Origin: a virus
Virus record (IMG/VR): IMGVR_UViG_3300021963_005655
Span: 1 to 41,145 of that record
DNA: 41,145 bases
Strand: one strand, 5' to 3'
This document shows positions 1 through 41,145 of the stretch, piece by piece (the stretch's first letter is position 1; each line of letters starts with the position of its first letter). The position numbers were made by a program, and so were the translations under genes. The notes under the pieces are model-generated. The model made no database searches, was not told where the DNA came from, and worked only from the letters and a program-made list of their open reading frames with translations.

Positions 1-1644
1 GATTTTGTATTAACTGCATTATCTTTGCAAGGTAACAATTCTATATTCATTGATAAATCTCAATCGGAACGTAAGGACTTATTGGCTCAATTTATGGGAT
101 TGAATATTTTTGATAAATTATATGAAACCGCTACTGAAGATATTAAGGAAGTTTCGGTATTAATTAAAAACTTTAAGAAAACCGATTTTACATCCGAATT
201 AGCCGAAAAGGGTTTAGAGAAACAAACTAAGAAATCAGAATTAAGGGGATTAGAAAAAACCTTAGAAAGTAGAACAATTGATTTATCTGATTTATCCAAT
301 AGAATTTTAGGATTAACAAAAGAGCTAGTACCAATTGATGGTAATTTAGATTTAGATAGTTTAACCAGACAACAAAATTCAATTGGTAGAGATATTTTAC
401 ATATTCTTGCTGAAAAGAAAGCTAAAATTGAGAATATAGAAACTTCTACGATTACCATAAATGAATTATCGGCATCGATGGAGGATAAAAAGAAGTTCTA
501 TCTTTCAGATAACGATTATATTGATATAGAAGAAGCAAATTCAAATTATGTACAAGCTGAAAAAGACTATAATGTAGCAAACAATATTTACTATGTTGCC
601 AAAAAAACTTTAGAAGCAGCAGAAGAAAAGATTAAACATTTAGATTCACATCAATATGACCCTAATTGTAAATTTTGTTGTGATAATGTATTCGTAAAGG
701 ATGCAATGAAAGCGAAAGAAGATTTGGAATATTTGCAGGTTAATGTAGACGAAGCAATGAATGATGTTAGTGGATTTTCTAATATTATGGATATGTTTGA
801 AGATGCTAAATCTCAATATGATACTATGTTAGATTTAAAAGCTAAATATGGTAAAGCAGTTGTTATTAAAGAAAAATCCGAAGCAGAATTAGAAGGATTA
901 AATACCAAAGAACAATTATTAGAACACCAATTAGAAACGGTTAAAATTAATATTCAGAAATATCACGAAAATGAAGATATTATTAAACGTAATAAACAAA
1001 TCGAATCCGTAATTAATGGGTTGAATAGAACTAAAGGGGAAATTGAATCTGAAATCAAATCAATCAATAAAGACATCGCAGGATTGAATGGCTCTATTTC
1101 TTCATTAGAATCGTTTATAGAGGGTATTAAATCTAAGATGGATGAAGTTAAGGAATTAGAAGAAAAGAATCGATTATACACCTATTATTTAGATGCTGTA
1201 AAGCGTGATGGTATTCCATATGAATTAATTTCAAAAGCTATGCCAGTCATTGAAAATGAAATCAATAATATATTAGGACAAGTTGTTGATTTTAGTATTG
1301 TGATGGATATTGATGGTAAATCAATCAATGCAAAAATTGTTTACGAAGACCAAGAGTGGCCGTTGGAAATGTGTAGTGGTATGGAGAAATTCGTAAGTGG
1401 ATTGGCTATTAGAGTAGCTCTAATTAACATTTGTGGATTACCTCGTCCAAACTTCTTAGTAATCGATGAAGGATTTGGTACGTTGGATGCAAATAACTTA
1501 TCATCTTTATTTATGATGATGCAATATTTAAAAACTCAATTTGATTTCATTTGGATGATTTCTCATTTAGAACAAATGAGAGATATCGTAGATGGATTAA
1601 TAGAAATAAAGAAAGTAGATGGATTTAGTAAGATTGATTTCTAA
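1..1644 (+). CDS. 46: gp46-like recombination endonuclease subunit (SbcC/Rad50 family), 5' partial
   Basis: The frame is open from base 1, so the protein begins upstream of the window; the TTG at 25 is only an internal leucine codon. The first visible residues (FVLTALSLQGNN) match the Q-loop region of SbcC/Rad50-type ATPases. A long coiled coil follows, interrupted by a zinc hook CKFC (bases 667-678). The C-terminal half of the ATPase carries a signature-type segment (CSGMEKFVSGLA, near 1372-1407) and Walker B with D-loop (VIDEGFGTLD, near 1459-1488). In T4, gp46 works with the gp47 nuclease to resect DNA ends for recombination-dependent replication and host DNA breakdown. The Walker A half must lie to the left, probably next to gp47. 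The family call is secure; the symbol follows T4 naming. Confidence 0.93.
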   Translation, partial: DFVLTALSLQGNNSIFIDKSQSERKDLLAQFMGLNIFDKLYETATEDIKEVSVLIKNFKKTDFTSELAEKGLEKQTKKSELRGLEKTLESRTIDLSDLSNRILGLTKELVPIDGNLDLDSLTRQQNSIGRDILHILAEKKAKIENIETSTITINELSASMEDKKKFYLSDNDYIDIEEANSNYVQAEKDYNVANNIYYVAKKTLEAAEEKIKHLDSHQYDPNCKFCCDNVFVKDAMKAKEDLEYLQVNVDEAMNDVSGFSNIMDMFEDAKSQYDTMLDLKAKYGKAVVIKEKSEAELEGLNTKEQLLEHQLETVKINIQKYHENEDIIKRNKQIESVINGLNRTKGEIESEIKSINKDIAGLNGSISSLESFIEGIKSKMDEVKELEEKNRLYTYYLDAVKRDGIPYELISKAMPVIENEINNILGQVVDFSIVMDIDGKSINAKIVYEDQEWPLEMCSGMEKFVSGLAIRVALINICGLPRPNFLVIDEGFGTLDANNLSSLFMMMQYLKTQFDFIWMISHLEQMRDIVDGLIEIKKVDGFSKIDF

Positions 1645-1804
1645 CCTTATCAGCTCTTAACACACCCGCTTGAGGTTTAGTAACACCAACGTGTTTTTTA
1701 ATTAAGTTTTCTACTAAACTCCCCATCTTAAACCCATGTTCTTCACAATATTGTTTGAGAAGTTCGTGGGTTTCTTTTTTTATTTGTAGCATTGCGTATT
1801 TCAT
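1625..1804 (-). CDS. Small ribbon-helix-helix-like DNA-binding protein (59 aa)
   Basis: This is a complete 59-codon minus-strand frame from ATG at 1804 to TAA at 1627-1625. The protein starts MKYAMLQIKKETHELLKQYC and has the layout of ribbon-helix-helix proteins: a short strand (residues 2-8), helix A (about 10-23), a turn with GFKMGS (25-30), then helix B (about 29-38, LVENLIKKH). The tail from residue 41 is basic. It converges on the gp46 gene and overlaps its 3' end by 20 bases. It is the only minus-strand frame in the window that looks like a protein. Such proteins usually act as dimeric repressors or anti-repressors, and the AT-rich region just upstream of its own start is a plausible operator. 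Specific target unknown. Confidence 0.7.
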   Translation of the reverse strand: MKYAMLQIKKETHELLKQYCEEHGFKMGSLVENLIKKHVGVTKPQAGVLRADKVRNQSY

Positions 1805-1898
1805 AACATTTAGTTTTCTTTAGTTTTTATTAGTTTTCTTTATATAAATATGGAATAAATAATTTTTTGTGAATATTTATAATAAAGAAATTTGACAA
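1805..1898. promoter_or_regulatory. Divergent AT-rich promoter region
   Basis: This 94-base gap separates the minus-strand small regulator from the tail-fibre gene and must hold start signals for both. On the + strand it contains TATAAATA (1843-1850), identical to the T4 late promoter core, and ATATTTATA (1873-1881). The latter sits 17 bases before the tail-fibre ATG and recurs before other late genes here. ATATTTATA contains the reverse complement of TATAAATA, so orientation is ambiguous. Three copies of the theme TTAGTTTTCTTTA/TTAGTTTTTATTA lie at about 1810-1842. Confidence 0.5.
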
Positions 1899-4800
1899 AT
1901 GGCTGTAACAAAGAAAACCTTATTCGCAGAAAATTTAGATAGATACAATACGTTTGTACAAGATACCAATCCCAATAGTAGATATTTTAATATAACCGAA
2001 TTACCCGATACATTTACAGGCGGTAAAAACGCATTCTTAATAGCAGGTTCGCATGAATTGGTTGCGGATACTTTGATAAAAATAGAAATTAAAGATGCAG
2101 CTGGTGAAATTATATACCACGAACCTGGTGAAGGTTATTTACTAACTAATATAAATGGTGAATCATTTCCAATAGAATATTATGAAGGTGTATCGAAAGT
2201 TGTAGCGGTTTACATATATCCCGATACAACCGCATATGGTCCGTGTACAATTACAATATTAGGTGAGTTAAGTAACTATTATGATGATAATGGATTATTA
2301 AGTCCTATACCGTTAGAATGGCAAGGTACTTATAATGTAAAATGGCAAAAGAAAGTCAATGTAAATCCTACATTAGCAAATACTACAAAAGTTAGATTTT
2401 ATAGAAGGCCGTCTGTTAGTATAACTGAAAATTTAGAATCAATTTATAGAATTGAAAATGGAATAAAAGTAAATTCAGGAATAAGCCAATCATTTGCAAA
2501 TGTAACTGTTTCAAATATAAATACATTTGCCGGAGATGTTAAAAGAGTTAAGGTATATAGAACATCGGAAGGCGATATTTCCGATTACGATTTAATACAG
2601 GATATTTTAGTTGAATCAAAAGAACTATTAACATCATATGAGTTATCTGGAAGTGTAATTAGTAGTGCGGGATTTTTCACATCCGAAGTATTATCGAAAT
2701 TATGGACAGCATCTCCAGGTATGAATGTATCATTAGATTCTACTAAAATCGATAATGGGATAAAACTAAGGTCAACAGACGATGCTGCTAATTTTAGATA
2801 TACATCATCATTAAATTTATCTGCGAAAAGCGTGTATGAATTTGGAATAGATGCGTTTTATACATCATCTTTAATTAATGATGATAGTAATTTAAATATT
2901 TATCTTAGTGGTTCTAATAATGGTGAATTATTAGTTGGTTCATTAAATGGAATATATCCTACAAAAAATTTAAAAGACCAAACTATTACATTTTCATTAG
3001 ATAAATCAGAACCATCGGCTAGTTTATATTTGAAAATGCCAAATGGTGCATATAATGAATGGCACGTTGGTAATATTACTTTAAAATTATCAGAAGATAC
3101 GGCATTTTCACCAGATGAAGTTTCATTTATAACATCAATGCCAACTGTAATTGGTAATGAAACATATAATTTTAAATTTGAATTCTATGATGTAAATAAT
3201 AATTACGTTCCCGTAGCAGTAACAGCAAGTGCTACATTTACGGGTGGTAACGATAATATAGGTGGAACATTAATATACATTAGTTCATCGGCATCCTCTT
3301 CATTGGCACAATTAAACGCTGTTTCCGCATCCATTAGTGGTACAATGACTGTTTATAGTTCATCTGCGGATAATACTATTGTAACATTGAGTGGTAGTGT
3401 GAGTGGTAGTATTACAACGGTTAGTGGTTCGGTTGTAACATTAAGTGGTTCGGTATCTTCATCAATTAGCTCTTTAAGTTCTTCAGTAAGTTCTTCAAAT
3501 GCAATAATTTTATCATCATCTTTATCAAAAGTTCAACAATTGGCAAATGGACAATATAGTGGTTCATTTATTGGAGATACTGTTATTTATTCTCCTGCAA
3601 TCGGTGGGCAAGTTGGATACATAAAAGAATTATTTACAGTTGGTGATACATCAGCTGCACAAATAAACTTAGATGCAAGAACATCCACTCGTAAGATATA
3701 CATAGGAACTGGAACATATAATAATACAAATACTGCAATCTATTTAGATAGTGCGGGGCAATTTTCATTAAAAGATAAATTGACATTTGATACGAGTGGA
3801 AATCTATCAGTAAATGGAACTATAAATGTGACGGGTGGAAATGCCGCCACTTCTACTCAAGTAGCTACTGCGGGTTCGAATGCAGTACTATCCGGTTCAG
3901 CCGCCGCAAGTACTGCTCAAACTAATGCACAAAGTTTTGCATCGATAGCCGCTACAAATGCCGCACTTTCGGCATCTGCGGCATATACAAACGCAAAAGC
4001 TGTAGCCGATAGTATTGCAGCCGGAACGTATTCGGGTGGTACATTGATTAGTGGTGGTAGTATTATTTCCCCTATTATCGCTGGTGCCGATGGATATTTT
4101 TCAAATACATTTAAAGTGGGAAATAATGGTATCACATTAGATGGGGCTAATAAAGCAATTTATATTGGAACTGGCGCATATAATAATACAAATACTGGCT
4201 TTTATGTGGATAGTACTGCAAAATTTTCTTTAAAGGATAAATTAACGTGGGATGGTACTACATTAAGTATAAATGGAAATATAACAGTATCCGGTGGAAA
4301 TGCCGCAACAACTACCCAAGTTTCAACCGCACAAACAACCGCAGATAATGCCGCAACTGCCGCAAGTAATGCACAAACAACTGCCAATGGTAAGATATCA
4401 GCAGGTGGAGCAGCAGCTGATGTTAATTCAAATACAACAACAATAAGTGGTGGTAAAATTAGAACAGGTGTAATTGAATCTACGGGTTACTCATATACTT
4501 CGGGCGTTTATTCTACCGCAGGTACTCAAATAAATTTGGATAACGGATTGATTCGTTCTAAAAATTTCGCAATAACTTCGGCTGGAGATGCCTATTTCAA
4601 AGGTGATGTATATGCAACATCGGGCACATTTACGGGAAATATAACATCAACGGCAACCATTAGTGGTGGGGTTCTTAGTGGAGCTGTCATTCAGGGTGGT
4701 GATATTCAAATCGGAAGTGATATAAATAATCCAAATTTTAGAGTATTTAGTAATGGTTCAATGGTAGCTAAAGTTGGATACATTGGTTCATCCACATCGG

Positions 4801-5483
4801 GTTGGACTATTTCCAACAATGCATTGGAATCCAACAGTGGAGTAATAAAATTATATTCAAGTGATTCGGGTAGTGGATTTAACTATGGTTGGATTGATAT
4901 GGGCGCTGGAACTCAATTTTATTTAAAAGGAACTTATTTTTGGGTAGATTATTCTGGTCCAGGTGGGTCTTGGACTTATAGAGAATGCGAAATGCCCCAA
5001 TATGAAACAACGGCTGGATTAAACCAATGGTTCGCTTTCAGAGCAAAAAATCAAGCATCCGGAGAAGGTGCTATTATGGCATGGGCACAACCTAATAATT
5101 GGAGTGTTTATGCTAATGCTAAAGTGGGTAGTTCAGGTCAATTCATTACATCAGATAGAAGAATAAAGGATAATATAGAAAAATTAGATGAATCATTTGG
5201 AATAGAATTTTTAAATAAATTAAATCCGGTTAGATATGTGTATAAAAATCTTCCATCTCATACACGAATGGGATTTGTTGCACAAGAAGTTACTTCCTCA
5301 CTTTCCGAATATGGTATGGATATTTCGAATTCATCTTTAGTAGATGGTACAATTGATAAGCCAGATGCTATTATGCATTTAAATTACGATGAATTAATTG
5401 CACCATTAGTAAAATCCGTACAACAATTATCTAAAAAAATAGAAGATTTGGAATTATATATTAGTAGTTCAATAAATAAATAA
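1899..5483 (+). CDS. Tail fibre / receptor-binding protein with C-terminal S74 chaperone
   Basis: This is a 1194-residue virion protein. The N-terminal half is beta-rich and probably includes the baseplate attachment. Next come a Ser/Gly-rich stretch (about residues 460-550) and two similar modules, each with YIGTG, YNNTNT and FSLKDKLT; the modules start 462 bases apart (around 3694 and 4157). Between and after them are Ala/Thr heptad-like segments typical of trimeric fibres. The last ~110 residues form an intramolecular chaperone of the peptidase S74 family: SDRRIKDNI at residues 1085-1093, with Ser1085 and Asp1086 as the expected catalytic dyad, then LNPVRY and MGFVAQEV. In this family the domain drives trimer folding and then cleaves itself off. 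The start at 1899 has no Shine-Dalgarno site but has the ATATTTATA element upstream. Confidence 0.9.
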   Translation: MAVTKKTLFAENLDRYNTFVQDTNPNSRYFNITELPDTFTGGKNAFLIAGSHELVADTLIKIEIKDAAGEIIYHEPGEGYLLTNINGESFPIEYYEGVSKVVAVYIYPDTTAYGPCTITILGELSNYYDDNGLLSPIPLEWQGTYNVKWQKKVNVNPTLANTTKVRFYRRPSVSITENLESIYRIENGIKVNSGISQSFANVTVSNINTFAGDVKRVKVYRTSEGDISDYDLIQDILVESKELLTSYELSGSVISSAGFFTSEVLSKLWTASPGMNVSLDSTKIDNGIKLRSTDDAANFRYTSSLNLSAKSVYEFGIDAFYTSSLINDDSNLNIYLSGSNNGELLVGSLNGIYPTKNLKDQTITFSLDKSEPSASLYLKMPNGAYNEWHVGNITLKLSEDTAFSPDEVSFITSMPTVIGNETYNFKFEFYDVNNNYVPVAVTASATFTGGNDNIGGTLIYISSSASSSLAQLNAVSASISGTMTVYSSSADNTIVTLSGSVSGSITTVSGSVVTLSGSVSSSISSLSSSVSSSNAIILSSSLSKVQQLANGQYSGSFIGDTVIYSPAIGGQVGYIKELFTVGDTSAAQINLDARTSTRKIYIGTGTYNNTNTAIYLDSAGQFSLKDKLTFDTSGNLSVNGTINVTGGNAATSTQVATAGSNAVLSGSAAASTAQTNAQSFASIAATNAALSASAAYTNAKAVADSIAAGTYSGGTLISGGSIISPIIAGADGYFSNTFKVGNNGITLDGANKAIYIGTGAYNNTNTGFYVDSTAKFSLKDKLTWDGTTLSINGNITVSGGNAATTTQVSTAQTTADNAATAASNAQTTANGKISAGGAAADVNSNTTTISGGKIRTGVIESTGYSYTSGVYSTAGTQINLDNGLIRSKNFAITSAGDAYFKGDVYATSGTFTGNITSTATISGGVLSGAVIQGGDIQIGSDINNPNFRVFSNGSMVAKVGYIGSSTSGWTISNNALESNSGVIKLYSSDSGSGFNYGWIDMGAGTQFYLKGTYFWVDYSGPGGSWTYRECEMPQYETTAGLNQWFAFRAKNQASGEGAIMAWAQPNNWSVYANAKVGSSGQFITSDRRIKDNIEKLDESFGIEFLNKLNPVRYVYKNLPSHTRMGFVAQEVTSSLSEYGMDISNSSLVDGTIDKPDAIMHLNYDELIAPLVKSVQQLSKKIEDLELYISSSINK

Positions 5484-5487
5484 AAAT

Positions 5488-5817
5488 ATGACATATAATT
5501 GGGAAATTAAAGGATTAATTAAAGATAATGTTGATACGTTTACCGATGTAATAACAAATATTATTTTTAGAGTAGTAGTTACATACGATACAACTATATC
5601 GTGTTTTTATGATGGAAACGTTCGTTTAGATTTAACCGATTTAAATGAACAATCTTTTTTATCGTTAAATCAATTGAATAACGATATTCTATTAGAATGG
5701 TTGGAAAGTTCAGTTAAGGCTGATACAATATATTGGAATCATATAAATGAATTAATGGATAGTCAATATAGATTGAAACAAAATTCAGTAGGTGGAGTTA
5801 GGATAAATCCATTGTAA
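5488..5817 (+). CDS. Small tail-fibre-adjacent phage protein (109 aa)
   Basis: This 109-residue acidic protein starts 4 bases after the tail-fibre stop, so it is likely co-transcribed and co-translated with it. It opens with NWEIKGL, then a strand-rich segment with VITNIIFRVVVTY, and ends in a helix containing LEWLESS and HINELMDSQYRL. The pattern resembles a small phage family often found beside tail-fibre genes (I recall it as DUF7936), but I cannot confirm the match. A tail-fibre assembly helper or minor virion component fits the position. No catalytic motif, signal peptide or membrane segment is visible. Confidence 0.65.
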   Translation: MTYNWEIKGLIKDNVDTFTDVITNIIFRVVVTYDTTISCFYDGNVRLDLTDLNEQSFLSLNQLNNDILLEWLESSVKADTIYWNHINELMDSQYRLKQNSVGGVRINPL

Positions 5818-5825
5818 ATTATTAT

Positions 5826-6806
5826 ATGATAGTATTCATAACAACCGGTTACGGAAAAAATGTAGTAGGAGGTTCTGATATATGGTGTAATAACTTTATA
5901 GAGAATATATTACCATTAGTTACAGAAAATTACAAAATTGTAGTTGATGGTAGACCTTTGTTGCCAGAAAAAGATGCAATATATACTTTTCAAAACGATG
6001 AAGAAATAGATAGGATATTAAATGAGTGTGATAAAATAGTTTTTCTACATCATTCATATAAACCAAATCCTATAATCAAAAAGTATCTTCACAAAACTCA
6101 CATAACATTTGTTCATGCATTTATTCCTGATATGTTAGGATTAAATGATGAGTACGAAAATCTAATGACAAGGTTAGATTGGGAATGGCAGAGAGAAATA
6201 TTAGATAATTCTGATAATATAGTTTGGATAGGATATGAGGATGATACGATTCATAAAAGTTATCAACACGTTATTAACATTACAAATTACTATGAATGGG
6301 AAAATAATATACCATTTTTAGGAATCATAAGTGATAAAATTGGATATGCGGCTAGATGTGAAACTCGTAAGAATGCGCATTATTTAGATTATATACCATC
6401 AATTGTATTTTCAAATAAATACGATTACAAACGAATGTTGGAAGCTTCAAATACAAATCCAAAATATCATAGATTCATAGAATTTGATTATCGTTTTCAT
6501 AAAAAATTTTTTGAAAGTAATTTTCAAATGTTTCACGGTTGCTATATAAAAGAACCATTTGGGTATGCAATATTTAATGCAATTGATTATGGTAAGCTTC
6601 CAATCATACATACAAATTGGATGAAACATATTGATTACAAATATAGAGCAAATAGCAAAGATGAGTTTTATGAAAAATACTTAGAAATTCAAAATGATAG
6701 TTTTAATCAACTAAGTATAGAATTCAATAAACTAAAGGATGAATTAAATATATTTACTAATAAAGATAAATGGGTTACCGAAATATGCAAAGTCTTATCA
6801 ATTTAA
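5826..6806 (+). CDS. GT-B-fold glycosyltransferase (GT4-like)
   Basis: This 326-residue protein has a Rossmann-type N-terminus (MIVFITTGYG, then GGSDIWCNNF, like the GG loop of GT4 enzymes). The C-terminal donor-site region reads KEPFGYAIFNAIDYGKLPII, similar to the EPFGxxxxEAxxxGxPvI block of retaining GT4 enzymes. The second glutamate of the usual E-x7-E motif is replaced here. It probably transfers a sugar from a nucleotide donor to a glycan or protein in the cytoplasm. It is the first gene of the long glycan block. Its 3' end overlaps the methyltransferase gene by 37 bases (or 22 if the later ATG is used). Substrate unknown. Confidence 0.75.
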   Translation: MIVFITTGYGKNVVGGSDIWCNNFIENILPLVTENYKIVVDGRPLLPEKDAIYTFQNDEEIDRILNECDKIVFLHHSYKPNPIIKKYLHKTHITFVHAFIPDMLGLNDEYENLMTRLDWEWQREILDNSDNIVWIGYEDDTIHKSYQHVINITNYYEWENNIPFLGIISDKIGYAARCETRKNAHYLDYIPSIVFSNKYDYKRMLEASNTNPKYHRFIEFDYRFHKKFFESNFQMFHGCYIKEPFGYAIFNAIDYGKLPIIHTNWMKHIDYKYRANSKDEFYEKYLEIQNDSFNQLSIEFNKLKDELNIFTNKDKWVTEICKVLSI

Positions 6807-7549
6807 ATTTAGTAAAAAATTTTATTACCAACAATCATACGATAGATAAAGGGGGTGATATAACGTATCAGACTGTAAAATATCGTTGGTCGCATGGTGC
6901 AACCGATTTACACTTAGGTGATGGGTTGATGGTATATTCTCTAATACAATTCATTAGAGCTAAAGTGTGTGTATGTATTGGAACGGGAGGTGGATTTATA
7001 CCACGCTTAATGACTCAATCTAGACACGATTTATGGGAGCAGGGTATATTCGAAGGAAATCCATCAAATGAATGGGGTGATATCGGAACTACAATAGTAA
7101 TAGATGCAGCAAATGGTGTAGGCGGATTTACAGATTGGACAGAGGATAATTCATTTTTAAGACAACACTTTGCACCACAAGTTATAATTGAAACTTCTGA
7201 AAGAGCATATTACGATTATTTTGTTAGACAGGATATTAAGATAGATTACTTACATATTGATGGAGACCATTCATATGAGGGCGTTAAGAAAGATTTTGAA
7301 TTATACTCACAAATAATGTCTGAAAATGGAATCATAACAATTCACGATACCGACCAAACATATCACAATACGTTTTTAGTTCCAGATACACAAAAAACAG
7401 ATTTCGCAGAATTTGATGGACCTGCTAAATTTATTGAAGAATTAAAAAATAATTCTAAATATAATTTGGTAAATTTAAAAAATTTCACTACCTTTACAAA
7501 TAAAACTACATCTACGGGTTTAACAATAGTTACTAAAAATAAATTATGA
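6770..7549 (+). CDS. Class I SAM-dependent methyltransferase
   Basis: This 259-residue protein has a glycine-rich SAM-binding loop (CIGTGGGF, about residues 65-72). Further on, YLHIDGDHSYEGVKKDF and GIITIHDTDQ are characteristic of the Methyltransf_24 type found with sugar and cephalosporin-hydroxylase-like enzymes; the DGDHSYEG and HDTD acidic/His residues often bind a metal. Two starts are possible: ATG at 6770, or ATG at 6785, which reduces the overlap with the preceding glycosyltransferase. The downstream gene begins inside its stop codon (ATGA). A likely role is O-methylation of a sugar, which can cap a glycan. Acceptor unknown. Confidence 0.8.
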   Translation: MGYRNMQSLINLNLVKNFITNNHTIDKGGDITYQTVKYRWSHGATDLHLGDGLMVYSLIQFIRAKVCVCIGTGGGFIPRLMTQSRHDLWEQGIFEGNPSNEWGDIGTTIVIDAANGVGGFTDWTEDNSFLRQHFAPQVIIETSERAYYDYFVRQDIKIDYLHIDGDHSYEGVKKDFELYSQIMSENGIITIHDTDQTYHNTFLVPDTQKTDFAEFDGPAKFIEELKNNSKYNLVNLKNFTTFTNKTTSTGLTIVTKNKL

Positions 7550-8403
7550 TACGATTAGTCACTGTGACTGGTTCACGAACAACCACATTACCATATATGA
7601 TTCAACACTACATTGATATAGTGGATGAAATTCATATAGTTGCATATGATACGAAAAATAAACAATACGAAAACGTTCAAAAAGTATGTAAACAATTTGG
7701 TGATAAAGTTATTTTACATAAACATCCGGATGAGCAAGAATATAATTGGGAAACCGTTACAATGCTTTATAATTCTATAAAATCATTGTATCCAAATGAT
7801 TGGTGGATAGTATCCGATGATGATGAATTCCACGTATATTCAAAACCAATTAAGGAAATAATTTTAGATTGTGAGAAAAATGGTTGGGAAATTGTAAGAG
7901 GTGGGTTTATAGATAGAATTGGAGAAGATGGTGAATTTAAACAATTAAAACCATTTACTAAAAATGAAAGTATATTCAGCCAATTTCCATATGCAGGATT
8001 TTTTAGATATCCTATGAGTGGAGCTTGTCCAAATAAAATTTGTATAGTTAAAGGGAATATAGAAATAACACCCGGTCAACATTATGCTAAAGTTTATGGT
8101 GAAACGACTTGGAGATGGCAAGGTTGGAATCATCCGTTAATAGCTCCAATCGATACACATTCAGTACAGGTACACCATTTTAAATGGGATGATACTTCTA
8201 TAAAAAGAATAAAAGCTGTGGCTGATATTAAAAAGGAATATGCGTATTCGGATGAATATTTACAAATGTATTTAGCATTACGTTCGAAATCATTCAAAAT
8301 GGATTTAAATGATGCCGATTATTCTTTTGAATATTGTCCTACACCAACGTTTGAAAATTATAAAAATTGGACTGTTTTATTAAAAGAAATTATATCTATA
8401 TAA
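7546..8403 (+). CDS. GT-A-type glycosyltransferase (family 2/92-like)
   Basis: This 285-residue protein starts in an ATGA overlap with the methyltransferase gene. The N-terminus (RLVTVTGSRTTTLPYMIQHY) and the acidic motif SDDDEFHV (about residues 87-94) fit a metal-dependent GT-A glycosyltransferase: the DDD provides the DxD-type metal and sugar-nucleotide ligands. A later segment, GQHYAKVYGE, and an HHFKWD segment resemble the acceptor-side His region of 'Glyco_tranf_2_4'-like enzymes. It probably adds one sugar in the same pathway as its neighbours. There is no membrane segment, so it is likely cytoplasmic. Donor and acceptor cannot be read from sequence. Confidence 0.75.
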   Translation: MIRLVTVTGSRTTTLPYMIQHYIDIVDEIHIVAYDTKNKQYENVQKVCKQFGDKVILHKHPDEQEYNWETVTMLYNSIKSLYPNDWWIVSDDDEFHVYSKPIKEIILDCEKNGWEIVRGGFIDRIGEDGEFKQLKPFTKNESIFSQFPYAGFFRYPMSGACPNKICIVKGNIEITPGQHYAKVYGETTWRWQGWNHPLIAPIDTHSVQVHHFKWDDTSIKRIKAVADIKKEYAYSDEYLQMYLALRSKSFKMDLNDADYSFEYCPTPTFENYKNWTVLLKEIISI

Positions 8404-8419
8404 AAGGTTATACTCGGTT

Positions 8420-9892
8420 ATGTTAGAAAAAAAGTTAGGTATAATTGTACCGATACGAAATAGAAACGAAGAGCTCTTCAAATTTGCTGCACACATGCAG
8501 TGGTTCTTGGCAGATAAGTTGGATTATACAATTTACTTTATAGAACAACAATCTCCTGATTTTTTCAATTATGGTAGTTTATGTAACGTTGGTTACGAAC
8601 TATTAAAAGATGAATGTGATTACTTTGTATTTCACGATGTCAATCTTATTCCTATAACTGATAATTGTGATTATTCTGATGATTTTTTAAATCCCATCCA
8701 TATGGCTTGTAATATAGCCGATGTTAAAAACGGCAAACCATATCCACATTATATTGGTGGTGTATTTAAAATTTCAAAAGAAGATTTTGAAAGTATAAAT
8801 GGATTCAGTAACGATTATTGGGATGGTGGGTTTGAATATATGGATTTGTTATGGAGAATGAACAAATATAATATTCCATTACCTACTATAAAATTCTTTG
8901 ATAAAGATATTTTTAAACAACATCGTTTGATTGACGTGAATGAAAACGAATATGAAATTAATAAAAAGCTAACATCATTTGAATTTGTAGATGGCGATTC
9001 ATTAATGATTAAATCAAATCCAATCATTGATAACATATTCCAGGATTCATTTACGATTTCATTTGATGCATATATCAATGGAAATTTATCACAAGATGGT
9101 ACTCTTATAGCTAAAGAAGGATATGATGTTGGATTATTTGTAAAGAATAATCAAGCATTGGTATTCCAACATTGGTTAGAAGATGGTGAATTGATTCAAA
9201 TATGGTGGAATCATTCTGATATTAAAAATAAGTGGGCACATATAAGTTTAAGATTTGATGCCGCTGAAGGAATCGTATCGTTATTCATAAATGGTAATTT
9301 AGTTGATGAAGTATTTTTTGATACATCGAAACCACTTATGGATTTTTCTAATAAAGATATTTGGATGGGTTCGCTTTTTTTCAAAAATAAATTAAATGGT
9401 AAATTATCTAATTTATTGTGTTTTGATTATGCTCTAAGTGATACCGAAATTGATTTAGTATTTAAAGAAAATTATAATAGAGGACTTACTACATTTGAAC
9501 CTATAATTGATATAGCATTTAATAAAATGGTTGGTCAATTTTACGTTGATACAGCTAGTTTAAAAAATCACGCTAGAGAAATATTAATATCAAATCAAAA
9601 GAAAGTAATAGAAGAAGATTTTCAATATTCATATAAGTTTAATATGCCAGAAACCGGCTTAGGTAAATTTAAAATTTTGGAAAATTCAGAAAAATTCACT
9701 ATATTAGACAATTATAATTATAAGAAGCCAGACCCTAACTTCACAGAAAATGAAAACATATTTTTCTATGAATCGGTTAAGACTAATCATAAAGATATTC
9801 CAAAATTCGGATTATCATCTGTAAGTTATAAAGTGACTGGTGAAAGTAAAATAGATAAAAATATAAAAAGAATTTCAGTTAAATTAAACTAA
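8420..9892 (+). CDS. Galactosyltransferase-like/LamG fusion, copy 1, degenerate active site
   Basis: This 490-residue protein is the first of three tandem paralogues. Residues 1-150 resemble beta-1,4-galactosyltransferase (GT7) domains: LGIIVPIRNRNEE at the start, YGSLCNVGY, FHDVN (71-75), YIGGVF (111-116) and INGFSNDYWDGG (126-137). The catalytic motifs are changed: DVD became DVN, and the acidic GFEDDD cluster became GFEYMD. It may therefore be inactive, altered in metal use, or purely binding. Residues from about 175 to 345 form a LamG/concanavalin-like beta-sandwich (SFTISFDAYI, WAHISLRFD, VSLFINGNLVDE). The C-terminal ~140 residues are unclassified. Sixteen bases separate it from the upstream gene. 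Confidence 0.78.
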   Translation: MLEKKLGIIVPIRNRNEELFKFAAHMQWFLADKLDYTIYFIEQQSPDFFNYGSLCNVGYELLKDECDYFVFHDVNLIPITDNCDYSDDFLNPIHMACNIADVKNGKPYPHYIGGVFKISKEDFESINGFSNDYWDGGFEYMDLLWRMNKYNIPLPTIKFFDKDIFKQHRLIDVNENEYEINKKLTSFEFVDGDSLMIKSNPIIDNIFQDSFTISFDAYINGNLSQDGTLIAKEGYDVGLFVKNNQALVFQHWLEDGELIQIWWNHSDIKNKWAHISLRFDAAEGIVSLFINGNLVDEVFFDTSKPLMDFSNKDIWMGSLFFKNKLNGKLSNLLCFDYALSDTEIDLVFKENYNRGLTTFEPIIDIAFNKMVGQFYVDTASLKNHAREILISNQKKVIEEDFQYSYKFNMPETGLGKFKILENSEKFTILDNYNYKKPDPNFTENENIFFYESVKTNHKDIPKFGLSSVSYKVTGESKIDKNIKRISVKLN

Positions 9893-9897
9893 CAAAT

Positions 9898-10179
9898 ATG
9901 GCAGGTACAAAAAAAGTTGTTACACAACAAGTAGAATCAGCAGAAGCTGTTGAGAATCTAATTTTAGAACAAAGAAAAGTAAAAGCATTGGAGAAGATTG
10001 CAAACTCATTAGATGCATTAACTGTTTGGTTCGAAGAAATTGAAAAGCAAGATTGGAGTGATAGAATTCAATATTATCTATATGAATTTCACAACAATGT
10101 TTCTAGAATTGCCGATGCAAATGAAGGAACAACATCATCAATGCCGGCGGGTAGACCTAAAAAAGACTCTGAAAGATAA
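9898..10179 (+). CDS. Small helical protein with AT-hook-like tail (93 aa)
   Basis: This 93-residue protein lies between the first and second galactosyltransferase/LamG genes and shares one base with the next start (TAATG). Residues 15-60 are strongly helical and heptad-like (AVENLILEQRKVKALEKIA, then DALTVWFEEIEK), suggesting a coiled-coil oligomer. The C-terminus reads MPAGRPKKDSER; GRPKK resembles an AT-hook core, though a single copy is weak evidence of DNA binding. No enzyme motif is visible. It could be a structural adaptor for its glycosyltransferase neighbours. Function unknown. Confidence 0.65.
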   Translation: MAGTKKVVTQQVESAEAVENLILEQRKVKALEKIANSLDALTVWFEEIEKQDWSDRIQYYLYEFHNNVSRIADANEGTTSSMPAGRPKKDSER

Positions 10180-11639
10180 TGAAATTAGGAATAATCGTTC
10201 CATATCGTAATAGAGAAGCTCATCTAAAAATGTTTAGAGAAAGTCTTGATGCTGCTCTAAAAAAGCAAGAAATTCCATACGAATTAATTGTGGTAGAACA
10301 ATTGGATGATAAACCATTTAATAGAGGTAAACTTTTAAATATTGGATTTGAACGAGCTAAGAAATTAGGATGTAAATATGTAGCATTTCACGATGTGGAT
10401 ATGATACCAATTAAGGTCGATTATTCGTATTCAGAAACGCCTACGCATTTGGCAACAGGCTTTGAAGATAATCCAAATATAAAACGAATTGTATTCGATG
10501 AATATTTTGGTGGTATAACGATGTTTCCAGTTTCCACATTTGAGCAAATAAATGGATACTCCAATGAATATTGGGGATGGGGATTTGAAGATGATGACCT
10601 TCTTTATAGATGTAAATATGCCGGTTTATCATTAGATAAAAAGACCATAAAATCTGATGATAAGGTAAAGGGGTTATACTTTAATGGTAAAAATTCTTAT
10701 GTCGAAATTGATAAATTGCATGATATTTTTGATTTTAAAAATTCAAGAACTATACTTGCTAAATTCAAATCCGATGATATAATTTGTAATCCAAATAAAG
10801 AATGGGATGATTATACAATATTCTCTATTCCTGGATATGATACTAATATTAGTTTTAATTCATTTAAACGATATAAAGTAGAAACTTGGGATAGTGATGA
10901 TAATGTATATTCTATAAACTCTGAAATAGCATCAAACTCATACGTTAATATTGTTTTTAATTTAGATTTTCTAAATGGAAAAATATCAATGTATAAAGAT
11001 GGTGAATTTATCGGAGAAACTACTATATCAAGAACATACAATAGAGATGGTAAAGAAGTTAAGCAATTTTGTAAAATCAAAGATTACAAAGATGAAGCAT
11101 CTTTCTTTTTAGGTTGCGGAGACCCATATCGAAACGAAGATGGTAATTGGTTTAAAGGAGTAATCAAAGAATTTGCAGTATATGATGGAGTATTATCGGC
11201 ATCCGAAATAAAAGCAATATCGGAAAATAAAATGTATCCACTTACTGAAAATTTTAAACAATACAAATCTTCAGAAAAGTTATTATGTTATTATGATACA
11301 TCTATAACCAGAAATAGAACTTTAATTGATTTAAGTGGTAATGGATATGATGCAATAACTAAACAAACTCATTTGGTGGAAATGGATATATCTGATGAAT
11401 TGGATGTATATGTTCCAAAAAGAAGAAAATCTTTGATAAAACTTTTATCACATAGGGAAAATGGATATGATGGTGGAAAATGGAAAAATAGAACTACACG
11501 CCAAAATCAAATAAGATTCTTTAATAATATTTCCAGAAATTTAACTAATATAGAATTGGATGGATTATCGACTTGTAAATATAAATTATTAAATGAAGCA
11601 ACTGTAAAAAACTATCATTTTTTATCCGTATTGTTATAA
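10179..11639 (+). CDS. Beta-1,4-galactosyltransferase-like/LamG fusion, copy 2
   Basis: This 486-residue protein is the second paralogue. The GT7-like domain is intact: FNRGKLLNIGF (48-58), HDVDMIP (71-77), YFGGITMF (109-116), INGYSNEYWGWGFEDDDL (124-141). In the animal beta-1,4-galactosyltransferase family, the DVD and GWGxEDDD acidic residues bind Mn2+ and the acceptor sugar, so this copy looks catalytic. Residues from about 170 to 350 form a LamG-like domain (YFNGKNSYVEID, SYVNIVFNLD, ISMYKDGEFIGE). The tail contains YVPKRRKS and ends in a segment (GLSTCKYKLL) similar to the end of copy 3. Soluble, with no signal peptide or membrane anchor, unlike Golgi relatives. Donor not determinable. 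Confidence 0.85.
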   Translation: MKLGIIVPYRNREAHLKMFRESLDAALKKQEIPYELIVVEQLDDKPFNRGKLLNIGFERAKKLGCKYVAFHDVDMIPIKVDYSYSETPTHLATGFEDNPNIKRIVFDEYFGGITMFPVSTFEQINGYSNEYWGWGFEDDDLLYRCKYAGLSLDKKTIKSDDKVKGLYFNGKNSYVEIDKLHDIFDFKNSRTILAKFKSDDIICNPNKEWDDYTIFSIPGYDTNISFNSFKRYKVETWDSDDNVYSINSEIASNSYVNIVFNLDFLNGKISMYKDGEFIGETTISRTYNRDGKEVKQFCKIKDYKDEASFFLGCGDPYRNEDGNWFKGVIKEFAVYDGVLSASEIKAISENKMYPLTENFKQYKSSEKLLCYYDTSITRNRTLIDLSGNGYDAITKQTHLVEMDISDELDVYVPKRRKSLIKLLSHRENGYDGGKWKNRTTRQNQIRFFNNISRNLTNIELDGLSTCKYKLLNEATVKNYHFLSVLL

Positions 11640-11640
11640 T

Positions 11641-13107
11641 ATGAAATTAGGAGTTTGTGTACCATATAGAAATAGAGAAGAACATTTAAAAAGATTTGTT
11701 CCCCATATTCATAAATTTTTAAATGATATGGGAATTGAACATGCTATATATTTAGGACATCAAAATGATGATGAACTATTTAATAGAGGATTGATGAAAA
11801 ATGTTGCAGCAATAGCTGCATTTGAAGATGGTTGTGATTACATTGTTTGGCATGATATTGATATGGTGCCGGAAGATGATAGTTGTGATTATTCATTTCC
11901 AACCGATAATCCACAACATATAGCAGTTCGTATCTCACAATCCGACTATATGTTAAAGTATGAAGAATACTTTGGTGGAGCAGTTTTATTCTCAAAAGAA
12001 CAGGCATATAAAGCCAATGGATACTCCAATGACTATTGGGATTGGGGAATGGAAGATGATGATTTATTTTGGAGATGTGTATTGGAAGGGATGGCTGATA
12101 AACAAATTCATCAAAAAATTGAAAATCAATCATTTGGACAATTTAATGGAGTAAATTCTTTATTAGAAATTTTACCATCCAACAACCTAAGAAACGCCAT
12201 ATCGGATTCACATACTATTTCGGTATTGGTTAAGGCTGACCAACAAATAGAAAAAGTTCCTATTTGGTTAATCGGTGATACAAAAAGACAATTTGTGGAA
12301 TATCCGATTTTCAGAAAGCCCGGTTATGATTATGGGTTATCATTTAATAATAGTAGAGCATATACTGCTATGTTGTGGGATTCACGTAAGAATCACATTT
12401 ATCAATGGATGAAACGATATGAAAACCAATGGAGTTGGGTAACTATGGTATTAGATGCAAAGAATAAGAAGATGCATCTTTATATGAATGGAAATGAAAG
12501 TGATGCTAGAAATGGAACAGGCACATCATCACCAATGCATTTTGATTTTCCGTTAAAACGTTATGGAGTAGAACCATTCTTTGTTGGACACACCCCATCG
12601 CCTGGAACACAAACACACGCTAAGTGGTTCAAAGGTGATATAGCTAAAATAAAAGTTTGGAATAAAGCATTTAATAACGATGAAGTTAGAAGTAGTATTT
12701 TTGAAAACGCTTTTGAAAAAACTGCGATATTAAATTTGAACTTCGATGGGATGGCTAAAGATGATTCATATTTAAAACATAGATTAGTTAATCAAAATGT
12801 AGAAATAGAATCGGATAATATAGAAGTTCCATCCACAATACTCCCATATAGAAGAGATGGTAAATTTGAATGCTTACCACATCAAACCGAAGGTATAATT
12901 GAAGAAGGTGGAATTCAGAAATGGGCAAAGGGAGAAACTACTGCTGCAAATGAAAGAAGATATGTTTTAAATATGCAGCAAGGTAGTATCAACCATAAAA
13001 CAGATGGATTATCTAATGCTAAAGAAAGATATGAATTTATCAGTAAAGAGCAAATAATGGATATTCCAAACGCATTTATGGTAAATGTAAAAACCATTAG
13101 AAAATGA
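11641..13107 (+). CDS. Beta-1,4-galactosyltransferase-like/LamG fusion, copy 3
   Basis: This 488-residue protein is the third paralogue, one base after copy 2. The GT7-like domain is intact: LGVCVPYRNREEHL at the start, FNRGLMKNV (47-55), HDIDMVP (71-77), YFGGAVLF (110-117) and NGYSNDYWDWGMEDDDL (126-142). The following LamG-like region (about 155-370) includes QFNGVNSLLEI, SWVTMVLDAKNKKMHLYMNG and WFKGDIAKIKVW. The C-terminal part has PYRRDGKFECL and GLSNAKERYEF, like the tail of copy 2. The tandem array suggests gene duplication followed by change of acceptor or donor preference. It precedes the lipoyl-domain gene by a four-base overlap. Confidence 0.85.
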   Translation: MKLGVCVPYRNREEHLKRFVPHIHKFLNDMGIEHAIYLGHQNDDELFNRGLMKNVAAIAAFEDGCDYIVWHDIDMVPEDDSCDYSFPTDNPQHIAVRISQSDYMLKYEEYFGGAVLFSKEQAYKANGYSNDYWDWGMEDDDLFWRCVLEGMADKQIHQKIENQSFGQFNGVNSLLEILPSNNLRNAISDSHTISVLVKADQQIEKVPIWLIGDTKRQFVEYPIFRKPGYDYGLSFNNSRAYTAMLWDSRKNHIYQWMKRYENQWSWVTMVLDAKNKKMHLYMNGNESDARNGTGTSSPMHFDFPLKRYGVEPFFVGHTPSPGTQTHAKWFKGDIAKIKVWNKAFNNDEVRSSIFENAFEKTAILNLNFDGMAKDDSYLKHRLVNQNVEIESDNIEVPSTILPYRRDGKFECLPHQTEGIIEEGGIQKWAKGETTAANERRYVLNMQQGSINHKTDGLSNAKERYEFISKEQIMDIPNAFMVNVKTIRK

Positions 13108-13346
13108 GTGATATAATAATGCCTAGAATGACCGATACGATGGAAACGGGTGTATTGGTTAATTGGTTTGTAAAAGAGGGAGATTGTGTTAAATCGGGTG
13201 ATATAATAGCAGAGATTGAAACGGATAAAGCCATAATGGATTTAGAAGTGTGGGAGAGTGGATGTATAACTCATATAGAAATAAAAGAAGGACAAAGAAT
13301 ACCAATTAATAGTATAATAGCTAAAATAGAAAATAATGTCAGATAA
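13104..13346 (+). CDS. Stand-alone lipoyl/biotinyl domain protein (80 aa)
   Basis: This 80-residue protein is one complete lipoyl domain. It starts with DIIMPRMTDTMETGVLVNWF, has VKEGDCVKSGD, and carries the modification hairpin EIETDKAIMDLE with Lys42 in the DKA turn. The second half has WESGCITHI and IPINSIIAKIE. The overall match is to the E2 component of pyruvate or acetoin dehydrogenases, where a lipoyl group on this lysine carries an acyl unit. There is no E1/E3-binding or acyltransferase domain. It overlaps the radical SAM gene by 11 bases. The same gene block encodes short E1-alpha-like and E1-beta-like proteins. Biotin attachment is less likely because the lysine is in DKA, not MKM. 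Confidence 0.9.
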   Translation: MSDIIMPRMTDTMETGVLVNWFVKEGDCVKSGDIIAEIETDKAIMDLEVWESGCITHIEIKEGQRIPINSIIAKIENNVR

Positions 13347-14760
13347 ATTCAAAGTTGATTTAGAACAACAAAATCCTTTGTATGTGAATACAAAGAAAAC
13401 ACTAGATGCGGTAGGACCGGGTATGTGTTTAGCAAAATGGACGCAAGTAACGCTATCTTTACAGGTAGGACACAATCACTCATGTCACCATCCTAGAACA
13501 CACGCAATTTCTCCGCAAGAGATTGCACGAAACCCATCGGCACTTCACAATACGAGATACAAAAAACTTCGTAGAAAAGAAATGTTGAATGGAGCTAGAC
13601 CTACTGAATGTGATTATTGTTGGGGAGTAGAAGATAATTCTAGCATATTTTCTGATAGAGTTTTCAAATCTTCAGAAAGTTGGTCTTTACCATTTATGGA
13701 GCAAATCAAAAATTCGGATTGGAGAGATGATTTTAATCCTAAGTATGTTGAAGTAGCATTTAGTAATGCTTGTAATTTTAAATGTTCTTATTGTGGACCT
13801 GCATATAGTTCTCAATGGGTTGAGGAAATTGAAAAATACGGCGCCTATCCAACAACGGATAGATTTAATGATACTCAATATTTAATTGAGGAACACAAAA
13901 TGCCAATTGCTCAAAAAGATTATAATCCATATACGGAAGCCTTTTGGAAATGGTGGCCAGATTTATACAAAGATTTACACACCTTTAGAATTACGGGTGG
14001 TGAACCATTATTGGCAAAAGATACTTGGAAAGTGTTAGATTATATTATAGACCAACCAAATCCAAATAAACAACTTAAATTAGCATTTAATTCAAACTTA
14101 GGTGCACCTGATGCATTAATTGATAAGTTTATTGAAAAACTTAAAAGAATCGAAGATGAGGAAAGAGCAAGTGAAATTGTAATTTTCACATCTTGTGATA
14201 CTTGGGGAGAGCAAGCTGATTATATTAGAACGGGTATGGAATTTAATAGATTTTGGGATAACGTTAATAAAATTTTAACCAAATGTCCAAGAGTTATTAT
14301 TACTTTTATGTCAACATATAATGCATTGAGTTTATTCAATTATAATAAGTTGATTAAAGAGGTTTATAACTTAAAAGATATCTATGGTAGCTACGATAGA
14401 TATTGGAATTCGGCAGTATTTTTAGATTCATCATATTTAAGATATCCACAACATCAGACTGTTCAAATTCTTCCATATGATTTTTCTAAAAAATTATTAG
14501 AGCAAACTAAGTTAATTACATATTATGCTATTCCTGTATTTGAACCAAAGTATATTGGATTTTCTGATATTGAAGTTCAGAAATTAAAAAGAATATATGA
14601 TTGGATGATATCACCACAAGATGGTAGCAAACAACTTAGAAATCGTTATAATTTCCACAAATACTTTACAGAACACGATAAAAGAAGAGGAACTAATTTT
14701 GTGAAAACATTTCCTGAATTGGAAGAATTTTATAATTTTTGTGGAACTATTCAAATTTAA
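13336..14760 (+). CDS. Radical SAM protein with N-terminal Cys cluster (twitch/SPASM-like)
   Basis: This 474-residue protein carries the radical SAM motif CNFKCSYC, with C146, C150 and C153 binding the 4Fe-4S cluster, followed by RITGGEPLL, the GGE SAM-binding motif. A second set of cysteines lies before the core (C31, C50, C92, C95; CDYCW), suggesting an auxiliary cluster of the twitch or SPASM type at an unusual N-terminal place. Such enzymes generate a 5'-deoxyadenosyl radical for difficult C-H chemistry on peptides, sugars or other molecules. It overlaps the lipoyl gene and is followed by a free LamG protein. Substrate unknown; lipoate-type sulfur insertion is not indicated. Confidence 0.85.
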   Translation: MSDKFKVDLEQQNPLYVNTKKTLDAVGPGMCLAKWTQVTLSLQVGHNHSCHHPRTHAISPQEIARNPSALHNTRYKKLRRKEMLNGARPTECDYCWGVEDNSSIFSDRVFKSSESWSLPFMEQIKNSDWRDDFNPKYVEVAFSNACNFKCSYCGPAYSSQWVEEIEKYGAYPTTDRFNDTQYLIEEHKMPIAQKDYNPYTEAFWKWWPDLYKDLHTFRITGGEPLLAKDTWKVLDYIIDQPNPNKQLKLAFNSNLGAPDALIDKFIEKLKRIEDEERASEIVIFTSCDTWGEQADYIRTGMEFNRFWDNVNKILTKCPRVIITFMSTYNALSLFNYNKLIKEVYNLKDIYGSYDRYWNSAVFLDSSYLRYPQHQTVQILPYDFSKKLLEQTKLITYYAIPVFEPKYIGFSDIEVQKLKRIYDWMISPQDGSKQLRNRYNFHKYFTEHDKRRGTNFVKTFPELEEFYNFCGTIQI

Positions 14761-14765
14761 AAAAT

Positions 14766-15533
14766 ATGAGTTTATTAATAAAAAAAGAAGAACCTTGGGT
14801 TATTTTACCCGAAAGTAGATATGATATTACCGATAGGAAGATAGATACCTTTATGGATGATGATTTCTCATTATATCTTAAAGTTAAAATATTTCCCGAA
14901 ATGATGGAATATAATGAGGAAGGATTTGCATTTGCTAGAAGTGGTAAACATTCTGGTTTATCTTTTTATAAAGTAAAGGATAATGATGGTAATGATATTG
15001 TTACATTAATGTGGACATATTGGTTTATGGATGATAGTTTTGTACAATTTCATTATAATATAGAAGCATCGGAAATAAATGAATTTATAGAAGTAGTGGT
15101 TTTAAATGATGATAGTAATTCTAAAACATTTACACTATATGTAAACTCTAAATTAGTAGATACTAAAGAATATGTTGAGAAAGAGAAGCAATCTTATAAA
15201 TTCGGAGAAATGGGAGGTGGAGGATTCTACCAATTTGGAAATGGAAATTTTCAGGTACCAGATATAGCAATGCATTTAGAATGTGAATTTGATATGTGTT
15301 TTTTAATTAAAGGATTACGTTCTTTAAATGAAATGCAAACGATATCAAATACATATGAAGAAAATTTAATTGAGTTCTTAGAAGAAATTAAAGTATTCAA
15401 AGAATCTACTCCTTATAAAAAAGATTTAGCATTCTTTTTGGATTTTAAACAACAAAATAGATACAAAGTATGGGAGTTAACGCATAATGGAAACTATTTA
15501 TCAAAAGCAACTTTAGAAAACATTTATTTTTAA
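14766..15533 (+). CDS. Free-standing LamG/concanavalin-like protein
   Basis: I place the start at ATG 14766, just after the radical SAM stop; the frame could open from TTG at 14739 but that would overlap the previous gene without need. The 255-residue product is mostly one beta-sandwich resembling the LamG parts of the three galactosyltransferase fusions: DDDFSLYLKVKIF, HSGLSFYKVKD, FIEVVVLNDDSNSKTFTLYV and NSKLVDTKEY, then a C-terminal helix and DFKQQNRYKVWEL. There is no catalytic motif or signal peptide. It probably binds carbohydrate or mediates contact with the glycosyltransferases or virion. Its stop overlaps the next start (TAATG). Confidence 0.72.
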   Translation: MSLLIKKEEPWVILPESRYDITDRKIDTFMDDDFSLYLKVKIFPEMMEYNEEGFAFARSGKHSGLSFYKVKDNDGNDIVTLMWTYWFMDDSFVQFHYNIEASEINEFIEVVVLNDDSNSKTFTLYVNSKLVDTKEYVEKEKQSYKFGEMGGGGFYQFGNGNFQVPDIAMHLECEFDMCFLIKGLRSLNEMQTISNTYEENLIEFLEEIKVFKESTPYKKDLAFFLDFKQQNRYKVWELTHNGNYLSKATLENIYF

Positions 15534-16498
15534 TGAAAATATTAATCACAGGCGGCGCAGGCTATTTGGGTTCGGTTATTGTAGATAAAATGTTGAAAGC
15601 CGGACATGAAATCGTAGTATTAGACAAATTATTATTTAATCAAACTTCTCTATTACAATATACATCGAATCCAAAATTTAAATTCATTTATGGAGATGTT
15701 CGTAATGTAACGGAATTGGAAAGATTATGTAAAGAAGCTGATGTAATTATTCCATTGGCAGCAATCGTAGGATTTCCTGCTTGTGCGGCTGACCCTAAAT
15801 TGGCAAAAGAAATTAATTTTGACCAAATCTTTAATATTGTAAGATTTGCTAAAGATAAAAAGATTTTATATCCCAATACAAATAGTGGATATGGGATTGG
15901 TGTAGGCCAAACGGAATGTACGGAGGAATCACCACTTACTCCTATTTCAGTTTACGGACAAACTAAATGCGATGCTGAAAACTTTTTAAGAGCAAACACA
16001 TCAGCAATTACATTTAGATTAGCAACTGTATTTGGAGTATCACCAAGAATGAGAACCGATTTATTGGTAAATGATTTTACTTATAAAGCAATAACCGATA
16101 AATACATAGTTGTATTTGAAAAGAATTTTAAAAGAAACTTTATTCACGTTGAAGATGTTGCATCGGCATTTCTTTTTATGTTAGAAAACTACGATACTTA
16201 CAAAGGTGAAGTGTTTAATGTAGGATTAAGTTCGGCAAATCTTTCAAAGCAAGAATTGTTAGAAAAGATACAATCCCATGTAAAGGATTTTGCGGTATCA
16301 TACAACGATTTTTATGAGGACCCCGATAAAAGAGATTACATTGTATCGAACGCTAAAATAGAAGCGACTGGTTGGATGCCTGAATGGGATTTAGATAGAG
16401 GTATAAAACAATTGATTCAAGGATATCAAATGATAGTTCCAAAAATGGGAGCAGAATTTAGAAACGGATTTCCATTAGGTTACGCAAATCAAACATAA
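15533..16498 (+). CDS. NAD-dependent nucleotide-sugar epimerase/dehydratase (extended SDR)
   Basis: This 321-residue protein has the NAD(P)-binding loop GGAGYLG (residues 7-13) at the N-terminus, DVRN and the LAAIVGFPAC segment, and the catalytic pair Y141-x3-K145 (YGQTK). NFIHVEDVASAF and EVFNVG are typical of nucleotide-sugar epimerases and dehydratases. Length is normal for the family. It acts in the cytoplasm on an NDP-sugar, by 4-epimerisation, 4,6-dehydration or 4-reduction; sequence alone does not decide which. The adjacent RmlC-like gene suggests a deoxysugar route with a 4-keto intermediate. Both neighbours are tightly packed, so it is part of the same operon. Confidence 0.87.
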   Translation: MKILITGGAGYLGSVIVDKMLKAGHEIVVLDKLLFNQTSLLQYTSNPKFKFIYGDVRNVTELERLCKEADVIIPLAAIVGFPACAADPKLAKEINFDQIFNIVRFAKDKKILYPNTNSGYGIGVGQTECTEESPLTPISVYGQTKCDAENFLRANTSAITFRLATVFGVSPRMRTDLLVNDFTYKAITDKYIVVFEKNFKRNFIHVEDVASAFLFMLENYDTYKGEVFNVGLSSANLSKQELLEKIQSHVKDFAVSYNDFYEDPDKRDYIVSNAKIEATGWMPEWDLDRGIKQLIQGYQMIVPKMGAEFRNGFPLGYANQT

Positions 16499-16499
16499 T

Positions 16500-17045
16500 A
16501 TGAATAATAAATGGGATGAGTTTATAGAAACTCCATCAAAAATATTTGGTTACCAAGTGCCCGTATTTACTCCATCAATTTATAGAGAATATAGAGGCGA
16601 AATATTTACTACATTTCATAGTGAAGAACATCCCGTAATGCGACATATTCATTATGATAAATCAGAAATATCAATTCACGGAAGATTTTCGAAATCGTAT
16701 AAAGGAGTATTAAGGGGATTGCATTATGATAACAAAACGTGGAAATTAGTTCAAGCGGCAGTTGGCGATATCTATTTAGTTGTATTAGATATGCGAAAAG
16801 ATTCACCAACTTTCGGTGATTGGGAATCGTTTATGATAACCGAAAAAGATAGAAACCAAGTATTAGTTCCACCCGGCTTTGCTAATGGACATTATGCATT
16901 AACGGATTGTATGTTCCATTATAATTTATTTTATAAAGATGGATATGTAGATGCGGATATGCAAGGTGTAATTAAATGGAACGACCCGGAATATCAAATG
17001 GAATGGCCAACTAATAATCCTACATTACAAAAAAGAGACAGATGA
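16500..17045 (+). CDS. RmlC-like dTDP-4-keto-6-deoxysugar 3,5-epimerase
   Basis: This 181-residue protein has the length and cupin pattern of the RmlC family: GVLRGLHYD (69-77) with the catalytic His75, VGDIYLVVLDMRKDSPTFG (88-106), VPPGFANGH (123-131), and FHYNLFYKDGY with the expected active-site tyrosine. In this family the enzyme epimerises C3 and/or C5 of a 4-keto-6-deoxy NDP-sugar. The preceding SDR and later SDR genes could make and then reduce that intermediate. The 3' end overlaps the E1-alpha-like gene by four bases (ATGA). Whether it epimerises one or both centres is not visible. No separate RmlA or RmlB can be assigned with certainty in this window. Confidence 0.88.
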   Translation: MNNKWDEFIETPSKIFGYQVPVFTPSIYREYRGEIFTTFHSEEHPVMRHIHYDKSEISIHGRFSKSYKGVLRGLHYDNKTWKLVQAAVGDIYLVVLDMRKDSPTFGDWESFMITEKDRNQVLVPPGFANGHYALTDCMFHYNLFYKDGYVDADMQGVIKWNDPEYQMEWPTNNPTLQKRDR

Positions 17046-17677
17046 TACAAAATTTAGAAAACTACAATAAAGTAAGAGAAGTAGATGAACTATTTACTTC
17101 GGAAAATTTGATTGATTTTGAAAACCTAATAGTAAAACATTGGGAAGAGGGTAAAATTAGAGGACCTATCCACTTATCAAATGGAAATGAAGAGCAATTG
17201 ATTGAAGTGTTCAAAAGAATATCTAAGGAAGATTGGATATTCAGTACTTGGCGTTCACATTACCACGCATTATTAAAAGGTATTTCACCTAAGTGGATTG
17301 AAGATGAAATTCTTAAAGGAAAATCAATTACCCTTTGTAATATGGATGAAAAGTTTTATTCATCCGCTATTGTGGGTGGTACACTTTCAATCGCATTAGG
17401 TGTAGCAATGGGAATTAAAGAAAGAGGAAGCGATGAAAAGGTTTGGTGTTTTATTGGTGATATGAGTTTTGAAAGTGGTATATTTTATGAAGTTCATAAA
17501 TATGCTAGAAACTTTGATTTACCGCTTTACTTTGTAGTTGAAGATAACGATGTTTCAACTTATACACCAACTGAAGCAACTTGGAATAAGAAAAGAGAAA
17601 TACCTTCGGATGTAATTTACTATAAATACAAATCAAAATTTCCACATTACGGAACGGGTAAGTGGATAGCATTTTAA
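17042..17677 (+). CDS. Short TPP-dependent E1-alpha-like protein
   Basis: This 211-residue protein resembles the first two-thirds of the alpha subunit of 2-oxoacid or acetoin dehydrogenases: GPIHLSNGNE (41-50), STWRSHYHALLKG (68-80), SAIVGGTLSIALGVAMGIK (108-126), then the TPP/metal motif as GDMSFESG (139-146) ending EDND (167-170). The canonical GDG is GDM, and the alpha C-terminal helical region (usually 100 or more residues) is absent. The metal ligands (Asp140, Asn169) are retained. The missing beta half is encoded by a separate short gene at 23125, and a lipoyl domain at 13104. It may form an alpha/beta heteromer that binds TPP. The 2-oxoacid or sugar substrate is unknown. Confidence 0.83.
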   Translation: MIQNLENYNKVREVDELFTSENLIDFENLIVKHWEEGKIRGPIHLSNGNEEQLIEVFKRISKEDWIFSTWRSHYHALLKGISPKWIEDEILKGKSITLCNMDEKFYSSAIVGGTLSIALGVAMGIKERGSDEKVWCFIGDMSFESGIFYEVHKYARNFDLPLYFVVEDNDVSTYTPTEATWNKKREIPSDVIYYKYKSKFPHYGTGKWIAF

Positions 17678-17678
17678 T

Positions 17679-19037
17679 ATGTTAAAATTTATATACGATA
17701 GATACGATTTTAAAAGAAGAAAACCATATCCAAATTTATTTGATAAGGCAATAATTTCGTACTACAATCAACATTCGGATGAATATAATTATGATACAAA
17801 TAATCAAAAGTTTGTATTGGCTACGTGCCATTCTGAATTATATGGTAACGTAATTGCTAAATCTAAAAATTATATAATAGCACAAGATGGTGTACCAAAT
17901 AAAGATGAAAAATATTTCTATCCAATAGAAATTTTTGGCAATCATAGAAGATTATTGGATAATAATGATTATATAAATTCCAATAATGTAAAATACTCAA
18001 CATCGTTCAGAACCGGTGTATCTCAAAAGATAATCGACTTAGCAAAAAAAGATAGAATCAAATTTATTATAAATTATTCACACGAACCTTTTTCTGATAA
18101 ATGGTTTATGGATGAGTTTGAAACTATGATTATTGATATGGGATTGAATATGGATATGTTCTATTTTTTTGTTGGAACATCTAACCTATATGAATTATTG
18201 CCCGATTTAAAAAAATATAATTTTTATTTTGAAAATGCAATTGTAACGAGTACGGCGATTAAAGTAAAAAATTTAAAATCTCAACCAAATTTTACATTAG
18301 GATATAAAACCGAATGGATTGATGAATCTGAAATAAATAATATACGAAGCAAACATTTTGTTTGTTTGAATAGAAATTCGCAAAAACCTTTTAGATATAC
18401 ATTTGGTTGCTTTTTGGAATCCAAAAATATGTGGGATACGATTTATGCGAGTTTCCTAAAGAAATCAGATAATAGAGCAATTTATTTAACAGGTGTAGAA
18501 GATTTTGATTTATCTATAAAAAACGCCGAAGAATCATTTATGAATAAACTTCCAATAGAAGTTGATACTCATAATTCGGAAGATAAAGAGTCATTTGAAG
18601 TGGCTAGAGCTTTTAAAAAGGAAATATATTTGGATTCTTACACATACATTGTAACAGAAACCAATTTTGAAAATGATATTTTTTTAACTGAAAAAATATG
18701 CAACCCAATGGCTGTATTACAACCATTTATTATTTTTGGAGCATACGGATATTTAAAATATCTACAATCGTTAGGATTCAAAACATTCGATGGATTTATA
18801 GATGAAAGATATGATACTATTGAAAACAATGAAGAGCGATATTTTAAAATATGTTCCGAAATAGAAAGAATTTCAAATTTACCAATTAATGAACTACACA
18901 ATTGGTATAGTTCTATAAACGATATATTAGTACACAATCGAAATCATTTATTAGGATTTGCAGATAAAATAATGTTTAAAGATAATTTAGAAAAAATAGA
19001 AAAAAAATGGATAAAGCCTATAATAAAGTTCTTATAA
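17679..19037 (+). CDS. Putative glycosyltransferase (GT10/exostosin-like C-terminus), paralogue A
   Basis: I do not firmly recognise this 452-residue protein. The C-terminal third has a block shared with the gene at 26066: FLTEKICNPMAVLQPFIIFG followed by YLKYLQSLGFKTFDGFIDE. A TEK...P...G(Q)PF/V..G pattern is seen in the donor-binding part of fucosyltransferase (GT10) and exostosin-like GT-B enzymes. The middle has KHFVCLNRNSQKPFRY, also like GT10-type proteins. The N-terminal part is unassigned. The setting among sugar enzymes supports a glycosyltransferase. The gene's end overlaps the next SDR by 31 bases. A deoxysugar such as a fucose-like unit is a possible donor, but this is a guess. 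Confidence 0.62.
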   Translation: MLKFIYDRYDFKRRKPYPNLFDKAIISYYNQHSDEYNYDTNNQKFVLATCHSELYGNVIAKSKNYIIAQDGVPNKDEKYFYPIEIFGNHRRLLDNNDYINSNNVKYSTSFRTGVSQKIIDLAKKDRIKFIINYSHEPFSDKWFMDEFETMIIDMGLNMDMFYFFVGTSNLYELLPDLKKYNFYFENAIVTSTAIKVKNLKSQPNFTLGYKTEWIDESEINNIRSKHFVCLNRNSQKPFRYTFGCFLESKNMWDTIYASFLKKSDNRAIYLTGVEDFDLSIKNAEESFMNKLPIEVDTHNSEDKESFEVARAFKKEIYLDSYTYIVTETNFENDIFLTEKICNPMAVLQPFIIFGAYGYLKYLQSLGFKTFDGFIDERYDTIENNEERYFKICSEIERISNLPINELHNWYSSINDILVHNRNHLLGFADKIMFKDNLEKIEKKWIKPIIKFL

Positions 19038-19951
19038 CCGGATGTAGCGGTTTAGTTGGAATACATTTAGTAAAAAAATGTTTAGAAAAGGGATATGATG
19101 TGATTGGTGTAGATTTGAAGTATTCAGATAATTTACCAAAATCAGATAAATTTACTTTTTACGAATTAGATTTAACTAATGAAGAAAATGTAAGAAATTT
19201 GTTCTTCTATGAAATGCCGGATATAGTATTAAACTGTTTTGGTATCAAAGGTTCTCCATTGAGAGCAAAAACTAAACCAGTGGATTTTTTATATCCATCT
19301 TTCAAAATCAATACGGAAATTATACACCAATGTGCTAAGCACAATATTTGGTTAGTATTTGTAAGTTCGGTTGGAGTATATGCACCTGCTGAAAAATTTG
19401 TAGAAGATAGTGTATGGAAAACGTTACCATCTGAAGCAGATTGGTTTCCATCGTGGAGTAAACGAATGGGTGAGATTCTGTTAGAATCATATAAAGTTCA
19501 GTATAACTACGATAAATGGTCTATAATTCGACCTGCAAATATTTTTGGAGAATATGATGATTTTAGTGGTAATGGGACTGTAATTGGAACTCAATGTAAA
19601 AAAGTATTTGAAGCAACAAATGAAATTGAAGCATGGGGTGATGGTACACCTATTAGAGATTTCGTATATGCTGGCGATGTGGCTGATGCTATTTTAGATT
19701 TATACGAACGTAAATTGCATACTACAATTAACTTCGGAGCGGGTGAAGAAATTACAATCAAATCTATGATTGAGCAACTGATAGAAATTAGTGGAAAAAA
19801 TATATCTATAAAATGGGATACATCTAAACCAAACGGAGATATGCGTAGGCAGATGGATACTACAAAGCAAACTGAAATTGGATTATTACCAAAATTAGGT
19901 TTTAAAGAAGCATTGAGAAAAACATACAATCATTACATTAATGGAAAATAA
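19007..19951 (+). CDS. Extended SDR, NDP-sugar-modifying type, atypical active site
   Basis: This 314-residue protein has a clear NAD(P) loop, GCSGLVG (residues 12-18), DLTNEE, a VSSVGVY strand with candidate catalytic Ser, GDGTPIRDFVYAGDVADAI, and NFGAGEEITIKSM, all typical of nucleotide-sugar epimerases or reductases. The usual YxxxK pair is altered: the lysine is Lys152 (PSWSKRMGE), but the tyrosine position (148) is proline. It could be a binding protein, use another base, or have a shifted tyrosine. It starts inside the previous gene and ends inside the SGNH-like gene. It probably acts on the same NDP-sugar as its neighbours. Confidence 0.8.
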   Translation: MDKAYNKVLITGCSGLVGIHLVKKCLEKGYDVIGVDLKYSDNLPKSDKFTFYELDLTNEENVRNLFFYEMPDIVLNCFGIKGSPLRAKTKPVDFLYPSFKINTEIIHQCAKHNIWLVFVSSVGVYAPAEKFVEDSVWKTLPSEADWFPSWSKRMGEILLESYKVQYNYDKWSIIRPANIFGEYDDFSGNGTVIGTQCKKVFEATNEIEAWGDGTPIRDFVYAGDVADAILDLYERKLHTTINFGAGEEITIKSMIEQLIEISGKNISIKWDTSKPNGDMRRQMDTTKQTEIGLLPKLGFKEALRKTYNHYINGK

Positions 19952-21017
19952 GTTACACATTGTTACATCGGGTTGCTCATTCACTCACAATTATCGGATG
20001 AACATATCTTTGCCAGAAATGGAAGATAGATGGAAAAACGACCCAAAGCAAGACTACACTTGGTTTCATTGGTTATGGAGAAAGTTAGGTAAAGATGCCG
20101 AATTTCATAACTATGGAACTATTACAAATGATAATAAAACCATCTGCCGTTCTATATTTTATAAAGTAAACGATTTGATTTTTAATCAGAAGGTTAATCC
20201 AAAAGATATTATTGTAATCGCACAATGGACTACATTGACTCGTAATTCATTTTTCATTTCACCATCTAAATACAATGAGAATCCAAAAAACGATTTAACA
20301 AAATTGTGGTTGGAAAAAAATGATTCACATCCTCACACAAATGATTTTATTAAATTTGGAGAAAAAGAACATTGTTATCAGCATGGATATTACTATTTAA
20401 CAGGTGGTTATAACTTAACAAACCATCCGGGTAAAGTAGATGAATTTTGTGCACACTATTTAGATAGTGTAATGTCCAAAGAAGAAAGATATATTGATTG
20501 GTTTGATTCTTTAATTGGATTATTAAGTTGGTTAGAAAAAGTTGGAGTTACTAAATTCCATTCATTCAATATGAATAATAACTTTTCTAAACCGGCATTA
20601 GAAGCAAGAACTCCACCATTTCATATTTGGGATAATCCTAAGTTTGGAACTCCATATCAACAAATGATAGAACAAAAAAAAGTAGAAAACACTTGGGGAA
20701 GTGGTTTAATGATATATGATAACCCGTATGTAAAAATGTATTCTGATAGAATAGATTTTGATAAATATTTTTGGTTTTTTGAAGAAAATTCCGTACATTC
20801 GTATGGAGGAATTATAGAATGGAGTATTAGAAACTTTGACTATAATTTATCTGATGGTAATTATGATTTACCAAAAGTATTGTGGAGAGAAATGAATGGA
20901 TTAGATATTGAAGGACAAAAACAATATTTAGAAAAAAGTTGGTATGGGCATACATCATCTATACTAACTCATAAATTTGTAAATGATGTAGTTTTAAATT
21001 GGGAAATTTTTAAATAA
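19941..21017 (+). CDS. SGNH/GDSL-like hydrolase, paralogue A
   Basis: This 358-residue protein starts with HIVTSGCSFTHNY; the GCSFT block (11-15) with Ser13 matches the nucleophile block I of SGNH hydrolases, where GDS or GCS is followed by T. The segment NYGTITNDNKTICRSIFYK, then IVIAQWTTLTR, fits blocks for the oxyanion Asn and Gly. Near the end, SWYGHTSSILTHKFVN may supply the catalytic His. A close relative lies at 24981 with the same order of blocks. In glycan clusters, such proteins remove or transfer acyl (often acetyl) groups on sugars. No signal peptide is visible, so action is likely cytoplasmic or on the assembling virion. Confidence 0.75.
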   Translation: MENKLHIVTSGCSFTHNYRMNISLPEMEDRWKNDPKQDYTWFHWLWRKLGKDAEFHNYGTITNDNKTICRSIFYKVNDLIFNQKVNPKDIIVIAQWTTLTRNSFFISPSKYNENPKNDLTKLWLEKNDSHPHTNDFIKFGEKEHCYQHGYYYLTGGYNLTNHPGKVDEFCAHYLDSVMSKEERYIDWFDSLIGLLSWLEKVGVTKFHSFNMNNNFSKPALEARTPPFHIWDNPKFGTPYQQMIEQKKVENTWGSGLMIYDNPYVKMYSDRIDFDKYFWFFEENSVHSYGGIIEWSIRNFDYNLSDGNYDLPKVLWREMNGLDIEGQKQYLEKSWYGHTSSILTHKFVNDVVLNWEIFK

Positions 21018-21021
21018 AAAT

Positions 21022-22014
21022 ATGAAAAAAACAGACAAAATCTTAGTTACGGGTGCAAGTGGATTTATTGGTTCACGATTATTAAAAATGTTGTATGAAA
21101 GTGGTTACACTAATTTAAGAGCAACTACTTTTGCAAGAGATTTGAGAAACGATTTCGAAGGAACTCAATTTGTAGAGCACATTAAAGGCGATTTACAAAC
21201 CGCTGAATTTTGTGAAAAGATTGTACAAAATGTAGATGTGGTATTTCATTGTGCAGCTAATACATCAAATGCATTGGATACAAAAGTAAATCCATTGATA
21301 CACGTTACAGCAAACGTTGAAATGAATGTAAATTTAATGGAGCAAGCTTGGAAAAACTCCGTTAGAAAATTTATGTACATTTCATCCAATACAGTATATC
21401 CAAACATTGGTAGTGAATATTGTACGGAAGATATTGAAGTACAATCGCCAAATATATATCCTGCATATAAAGCAGTTGGTAATATGAAACGATATGGCGA
21501 AACACTTTGCGACTTCTTATCAAATCATATTCACAATCCAATGCAATGTGTAATCATTAGACCTTCAAACGCATTCGGACCAAATGATAAGTATGATTAC
21601 GAAAAGTGTCACGTTACCCCCGCAAATATCCGTAAAGTAGCAGATGGATTAAATCCAATCCCGGTATGGGGTGATGGAACTGAAGTTAGAGATGTGATTC
21701 ACGTTGATGATATGGTTAGTGGATTTATATGTGTTGCAGAAAATGTAGATACATATGATGTTTATAATGTATGCTATGGAAGTGGGTACACTGTTAATGA
21801 AGTTTTGGATACTATTAAATCGATTGAAAATAACGATAACCCAATTGATTATGTAAGTAATAAAGCTCCTATGATTCCCGTTAGATTACTATCTAATAAG
21901 AGATTGAAGCAACTGGGTTGGAAACCTAAATATGATTTGAGAAGTGGATTAGAAGATGCGTTAAAATGGTATAAAGAGCATAAAAACGAATTCAATCCGA
22001 ATTCAAAACCTTAA
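21022..22014 (+). CDS. NAD-dependent NDP-sugar epimerase/reductase (extended SDR)
   Basis: This 330-residue protein has the loop GASGFIG (about residues 10-16), VVFHCAANTSN, YISSNTVYPN with the Ser region, and the pair Y146-x3-K150 in YPAYKAVGNMK, a spacing reminiscent of GDP-fucose synthase (YxxAKxxG). Later motifs are VIIRPSNAFGPNDKYD, VWGDGTEVRDVIHVDDMV and YNVCYGSGYTVNE. It is probably a nucleotide-sugar 4-reductase/epimerase or 4-epimerase. It shares a TAATG junction with the second radical SAM gene. This copy retains the catalytic pair, in contrast to the SDR at 19007. Confidence 0.85.
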   Translation: MKKTDKILVTGASGFIGSRLLKMLYESGYTNLRATTFARDLRNDFEGTQFVEHIKGDLQTAEFCEKIVQNVDVVFHCAANTSNALDTKVNPLIHVTANVEMNVNLMEQAWKNSVRKFMYISSNTVYPNIGSEYCTEDIEVQSPNIYPAYKAVGNMKRYGETLCDFLSNHIHNPMQCVIIRPSNAFGPNDKYDYEKCHVTPANIRKVADGLNPIPVWGDGTEVRDVIHVDDMVSGFICVAENVDTYDVYNVCYGSGYTVNEVLDTIKSIENNDNPIDYVSNKAPMIPVRLLSNKRLKQLGWKPKYDLRSGLEDALKWYKEHKNEFNPNSKP

Positions 22015-23123
22015 TGGATAACAAAGAGGAAATACTTAAAAAATACGTGTGTGAGATGCCATTTATGTACAGCGATGTACAATGGTCATCTCAATTCGTA
22101 TGCTGTCCTTCTTGGGCACCACAAAGTATTAGAGTAGATGGGAATGGAAAAGAAAGTTGGTTGCCAGTAAATGAAACCGATGATGTAATGAGAAATTGGA
22201 CATCCACTCAAGCTCAAAATATCCGTAAATCGGTATTGGATGGTACTTACAAATATTGTGACCACAAAATATGCCCGAGATTAAATGAATTAATAAACAC
22301 AGGCAGAAAGCCATATCTATTTAAAGAAATAGATGAGTTCAGAGAGATTTATAATATTCATACCGAAGAAGATATCGTAAATTATAATACACCACCTGAA
22401 GAGATTTTATTTGGATTTGATAGAAGTTGTAATTTAAGATGCCCATCGTGTAGAGTATCATTGATACCAAATGATGATTTAGAATCTCCACAACATAAAG
22501 CAAAGTTGCACTTATTAAAATCCATCGAAGATAATTTTGCAAGTAATTTAAAAAGAATTATGGTAACCGGAAGTGGTGACCCATTCTACTCAAAAATTTA
22601 TAGAGATTATTTGATAAACTTTGATATAGCAAAATATCCTAATTTAGAACAATTACAAATAATCACAAATGGTAATTTGTTGGATGAAAAATTATGGAAT
22701 CAAATGAAAGCTAGTCCATACATTAAAACAATAGAAATTAGTATTGATGCTGGAACAAAGGATACCTATGAAAATAAGACTAGATTAAATGGTAATTGGG
22801 ATAGATTGATAACTAATTTAAAATTCTTATCAAAGCAAAATACAATAGATGAATTTATATGCTCTATGGTTGTTAGTAAATATAATTACAAAGAAATGTA
22901 TATGTTCTACGAAACTATAACGGATATATTTAAGGATTCTACATTTGATTTAGTAATAAATTACAGACAATTAGTTGATTGGGGAACATATTCGGCACAA
23001 ACATTAAAAGAATTGCAAGTATTTAATGAGGAACACGAATTGTTTAATGAATTTTTAGAAGAAGTAAATAAAATAGATAATAAGAAATTTGTAAATCACA
23101 ATTTTCATCATTTAAAAAAATAA
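22014..23123 (+). CDS. Radical SAM protein, second copy
   Basis: This 369-residue protein has CNLRCPSC with C139, C143 and C146 for the 4Fe-4S cluster, preceded by FGFDRS and followed by VTGSGDPFYS (the GGE-like strand carries GSGD). IEISIDAGTKDTYE is the family's SAM-binding strand, as in MoaA/PqqE-type enzymes. The N-terminus holds C13, C30, C31, C82 and C87, which could bind a second cluster, as in the other radical SAM gene at 13336. The core is closer to the SPASM/MoaA group and differs clearly from the first copy. It lies directly before the E1-beta-like gene (one base gap). Substrate unknown. Confidence 0.84.
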   Translation: MDNKEEILKKYVCEMPFMYSDVQWSSQFVCCPSWAPQSIRVDGNGKESWLPVNETDDVMRNWTSTQAQNIRKSVLDGTYKYCDHKICPRLNELINTGRKPYLFKEIDEFREIYNIHTEEDIVNYNTPPEEILFGFDRSCNLRCPSCRVSLIPNDDLESPQHKAKLHLLKSIEDNFASNLKRIMVTGSGDPFYSKIYRDYLINFDIAKYPNLEQLQIITNGNLLDEKLWNQMKASPYIKTIEISIDAGTKDTYENKTRLNGNWDRLITNLKFLSKQNTIDEFICSMVVSKYNYKEMYMFYETITDIFKDSTFDLVINYRQLVDWGTYSAQTLKELQVFNEEHELFNEFLEEVNKIDNKKFVNHNFHHLKK

Positions 23124-23124
23124 T

Positions 23125-23667
23125 ATGAGTACACCACAATATTCTCCATATAAAGATGCATTAACAAATGCTATGACGGAATTATCTAAATTAGATGATA
23201 CAATCTTTATTGGACAACAAATAGTTTATGCAGGAAACCCTATGAGTACAACTTTGGGAGAAGTTCCAAAAGAAAAAATGATTGAAGTACCAGTTATGGA
23301 AGAAACTCAAATGGGAATGAGTTTAGGGTTGGCTATGAGTGGTAAACGAGTTATCACATTCTACCCTCGTTGGGATTTTATTATATCAGCAGCTAATCAG
23401 ATGATTAATCATTTGGATAAATTTGAAATAATGACGGGTAAAAAACTTAATGTAATTATTAGGTTGGGTAAAGGTTCTGATAAACCATTAGACCCCGGCC
23501 ATCAACACAAAGGAAATTATATTGAAGAATTTAAATCGTTGTGTAAGAACATAGAATTTCACGATTTAAAAACTCCATCTGATATATATGTATCATATGA
23601 ATATGCTATGAAAGAAGGTGGTATTCATTGTTTAGTTGAATATCCGGAACTTTATTATCAAAATTAA
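23125..23667 (+). CDS. Short TPP-dependent E1-beta-like protein (pyrimidine-binding domain only)
   Basis: This 180-residue protein matches the N-terminal pyrimidine-binding domain of E1-beta/transketolase-family subunits: KDALTNAMTELSKLDD at the start, EVPVMEETQMGMSLGLAMSGK (54-74) with Glu59 at the site that activates the TPP aminopyrimidine ring, FYPRWDFIISAANQMINH, and RLGKGSDKPLDPGHQHKGN, which is nearly canonical. The C-terminal transketolase domain (about 130 residues in normal E1-beta) is absent; the protein ends soon after the segment where it would begin. Together with the short alpha subunit at 17042, it could complete a minimal TPP site. The two genes are 5.4 kb apart but in the same run. 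Confidence 0.86.
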   Translation: MSTPQYSPYKDALTNAMTELSKLDDTIFIGQQIVYAGNPMSTTLGEVPKEKMIEVPVMEETQMGMSLGLAMSGKRVITFYPRWDFIISAANQMINHLDKFEIMTGKKLNVIIRLGKGSDKPLDPGHQHKGNYIEEFKSLCKNIEFHDLKTPSDIYVSYEYAMKEGGIHCLVEYPELYYQN

Positions 23668-23671
23668 TATT

Positions 23672-23809
23672 ATGAAAAAACTACTTAAAAAAATTCCAAT
23701 CATTTCCTTCTTTATAAAAAAATACGAAGAAAGAGAATCTAAAAAAAGGATTCAAAAAAAGTTAGAAGAGCTTAAAAAAAGAGACCCATTCATTTATAAA
23801 TCATTTTAA
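23672..23809 (+). CDS. Small basic coiled-coil-like protein (45 aa)
   Basis: A 45-codon frame fills the gap between the E1-beta-like gene and the next gene exactly, with ATG at 23672 and TAA at 23807-23809, two bases before the next start. It begins MKKLLKKIPIISFFIKKYEE and continues with a Lys/Glu/Arg-rich helix (KKRIQKKLEELKKRDP), ending FIYKSF. An amphipathic basic N-terminus could contact membrane or nucleic acid. It has no recognisable family. The fit and start context match its neighbours, so translation is plausible, but such low-complexity A-rich sequence can produce chance frames. Confidence 0.55.
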   Translation: MKKLLKKIPIISFFIKKYEERESKKRIQKKLEELKKRDPFIYKSF

Positions 23810-23811
23810 TT

Positions 23812-24981
23812 ATGAAGAAGTTATGCTTCGTTCATTATAGAAAAGACTCTAACGGAGAATACTATTTTAAAGATGCAGAACCAAAATCAGATTTTAATGA
23901 ATTGATTGGTTCTTTTTGTTTATTTACTGTATTTGATTTGATAAAGTTAGATTCGATAGATTCGGATACATCTTTATTTATTTCATTCCAATCGGTTGAT
24001 TTTTCTATTCCAAAATTTTGGGAAACGTTGGAGAGTAAATTGAAATCCATTAAATTAAAAAATGTATTTTATGATTTAGCTACCTACGATAACCAAGAAA
24101 TATTAGAATCTAATATGGATTCTCTTTGCAATATATTGGATATAGAAAGTTATATAATCAGTAAAAACATAATTTCAAAAAAAGAAAATCATTTGTGGTT
24201 TGAAGAATTATTTTTCCATTATGTAAAGCCTGATAGTCTGATACCATTAAACATATTGGCATTTAAGCGAGTGGAAGATACTACATATCGAATATTAAGA
24301 AAATTCAAAGGTATGTTTTATGCTGGGCATAATAGAATTCATAAATTACAATTCTTAAACCATTTACATAAAAATGATTACTTAAATGATTTTATATGGT
24401 CTGCAACTGGTCCAGATTATGAGCCGGATTTATTTAATGAATTTGTTCCTATACAATTTCAAAATTATTATAAAACTTTAGATATAGTCAAATTATTACC
24501 ACATTTAAATGACTATGCAAACTATGAAGATTATAGAGATAGAGCCAATGCTTATAACTTTGTATCATACTTAGATTCGTATTTTGATGTAGCCGCTGAG
24601 ACTAGATTTTATCATGTACAACGTTCGCCTGGTGCAACCGATACACAAACGACTTGGAATAATATATCTGAAAAGATAATGAAACCAACATTGATGGGGC
24701 ATCCATTTATTCTATTATCAAAGCCAAATACTATATCTACATTAGAATCGATGGGGTTGAAATATAATTTTGATTTTTGGAAATATGATTATGATTCTAT
24801 ATTAAATGATGGAGATAGAATGACATCTATATTATCATTTACAAATGAGGTAATGAAAATGGATAAAAAAGAACTAAGACAATTTAAATCCGAATATAAT
24901 CACTATACAGCTGGCAACTTTAATCAAATGGTTAAAGAAATTTATCCACAAAGTATTTTAAATATTTATAATAAAGCATAA
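23812..24981 (+). CDS. Putative glycosyltransferase-like protein, paralogue B
   Basis: I do not recognise the full 389-residue protein. The C-terminal part has NNISEKIMKPTLMGHPFILLS followed by LESMGLKYNFDFWKYDYD, which parallels the SEK/TEK...P...PFI block of the proteins at 17679 and 26066. An intact MKKLCFVHYRKD start and a central FYAGHNRIHKLQFLNHLH segment are also like those in GT10/exostosin-like viral proteins. I see no DxD, signal peptide or membrane segment. Its stop overlaps the second SGNH-like gene (TAATG). A glycosyltransferase role is inferred from the shared C-terminal block and from context. Confidence 0.55.
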   Translation: MKKLCFVHYRKDSNGEYYFKDAEPKSDFNELIGSFCLFTVFDLIKLDSIDSDTSLFISFQSVDFSIPKFWETLESKLKSIKLKNVFYDLATYDNQEILESNMDSLCNILDIESYIISKNIISKKENHLWFEELFFHYVKPDSLIPLNILAFKRVEDTTYRILRKFKGMFYAGHNRIHKLQFLNHLHKNDYLNDFIWSATGPDYEPDLFNEFVPIQFQNYYKTLDIVKLLPHLNDYANYEDYRDRANAYNFVSYLDSYFDVAAETRFYHVQRSPGATDTQTTWNNISEKIMKPTLMGHPFILLSKPNTISTLESMGLKYNFDFWKYDYDSILNDGDRMTSILSFTNEVMKMDKKELRQFKSEYNHYTAGNFNQMVKEIYPQSILNIYNKA

Positions 24982-26069
24982 TGAAGCATATTGTAGCAAG
25001 TGGTTGCTCTTTCACTAGGCAAGAAAAACGAATTAACTTAGAAGGAAATGATACAAATTTTTTATCCGATTGGATAGAAATGTGGAGATGGCCGCATTGG
25101 ATTAAAAAAGAATATCATACCGAAGTTTATAATGTAGGTAGTGCTACACACGATAATTGGTCAATAGCTCGAACCACAATTTATAAAATAGAATCGTTAC
25201 TTAAAAGTGGTGTAGATATAAGAGATATATCAGCCATTATCCAATGGTCCGCTTGGACTAGAGAATCATTTTTTATTTCTCCTTCTAAAATGGCGGATTT
25301 AGATATTGTAATTGAAAACAAAACAAATCATTCTCATGCACATATTACCGATTGGATTGATTCAAAGAATTATAATGGTGAATATGGATATTGGATGTTA
25401 ACCGGTGGATTTAATTTAGACCATATTGAAAATAAAGCAAAAAAGTTTTTACCATCATATTTTGAATATGTAAAATCCGTTGAGCAATCTTTTATAAATC
25501 ATTTGGAAGCAAAATTGTATTTAGAAAATTATTTAACAAATAAAGAAATCGATTGGATTTCATTCGACATACAAAATCAATTTTCAAAAAGTTATACAGT
25601 AACCGCTGGATATGGATTTCCAAATTATAGAGAAACTAACGATGATAAATTTTCGGAAGCAATATTGGATAGAAAGTATATTCCCAATACTTGGGATGAT
25701 GATTTAAGTTACGATTACTCCGACAATCCATATATAGAATATTTGGCATCATTGGTAAATAAAAATCATTGGTTTTATGAAGAAGAGAATGTTACCAAAT
25801 ATGGTGGACAAATTGAATGGGCTATTCGTAATTTTGATTTAAAATCGGAATTCAATTTAGTATCGTTTGAAGATAATCGAGCCAAAAATATGAGTAATTT
25901 ATTATTTATGGAACATTGTGATGGTACTGATTCATTAGATGATATACGAAGATATATGGATGATAGATGGTATTTAGGACATGTTTCATCTTATATGAAT
26001 AAACGATTTGTAAATGAAGTGTTATCTTCATTTTTAGGTAAAAATGGAATAAATAAAAAAATAATATGA
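24981..26069 (+). CDS. SGNH/GDSL-like hydrolase, paralogue B
   Basis: This 362-residue protein is a relative of the protein at 19941. It begins MKHIVASGCSFTRQEKR with the likely nucleophile Ser10 in GCSFT, then VGSATHDNWSIARTTIYKIE (oxyanion Asn region) and IIQWSAWTRESFFISPSKM, which matches the first copy (QWTTLTRNSFFISPSK) closely. Both end with a similar segment, WYLGHVSSYMNKRFVNEVL here. Catalytic His is not certain; the GH near the end is a candidate. The two copies may act on different acyl-sugars or positions. The 3' end overlaps the next gene by four bases. Confidence 0.75.
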   Translation: MKHIVASGCSFTRQEKRINLEGNDTNFLSDWIEMWRWPHWIKKEYHTEVYNVGSATHDNWSIARTTIYKIESLLKSGVDIRDISAIIQWSAWTRESFFISPSKMADLDIVIENKTNHSHAHITDWIDSKNYNGEYGYWMLTGGFNLDHIENKAKKFLPSYFEYVKSVEQSFINHLEAKLYLENYLTNKEIDWISFDIQNQFSKSYTVTAGYGFPNYRETNDDKFSEAILDRKYIPNTWDDDLSYDYSDNPYIEYLASLVNKNHWFYEEENVTKYGGQIEWAIRNFDLKSEFNLVSFEDNRAKNMSNLLFMEHCDGTDSLDDIRRYMDDRWYLGHVSSYMNKRFVNEVLSSFLGKNGINKKII

Positions 26070-27493
26070 ATTTAGTATTTGGATACGATGTAATGACTTA
26101 CAATGGTGAGCAGCCAAATTGCTTAAATCCAAAGTTTTTACCAACAATACACAGAGCATCTGATTTTAAATTCGACCAATCAGATGCTTATTTTAAGCAA
26201 AGATGGCAATCGGATTGGGCTGTATATAATAGTAATTATTTGTGGGAATTTATAGAGAGAAAGTCTGTATATGAAATAGTTTGGGATAGAGAAAAATATA
26301 GTAAAGGATATGAGTGGTTTTATGTTATAGAACCATTTGGAAATATAGAACAATTCTTTGGTAATTACAGCGATGTACATTATCAGTTTGCACTAGAGTT
26401 CATGTCTCAAAAAGCTATTGATGAAATAAAAAATTTTAATGGTAATGTGTTGATAAATTACATTATAGATGGTGGATTGGGAATAACTAAACAAAATTTT
26501 CAAAAAATATTTGATTTTTTCGAAAAGCATGAAATACCCGAAGAAAAGATATTTTTAGTATTTCAGGATTTTAAATTAGCTAAAAATATTAAAAAATTAG
26601 GATATAACTATAATGTATTAGATTATAACCAAGCATTAATAGCTAAATCGCAAGAATTTTTCAATACATTAAATAATCCAAACTTTTCATATTGGGGTGA
26701 AGATAATCACGAACCGCAAGTTGGAAAAATAAAACCACGTAAAAATACTGTTGTAACGTATAGTGAGTTCGAAGATAGTATAGGTTCTGAAAAGAAAGAT
26801 TTTTTATTTTTATGTAGGCATTGGAAGCCGCATAGATTGGCAATAATGTATAAATTATATCAATTGGGATTGGATAATTCATTAGTATCTTGGGATAACC
26901 AATTTTATAACGAAGGATTCATTCAGCAACATTTAAACTATTTCAATAATACGGATTTTATAAATCTTATAAAAAACGAATCTAGGCATTTAGATATAGA
27001 TGATTTAACTAAAATAGCGGGTTATGGATTTGAAGATAAAACTATTTACTTAAATTCATATTTGAGTATTGTTACCGAATCTATATTTTTTCAAATAAGA
27101 GAAAATAGTAGTATTGAATCTGAAGCTGAATTTCCAACCGGATATTTAAGTGAAAAAATTTGGAAACCGATTGGACATTGTCAGCCATTTATATTGGTAG
27201 GGCCTGCAAAATCTTTAGAATATATAAAATCATTAGGATTCAAAACATTTGATGAATTTATAGATGAAAGCTATGATGAATGTATTGATGATGATAAAAG
27301 ACTTCATATGATTGTGGATGAGATTACTAAATTTTCTCAAAAAACAAAAGAACAAAAGGATGAATTCTTAAATAATGTTAAGGAAATTTGTCAACATAAT
27401 CAACGTTTATTCTTAGATTTTTCAGTAAACCATAGAAAAATGCAAAGTGGTATAGTAAGTTTTTTACTAAAAAATACTAATAACCTTATTTAA
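26066..27493 (+). CDS. Putative glycosyltransferase (GT10/exostosin-like C-terminus), paralogue C
   Basis: This 475-residue protein ends the glycan block. Its C-terminal region carries GYLSEKIWKPIGHCQPFILVG followed by LEYIKSLGFKTFDEFIDESYD, closely parallel to the protein at 17679. The central KKDFLFLCRHWKPHRLAIMYKLYQL is like the RxxRP region of GT10-type proteins. The N-terminal half (NLVFGYDVMTYNG) is unassigned, with no signal peptide. It is most likely a GT-B glycosyltransferase, but donor and acceptor are unknown. A 26-base gap carrying the ATATTTATA element follows before the large head-region fusion gene, so a transcription boundary is likely here. Confidence 0.6.
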   Translation: MNLVFGYDVMTYNGEQPNCLNPKFLPTIHRASDFKFDQSDAYFKQRWQSDWAVYNSNYLWEFIERKSVYEIVWDREKYSKGYEWFYVIEPFGNIEQFFGNYSDVHYQFALEFMSQKAIDEIKNFNGNVLINYIIDGGLGITKQNFQKIFDFFEKHEIPEEKIFLVFQDFKLAKNIKKLGYNYNVLDYNQALIAKSQEFFNTLNNPNFSYWGEDNHEPQVGKIKPRKNTVVTYSEFEDSIGSEKKDFLFLCRHWKPHRLAIMYKLYQLGLDNSLVSWDNQFYNEGFIQQHLNYFNNTDFINLIKNESRHLDIDDLTKIAGYGFEDKTIYLNSYLSIVTESIFFQIRENSSIESEAEFPTGYLSEKIWKPIGHCQPFILVGPAKSLEYIKSLGFKTFDEFIDESYDECIDDDKRLHMIVDEITKFSQKTKEQKDEFLNNVKEICQHNQRLFLDFSVNHRKMQSGIVSFLLKNTNNLI

Positions 27494-27495
27494 GA

Positions 27496-27505
27496 ATATT
27501 TATAT
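27496..27505 (+). promoter_or_regulatory. Recurring ATATTTATAT element before the 1466-residue fusion gene
   Basis: The element ATATTTATAT lies 14 bases before the GTG start at 27520, in the short gap after the last glycan-block gene. The same element precedes genes at 1899, 34941 and 37845 at 16-19 bases. It is a candidate late promoter or -10-type element. No experiment supports it. Confidence 0.45.
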
Positions 27506-27519
27506 ACAAAAATATAATA

Positions 27520-30500
27520 GTGGATAAACCGGTAGTCAAAAAAACAATAGTCGTATATTCGGGTCGTTTTCAACCCTTCCATAAGGGGCATTATGCGGCA
27601 TACGAAAAATTAGTATCGAAATTCGGTGCTAATAATGTTTATATAGGCACATCGGATAAAAGTGATGGTGGCAAATCTCCATTTAATTTTAAAGAAAAAG
27701 TTGTAATAATGGGTAAAATGTTTGGAATACCTCCAAGCAAAATAGTGCAAGTAGCAAACCCATATTCACCAAAAGAAATACTTTCTAAGTTCGATGGGCA
27801 AACCACAGCATACATTGCTGCGGTTGGTGAAAAAGATGCAACTCGATTAGCAGGAAAATATTTTAAACCATATAAAGGAAAAACGGGTTATGGTTATGAT
27901 GAGATTGGTTATACTTATATTATACCACCTGAATCAAATCCAATTAGTGGAACTGATGTAAGGAACTGGTTAAGTTCGGATAAAGCTGAAAAACTATTTT
28001 TGAAAGCATATCCAAAATTCGATAAAGAAATTTATAAAATGATAACTAACAAATTGATTAAAGAGGAATTTATAAAAGGTTATCCATCGAAAGAGGATGT
28101 TAAAAGAATACAAAAGAAAAACGATGATATTCGTTCGGTAGCAACTACGGATGATTCATATGTATATGACCCTATCGCTGAGCAAATTGCAAAATTGGTT
28201 TTTGAAGCGGATAATTTCATAGAAGAATACTTTTTAGAAGAAGAACCAAATCCTATAATGGATAAGGAGATATCATATACTGCGGCTGATGGTAAGAAGA
28301 AAAAAATAACCGTAAGAGGTGCATTGAGATTACCAAAAGACCACGAAGCACATATTCAAGCCTCTAAAATTGTTGGACCAAATGATGCACCGGCAAACGA
28401 ACCAAAGAAAAAAGAAGAACCAAACCAACCAGGCCAACCTGTTAAAAAAGGTGATACGGAGCAAGGTAAATCGGATAATAAACCAGCCGATGGTGGTACA
28501 CAGCAAGGTCCTCCGCCTGAACAAAAATTAAAAGGTTCGGAATTAAAATCTTCTGCGGAAGATAGAGTTGCAAAAGAAAGAAAGGCTCAGGAGGTAAAAG
28601 ATGCATTAGACAATGAAATTAAAAATTTAAATAAAGAAGAGCAAGATTTCTTAGATAAGGGTGAACATAAACAGGGTTCTAAGTTTATGAACTCTTTAAA
28701 GGATGGTATTAAGCGAGTAGCGGATACTAAAGTTGTTAAAGCAATTGGACACACACTTCAGCATAAAGCAGAAATGGTTAGTGGTGCATTTGATGGTGTT
28801 AAGGCATTAGCAAGTGGACAAAAAATTGGCTCTACTAAAAACAAAGAAACTGGCGAATGGGAATACTCCGATGAAACTCGTAAGAAGCAAATACATCATA
28901 TGAAGCATTTTGCTAAAGATGTGGCTCTATTAGTTGGTAGTGTTGCATTGGGTAGTGGATTAGCATATGGTGCAAAAGCATTAGCGGGGGGTTCTAGTTT
29001 GGGTGGAGCAATTGCTGCAGCCGGAAAAGGTGCAGTTGGTGCATTTACTCACGGTGTAGGTGGATTTGCGGCACACTTAGGTAAAGATGCGATTAAACAC
29101 GTAGCATTGGAATCTATGGGAATGGGTGGTACTCAAGCCGCAGTTGGTGGTGCGGGATTAGCCGGTGCCACTATGGGATTATTAGAAATACGTTCTCTTA
29201 TTAATGAAGAAGAAATGAATAATAATAAATTTATTCAGAACTTTATTAATAAGATGGCAGAAAAAATGGAAACATTTGAAATGTCAGATGAACAATTATT
29301 ACAATCTATTAAATCATATAAGCAGGGTAAAAATTTTGGTGATTTGGTTAAAGAAGATGTTAATGTAGATGTTGATAAAGGCGATGAGGTTTTGATGGGT
29401 AAGTTTAAGAATAAGAAAGTTACCGTTAAAGATATAGGAAAAGACCAGCACGGAATGCCAACGATAAATGGTAAACAGGCAACAACATTTAGAATTTCTA
29501 ATCAAAATATCAAAGAAAAGTTATCACATTCCAATTTAAATAGTGTAGAGAAATATGCGGATAGAGAATTATCTCCAGCTGATATTGAGTTTAGTAATCA
29601 CTTTTTTGATAGAGTAAATGATACTCGCAATGGTAAAGAAATATCGGAACCAGAATTAACAGGTTTCTTTAAAAGATTGGCAAGACACAAAAAAGAATTT
29701 TTAGATTTTTTAGATAAATACAATCAAATTGTAGTTAGAGATACTAGAAGTGATATCAATATTCCATTTGTAAAGATGGCTAATAAGGTTATCGCTAAAA
29801 CAGTGATGAGAAAAGATGATTTTAAAACTTCATCTCATACAATTGTAAATGAAATAACTAAAGGATTTTTTAAAGGTAAAATCAAAATTGGTGGACAGCC
29901 AGTAGATGTAGAAGTTGAATTGGTTGGAGCAGATAATAAAAATAGAGATTTTCTTACCAAAGTTATTGGTATTGATAAAAAGTATCAGAGTAAATTACCA
30001 ATAGGTTCTACATTACCTATACCATCTAGAATTTTTAGACATGGTGGTTGGGTAAAAGTAAAAGTACCATCCGTATTTAATGAAGTACATCAATCAACCA
30101 CATATAGAGCAGATAAAGATGCTGAAATGGATTTTATGAAGCATCACAAAACATCATTAGGTGCGCCTGATATGGGATATGAAGCTGAATTAGATACATA
30201 TGATAACGATGATAATAGAAAATTAGTTCCAGGCTACCAAGTTAATAGAAATGATAAAGAAGATTTTGGATACGAAAAAGTAAAAGATGTTGATGAATCA
30301 AAAATATTAAAAGAAGAAATTCCAACTACGACTGAAAAAAAAAGTAAAGGTAGAATTATAGGTGAATTTATTATGTTTGCTTATGAAAGATTGGGATTAA
30401 AAGATGTTCCATCGAATATTAAATTAGTAAGAGATAATGAATTTGCTACTACATTTAAATCCTTTGGTGGGTACGACCCGCATTCTGATGATATATACGT

Positions 30501-31920
30501 TTATGTTTCTAATAGAAGTTTGCCTGATATTTTAAGAACACTTGCACACGAATTAATTCATCTTAAACAAAGACAGAGTGGATATATTGGCGGAGTTAAA
30601 GATGGTGAAACGGGTTCCGATGTAGAAAACGAAGCAAATGCGGCAGCTGGAATCTTATTGAGAGATTTTGGTAAAAGAAATGGGCACATTTACGAATCGA
30701 TAAACGAATCTTTATTATTGGAAGGTGGAGCATATGGACATATGAATCATCCATTTGATATTTCAATGAATCTTACATTTGGTGATTTAAAAAAAATCAT
30801 CAACAATGCATTAGATGGTAAGTTGGGTGTAGTTAGAGAAAAAACCGATGGACAGGCTTTAGCAATTAGTTGGAAAAATGGTAGACTAGTTGCGGCTCGT
30901 AACAAATCGCATTTAGCAAATAGTGGAGCAAACGCTTTGGATATGAGTGGATTAGCATCTAAATTTGGTGGTAGAGGAGCATTGAGTGATGCATATAATT
31001 TTGCTATGAGAGATTTATCAACCGCTATTAGTGGTTTGGGAGAAAAGGAAAGGCAGAGTATATTCAAAGATGGTTCAGCATTTTGTAACTTAGAAGTAAT
31101 ATATCCACAAAATGCAAATGTAATTCCATATGGACAATCTTTATTAGTATTTCATAATGTAGTTGAATACGATGAGAAAGGAAATGCTATCGGTGTAATA
31201 AAAGGAGCCGAAAGTAAATTAGCATCTATGATTAAAAATGTAAATGCACACGTTCAATCCAAATATACATTACAAGGGCCTCCAATTACAAAATTACCAA
31301 AAGATGAGAAGTTAAGTTCTCAAAAAGGTAAATTCAACGCAATGTTATCTAAATTACAAAGTGAATTTGGATTATCTGATAAAGATGGTATCGCTGAATA
31401 TCATTTTGCTTGGTGGATGAAGTTTGTTGATAATTCGAAAAAGAATCTTTCTCAATTAGAAAAAGAAGGATTGGCAAGAAGATGGGCATTTGATAATAAA
31501 TCGTTTGGTATCAAATCCATAGTAGATGAAGAAGCTAAGAAATGGGCGGACGGAGTGGATAAAGATGCTAAGGATAAAATAATGAAAGGTAATATTCGTA
31601 AATTTGAAGATATCTTTTTGGGAGTAGGCGCAGAAGTTCTTTCGTTTATGAGTTCAGTATTAACTGCTCAACCTGATAAAGCATTACAATCAATCAAAGC
31701 ATCATTAGAATCATCTATATCAGATATTAGAAATGGTGGTAGTGAAGCTCAAATAAAAAGATTAGAAAAGGAATTAGCTAGATTAAACGCTATTGGTGGA
31801 TTTGAAAAGTTAGTTCCAAATGAAGGATTAGTATTTTTCTACAAAGGAAATACCTACAAATTAACGGGCACATTCGCTCCGTTAAATCAAATTTTAGGAA
31901 TTTTTAAGTTTGGGAGATAA
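27520..31920 (+). CDS. Giant multi-domain protein: HxGH nucleotidyltransferase + HExxH metallopeptidase + KxDG ligase-like domain
   Basis: This 1466-residue protein starts at GTG 27520. Residues 8-150 form an NMN-adenylyltransferase/cytidylyltransferase-like domain with GRFQPFHKGH (HKGH at 21-24) and ISGTDVR (142-148). A charged Pro/Gln/Lys linker follows (about 285-350), then a Gly/Ala-rich hydrophobic segment (about 468-557), then a small beta-like module with VLMGKFKNKKVTVKDIG (about 618-640), known to me from T4-like virus proteins. HELIH at 1010-1014 with a downstream ENEANAA segment indicates a zinc metallopeptidase-like domain. The last third starts after LLLEGG (1065-1070) and contains EKTDGQALAISW (KTDG, 1108-1111), the lysine motif of covalent nucleotidyltransferases such as ligases; I recall a cyanophage family DUF6267 with it. 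Its place among head genes suggests a virion-internal polyprotein cut by the prohead protease; that is inference. Confidence 0.83.
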   Translation: MDKPVVKKTIVVYSGRFQPFHKGHYAAYEKLVSKFGANNVYIGTSDKSDGGKSPFNFKEKVVIMGKMFGIPPSKIVQVANPYSPKEILSKFDGQTTAYIAAVGEKDATRLAGKYFKPYKGKTGYGYDEIGYTYIIPPESNPISGTDVRNWLSSDKAEKLFLKAYPKFDKEIYKMITNKLIKEEFIKGYPSKEDVKRIQKKNDDIRSVATTDDSYVYDPIAEQIAKLVFEADNFIEEYFLEEEPNPIMDKEISYTAADGKKKKITVRGALRLPKDHEAHIQASKIVGPNDAPANEPKKKEEPNQPGQPVKKGDTEQGKSDNKPADGGTQQGPPPEQKLKGSELKSSAEDRVAKERKAQEVKDALDNEIKNLNKEEQDFLDKGEHKQGSKFMNSLKDGIKRVADTKVVKAIGHTLQHKAEMVSGAFDGVKALASGQKIGSTKNKETGEWEYSDETRKKQIHHMKHFAKDVALLVGSVALGSGLAYGAKALAGGSSLGGAIAAAGKGAVGAFTHGVGGFAAHLGKDAIKHVALESMGMGGTQAAVGGAGLAGATMGLLEIRSLINEEEMNNNKFIQNFINKMAEKMETFEMSDEQLLQSIKSYKQGKNFGDLVKEDVNVDVDKGDEVLMGKFKNKKVTVKDIGKDQHGMPTINGKQATTFRISNQNIKEKLSHSNLNSVEKYADRELSPADIEFSNHFFDRVNDTRNGKEISEPELTGFFKRLARHKKEFLDFLDKYNQIVVRDTRSDINIPFVKMANKVIAKTVMRKDDFKTSSHTIVNEITKGFFKGKIKIGGQPVDVEVELVGADNKNRDFLTKVIGIDKKYQSKLPIGSTLPIPSRIFRHGGWVKVKVPSVFNEVHQSTTYRADKDAEMDFMKHHKTSLGAPDMGYEAELDTYDNDDNRKLVPGYQVNRNDKEDFGYEKVKDVDESKILKEEIPTTTEKKSKGRIIGEFIMFAYERLGLKDVPSNIKLVRDNEFATTFKSFGGYDPHSDDIYVYVSNRSLPDILRTLAHELIHLKQRQSGYIGGVKDGETGSDVENEANAAAGILLRDFGKRNGHIYESINESLLLEGGAYGHMNHPFDISMNLTFGDLKKIINNALDGKLGVVREKTDGQALAISWKNGRLVAARNKSHLANSGANALDMSGLASKFGGRGALSDAYNFAMRDLSTAISGLGEKERQSIFKDGSAFCNLEVIYPQNANVIPYGQSLLVFHNVVEYDEKGNAIGVIKGAESKLASMIKNVNAHVQSKYTLQGPPITKLPKDEKLSSQKGKFNAMLSKLQSEFGLSDKDGIAEYHFAWWMKFVDNSKKNLSQLEKEGLARRWAFDNKSFGIKSIVDEEAKKWADGVDKDAKDKIMKGNIRKFEDIFLGVGAEVLSFMSSVLTAQPDKALQSIKASLESSISDIRNGGSEAQIKRLEKELARLNAIGGFEKLVPNEGLVFFYKGNTYKLTGTFAPLNQILGIFKFGR

Positions 31921-31968
31921 ATTATATATATATATGTATATATGAATAAGTTATAAACACAAAACAAT
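31921..31968. other. AT-rich spacer with a TA-repeat run
   Basis: This 48-base gap contains a run of alternating T and A (31922-31942, with one G) before the ATG at 31969. It may serve as an easily melted leader or promoter; I see no clear hairpin, and the ATATTTATA element is not present. Confidence 0.35.
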
Positions 31969-32637
31969 ATGAGCAAAAGAAAAAGTTTCGAAGAAAAAAA
32001 TAATTATATTCACCCAACTCGTAAAAAGATTATTGATACGGTATTTGGTAGAGAAGATAATACACAACGTGTGCATGGATATGAAGCCGAATCCGAAACT
32101 ACAAAAGAACTAGGTGAAATTTGGACTGATAGAGAAGGTAAGACTTGGGAACAAAAAGATGGATATAAAATATCAGTTTCTCAAATGGACGATGTTAGGC
32201 AATATTTAGAAAAACTAAATAATTGCCAAGCTGAAAATTGCAAAACTATAAAATATAGTAACGCAGATAAAAAACTAATTCGTAAGACTGGAAAATGTGC
32301 TACCTGCTTAGCAAAAGAAGAAAGCGTATTGAGAGCAGATGGAACATATCCGTTCTATGAGGATTATAAAATAACAAATAATCAATTATCATATGTTATT
32401 GATTTGAAGGCTCAATTTGAAGAAGGATTGAGAGGCGTATCTCAAACATTAGAATTTATTAATGAAGATGGTACAATTCAAAAATGGCATTATGATGTTG
32501 ATGTTGAAAAGGTAAAAGAAGATTTACAAAATGATATTAATGGTGCTACCGAAGCAATTGAAGCTCTGTTGGAACGGAAAGCGGCATTGGAAGATAAGTT
32601 ACGAGAATTGAATCATTCAGAGCTTATAAAAAATTAA
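31969..32637 (+). CDS. Cys-containing, coiled-coil head-region protein of unknown function
   Basis: This 222-residue protein has an N-terminus rich in Lys/Arg/Glu (MSKRKSFEEKNNYIHPTRKK), then an acidic, basic-mixed region. The centre holds four cysteines as C-x5-C (NCQAENCKT) and C-x2-C (GKCATCL), a probable zinc-binding knuckle. The C-terminal ~50 residues form a helix with heptads (ATEAIEALLERKAALEDKLREL). It precedes the membrane-anchored protein and terminase; a small-terminase-like packaging partner is possible by position, but the sequence does not show it. No homologous family is recognised with confidence. Confidence 0.65.
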   Translation: MSKRKSFEEKNNYIHPTRKKIIDTVFGREDNTQRVHGYEAESETTKELGEIWTDREGKTWEQKDGYKISVSQMDDVRQYLEKLNNCQAENCKTIKYSNADKKLIRKTGKCATCLAKEESVLRADGTYPFYEDYKITNNQLSYVIDLKAQFEEGLRGVSQTLEFINEDGTIQKWHYDVDVEKVKEDLQNDINGATEAIEALLERKAALEDKLRELNHSELIKN

Positions 32638-32643
32638 ATTATT

Positions 32644-33294
32644 ATGAAAAAGTTTGTTAATTTTAAAAACATTGCAATTGTAGCATTAATTATCTATTGT
32701 TTATTACAATGGTTTAATCCGGGTGGAGTAATGCCGGGAGGAAGAACTATCCGTATTGATGGTAAAAAATATGAAATCATTAAACATGATATTGATACAT
32801 TTGAAGTTGAAAAAACAAAAGTGGTAACTAAAAAGGGTGAGGATATTTATCACGAAACAATTGTTGAAAAAGAAGTTAAAGTGCCTGTAAATGTAGATAC
32901 AAATGCAATTTTAAAAGATTATTACTCAAAAGTATTATATAAAGATGTATTAGTATTACCTGATTCATTAGGAACGATAGCTGTAACCGATACAATTTCG
33001 CAAAACAAAATCTTAGGTAGAACTTTTAATGCAAGCGTAAAACAAAGAACAATCAAAGAAACTATGATTGTTAAGGAGCCAGCTAGGAATCAAGTGTATT
33101 ATGGATTAATGGGTGGGTTCAATAAAGAAGATGTTGTTACTTCAATCGGAGCAGGTTTATTATTAAAAACCAAAAAAGATAAAATATATCAATTTAGTTT
33201 GGGTATAAATAATAGAATCGCCGATGGTACTACCGGTGGAATTTCTCCATATATTGGATTTGGTACTTATTGGAAGATTAAATTGAGAAAATAG
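32644..33294 (+). CDS. Membrane-anchored periplasmic protein, spanin-like candidate
   Basis: This 216-residue protein has a basic N-terminus then a single membrane segment (about residues 9-25, NIAIVALIIYCLLQWF), oriented inside-out. Then come RTIRIDGKKYEI, charged stretches with VEKEVKVPVNVDTNAI and YYSKVLYKDVLVLPD, and a C-terminal Gly/aromatic beta-rich region (GLMGGFNKEDV, GISPYIGFGTYWKIKLRK). The anchor-plus-stalk layout resembles small Bacteroidota-phage proteins (I recall DUF6808) placed near lysis or head genes. It could be an inner-membrane spanin subunit or a host-membrane protein. Its stop shares a base with the terminase GTG start (TAGTG). Confidence 0.68.
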   Translation: MKKFVNFKNIAIVALIIYCLLQWFNPGGVMPGGRTIRIDGKKYEIIKHDIDTFEVEKTKVVTKKGEDIYHETIVEKEVKVPVNVDTNAILKDYYSKVLYKDVLVLPDSLGTIAVTDTISQNKILGRTFNASVKQRTIKETMIVKEPARNQVYYGLMGGFNKEDVVTSIGAGLLLKTKKDKIYQFSLGINNRIADGTTGGISPYIGFGTYWKIKLRK

Positions 33295-34907
33295 TGAATA
33301 ATCCGGTTCAAAAAAATACTAAGAACTTAAAGCAGATTATTGCTGAAGAATACAAAAAGTGTGCGCTAGACCCGATATACTTTATGAAAAAGTATTGTAT
33401 CATTCAGCACCCAACTCGTGGTAAAATACCATTTCATCTATACCCATTTCAGGAAAATTGTTTAGATGATTTCAAAGATAATAGATTTAATATCATTTTA
33501 AAATCCCGTCAATTAGGTTTATCAACCCTATCGGCGGGCTTTATTCTTTGGAAGATGATATTCAATCAAGACTTCAATGCGTTGGTTATTGCAACTAAAG
33601 TAACAGTTGCAAAAAACTTAGTAGAGAAAGTGAGAGTAATGCACGATTTTTTACCTGTTTGGTTAAGAGATGGGGGAACTGCGGCAGCTGAAGATAATAA
33701 GTTATCACTTAAATTGAAGAATGGTTCGCAAGTAAAAGCAATCGCATCATCTCCAGATGCAGGACGTTCTGAAGCCTTATCACTATTGGTTGTAGATGAG
33801 GCGGCATTCATTAGAGATATCGATGAAATTTGGTTATCAGCACAATCAACTCTATCAACGGGTGGTTCTGCTATTATTCTTTCTACACCAAATGGTGTGG
33901 GTAACTTCTTCCATAAAACTTGGGTAGCAGGTGAAGCTGGACAAAATGGTTTCAATTGTATCAATCTACATTGGACTGTACATCCAGAACGTGACCAAAA
34001 GTGGAGAGATGAACAAACTCGTATCTTAGGAGTAAAAGGAGCAGCACAAGAATGTGATTGCGACTTTATTGGTTCGGGTGATACTGTAATTGACCCGGCT
34101 TTATTAACGTGGTATAAAGATACCTATGTGATGGAGCCAGTTGAAAAAAGAGGATTTGATGGTAATCTATGGGTATGGGAGCATCCTAACTATAATAGAC
34201 AATATATGGTTGTGGCTGACGTTGCCAGAGGAGATGGAGCCGATTATTCTACTGCCCAAGTTATTGATATAGATGATTGTTCTCAAATAGCAGAATATAA
34301 AGGTAAAATTGATACAAAAGATTTTGGAAACTTTTTAACTTCATTGGCAACTGAATACAATAATGCATTATTAGTTGTAGAGAACTCAAACGTAGGTTGG
34401 GCATGTATTCAGCAAATTATAGATAGAGGATATGGTAATTTATTCTATATGAGTAATGACCTAAAATATATAGATGTTGAAAGACAGATGAGTAATAAGT
34501 TTTATAGAGATGAAAAGCAAATGGTTGCGGGATTTTCTACAACATCAAAAACACGTCCTCTAATCATATCAGCATTAGATACTTATATGAATGATAAAGA
34601 TATTCTTATTCGTTCTCAAAGATTGATTGATGAATTATTTACATTTATTTGGACTGGTGGTAGAGCTGAAGCTATGAAAGGATATAATGATGACCTTACA
34701 ATGGCTTTAGCAATTGGATTATGGGTTCGTAATACTGCATTAAGATTAAAGCAAGAGGGAATCGATTTAACAAAGAGTATGTTGAACTCCACAACCATCC
34801 AAAATAATACAGGAGTATATGCTTCAAACTGGCAACAACAACGTAATCCATACGAAATGGAAGTGGGTAAAGGTCAAATTGAAAACTTAACTTGGTTACT
34901 TCGTTAA
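33294..34907 (+). CDS. 17: Terminase large subunit (gp17-like)
   Basis: This 537-residue packaging ATPase/nuclease starts at GTG 33294. The ATPase has SRQLGLSTLS (71-80) at the Walker A place, LLVVDEAAF (164-172) as Walker B, and STPNG (197-201) as the coupling motif. T4 gp17 has a lysine (SRQLGKTT) where this protein has Leu76, a deviation seen in other phage terminases. The C-terminal RNase H-fold nuclease has MVVADVARGDGADYS (305-319), VVENSNVG and YNDDLTMALA, carrying the metal-binding acids. It translocates genomic DNA into the prohead through the portal and cuts the concatemer. The portal gene follows within 1.2 kb. Confidence 0.96.
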   Translation: MNNPVQKNTKNLKQIIAEEYKKCALDPIYFMKKYCIIQHPTRGKIPFHLYPFQENCLDDFKDNRFNIILKSRQLGLSTLSAGFILWKMIFNQDFNALVIATKVTVAKNLVEKVRVMHDFLPVWLRDGGTAAAEDNKLSLKLKNGSQVKAIASSPDAGRSEALSLLVVDEAAFIRDIDEIWLSAQSTLSTGGSAIILSTPNGVGNFFHKTWVAGEAGQNGFNCINLHWTVHPERDQKWRDEQTRILGVKGAAQECDCDFIGSGDTVIDPALLTWYKDTYVMEPVEKRGFDGNLWVWEHPNYNRQYMVVADVARGDGADYSTAQVIDIDDCSQIAEYKGKIDTKDFGNFLTSLATEYNNALLVVENSNVGWACIQQIIDRGYGNLFYMSNDLKYIDVERQMSNKFYRDEKQMVAGFSTTSKTRPLIISALDTYMNDKDILIRSQRLIDELFTFIWTGGRAEAMKGYNDDLTMALAIGLWVRNTALRLKQEGIDLTKSMLNSTTIQNNTGVYASNWQQQRNPYEMEVGKGQIENLTWLLR

Positions 34908-34914
34908 TTTTTAT

Positions 34915-34924
34915 ATATTTATAT
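34915..34924 (+). promoter_or_regulatory. Recurring ATATTTATAT element upstream of the Cys-module gene
   Basis: ATATTTATAT lies 16 bases before the ATG at 34941, in a 33-base gap after the terminase stop. This is the same sequence and spacing as before 27520 and 37845. Candidate late promoter; experimental status unknown. Confidence 0.45.
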
Positions 34925-34940
34925 GTTGAAACTCTTATAG

Positions 34941-36017
34941 ATGAACGAAGATTTAAATAAATGGTTTAAGGAAAAGTGGGTAAACATCGGCAAAAAAGTT
35001 GATGGTAAACATCCACCATGCGGAACTTCGGGAGAAAAAAAGGGTTATGCAAAGTGTGTACCTGCCGCAAAAGCTGCCGGAATGAGTAAAAAAGAGAAAG
35101 AAAGTGCAACTCGTAGAAAAAGAGATGCACAAAATGATGCAGGGAGAGGTGGTAAAGATAGTAAGGGGCAAGGTAAGACACCTATATATGTTTCTACTAA
35201 ACCTAAAAACGAAGAGTGGAGCGATAAATATAAAAGTAGTATAGATTGTAATAATCCAAAAGGTTTCTCTCAAAAAGCACATTGTGCAGGAAAGAAAAAA
35301 AATGAAACTATGAACATAGAAGAAAAACTAAATCTTTTTTTAGAAAAGAATTGCCCAACCGATGCAGGAAAGTGGGCGGCATCAAAAGCGGCAGCAAAAA
35401 GAAAATTCGATGTATATCCATCAGCTTATGCAAATGGATGGGCGGCAAAAAATTATAAAGGAAAAGGTGGTGGTTGGAAAACTTGCAATGAAAGTTTAGG
35501 TGAATTAAATGCACTGCACGAATGTTGGGATGGTTATAGAGAAATTGGAGGTAAGATGAAAAATGGTAAGATGGTCCCAAACTGTGTACCTGTAAAAGAA
35601 AATATTAAAGATATGAAATTAGTAAATTTAATGCCTGTAAATGTTAAGCATGTAAACGAAGAAGTTGATGATATCGAAGAGTATGATGTAGAAAACGGAG
35701 AGGATATGAAAGAATTCATTCAGTTTATGAAAGAATATACGCAATATTTGGCAGAAGCTAATTGTAATTGTGTATATGAGGCAGAATATCAGGGTAGAAA
35801 AGTACAATTGGGTAAACCAATGGCCGGCGATGTTAAGAAGTTTAAGGTATATGTAAAAAATGATAGTGGCAATGTTGTTAAAGTAAACTTTGGACAAAAA
35901 GGAGTAAAGATTAAAAAAAATAACCCCGATAGAAGAAAATCTTTTAGAGCAAGACATAATTGCGATACACCTGGTCCAAGATGGAAAGCAAGATATTGGT
36001 CTTGTAGAAAATGGTAA
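34941..36017 (+). CDS. Mosaic protein of small Cys-containing virus modules (DUF5872/DUF6321-like)
   Basis: This 358-residue, very basic protein consists of several short modules. Residues 1-85: WFKEKWVNIGKK, CGTSGEKKGYAKCVP (27-41) and a Lys/Arg tail, resembling a family I recall as DUF5872. Residues 103-115: C-x11-C. Residues 138-182: CPTDAGKWAASKAAAKRKFD to TC. Residues 195-216: CWDGYREIGGKM then VPNCV, a motif frequent in cyanophage head-region proteins. Residues 275-358: CNC, GRKVQLGKP, KNNPDRRKSFRARHNCDTPG and YWSCRKW, like a T4-type virus domain I recall as DUF6321. It may bind zinc or DNA in the prohead. Family names are from memory. Confidence 0.75.
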   Translation: MNEDLNKWFKEKWVNIGKKVDGKHPPCGTSGEKKGYAKCVPAAKAAGMSKKEKESATRRKRDAQNDAGRGGKDSKGQGKTPIYVSTKPKNEEWSDKYKSSIDCNNPKGFSQKAHCAGKKKNETMNIEEKLNLFLEKNCPTDAGKWAASKAAAKRKFDVYPSAYANGWAAKNYKGKGGGWKTCNESLGELNALHECWDGYREIGGKMKNGKMVPNCVPVKENIKDMKLVNLMPVNVKHVNEEVDDIEEYDVENGEDMKEFIQFMKEYTQYLAEANCNCVYEAEYQGRKVQLGKPMAGDVKKFKVYVKNDSGNVVKVNFGQKGVKIKKNNPDRRKSFRARHNCDTPGPRWKARYWSCRKW

Positions 36018-36062
36018 TTTGTTTGGTAATATCAAATAATTTCCATATCTTTAAACAAATTA
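36015..36062. other. Inverted repeat in the gap before the portal gene
   Basis: TAATTTGTTT (36015-36024) and its reverse complement AAACAAATTA (36053-36062) form a 10-base perfect stem with a 28-base loop, mostly within the 56-base gap before the portal start at 36074. It could be a weak terminator, a processing hairpin or an operator; the AT-only-like stem is weak and chance is possible. Confidence 0.3.
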
Positions 36063-36073
36063 TAAAATAACAA

Positions 36074-37798
36074 ATGGCAGATAAAACATTTTTCGGTAGG
36101 TTACAAAAATTATTTTCAACACAAACTATCGTCCGTAAAACCGCTAAAGGAGTAAAGGTAGTAGATACGGATGAATATCAGAGCTTATCAACTAATTTAG
36201 TAGATAGATATACCCGTATGCGTACGCCACAATATAGTGGTGGATTGATTGAATCGGCTATGGCTTATCAGCAAGTCCGCATTGATTTATTCAGAGATTA
36301 CGATGGTATGGATAACGACCCGATTATAGCATCAGCATTAGATATATATTCGGATGAAGCGACTGTAAAAAATGAATTAGGTGATGTATTAAAAATTAAT
36401 TGTGCAAACGAAAATACGAAAGAAATACTACATAATTTATTTTATGATATAATAAATATAGAATTTAACTTATGGCCTTGGACGAGAAATTTAGTTAAAT
36501 ATGGTGATTTCTTTTTACAATTAGAAATATCTCCGGAATTAGGTATTATGAATGTAATGCCAATGTCTGTTTATGAAACATCAAGAGTAGAGGGATTTGA
36601 CCAAGAAAACCCACAAAGAGTTAAATTTGTATATTCTCCATTCCAAAATCCAAATAATGGATTATCTATGGCTTCGGCTAAAAAAGAATATGAAAACTAT
36701 GAGGTAGCTCATTTCCGTTTATATTCGGATTCAAATTTTTTACCATATGGTAAATCTATGGTAGAGGGAGCAAGACGAGTTTGGAAGCAATTATCTTTAA
36801 TGGAAGATGCGATGTTAATTCATCGTATTATGAGAGCACCTGAAAAAAGAATTTTTAAAGTAGATGTTGGTAATATTCCACCAACTGAAGTTGATAACTA
36901 CATGCAAAAAATTATCAACTCATCTAAGAAAGTTCCATTCTTAGACCCAAACACGGGAGAATATAATTTAAAATATAATGTTCAAAACTTAATCGAAGAT
37001 TACTATATGCCAGTTCGTGGTAGTGATAATGGTACATCTATCGATACATTAAAAGGTTTGGAATACAATATGATTGAAGATATCAATTACTTAAAAGGTA
37101 AGATGATGGCTGCATTGAAAATTCCAAAAATATATTTAGGTTATGAAGAAGATGTTAGCGGTAAAGCTACATTAGCAGGACAAGATGTTCGTTTTGCAAA
37201 AACAATCGAAAGAATCCAAAAAGTATTAGTATCAGAATTAACGAAAATTGCAATCGTTCATTTATATGCGCAGGGATTAGATAAAGCAGATGATTTAGAT
37301 TTTTCATTGGAATTAACTGTACCATCTAAAATATATGAGCAAGAAAAGGTTGAATTATATACATCTAAAATTGCATTAATTCAACAAATGCAACAAACAA
37401 AGATGTTCTCTAAAAAATGGATGTATGATGCAATTATGCAAATGACCCCTGAAGAGCAAGATGAATTGACTGTGGATGTTATAGAAGATACAAAACAAGC
37501 GTTTAGATTAACTTCAATTGAAACTCAAGGTGTTGACCCTGCTAAAGAATCTGGCACCGAAGAACCAACCAATGTAGAAGAAGAAATTCAAAAAATAAAA
37601 GCGGAATTAGCAGAAGAAGATAAAGTTGGTAGACCTAAAGACCCAATTAGATATGGTAAAGATGACCATCATTTGGGAAGAGACCCGTTAGGTATTAAGA
37701 GTTTGAAGCAAAAAACACAAAGAGAATCTAAAGAGATATTCAAAGATATGTTGGGTAATAAGAAAACTATTTTGATGGAAGATTTGGATAAAAAGTAA
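36074..37798 (+). CDS. 20: Portal vertex protein (gp20-like)
   Basis: This 574-residue protein matches T4-type portals: FGRLQKLF near the start, MDNDPIIASALDIYSDEA, a segment with NLVKYGDFFLQLEI, VAHFRLYSDSNFLPYGKS, EGARRVWKQLSLMEDAMLIHRIMRAPEKR, and NYLKGKMMAALKIPKIYLGYEED. It forms the ring at the special head vertex through which terminase packages DNA and to which the neck attaches. It is slightly longer than T4 gp20 (524), with an acidic, Lys-rich C-terminal tail from about residue 490 (TEEPTNVEEE, GRPKDPIRYGKDDHHLGRDP). A region similar to that tail is often seen in marine T4-like portals. Start ATG 36074 is preceded by AAATAACAA. Confidence 0.96.
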   Translation: MADKTFFGRLQKLFSTQTIVRKTAKGVKVVDTDEYQSLSTNLVDRYTRMRTPQYSGGLIESAMAYQQVRIDLFRDYDGMDNDPIIASALDIYSDEATVKNELGDVLKINCANENTKEILHNLFYDIINIEFNLWPWTRNLVKYGDFFLQLEISPELGIMNVMPMSVYETSRVEGFDQENPQRVKFVYSPFQNPNNGLSMASAKKEYENYEVAHFRLYSDSNFLPYGKSMVEGARRVWKQLSLMEDAMLIHRIMRAPEKRIFKVDVGNIPPTEVDNYMQKIINSSKKVPFLDPNTGEYNLKYNVQNLIEDYYMPVRGSDNGTSIDTLKGLEYNMIEDINYLKGKMMAALKIPKIYLGYEEDVSGKATLAGQDVRFAKTIERIQKVLVSELTKIAIVHLYAQGLDKADDLDFSLELTVPSKIYEQEKVELYTSKIALIQQMQQTKMFSKKWMYDAIMQMTPEEQDELTVDVIEDTKQAFRLTSIETQGVDPAKESGTEEPTNVEEEIQKIKAELAEEDKVGRPKDPIRYGKDDHHLGRDPLGIKSLKQKTQRESKEIFKDMLGNKKTILMEDLDKK

Positions 37799-37815
37799 TA
37801 ATCCACAATAAAAGT

Positions 37816-37825
37816 ATATTTATAT
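37816..37825 (+). promoter_or_regulatory. Recurring ATATTTATAT element downstream of the portal gene
   Basis: ATATTTATAT lies 19 bases before the ATG at 37845, in the 46-base gap after the portal stop. Same element as before 1899, 27520 and 34941. Candidate late promoter. Confidence 0.45.
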
Positions 37826-37844
37826 CAGAGAAATTAAATAATTA

Positions 37845-38720
37845 ATGAAAAATATTAAGCACTCGAAATTTAAAAACACAGGATTCATCTTTGAATTGCT
37901 AGTTAGACAGATTACATCTGAAATAATGACTGGCAAACAAAATTCAAAAGCGGAAAAGATATTGAAAGAATATTTCTCTACTAAAAAAGAACTTTCAAAG
38001 GAATTGAAATTATACCAGTATTTGATTAATGAAAAATATAATTCAGAATCAAAAGCAGAAAAGTTTGTTGAAACTGTGTGTGAAGCTCGTAAGAGATTAG
38101 ATGAGCAAAAACTTATGAAAGAAAAATATAATTTAATTAAGCAAATTAAAGAAAATTATAATATAGATGAGTTTATAAAATCTCCAATTTCAAACTATAA
38201 AAATTTAGCATCAATATACAAAATATTTGAAGCAACCATTACCAAAGAATCATTTGAACCAAAAGATATCGTTAATTCTAAATTTACTATTGTTGAGAAT
38301 ATGATAAATTCATCAATAGAAAATAAAGATAAAAAAGTAAACGATAGAGTATTGGAAGAATATAGAAAGCAAGATGAGGAAGTTAGAATGCTATCATATA
38401 AAATGTTAGTTGAAAACTTTAATTCAAAATATAGTAACTTATCGGCTGGACAAAAAAACTTACTTAAAGAATATATTAACAATATTAACAATACGGGTAA
38501 ATTAAAAGAGTATGTTAATAATGAAGTTAATACATTATCTGAAGGATTAAAATCGGTTGGTTCTAAAATCAATGATAAAGTAACTAAAATCAAATTAGCT
38601 GAAACGATTTCTAATATTAAAAAAATTAAGACGGTTAAACGATTAAGAGAATCCCATTTATCAGCATTAATGATGAGTTACGAATTATTAAAAGAATTAA
38701 AAGATAGTTTAAATAAATAA
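37845..38720 (+). CDS. Helical head-region protein of unknown function (291 aa)
   Basis: This 291-residue basic protein is almost wholly alpha-helical. It begins MKNIKHSKFKNTGFIFELLV, contains repeated Lys/Glu-rich helices (KAEKILKEYF, AEKFVETVCEARKRLDEQ), and near the end RLRESHLSALMMSYELLKEL. The place between portal and prohead protease in T4-like phages is where prohead core and scaffold proteins usually lie, and in related phages a helical gene of this type occurs there. A scaffold or core role is therefore plausible. No enzyme motif or membrane segment is visible. Confidence 0.7.
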   Translation: MKNIKHSKFKNTGFIFELLVRQITSEIMTGKQNSKAEKILKEYFSTKKELSKELKLYQYLINEKYNSESKAEKFVETVCEARKRLDEQKLMKEKYNLIKQIKENYNIDEFIKSPISNYKNLASIYKIFEATITKESFEPKDIVNSKFTIVENMINSSIENKDKKVNDRVLEEYRKQDEEVRMLSYKMLVENFNSKYSNLSAGQKNLLKEYINNINNTGKLKEYVNNEVNTLSEGLKSVGSKINDKVTKIKLAETISNIKKIKTVKRLRESHLSALMMSYELLKELKDSLNK

Positions 38721-38723
38721 AGA

Positions 38724-38948
38724 ATGGTAAATTATAGAGCATTTGACGCAAAATTAGTAACATCTGGTTCTGCTTCATTAATAGATAGAGTTTGGGGTGT
38801 ATTGCCTGTAAGTGGTGTGACTGGTACAATTACATTGGAAGGTGGTACAACTATTTCATTAGCACATTTAACCGCAGGAGAACCATTTCCTTGTCACGTT
38901 AAAAGTATAGCAGTAACCAATGGTGGTTCTGTTTATGTATTAGCTTAA
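38724..38948 (+). CDS. Small beta-rich head or decoration protein (74 aa)
   Basis: This 74-residue protein starts MVNYRAFDAKLVTSGSASLI and is all beta with many Gly/Thr/Val: PVSGVTGTITLEGGTTISL, HLTAGEPFPCHVKSIAV, GGSVYVLA. It resembles small phage proteins of the 'AKLVTSG...' kind that cover heads or baseplates, with an apparent jelly-roll-like pattern, but I cannot name the family. It lies three bases after the helical protein gene and ten before the next, so it is co-transcribed with the head genes. Likely a virion protein present in many copies; this is inferred from size and place. Confidence 0.65.
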   Translation: MVNYRAFDAKLVTSGSASLIDRVWGVLPVSGVTGTITLEGGTTISLAHLTAGEPFPCHVKSIAVTNGGSVYVLA

Positions 38949-38958
38949 ATTTATCAAA

Positions 38959-39723
38959 ATGCCAGCAGTATCAAAAGCACAACAAAGATTTATGGGTATG
39001 GTTCACGCCGCTGATAAAGGAGAAACTCCTGCATCCCCAGAAGTTGCCAAAGTATCAAAAGATATGGATGATAAAGATGCTAAAGATTTTGCATCAACTT
39101 CTCATAAAGGATTGCCAAGTAAAATAAAAGAAATGGTGTTAGCTGAATTACGTTCAGTAAGAGCTATTCAAACCGATTATGCTAAAACCTTAGATGCTAT
39201 TCAGCAAAACTTAGAAGGATATAAACAATCCAAAGGAACTCCACAAGAAAAACAATATATACAAAAACTTAAAGCACTAACTACACAAAAGAAGAAACTT
39301 TCAGCAGAATTAGATGCTAAGGTTAGTGGTATGTACAAAGATGCCGAATTAAAAGTAGATGAAATGAGTGGTTCGGATGCGGCAGGCCCATATAATACAC
39401 CATTTGCATTTGGTAAGCCCGAAAGCGAAGAAAAGAAGGGTAAAAGACAAGCCGATTTAACTGGATATAGTGTTGTTAAAGAAAATCGTTGGTTAGAATT
39501 GAAAAAAGATGAATCATCCGCTCAGGCTAAAATTGGTAAAGGTATATCCAATATCAATAAACAATTAGCAGAAATGGAAAGATTTCTTAATTGGTATGGA
39601 AAAATTAAGAACGAAAGTGGTGTAGATAATAAAAGTTATTGGAAAAGAACAAATAGTCATATTTATAGTATAAAGGAAAGGCTATTAAAATTAGACCAAA
39701 AAATTAGACAAATTTCAGAATAA
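38959..39723 (+). CDS. DUF3008-type N-terminus with coiled-coil C-terminus (head region)
   Basis: This 254-residue protein begins PAVSKAQQRFMGMVHAA, then SPEVAKVSKDMDDKDAKDFAS and HKGLPSKI. This pattern matches a short widely distributed family I recall as DUF3008 in residues 1-58. The remainder is a helical segment (about 60-130, KTLDAIQQNLEGYKQSKG), a Gly/Asp linker, then another long helical stretch ending in KERLLKLDQKIRQISE. It overlaps the next gene's start by one base (TAATG). In marine and freshwater phages this type lies among head genes. The role is probably structural in the prohead core; no catalytic residues are seen. Confidence 0.72.
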   Translation: MPAVSKAQQRFMGMVHAADKGETPASPEVAKVSKDMDDKDAKDFASTSHKGLPSKIKEMVLAELRSVRAIQTDYAKTLDAIQQNLEGYKQSKGTPQEKQYIQKLKALTTQKKKLSAELDAKVSGMYKDAELKVDEMSGSDAAGPYNTPFAFGKPESEEKKGKRQADLTGYSVVKENRWLELKKDESSAQAKIGKGISNINKQLAEMERFLNWYGKIKNESGVDNKSYWKRTNSHIYSIKERLLKLDQKIRQISE

Positions 39724-40241
39724 TGAAAATATCTCAATTAAAAGAATTCGTTAAGCAGGTCGTTAGAGAAGAAAACGATTATCAGCAATTATTTAAACAT
39801 ATGTTAGATAAAAGTGGTAAGAGTATTACTTCTATGTCCGATGATGAAAAGAAGAAATTTTTCAATGCAGTAGATACGGCATATAAGGCAAAATCGGAAG
39901 GTAAACTAATAGGTTATAACGAAGCCGAATTAAGTGCCGCTCAACAAAAAATAGATTTGAACAAAAACGGAAAAGTTGATGGCGATGATTTAGCTAAATT
40001 GAGAGCAAAGGATGAAGTTGGGACTAACGATTGGCACTTTAAAGCGATTATGAAGTTGTATGATAAGGCTGGTTCATTTGGTAAAAAGAAGATAGCAGCC
40101 GCAGCAACATCATCTACAAACGCAAGTAGAAAAGAAATTGAAAGAGCATTGAGAGATACCGATTATGAAGAAATAACGGATATATCAGATAAAATTGGAT
40201 TGAAAGAGGCGTTTAATAGAATGGCTCAAAAAAAAAAATAG
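39723..40241 (+). CDS. Head-region protein with EF-hand-like loop; likely -1 frameshift donor
   Basis: This 172-residue protein begins MKISQLKEFVKQVVREEN, contains a helical basic N-terminus, then an EF-hand or dockerin-like loop DLNKNGKVDGDD (residues 78-89) with Asp78, Asn80, Asn82, Asp86 and Asp89 as possible Ca2+ ligands. The C-terminal part is helical with Ala-rich and Arg/Glu runs. The frame ends MAQKKK-stop in an 11-A tract (40228-40238). Directly after it, the -1 frame continues with a membrane segment and reaches 40657, and no start codon lies in that frame before 40316. A -1 shift would add 139 residues. A role in the prohead core is likely from position only. Confidence 0.75.
   Translation: MKISQLKEFVKQVVREENDYQQLFKHMLDKSGKSITSMSDDEKKKFFNAVDTAYKAKSEGKLIGYNEAELSAAQQKIDLNKNGKVDGDDLAKLRAKDEVGTNDWHFKAIMKLYDKAGSFGKKKIAAAATSSTNASRKEIERALRDTDYEEITDISDKIGLKEAFNRMAQKKK
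40228..40238 (+). other. Eleven-A tract, candidate -1 frameshift site
   Basis: Eleven A residues (40228-40238) span the last Lys codons before the TAG at 40239. In the zero frame the codons are AAA AAA AAA TAG. A -1 shift reads AAA AAA AAA ATA GTT and enters the open frame that encodes a membrane segment and the downstream protein. Homopolymer slippage of the ribosome or polymerase, or an assembly indel, would all account for it. Confidence 0.6.
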
Positions 40242-40315
40242 TTAACGAAGGTGTAGTTGAAGGTTTACTCGCAACTATAACCATAGCTGTATTAGGTAAG
40301 ATAGTTATCTATTTT

Positions 40316-40657
40316 ATGTATGAATTGGCTAAAAAAGTAGGAAACTATATTAATGGTAACAACGATTATAAAAAAGCAGTTACCAAAATATTAGAATCTA
40401 TATCCAATAACAAACGTGTTATGGATGATATAATAAAGATGTTAGATTCTAATGATGGTATAAATAACAGTGTTGCTGATAAAATTGTGAAGATGGGATA
40501 TGTACAAACACAAATTGTAAAAATGGTGGATAGTACAAATGGTGAATTGGATGAAACCGAATTAAAAAATCATTTGAAAACCGCTTTAGTAAAAGCGTGG
40601 GAAGATAAAGGATTAACCGGAAAAGCGGCTGATAAGGTAAAAAACGATATAAAATAA
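40316..40657 (+). CDS. C-terminal frame of a likely shifted product, membrane segment upstream
   Basis: From the first ATG (40316) the product has 113 residues: helical, charged, ending KAADKVKNDIK. The frame is open further upstream, from 40220, with codons that read like real protein: KIVNEGVVEGLLATITIAVL then GKIVIYFMYELAKKVG, including a strongly hydrophobic membrane segment. No ATG, GTG or TTG lies in that frame between 40220 and 40316, so an ordinary start at 40316 would cut the membrane segment. The best explanation is translation as a fusion to the EF-hand-like protein via -1 slippage at the A11 tract, or a one-base error. Function unknown; it directly precedes the prohead protease. 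Confidence 0.6.
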   Translation: MYELAKKVGNYINGNNDYKKAVTKILESISNNKRVMDDIIKMLDSNDGINNSVADKIVKMGYVQTQIVKMVDSTNGELDETELKNHLKTALVKAWEDKGLTGKAADKVKNDIK

Positions 40658-41145
40658 ATGAATAAAGGATTATTAATAGAGACCCATTTGTTTGAAGCTA
40701 AGCTCATAGAGCAAGATAACGGAACTTATTTAGTTAAAGGCATCTTACAAAGAGCTGGTGCGCCAAATCAAAATCATAGAAGATATCCAAAAGAAATCTT
40801 AGAAAGAGAGTGTAAGAAGTACGAACAACTTATCAAAGAAAGAAGAGCATTGGGTGAGTTAGACCATCCAGATTCGCCTGTTATTAACCTAAAAAACGTT
40901 TCACATAATATTAGAGAAATCGGATGGGATGGCGATGATGTTATTGGTGTAGTGGAAATTCTCTCAACCCCATCGGGAAACATTTTAAGAGAGTTATTAA
41001 AAAACAACATTCGTTTAGGAATTTCATCGAGAGGGTTAGGTTCAGTAAAAGAACTAAATGATGGTACTTTAATGGTTCAGGAAGACTTCGAATTAGTTGG
41101 ATGGGATTTTGTATCAAACCCATCTACACATGGGGCATTTATGGC
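40658..41145 (+). CDS. 21: Prohead core protease (gp21-like), 3' partial
   Basis: The frame runs from ATG 40658 (directly after the previous stop) off the right edge; 162 codons are seen. It starts MNKGLLIETHLFEAKLIEQD, then GILQRAGAPNQNHRRYPKEI, GELDHPDSPVINLKN (His70 a likely catalytic residue), and GISSRGLGSV with Ser123 or Ser124 the likely nucleophile, followed by GWDFVSNPST. This is the pattern of T4 gp21-type serine proteases of the prohead, which cut core and capsid precursors, in T4 after I/L-x-E. The place after the portal and core genes agrees. The major capsid gene is expected to the right. The next bases would be needed for the rest. Confidence 0.92.
   Translation, partial: MNKGLLIETHLFEAKLIEQDNGTYLVKGILQRAGAPNQNHRRYPKEILERECKKYEQLIKERRALGELDHPDSPVINLKNVSHNIREIGWDGDDVIGVVEILSTPSGNILRELLKNNIRLGISSRGLGSVKELNDGTLMVQEDFELVGWDFVSNPSTHGAFM

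What the first reader, a model, noticed from the sequence alone, without database searches (positions are those of the whole stretch)
13104..23667. Phage-encoded minimal E1-alpha / E1-beta / lipoyl-domain set inside a glycan gene block
Three short proteins correspond to pieces of a 2-oxoacid dehydrogenase: a lipoyl domain (Lys42 in ETDKA, 13104), an E1-alpha-like TPP-binding protein (17042) and an E1-beta-like pyrimidine-binding domain (23125, Glu59). Their truncations fit together: alpha lacks its C-terminal part, beta lacks its C-terminal domain, and lipoyl lacks the E2 core. No E2 acyltransferase or E3 is present, but two SGNH-type proteins, three SDRs and two radical SAM proteins are. This suggests a new TPP/lipoyl-dependent way to put an acyl or branched carbon unit on a sugar, rather than energy metabolism. 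Domain assignment is from motifs; the pathway idea is inference.
Basis: partly seen in the sequence, partly recalled or inferred. Interest (0 to 1): 0.88.

Follow-up and report, generated by a model that had tools for sequence, protein, structure and literature searches.

The report
Phage branched-sugar gene set, lipoyl-free
A water-dwelling phage carries a small two-part, vitamin-B1-dependent enzyme inside a sugar-making gene set shared with many related phages and marine bacteria; it probably joins a two-carbon branch to an unusual activated sugar, and the lipoyl protein noticed nearby is not a regular part of it.

Summary
The three gene calls are correct. The E1-alpha/E1-beta pair is real: 49 of 49 relatives' records with the alpha gene also carry the beta gene, cyanophages and some cells encode the two fused, and the catalytic residues are kept. 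The short lengths are a stable family trait, not truncation. The lipoyl domain is not part of this unit. It is absent from the same 49 records and sits in a gene junction that is closed in 28 of 31 relatives; only one other contig has it. No E2, E3 or lipoate ligase was found. The conserved unit is instead SDR1, an RmlC-like epimerase, E1-alpha, SDR2, SDR3 and E1-beta. SDR1 is a close homolog of Campylobacter Cj1427 (GDP-heptose 4-dehydrogenase); the epimerase is closest to GDP-heptose 3,5-epimerases. Minimal pairs in SAR11, Chloroflexi and other cells lie beside GDP-heptose genes. Best reading: a minimal ThDP carboligase that adds a two-carbon branch to a GDP-4-keto sugar, like AviB1/AviB2 and Plm8/Plm9 in antibiotic sugars, without lipoate. 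The reaction is inferred; the module, its conservation and its partners are shown. 'TPP/lipoyl acyl transfer' is not supported; 'branched carbon on a sugar' is plausible.

The parts
15533..16498 (+). SDR1: NAD-dependent sugar-nucleotide dehydrogenase, close homolog of Campylobacter Cj1427 (GDP-heptose C4-dehydrogenase); core gene
   Evidence: PDB 6vo6, E 8.5e-106, 357 bits over residues 2-307; in 52 of 52 alpha loci
16500..17045 (+). RmlC-like sugar 3,5-epimerase, GDP-heptose type; core gene
   Evidence: dTDP_sugar_isom 1.4e-32; eight GDP-heptose-type chains (8e-36 to 3e-34) rank above dTDP RmlC (2e-23); 51 of 52 loci
17042..17677 (+). minimal E1-alpha: ThDP diphosphate-binding subunit; core gene, overlaps the epimerase gene by 4 nt
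   Evidence: E1_dh 7.5e-15; PHROG 34187 N-terminal half; model pLDDT 91.1, 1.9 A rmsd to human PDH E1-alpha
19007..19951 (+). SDR2: GDP-fucose-synthase-like reductase/epimerase; core gene
   Evidence: Epimerase 8.4e-40; GDPFucSynFcl 2.2e-40, below its cut-off; 49 of 52 loci
21022..22014 (+). SDR3: GDP-fucose-synthase-like reductase/epimerase; core gene
   Evidence: Epimerase 1.5e-43; GDPFucSynFcl 2.3e-40, below its cut-off; SDR match in 52 of 52 loci, some distant
23125..23667 (+). minimal E1-beta: ThDP pyrimidine-binding subunit with catalytic Glu59; core gene
   Evidence: Transket_pyr 5.1e-7; PHROG 34187 C-terminal half; present in 49 of 49 alpha-bearing records
13104..13346 (+). free-standing lipoyl domain (Lys42 in ETDKA); accessory, not part of the conserved module
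   Evidence: Biotin_lipoyl 3.5e-19; only one relative among viral contigs; absent from 49 of 49 alpha records
13336..14760 (+). radical SAM 1 (twitch-domain type); frequent neighbour, variable
   Evidence: NF033640 1.2e-104; 46 of 52 loci, identity down to 25%
22014..23123 (+). radical SAM 2; variable neighbour of beta
   Evidence: Radical_SAM 2.2e-10; 11 of 52 loci

Best explanation
The genes encode a nucleotide-sugar cassette built round a minimal two-subunit ThDP enzyme. Proposed order: SDR1 oxidises C4 of a GDP-sugar (most likely GDP-heptose supplied by the host) to a 4-ketone; the RmlC-like enzyme epimerises C3/C5; E1-alpha/E1-beta decarboxylates pyruvate (or a similar 2-oxoacid) on ThDP and adds the two-carbon unit directly to the keto-sugar, making a C4-branched sugar; SDR2 and SDR3 reduce the remaining ketone(s); the phage's glycosyltransferases attach the product to a phage or host glycan. 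No lipoate takes part; the 13104 lipoyl protein is a separate accessory of a few phages. Shown: gene identities, alpha/beta partnership, conservation of the six-gene set, active-site residues, fold, absence of lipoyl in relatives. Inferred: the donor, the acceptor, the C-C bond formation and the glycan target.
For: Alpha and beta co-occur in 49/49 records and are fused in cyanophages and ten cellular loci. ThDP/Mg and catalytic residues are kept. Fold is confident. 42 of 52 alpha loci hold SDR1, rmlC, SDR2, SDR3 and beta within 10 kb; L020 has the six genes alone and contiguous. SDR1 is Cj1427-like and the epimerase is of GDP-heptose type; in Campylobacter these act in sequence on a 4-keto GDP-heptose (PMC10680097). 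PDH-E1-like pairs attach a two-carbon chain from pyruvate to keto-sugars in paulomycin, proposed likewise in avilamycin (PMC4802897, PMC4753412). Lipoyl, E2 and lipoate ligase are absent from relatives.
Against: No substrate is known by experiment. The pair is equally linked to heptose-precursor genes in cells, which a transketolase-like role would also explain. The fused model matches transketolase better than other proteins over both domains. SDR2 and SDR3 have no close solved relative, so their role as product reductases is a guess. GDP-heptose genes are absent from the phages.
Confidence: 0.5

Rival explanations
1. E1-alpha/beta is a transketolase-like enzyme at the front of heptose synthesis: it moves a two-carbon ketol unit to make sedoheptulose-7-phosphate or a similar ketose phosphate, the substrate of GmhA.
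For: Minimal pairs in cells lie beside HddA (18 of 51 loci), GmhA (12), GmhB and HldE genes. The fused model's best full-length match is transketolase.
Against: Sequence is closest to PDH E1, not transketolase. The phages carry the keto-sugar genes with the pair but none of the heptose-precursor genes. Transketolase genes are present separately in several of these clusters.
Confidence: 0.17
2. E1-alpha/beta is another kind of lipoyl-free carboligase or decarboxylase, for instance lengthening a sugar chain or making a small aldehyde or acyloin building block used in the glycan.
For: In other lineages the pair sits with a zinc alcohol dehydrogenase and an HldE-type kinase, or with radical SAM genes, instead of SDR1/rmlC, so the acceptor may differ between lineages.
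Against: In the phage lineage the partner set is constant and offers a 4-keto sugar as the obvious acceptor.
Confidence: 0.2
3. One reading: alpha, beta and the lipoyl protein form a TPP/lipoyl-dependent acyl-transfer system acting on a sugar.
For: All three genes lie in the same 10.6-kb block on one strand; the lipoyl gene is under purifying selection (dN 0.06, dS 0.61) and has the modifiable Lys42.
Against: Lipoyl absent from 49 of 49 alpha-bearing records; it fills a junction that is closed in 28 of 31 relatives; no E2, E3 or lipoate ligase; lipoyl hits in cells lie beside full-length E1 pairs, never beside minimal ones.
Confidence: 0.05
4. Ordinary energy metabolism: alpha/beta are cut-down subunits of a pyruvate dehydrogenase used to redirect host carbon flux.
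For: The nearest solved structures are PDH E1 subunits.
Against: Sugar-nucleotide context conserved across phages and cells, loss of the C-terminal regions, a family-specific conserved C-terminal Pro-His (His202 in 90 of 90 sequences), no E2 or E3.
Confidence: 0.03

Closest known systems
PDH-E1-like alpha/beta pairs of branched octose synthesis: AviB1/AviB2 (avilamycin), Plm8/Plm9 (paulomycin)
   Same: A lone E1 alpha/beta pair in a deoxysugar cluster, working (or proposed to work) on a 4-keto sugar without E2/E3
   Different: Here the subunits are about 210 and 180 aa, carried by phages, beside GDP-heptose-type enzymes; the reaction is untested. Direct sequence comparison with these proteins was not done
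Campylobacter jejuni GDP-heptose modification pathway (Cj1427, Cj1430, Cj1428)
   Same: Cj1427-like C4-dehydrogenase, GDP-heptose-type C3/C5-epimerase and GDP-fucose-synthase-like SDRs
   Different: An E1 alpha/beta pair is added; GDP-heptose synthesis genes are missing from the phage
PHROG 34187 / 'transketolase central region-containing protein' of cyanophages S-SM2 and P-TIM68
   Same: Same alpha and beta domains, in one 403-408 aa chain, inside a glycan gene block
   Different: Fused rather than split; neighbours are a zinc alcohol dehydrogenase and ADP-heptose-type genes rather than SDR1/rmlC
Pyruvate dehydrogenase E1 (2-oxoacid dehydrogenase complexes)
   Same: Fold, ThDP/Mg ligands, catalytic Glu and His
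   Different: C-terminal regions of both subunits missing, no E2/E3, no lipoyl partner in relatives
YerE (yersiniose)
   Same: Known ThDP enzyme adding a two-carbon branch at C4 of an O-antigen sugar
   Different: Single-chain flavoprotein, different ThDP family (from the literature, PMC4753412; family assignment from general knowledge)

Membership tests
2-oxoacid dehydrogenase complex | E1 alpha and beta with ThDP/Mg site and catalytic Glu | tested here: met
2-oxoacid dehydrogenase complex | Complete E1 subunits (full E1_dh; Transketolase_C on beta) | tested here: not met
   E1_dh covered 7-172 of 300; no Transketolase_C; sizes stable in relatives
2-oxoacid dehydrogenase complex | E2 acyltransferase core and E3 | tested here: not met
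   PF00198 in 0 of 34 records; PF02852 absent from the window record
2-oxoacid dehydrogenase complex | Lipoyl domain working with E1 | tested here: not met
   Present in the window, but absent from 49 of 49 alpha-bearing relatives
E1-type branched-sugar carboligase (AviB1/AviB2, Plm8/Plm9 kind) | Lone E1 alpha/beta pair inside a sugar-nucleotide cluster | tested here: met
E1-type branched-sugar carboligase (AviB1/AviB2, Plm8/Plm9 kind) | An enzyme that makes the 4-keto acceptor in the same cluster | tested here: met
   Cj1427-like SDR1 in 52 of 52 loci; activity inferred from homology
E1-type branched-sugar carboligase (AviB1/AviB2, Plm8/Plm9 kind) | Two-carbon transfer from pyruvate to a keto-sugar | not testable with these tools
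   Needs enzymology
E1-type branched-sugar carboligase (AviB1/AviB2, Plm8/Plm9 kind) | Common descent with AviB1/AviB2 or Plm8/Plm9 | not tested
   Those sequences were not at hand
Campylobacter-type GDP-heptose modification | C4-dehydrogenase of Cj1427 type | tested here: met
   E 8.5e-106, alignment over 306 residues
Campylobacter-type GDP-heptose modification | RmlC-like C3/C5-epimerase of GDP-heptose type | tested here: met
   Best matches are GDP-heptose-type chains
Campylobacter-type GDP-heptose modification | C4-reductase of GDP-fucose-synthase kind | tested here: inconclusive
   SDR2 and SDR3 match GDPFucSynFcl best but below its cut-off; no close PDB relative
Campylobacter-type GDP-heptose modification | Genes making GDP-heptose (GmhA, HddA, GmhB, HddC) | tested here: not met
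   No HddA, GmhA or HddC/GmhB match in 162 phage stretches, window included, though present beside the pair in cells; the phage would need the host's

The most novel reading that the evidence does not exclude
A very small E1-type ThDP carboligase, carried by phages and by SAR11-like bacteria, adds a two-carbon branch to GDP-4-keto-heptose and so makes a class of C4-branched heptoses not yet described in any glycan.
Probability: 0.33. Interest if true: 0.78.

Novelty: new variant of a known kind. Interest (0 to 1): 0.6.

Why it matters
It gives a testable function to a phage protein family of unknown role (PHROG 34187) and to a large, apparently unstudied family of two-domain ThDP enzymes in SAR11, SAR86, Chloroflexi, Prochlorococcus, CPR and DPANN genomes. 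If right, branched-chain sugars, so far known from some O-antigens and antibiotics, would be made by abundant aquatic phages and their hosts, with a clean six-gene set to express in vitro.

Tried and rejected
Lipoyl as third subunit: rejected by co-occurrence, junction comparison and the lack of E2, E3 and ligase. Decayed PDH fragments: rejected because sizes and active-site residues are stable across over 100 relatives and dN/dS is low. dTDP-rhamnose pathway: the RmlC-like gene is closer to GDP-heptose epimerases. Campylobacter phage 'transketolases' seen as weak structural hits were not found by sequence. Neighbour genes in cells (4-keto makers versus heptose-precursor genes) did not separate the two sugar models. 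Papers describing phage-encoded E1 pairs in glycan blocks: none found.
Full report
WHAT WAS CHECKED. The window is an IMG/VR virus record with T4-like terminase and portal genes; its terminase is nearest to Flavobacterium phages of the immuto group, 54.6% identity. All three ORFs of the finding exist and carry the stated domains. The alpha product aligns to the first half of E1_dh only, the beta product to the pyrimidine domain only, and the record holds no Transketolase_C, E2 core or E3 dimerisation domain.

ALPHA AND BETA ARE ONE ENZYME. One PHROG family of unknown function (34187, 405 aa) covers both halves in order. It corresponds to the 'transketolase central region-containing protein' of cyanophages S-SM2 and P-TIM68, and ten cellular loci have the same fusion. 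In viral contigs 143 alpha and 125 beta relatives were found. Of 49 whole records picked for alpha, 49 also encode beta. The alignments keep Asp140 and Asn169 of alpha (the Mg/ThDP ligands by alignment with human PDH E1; 85 and 88 of 90 sequences) and Glu59 and His128 of beta; the assignment of these positions to roles rests on known PDH E1 biochemistry. An invariant His202 in a C-terminal 'PH' motif (90 of 90 sequences) lies past the part that aligns to PDH E1. The stable length of about 210 and 180 aa is also a family trait. So the proteins are not broken PDH subunits. The fused homolog L206 folds with mean pLDDT 91.7 and pTM 0.93 and matches transketolase over both domains (TMq 0.60-0.70 but rmsd 9-10 A); the window alpha folds with pLDDT 91.1 and matches human PDH E1-alpha at 1.9 A rmsd.

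LIPOYL IS NOT PART OF IT. Biotin_lipoyl is absent from all 49 records with alpha; the one record that has it (L161) was picked for the lipoyl gene, and its contig ends before the alpha gene. A close-relative scan of the viral contigs found only L161. In 28 of 31 relatives the two genes that flank the lipoyl gene in the window lie within -11 to +24 nt of each other; in L161 and in the window the gap is 228 nt and holds the lipoyl gene. In cells, lipoyl hits occur beside longer E1 pairs (five of the loci L218-L235) and never beside the minimal pairs. No lipoate ligase or E2 was found in 34 records. The lipoyl gene itself looks functional: dN 0.06 against dS 0.61 and Lys42 in ETDKA. Its role is open.

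THE CONSERVED MODULE. Among 52 alpha loci with 10 kb on each side, SDR1 is found in 52, the RmlC-like gene in 51, an SDR3 match in 52 (some only distantly similar), SDR2 in 49 and beta in 46 (whole-record search shows the others lie further away); 42 loci have all five partners. Radical SAM 2 and the SGNH candidates vary much more. L020 has the six genes contiguous and alone: SDR1-rmlC-E1a-SDR2-SDR3-E1b. In the window the rmlC and alpha genes overlap by 4 nt. In L033 rmlC, alpha and beta are adjacent and beta is fused to a C-terminal region resembling the neighbouring 26066/17679 family.

WHICH SUGAR. SDR1 is a strong homolog of PDB 6vo6 (E 8.5e-106), which I identify from knowledge as Campylobacter Cj1427; [quoted passage not shown] The window epimerase ranks eight chains of the GDP-heptose epimerase group (8e-36 to 3e-34; some deposited under dTDP names) above all plain dTDP-RmlC chains (2e-23 and weaker). 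The phages carry none of HddA, GmhA or HddC/GmhB, so the host would have to supply GDP-heptose. Minimal pairs in cells (SAR11, SAR86, SAR116, Chloroflexi, DPANN, CPR, Prochlorococcus) often lie next to HddA, GmhA, GMD, HddC/GmhB or HldE genes; 17 loci of longer or weaker E1 relatives have none of these. In the alpha tree the T4-like phage sequences form one group, which also holds three MAG contigs, L165-L167 (probably misbinned phage DNA); its neighbours are the SAR11-type cellular pairs. Support for the phage group is only 0.68.

MECHANISM. E1 enzymes decarboxylate a 2-oxoacid on ThDP; without a lipoyl acceptor the activated two-carbon unit can be added to a carbonyl. That is the role given to PDH-E1-like pairs in paulomycin (Plm8/Plm9 attach a two-carbon chain from pyruvate to deoxysugars, PMC4802897) and proposed in avilamycin (AviB1/AviB2; PMC4753412); YerE does the same in yersiniose of O-antigens. 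The phage module has the keto-sugar maker, the epimerase, the carboligase and two possible reductases. I therefore favour a two-carbon branch on a GDP-4-keto sugar. The step itself is inference. The main rival is a transketolase-like role in making the heptose precursor; the phage gene set (back-end genes only) argues against it, the fold comparison does not exclude it. Glycan gene blocks beside tail-fibre genes, probably altering the host O-chain, are already known in pelagimyophages (PMC7029224).

VERDICT. It is a new variant of a known kind (E1-type branched-sugar carboligases), notable for its small size, its phage host and its link to GDP-heptose-type enzymes.

Noticed in passing
window:13104-13346; L161:10001-10240: A free-standing, apparently functional lipoyl domain inserted between a glycosyltransferase and radical SAM 1 in two phage contigs only, overlapping both neighbours; its partner is unknown.
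   Followed up: partly
L180:8252-11150, also L181, L182, L194: SAR11 contigs with two E1 pairs in tandem, a longer one (287/307 aa in L180) followed by the minimal one; the minimal alpha has lost Asp140 in these.
   Followed up: no
L033:8084-9826: E1-beta fused to a C-terminal region resembling the 26066/17679 proteins, with rmlC and E1-alpha directly upstream.
   Followed up: partly
L190-L193, L195, L197, L198, L202, L209, L213, L223: In DPANN archaea and some bacteria the minimal pair is often flanked by SPASM-like radical SAM genes instead of SDR1/rmlC.
   Followed up: no
window:8420-13107: Three paralogous glycosyltransferases, two of them tested and showing a GT7-type domain joined to a lectin-like LamG domain.
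   Followed up: no
window:27520-31920: A 1466-aa ORF that begins like a nucleotidyltransferase (SGRFQPFHKGH) and holds a KTDG motif like that of nucleic-acid ligases near its end; possibly a polyprotein or multi-enzyme.
   Followed up: no
L165, L166, L167: Contigs labelled as bacterial MAGs (Pelagibacterales, Saccharibacteria, Flavobacteriales) that group with the phages and share their gene order; probably misbinned phage DNA.
   Followed up: partly

What the first reader, a model, noticed from the sequence alone, without database searches (positions are those of the whole stretch)
27520..31920. 1466-residue fusion of three unrelated enzyme domains in the head module
HKGH nucleotidyltransferase (21-24), HELIH metallopeptidase (1010-1014) and KTDG ligase-like domain (1108-1111) lie in one frame, with a Gly/Ala-rich hydrophobic segment between. 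Domain borders coincide with L/I-x-E sequences (LLLE at 1065-1068, others near 255, 558 and 930), the cut pattern of T4-type prohead proteases, and the protease is encoded 9 kb downstream. It may be a polyprotein packaged in the head, cut and then injected with the DNA: NAD synthesis, a protease and a ligase delivered to the host.
Basis: partly seen in the sequence, partly recalled or inferred. Interest (0 to 1): 0.75.

Follow-up and report, generated by a model that had tools for sequence, protein, structure and literature searches.

The report
Phage cargo polyprotein with cut sites
A T4-like virus of aquatic bacteria strings an NAD-synthesis enzyme, several small swappable modules, a metallopeptidase and an RNA-ligase-like enzyme into one long protein punctuated by the short motif that T4's head protease is known to cut, which suggests that it packs its starter kit of enzymes into the virus head as one chain and cuts it apart there.

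Summary
Window 27520-31920 encodes 1466 aa with HKGH at 21, HELIH at 1010 and KTDG at 1108. The NMN-adenylyltransferase-like domain is always first and the KTDG domain always last. Between them at least 12 kinds of cassette are added, lost and permuted (783-1974 aa; 23 architectures in 52 proteins). Cassette borders carry [LI]xE, the T4 gp21 cut motif: first of 1590 motifs at homology breakpoints, in 64 of 90 linkers (25.7 +/- 3.8 after shuffling), 3-fold depleted inside modules, and near insertion edges at 3.3 times expectation. Before the KTDG domain, P1 Glu and P3 Leu/Ile are kept in 134 of 135 contexts while P2 varies. Many relatives begin with a T4-type capsid-targeting sequence (MKGLAKFLVE; T4 IPIII MKTYQEFIAE). 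Separate-gene NMNATs with such leaders are reported in cyanophage virions by mass spectrometry. Best reading: a head-packaged cargo polyprotein cut by the prohead protease and probably injected. Cutting and injection are inferred, not shown; the window protein itself lacks the N-terminal targeting sequence. New variant of a known kind.

The parts
27520..31920 (+). whole cargo polyprotein gene, 1466 aa
27496..27504 (+). ATATTTATA, late-promoter-like box 24 nt before the start codon
27535..28056 (+). module 1: NMN-adenylyltransferase-like domain (res 6-179), HKGH and ISGTDVR
   Evidence: Pfam PF01467 above cut-off; closest solved relatives are archaeal NMNATs 1f9a/1ej2; NCBIfam TIGR01527 7e-8 but below its cut-off
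28057..28242 (+). predicted propeptide-like linker with four [LI]xE (ending at res 182, 221, 236, 241)
28249..28494 (+). basic segment (res 244-325) of unknown role, shared by a subset of relatives
28840..29187 (+). Gly/Ala-rich hydrophobic segment (res 441-556), ends in GLLE
29179..29208 (+). predicted cut sites LLE (554-556) and INE (561-563)
29347..29496 (+). small beta module C (res 610-659, GDxVLMGKFKNKKVTVK)
29509..29517 (+). predicted cut site IKE (664-666)
29524..29844 (+). module D (res 669-775), RegB-like at weak sequence level; stand-alone gene in Flavobacterium phage immuto and Methylophilales phage Melnitz
   Evidence: structure prediction failed (pLDDT 48)
29863..30087 (+). module E1 (res 782-856)
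30097..30288 (+). module E2 (res 860-923); also inserted in another head gene of relatives
30307..30315 (+). predicted cut site LKE (930-932)
30343..30693 (+). module F: zincin-type metallopeptidase (res 942-1058), HELIH at 30547-30561
   Evidence: stand-alone genes in Synechococcus phages B23 and S-SRM01
30688..30723 (+). predicted cut sites IYE, INE, LLE (ending at res 1059, 1063, 1068)
30724..31917 (+). module G: KTDG covalent-nucleotidyltransferase / RNA-ligase-like domain (res 1069-1466), KTDG at 30841-30852
36074..37798 (+). portal protein (context)
   Evidence: PF07230 1.1e-72
37845..38720 (+). head-module protein (291 aa) with 16 [LI]xE, 2.6 times the shuffled expectation; candidate prohead core protein
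40014..40202 (+). cassette O inside head-module gene 39723-40241, followed by GLKE; the same cassette occurs in relatives' polyproteins
40658..41143 (+). head maturation (prohead) protease, 5' part; runs off the window

Best explanation
The gene encodes a head cargo polyprotein. It is made late and built into the prohead core. The phage's own gp21-type prohead protease then cuts it after L/I-x-E in the linkers, releasing an NMN-adenylyltransferase, several small modules (one perhaps RegB-like), a zincin metallopeptidase and an RNA-ligase-like nucleotidyltransferase inside the maturing head. The released enzymes leave with the DNA and act early in infection (NAD supply, RNA or DNA end repair, attack on host or defence proteins). 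Over evolution the chain serves as a cassette rack: new cargo enters between LxE linkers while the two end domains stay fixed. Shown by sequence: domains, catalytic motifs, fixed ends, cassette shuffling, LxE punctuation and its depletion inside modules, capsid-targeting-like leaders in relatives, LxE at the aligned capsid-protein cut site. Inferred: packaging, cutting and injection of this protein, and the enzyme activities.
For: LxE at borders: first of 1590 motifs at homology breakpoints; 64 of 90 linkers against 25.7 +/- 3.8 shuffled. Inside modules [LI]xE 56 observed against 168 expected, while [LI]xD is 0.84 and [VMF]xE 0.99 of expectation and non-head genes of the window 0.93. 448 insertion/deletion events: LxE near the left and right edge 244 and 260 times against about 75 expected per side, both sides 151. 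At the KTDG border P1 is Glu in 134/135 and P3 Leu/Ile in 134/135 distinct DNA contexts, with nine different residues at P2 and mixed codons at P3. Ends fixed, middle permuted, 23 architectures in 52 proteins. Head module: terminase, portal, protease alongside. T4 gp23 cut site FLTE|A aligns with QLLDE|A in relatives' capsid proteins. gp21 cuts L/I-x-E, and the T4 IPIII targeting sequence is its first 10 residues (PMC9026906). 40 of 55 distinct N-termini of relatives fit M-x6-[LI]-x-E and 52 of 55 hold an [LI]xE; T4 IPII/IPIII MKTYQEFIAE, relatives MKGLAKFLVE. Stand-alone forms carry such leaders: S-SCSM1 NMNAT MKSFLQFLKE, annotated as virion protein, P-SSM2, S-SM2, S-SRM01, B23 peptidase. NMNATs detected in virions by mass spectrometry: PMC9602691, PMC10665884. 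The peptidase is absent from 29 of 52 complete relatives, so cutting there would have to be in trans.
Against: No proteomic data on this protein. The window clade begins directly at the NMNAT domain (GTG start) with no targeting leader. Some LxE lie inside modules (res 708-710, 947-949, 1173-1175, 1291-1293), so not every match can be a cut site. The D/E1 and E1/E2 borders have VNE and FNE rather than [LI]xE. Two more distant relatives on metagenome-assembled bins have LLLM instead of LLLE before the KTDG domain. Sequences and insertion events share ancestry and are not independent; module borders were partly set by eye (the breakpoint and insertion tests did not use them). Virion detection of NMNATs could be carry-over, as the authors of both papers say.
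Confidence: 0.72

Rival explanations
1. A classic polyvalent protein: packaged and injected whole, and processed, if at all, by its own embedded zincin peptidase after entry.
For: The zincin peptidase is the commonest domain of the polyvalent proteins of Iyer et al. 2017, who propose self-processing; N4 vRNAP is packaged uncut (PMC5512222).
Against: 29 of 52 complete relatives lack the peptidase yet keep the LxE linkers; LxE is the T4-type prohead protease motif and is depleted inside modules.
Confidence: 0.13
2. The LxE linkers are only seams: flexible acidic linkers or recombination hot spots through which cassettes are exchanged, with no cutting.
For: Insertions do fall at these linkers, and linkers such as SINE/SVNE recur.
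Against: P1 Glu and P3 Leu/Ile are kept with free P2 and varied P3 codons at a border that need not recombine; the motif is depleted inside modules while matched motifs are not; the same motif stands at the aligned capsid protein cut site and in stand-alone leaders.
Confidence: 0.08
3. An intracellular multifunctional enzyme of NAD and RNA metabolism that happens to lie among head genes; not a virion protein.
For: Phage NMNATs are usually read as NAD-salvage genes (PMC9503650).
Against: Targeting-like leaders in relatives and stand-alone forms, position upstream of terminase in several phages, virion detection of homologues, NadV not found in 7 of 8 large related contigs.
Confidence: 0.07

Closest known systems
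Polyvalent proteins (Iyer et al. 2017, PMC5512222)
   Same: Large multi-domain phage proteins with an embedded zincin peptidase and diverse enzymes, thought to be packaged and injected; the authors compare them with viral polyproteins.
   Different: Here modules are separated by [LI]xE and the peptidase is an optional cassette; the likely cutter is the prohead protease acting in trans. The passages of the 2017 paper that I searched mention neither such linkers nor NMNAT.
T4 internal head proteins IPI-IPIII and Alt, targeted by the CTS and cut by gp21
   Same: Ten-residue leader with [LI] at 8 and E at 10, cut motif L/I-x-E, divergent cargo, head location.
   Different: T4 packs each cargo as its own gene product; here up to about ten modules are strung in one chain with predicted cut sites between them.
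Stand-alone NMNAT/cytidylyltransferase of cyanophages (PHROG 395; S-SCSM1 ORF91, P-SSM2)
   Same: NMNAT domain, CTS-like leader, reported in virions.
   Different: Separate gene, no ligase-like or other cargo modules fused.
phiKZ / SPN3US ejection proteins
   Same: Head proteins cut after Glu by a gp21-related protease, many cuts per head.
   Different: Motif S/A-x-E in phiKZ, long propeptides that are removed, not chains of enzymes.
T4 RNA ligases Rnl1 and Rnl2
   Same: Motifs I, Ia, III, IV and V; the predicted model places K1108 in register with the nucleophile lysine.
   Different: Weak overall similarity (Foldseek E 0.1-1, VIA Z about 5), large helical insert, substrate unknown.

Membership tests
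T4-type gp21 substrate | L/I-x-E at the positions where the protein is divided | tested here: met
T4-type gp21 substrate | a gp21-type protease in the same genome | tested here: met
   ORF 40658-, PHROG 207, E 7e-49
T4-type gp21 substrate | actual cleavage after Glu | not testable with these tools
   needs proteomics or a cleavage assay
T4 internal head protein | N-terminal capsid-targeting sequence ending in [LI]-x-E at residue 10 | tested here: inconclusive
   met in 40 of 55 distinct N-termini of relatives, not met in the window protein itself, which starts at the NMNAT domain
T4 internal head protein | present in the virion | not testable with these tools
   only homologues of the NMNAT module are reported in virions
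Polyvalent protein | several unrelated effector-type domains in one phage polypeptide, often with a zincin peptidase | tested here: met
Polyvalent protein | delivered into the host with the DNA | not testable with these tools
NMN adenylyltransferase (NadM-type) | GRFQPFHxGH and SGTxxR motifs | tested here: met
   whole-family NCBIfam cut-off not reached
Covalent nucleotidyltransferase / RNA ligase superfamily | KxDG lysine and motifs Ia, III, IV, V | tested here: met
Covalent nucleotidyltransferase / RNA ligase superfamily | same fold | tested here: inconclusive
   model pLDDT 79; ligases lead the Foldseek list and recur in the second look, but with weak scores
RegB endoribonuclease | significant similarity to RegB | tested here: inconclusive
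   Pfam E 0.012 below cut-off, hhalign E 0.22 with H48/R52 in register, model failed
Zincin metallopeptidase | HExxH with a third ligand downstream | tested here: met
   H71, E72, H75, E97 of alignment A5 invariant in ten sequences

The most novel reading that the evidence does not exclude
T4-type phages of aquatic bacteria run a general cassette system: any cargo domain flanked by prohead-protease sites can be dropped into a head-core gene, is carried into the prohead with fixed end domains, cut free there and delivered, so that the infection starter kit evolves by cassette exchange within one polyprotein and neighbouring head genes.
Probability: 0.5. Interest if true: 0.85.

Novelty: new variant of a known kind. 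Interest (0 to 1): 0.73.

Why it matters
If true, a tailed phage uses a polyprotein strategy, with the head-assembly protease doing the cutting, to load many different enzymes into each head through one gene. It would explain how the cargo of T4-like phages diversifies, give a way to predict injected proteins from sequence (domains between LxE linkers in head genes), and point to many unknown modules likely to act on the host at the start of infection. It is testable now, because an isolated phage (Microcystis phage Mel-JY01) carries the two-domain form with a predicted site (IIAE|GG).

Tried and rejected
Sequence and profile searches of solved structures with the ligase-like domain: nothing meaningful. 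AlphaFold of the RegB-like module with 40 sequences gave pLDDT 48, so no fold search was done with it. A multi-module alignment for a joint fold was dropped because fragments misaligned. NadV as partner of the NMNAT: in 1 of 8 large contigs only. Papers on Mel-JY01 or on LxE-punctuated polyproteins in T4-like phages: none found in the open library, which is not proof of absence. The first count of breakpoints included redundant points and was replaced by the clustered test. The genome-contig scan gave seven hits, all on metagenome-assembled bins, so no host could be read from it.
Full report
What is there. The ORF at 27520-31920 encodes 1466 aa in the head module of a T4-like virus record: terminase, portal and, at the window end, the head maturation protease lie downstream. 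The N-terminal domain resembles archaeal-type NMN adenylyltransferases. The C-terminal domain has the five motifs of covalent nucleotidyltransferases. Its predicted model (pLDDT 79) hits RNA and DNA ligases first in Foldseek, weakly, and the second look puts the KTDG lysine in register with the nucleophile of T4 Rnl2, Rnl1 and the Naegleria ligase. The HELIH module is a zincin with a downstream third ligand.

Family. One scan found 79 related loci, and a second with the C-terminal domain found at least 581 relatives. Complete proteins run from 783 to 1974 aa; the two-domain form of Microcystis phage Mel-JY01 has 639 aa. The NMNAT is always first and the KTDG domain always last; the middle is drawn from at least 12 kinds of cassette that are gained, lost and re-ordered. 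For example, the peptidase lies after the small beta module in the window and before it in L031, L033 and L036.

Cut motif. [LI]xE is the motif of T4 gp21 (PMC9026906). At clustered homology breakpoints it ranks first of 1590 tested patterns, and 64 of 90 inter-module linkers carry it against 25.7 +/- 3.8 in shuffled linkers. Inside modules it is depleted threefold, while [LI]xD and [VMF]xE are not or hardly, and non-head genes of the window show no depletion. Around 448 insertion/deletion events it is found near each edge about 3.3 times as often as at random positions; control motifs lie between about 0.6 and 2.3. Directly before the C-terminal domain the Glu at P1 and Leu/Ile at P3 are kept in 134 of 135 contexts while P2 takes nine residues. 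These events and sequences share ancestry, so the counts are not independent; the pattern holds across many module families.

Does this phage group cut at L/I-x-E? The T4 gp23 cut site (FLTE|A) aligns with QLLDE|A in capsid proteins of three relatives. The protease itself and a neighbouring head protein (37845-38720) are rich in the motif, as expected of T4-type core proteins that are cut into pieces.

Targeting. T4 IPII and IPIII begin MKTYQEFIAE; only the first 10 residues of IPIII are needed for packaging, with processing set by residues 8 and 10 (PMC9026906). Of 55 distinct N-termini of relatives 40 fit M-x6-[LI]-x-E and 52 hold an [LI]xE. Genes in which a module stands alone carry similar leaders: the NMNATs of S-SCSM1, P-SSM2, S-SM2, S-SKS1 and S-SRM01, and the B23 peptidase. 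The stand-alone ligase-like gene of LR756500 begins MKFLKSYEEFLNENLILE|GGSYGH, much like the fused linker SINESLLLE|GGAYGH. The S-SCSM1 NMNAT was found in the virion by mass spectrometry (PMC9602691), and NMNAT-like proteins are reported from virions of several cyanophages, with the authors' caution about carry-over (PMC10665884). The window protein and its close clade start at GTG directly before the NMNAT, without a leader; how they would be targeted is open, possibly through the LxE-rich segment 180-241.

Cassettes outside the gene. The same modules occur in neighbouring head genes, with LxE at the joins: module O in window 39723-40241 and, between INE| and IKE|, in L032:21048-21899; module E2 in L005:10974-12275 and, after MKLLIRVLKE| and before NLKE|, in L024:8032-9225.

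Mechanism and rivals. The best account is a late, head-packaged polyprotein cut in trans by the prohead protease. Self-processing by the embedded peptidase is less likely because 29 of 52 complete relatives lack it. Pure recombination seams do not explain P1/P3 conservation with free P2, nor the depletion inside modules. Injection and the enzymatic roles (NAD supply, end repair, proteolysis) are inference from T4 Alt/IP precedent and from polyvalent proteins (PMC5512222).

Standing. Polyvalent proteins and CTS-targeted internal proteins are known. Joining them as an LxE-punctuated, cassette-swapping cargo chain was not found described in the papers searched. Hence a new variant of a known kind, with direct tests available.

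Noticed in passing
window 1873, 24962, 27496, 34915, 37816 (+), and related loci: ATATTTATA on the sense strand sits about 19-29 nt before start codons; over 28 sequences 57 of 111 sense copies lie 15-39 nt upstream of a start against 2.2 expected. It may be a late promoter of this phage group, reading TATTTATA where T4 has TATAAATA.
   Followed up: partly
L032:21048-21899, L005:10974-12275, L024:8032-9225, window 39723-40241: Cargo cassettes O and E2 are also inserted in other head-module genes, with [LI]xE at the joins.
   Followed up: partly
window 27520: The window's clade lacks the N-terminal targeting-like leader; in L036 the leader MNLINE is followed by exactly the VDKP at which the window protein starts.
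   Followed up: no
L262, L264 (metagenome-assembled bins): Two distant relatives have LLLM instead of LLLE before the ligase-like domain; their protease specificity may differ or the site may be lost.
   Followed up: no
window 13336-14760 and 22014-23123: Two radical-SAM-like genes, together with two nucleotide-sugar epimerase genes (15533-16498, 21022-22014), lie between the tail fibre gene and the head module.
   Followed up: no
L027:16234-17679 compared with L011:6907-7977: The DUF5872-type head gene (window 34941-36017) also varies by a large insertion whose right edge reads TESVNEACWDG, a VNE rather than [LI]xE join.
   Followed up: no
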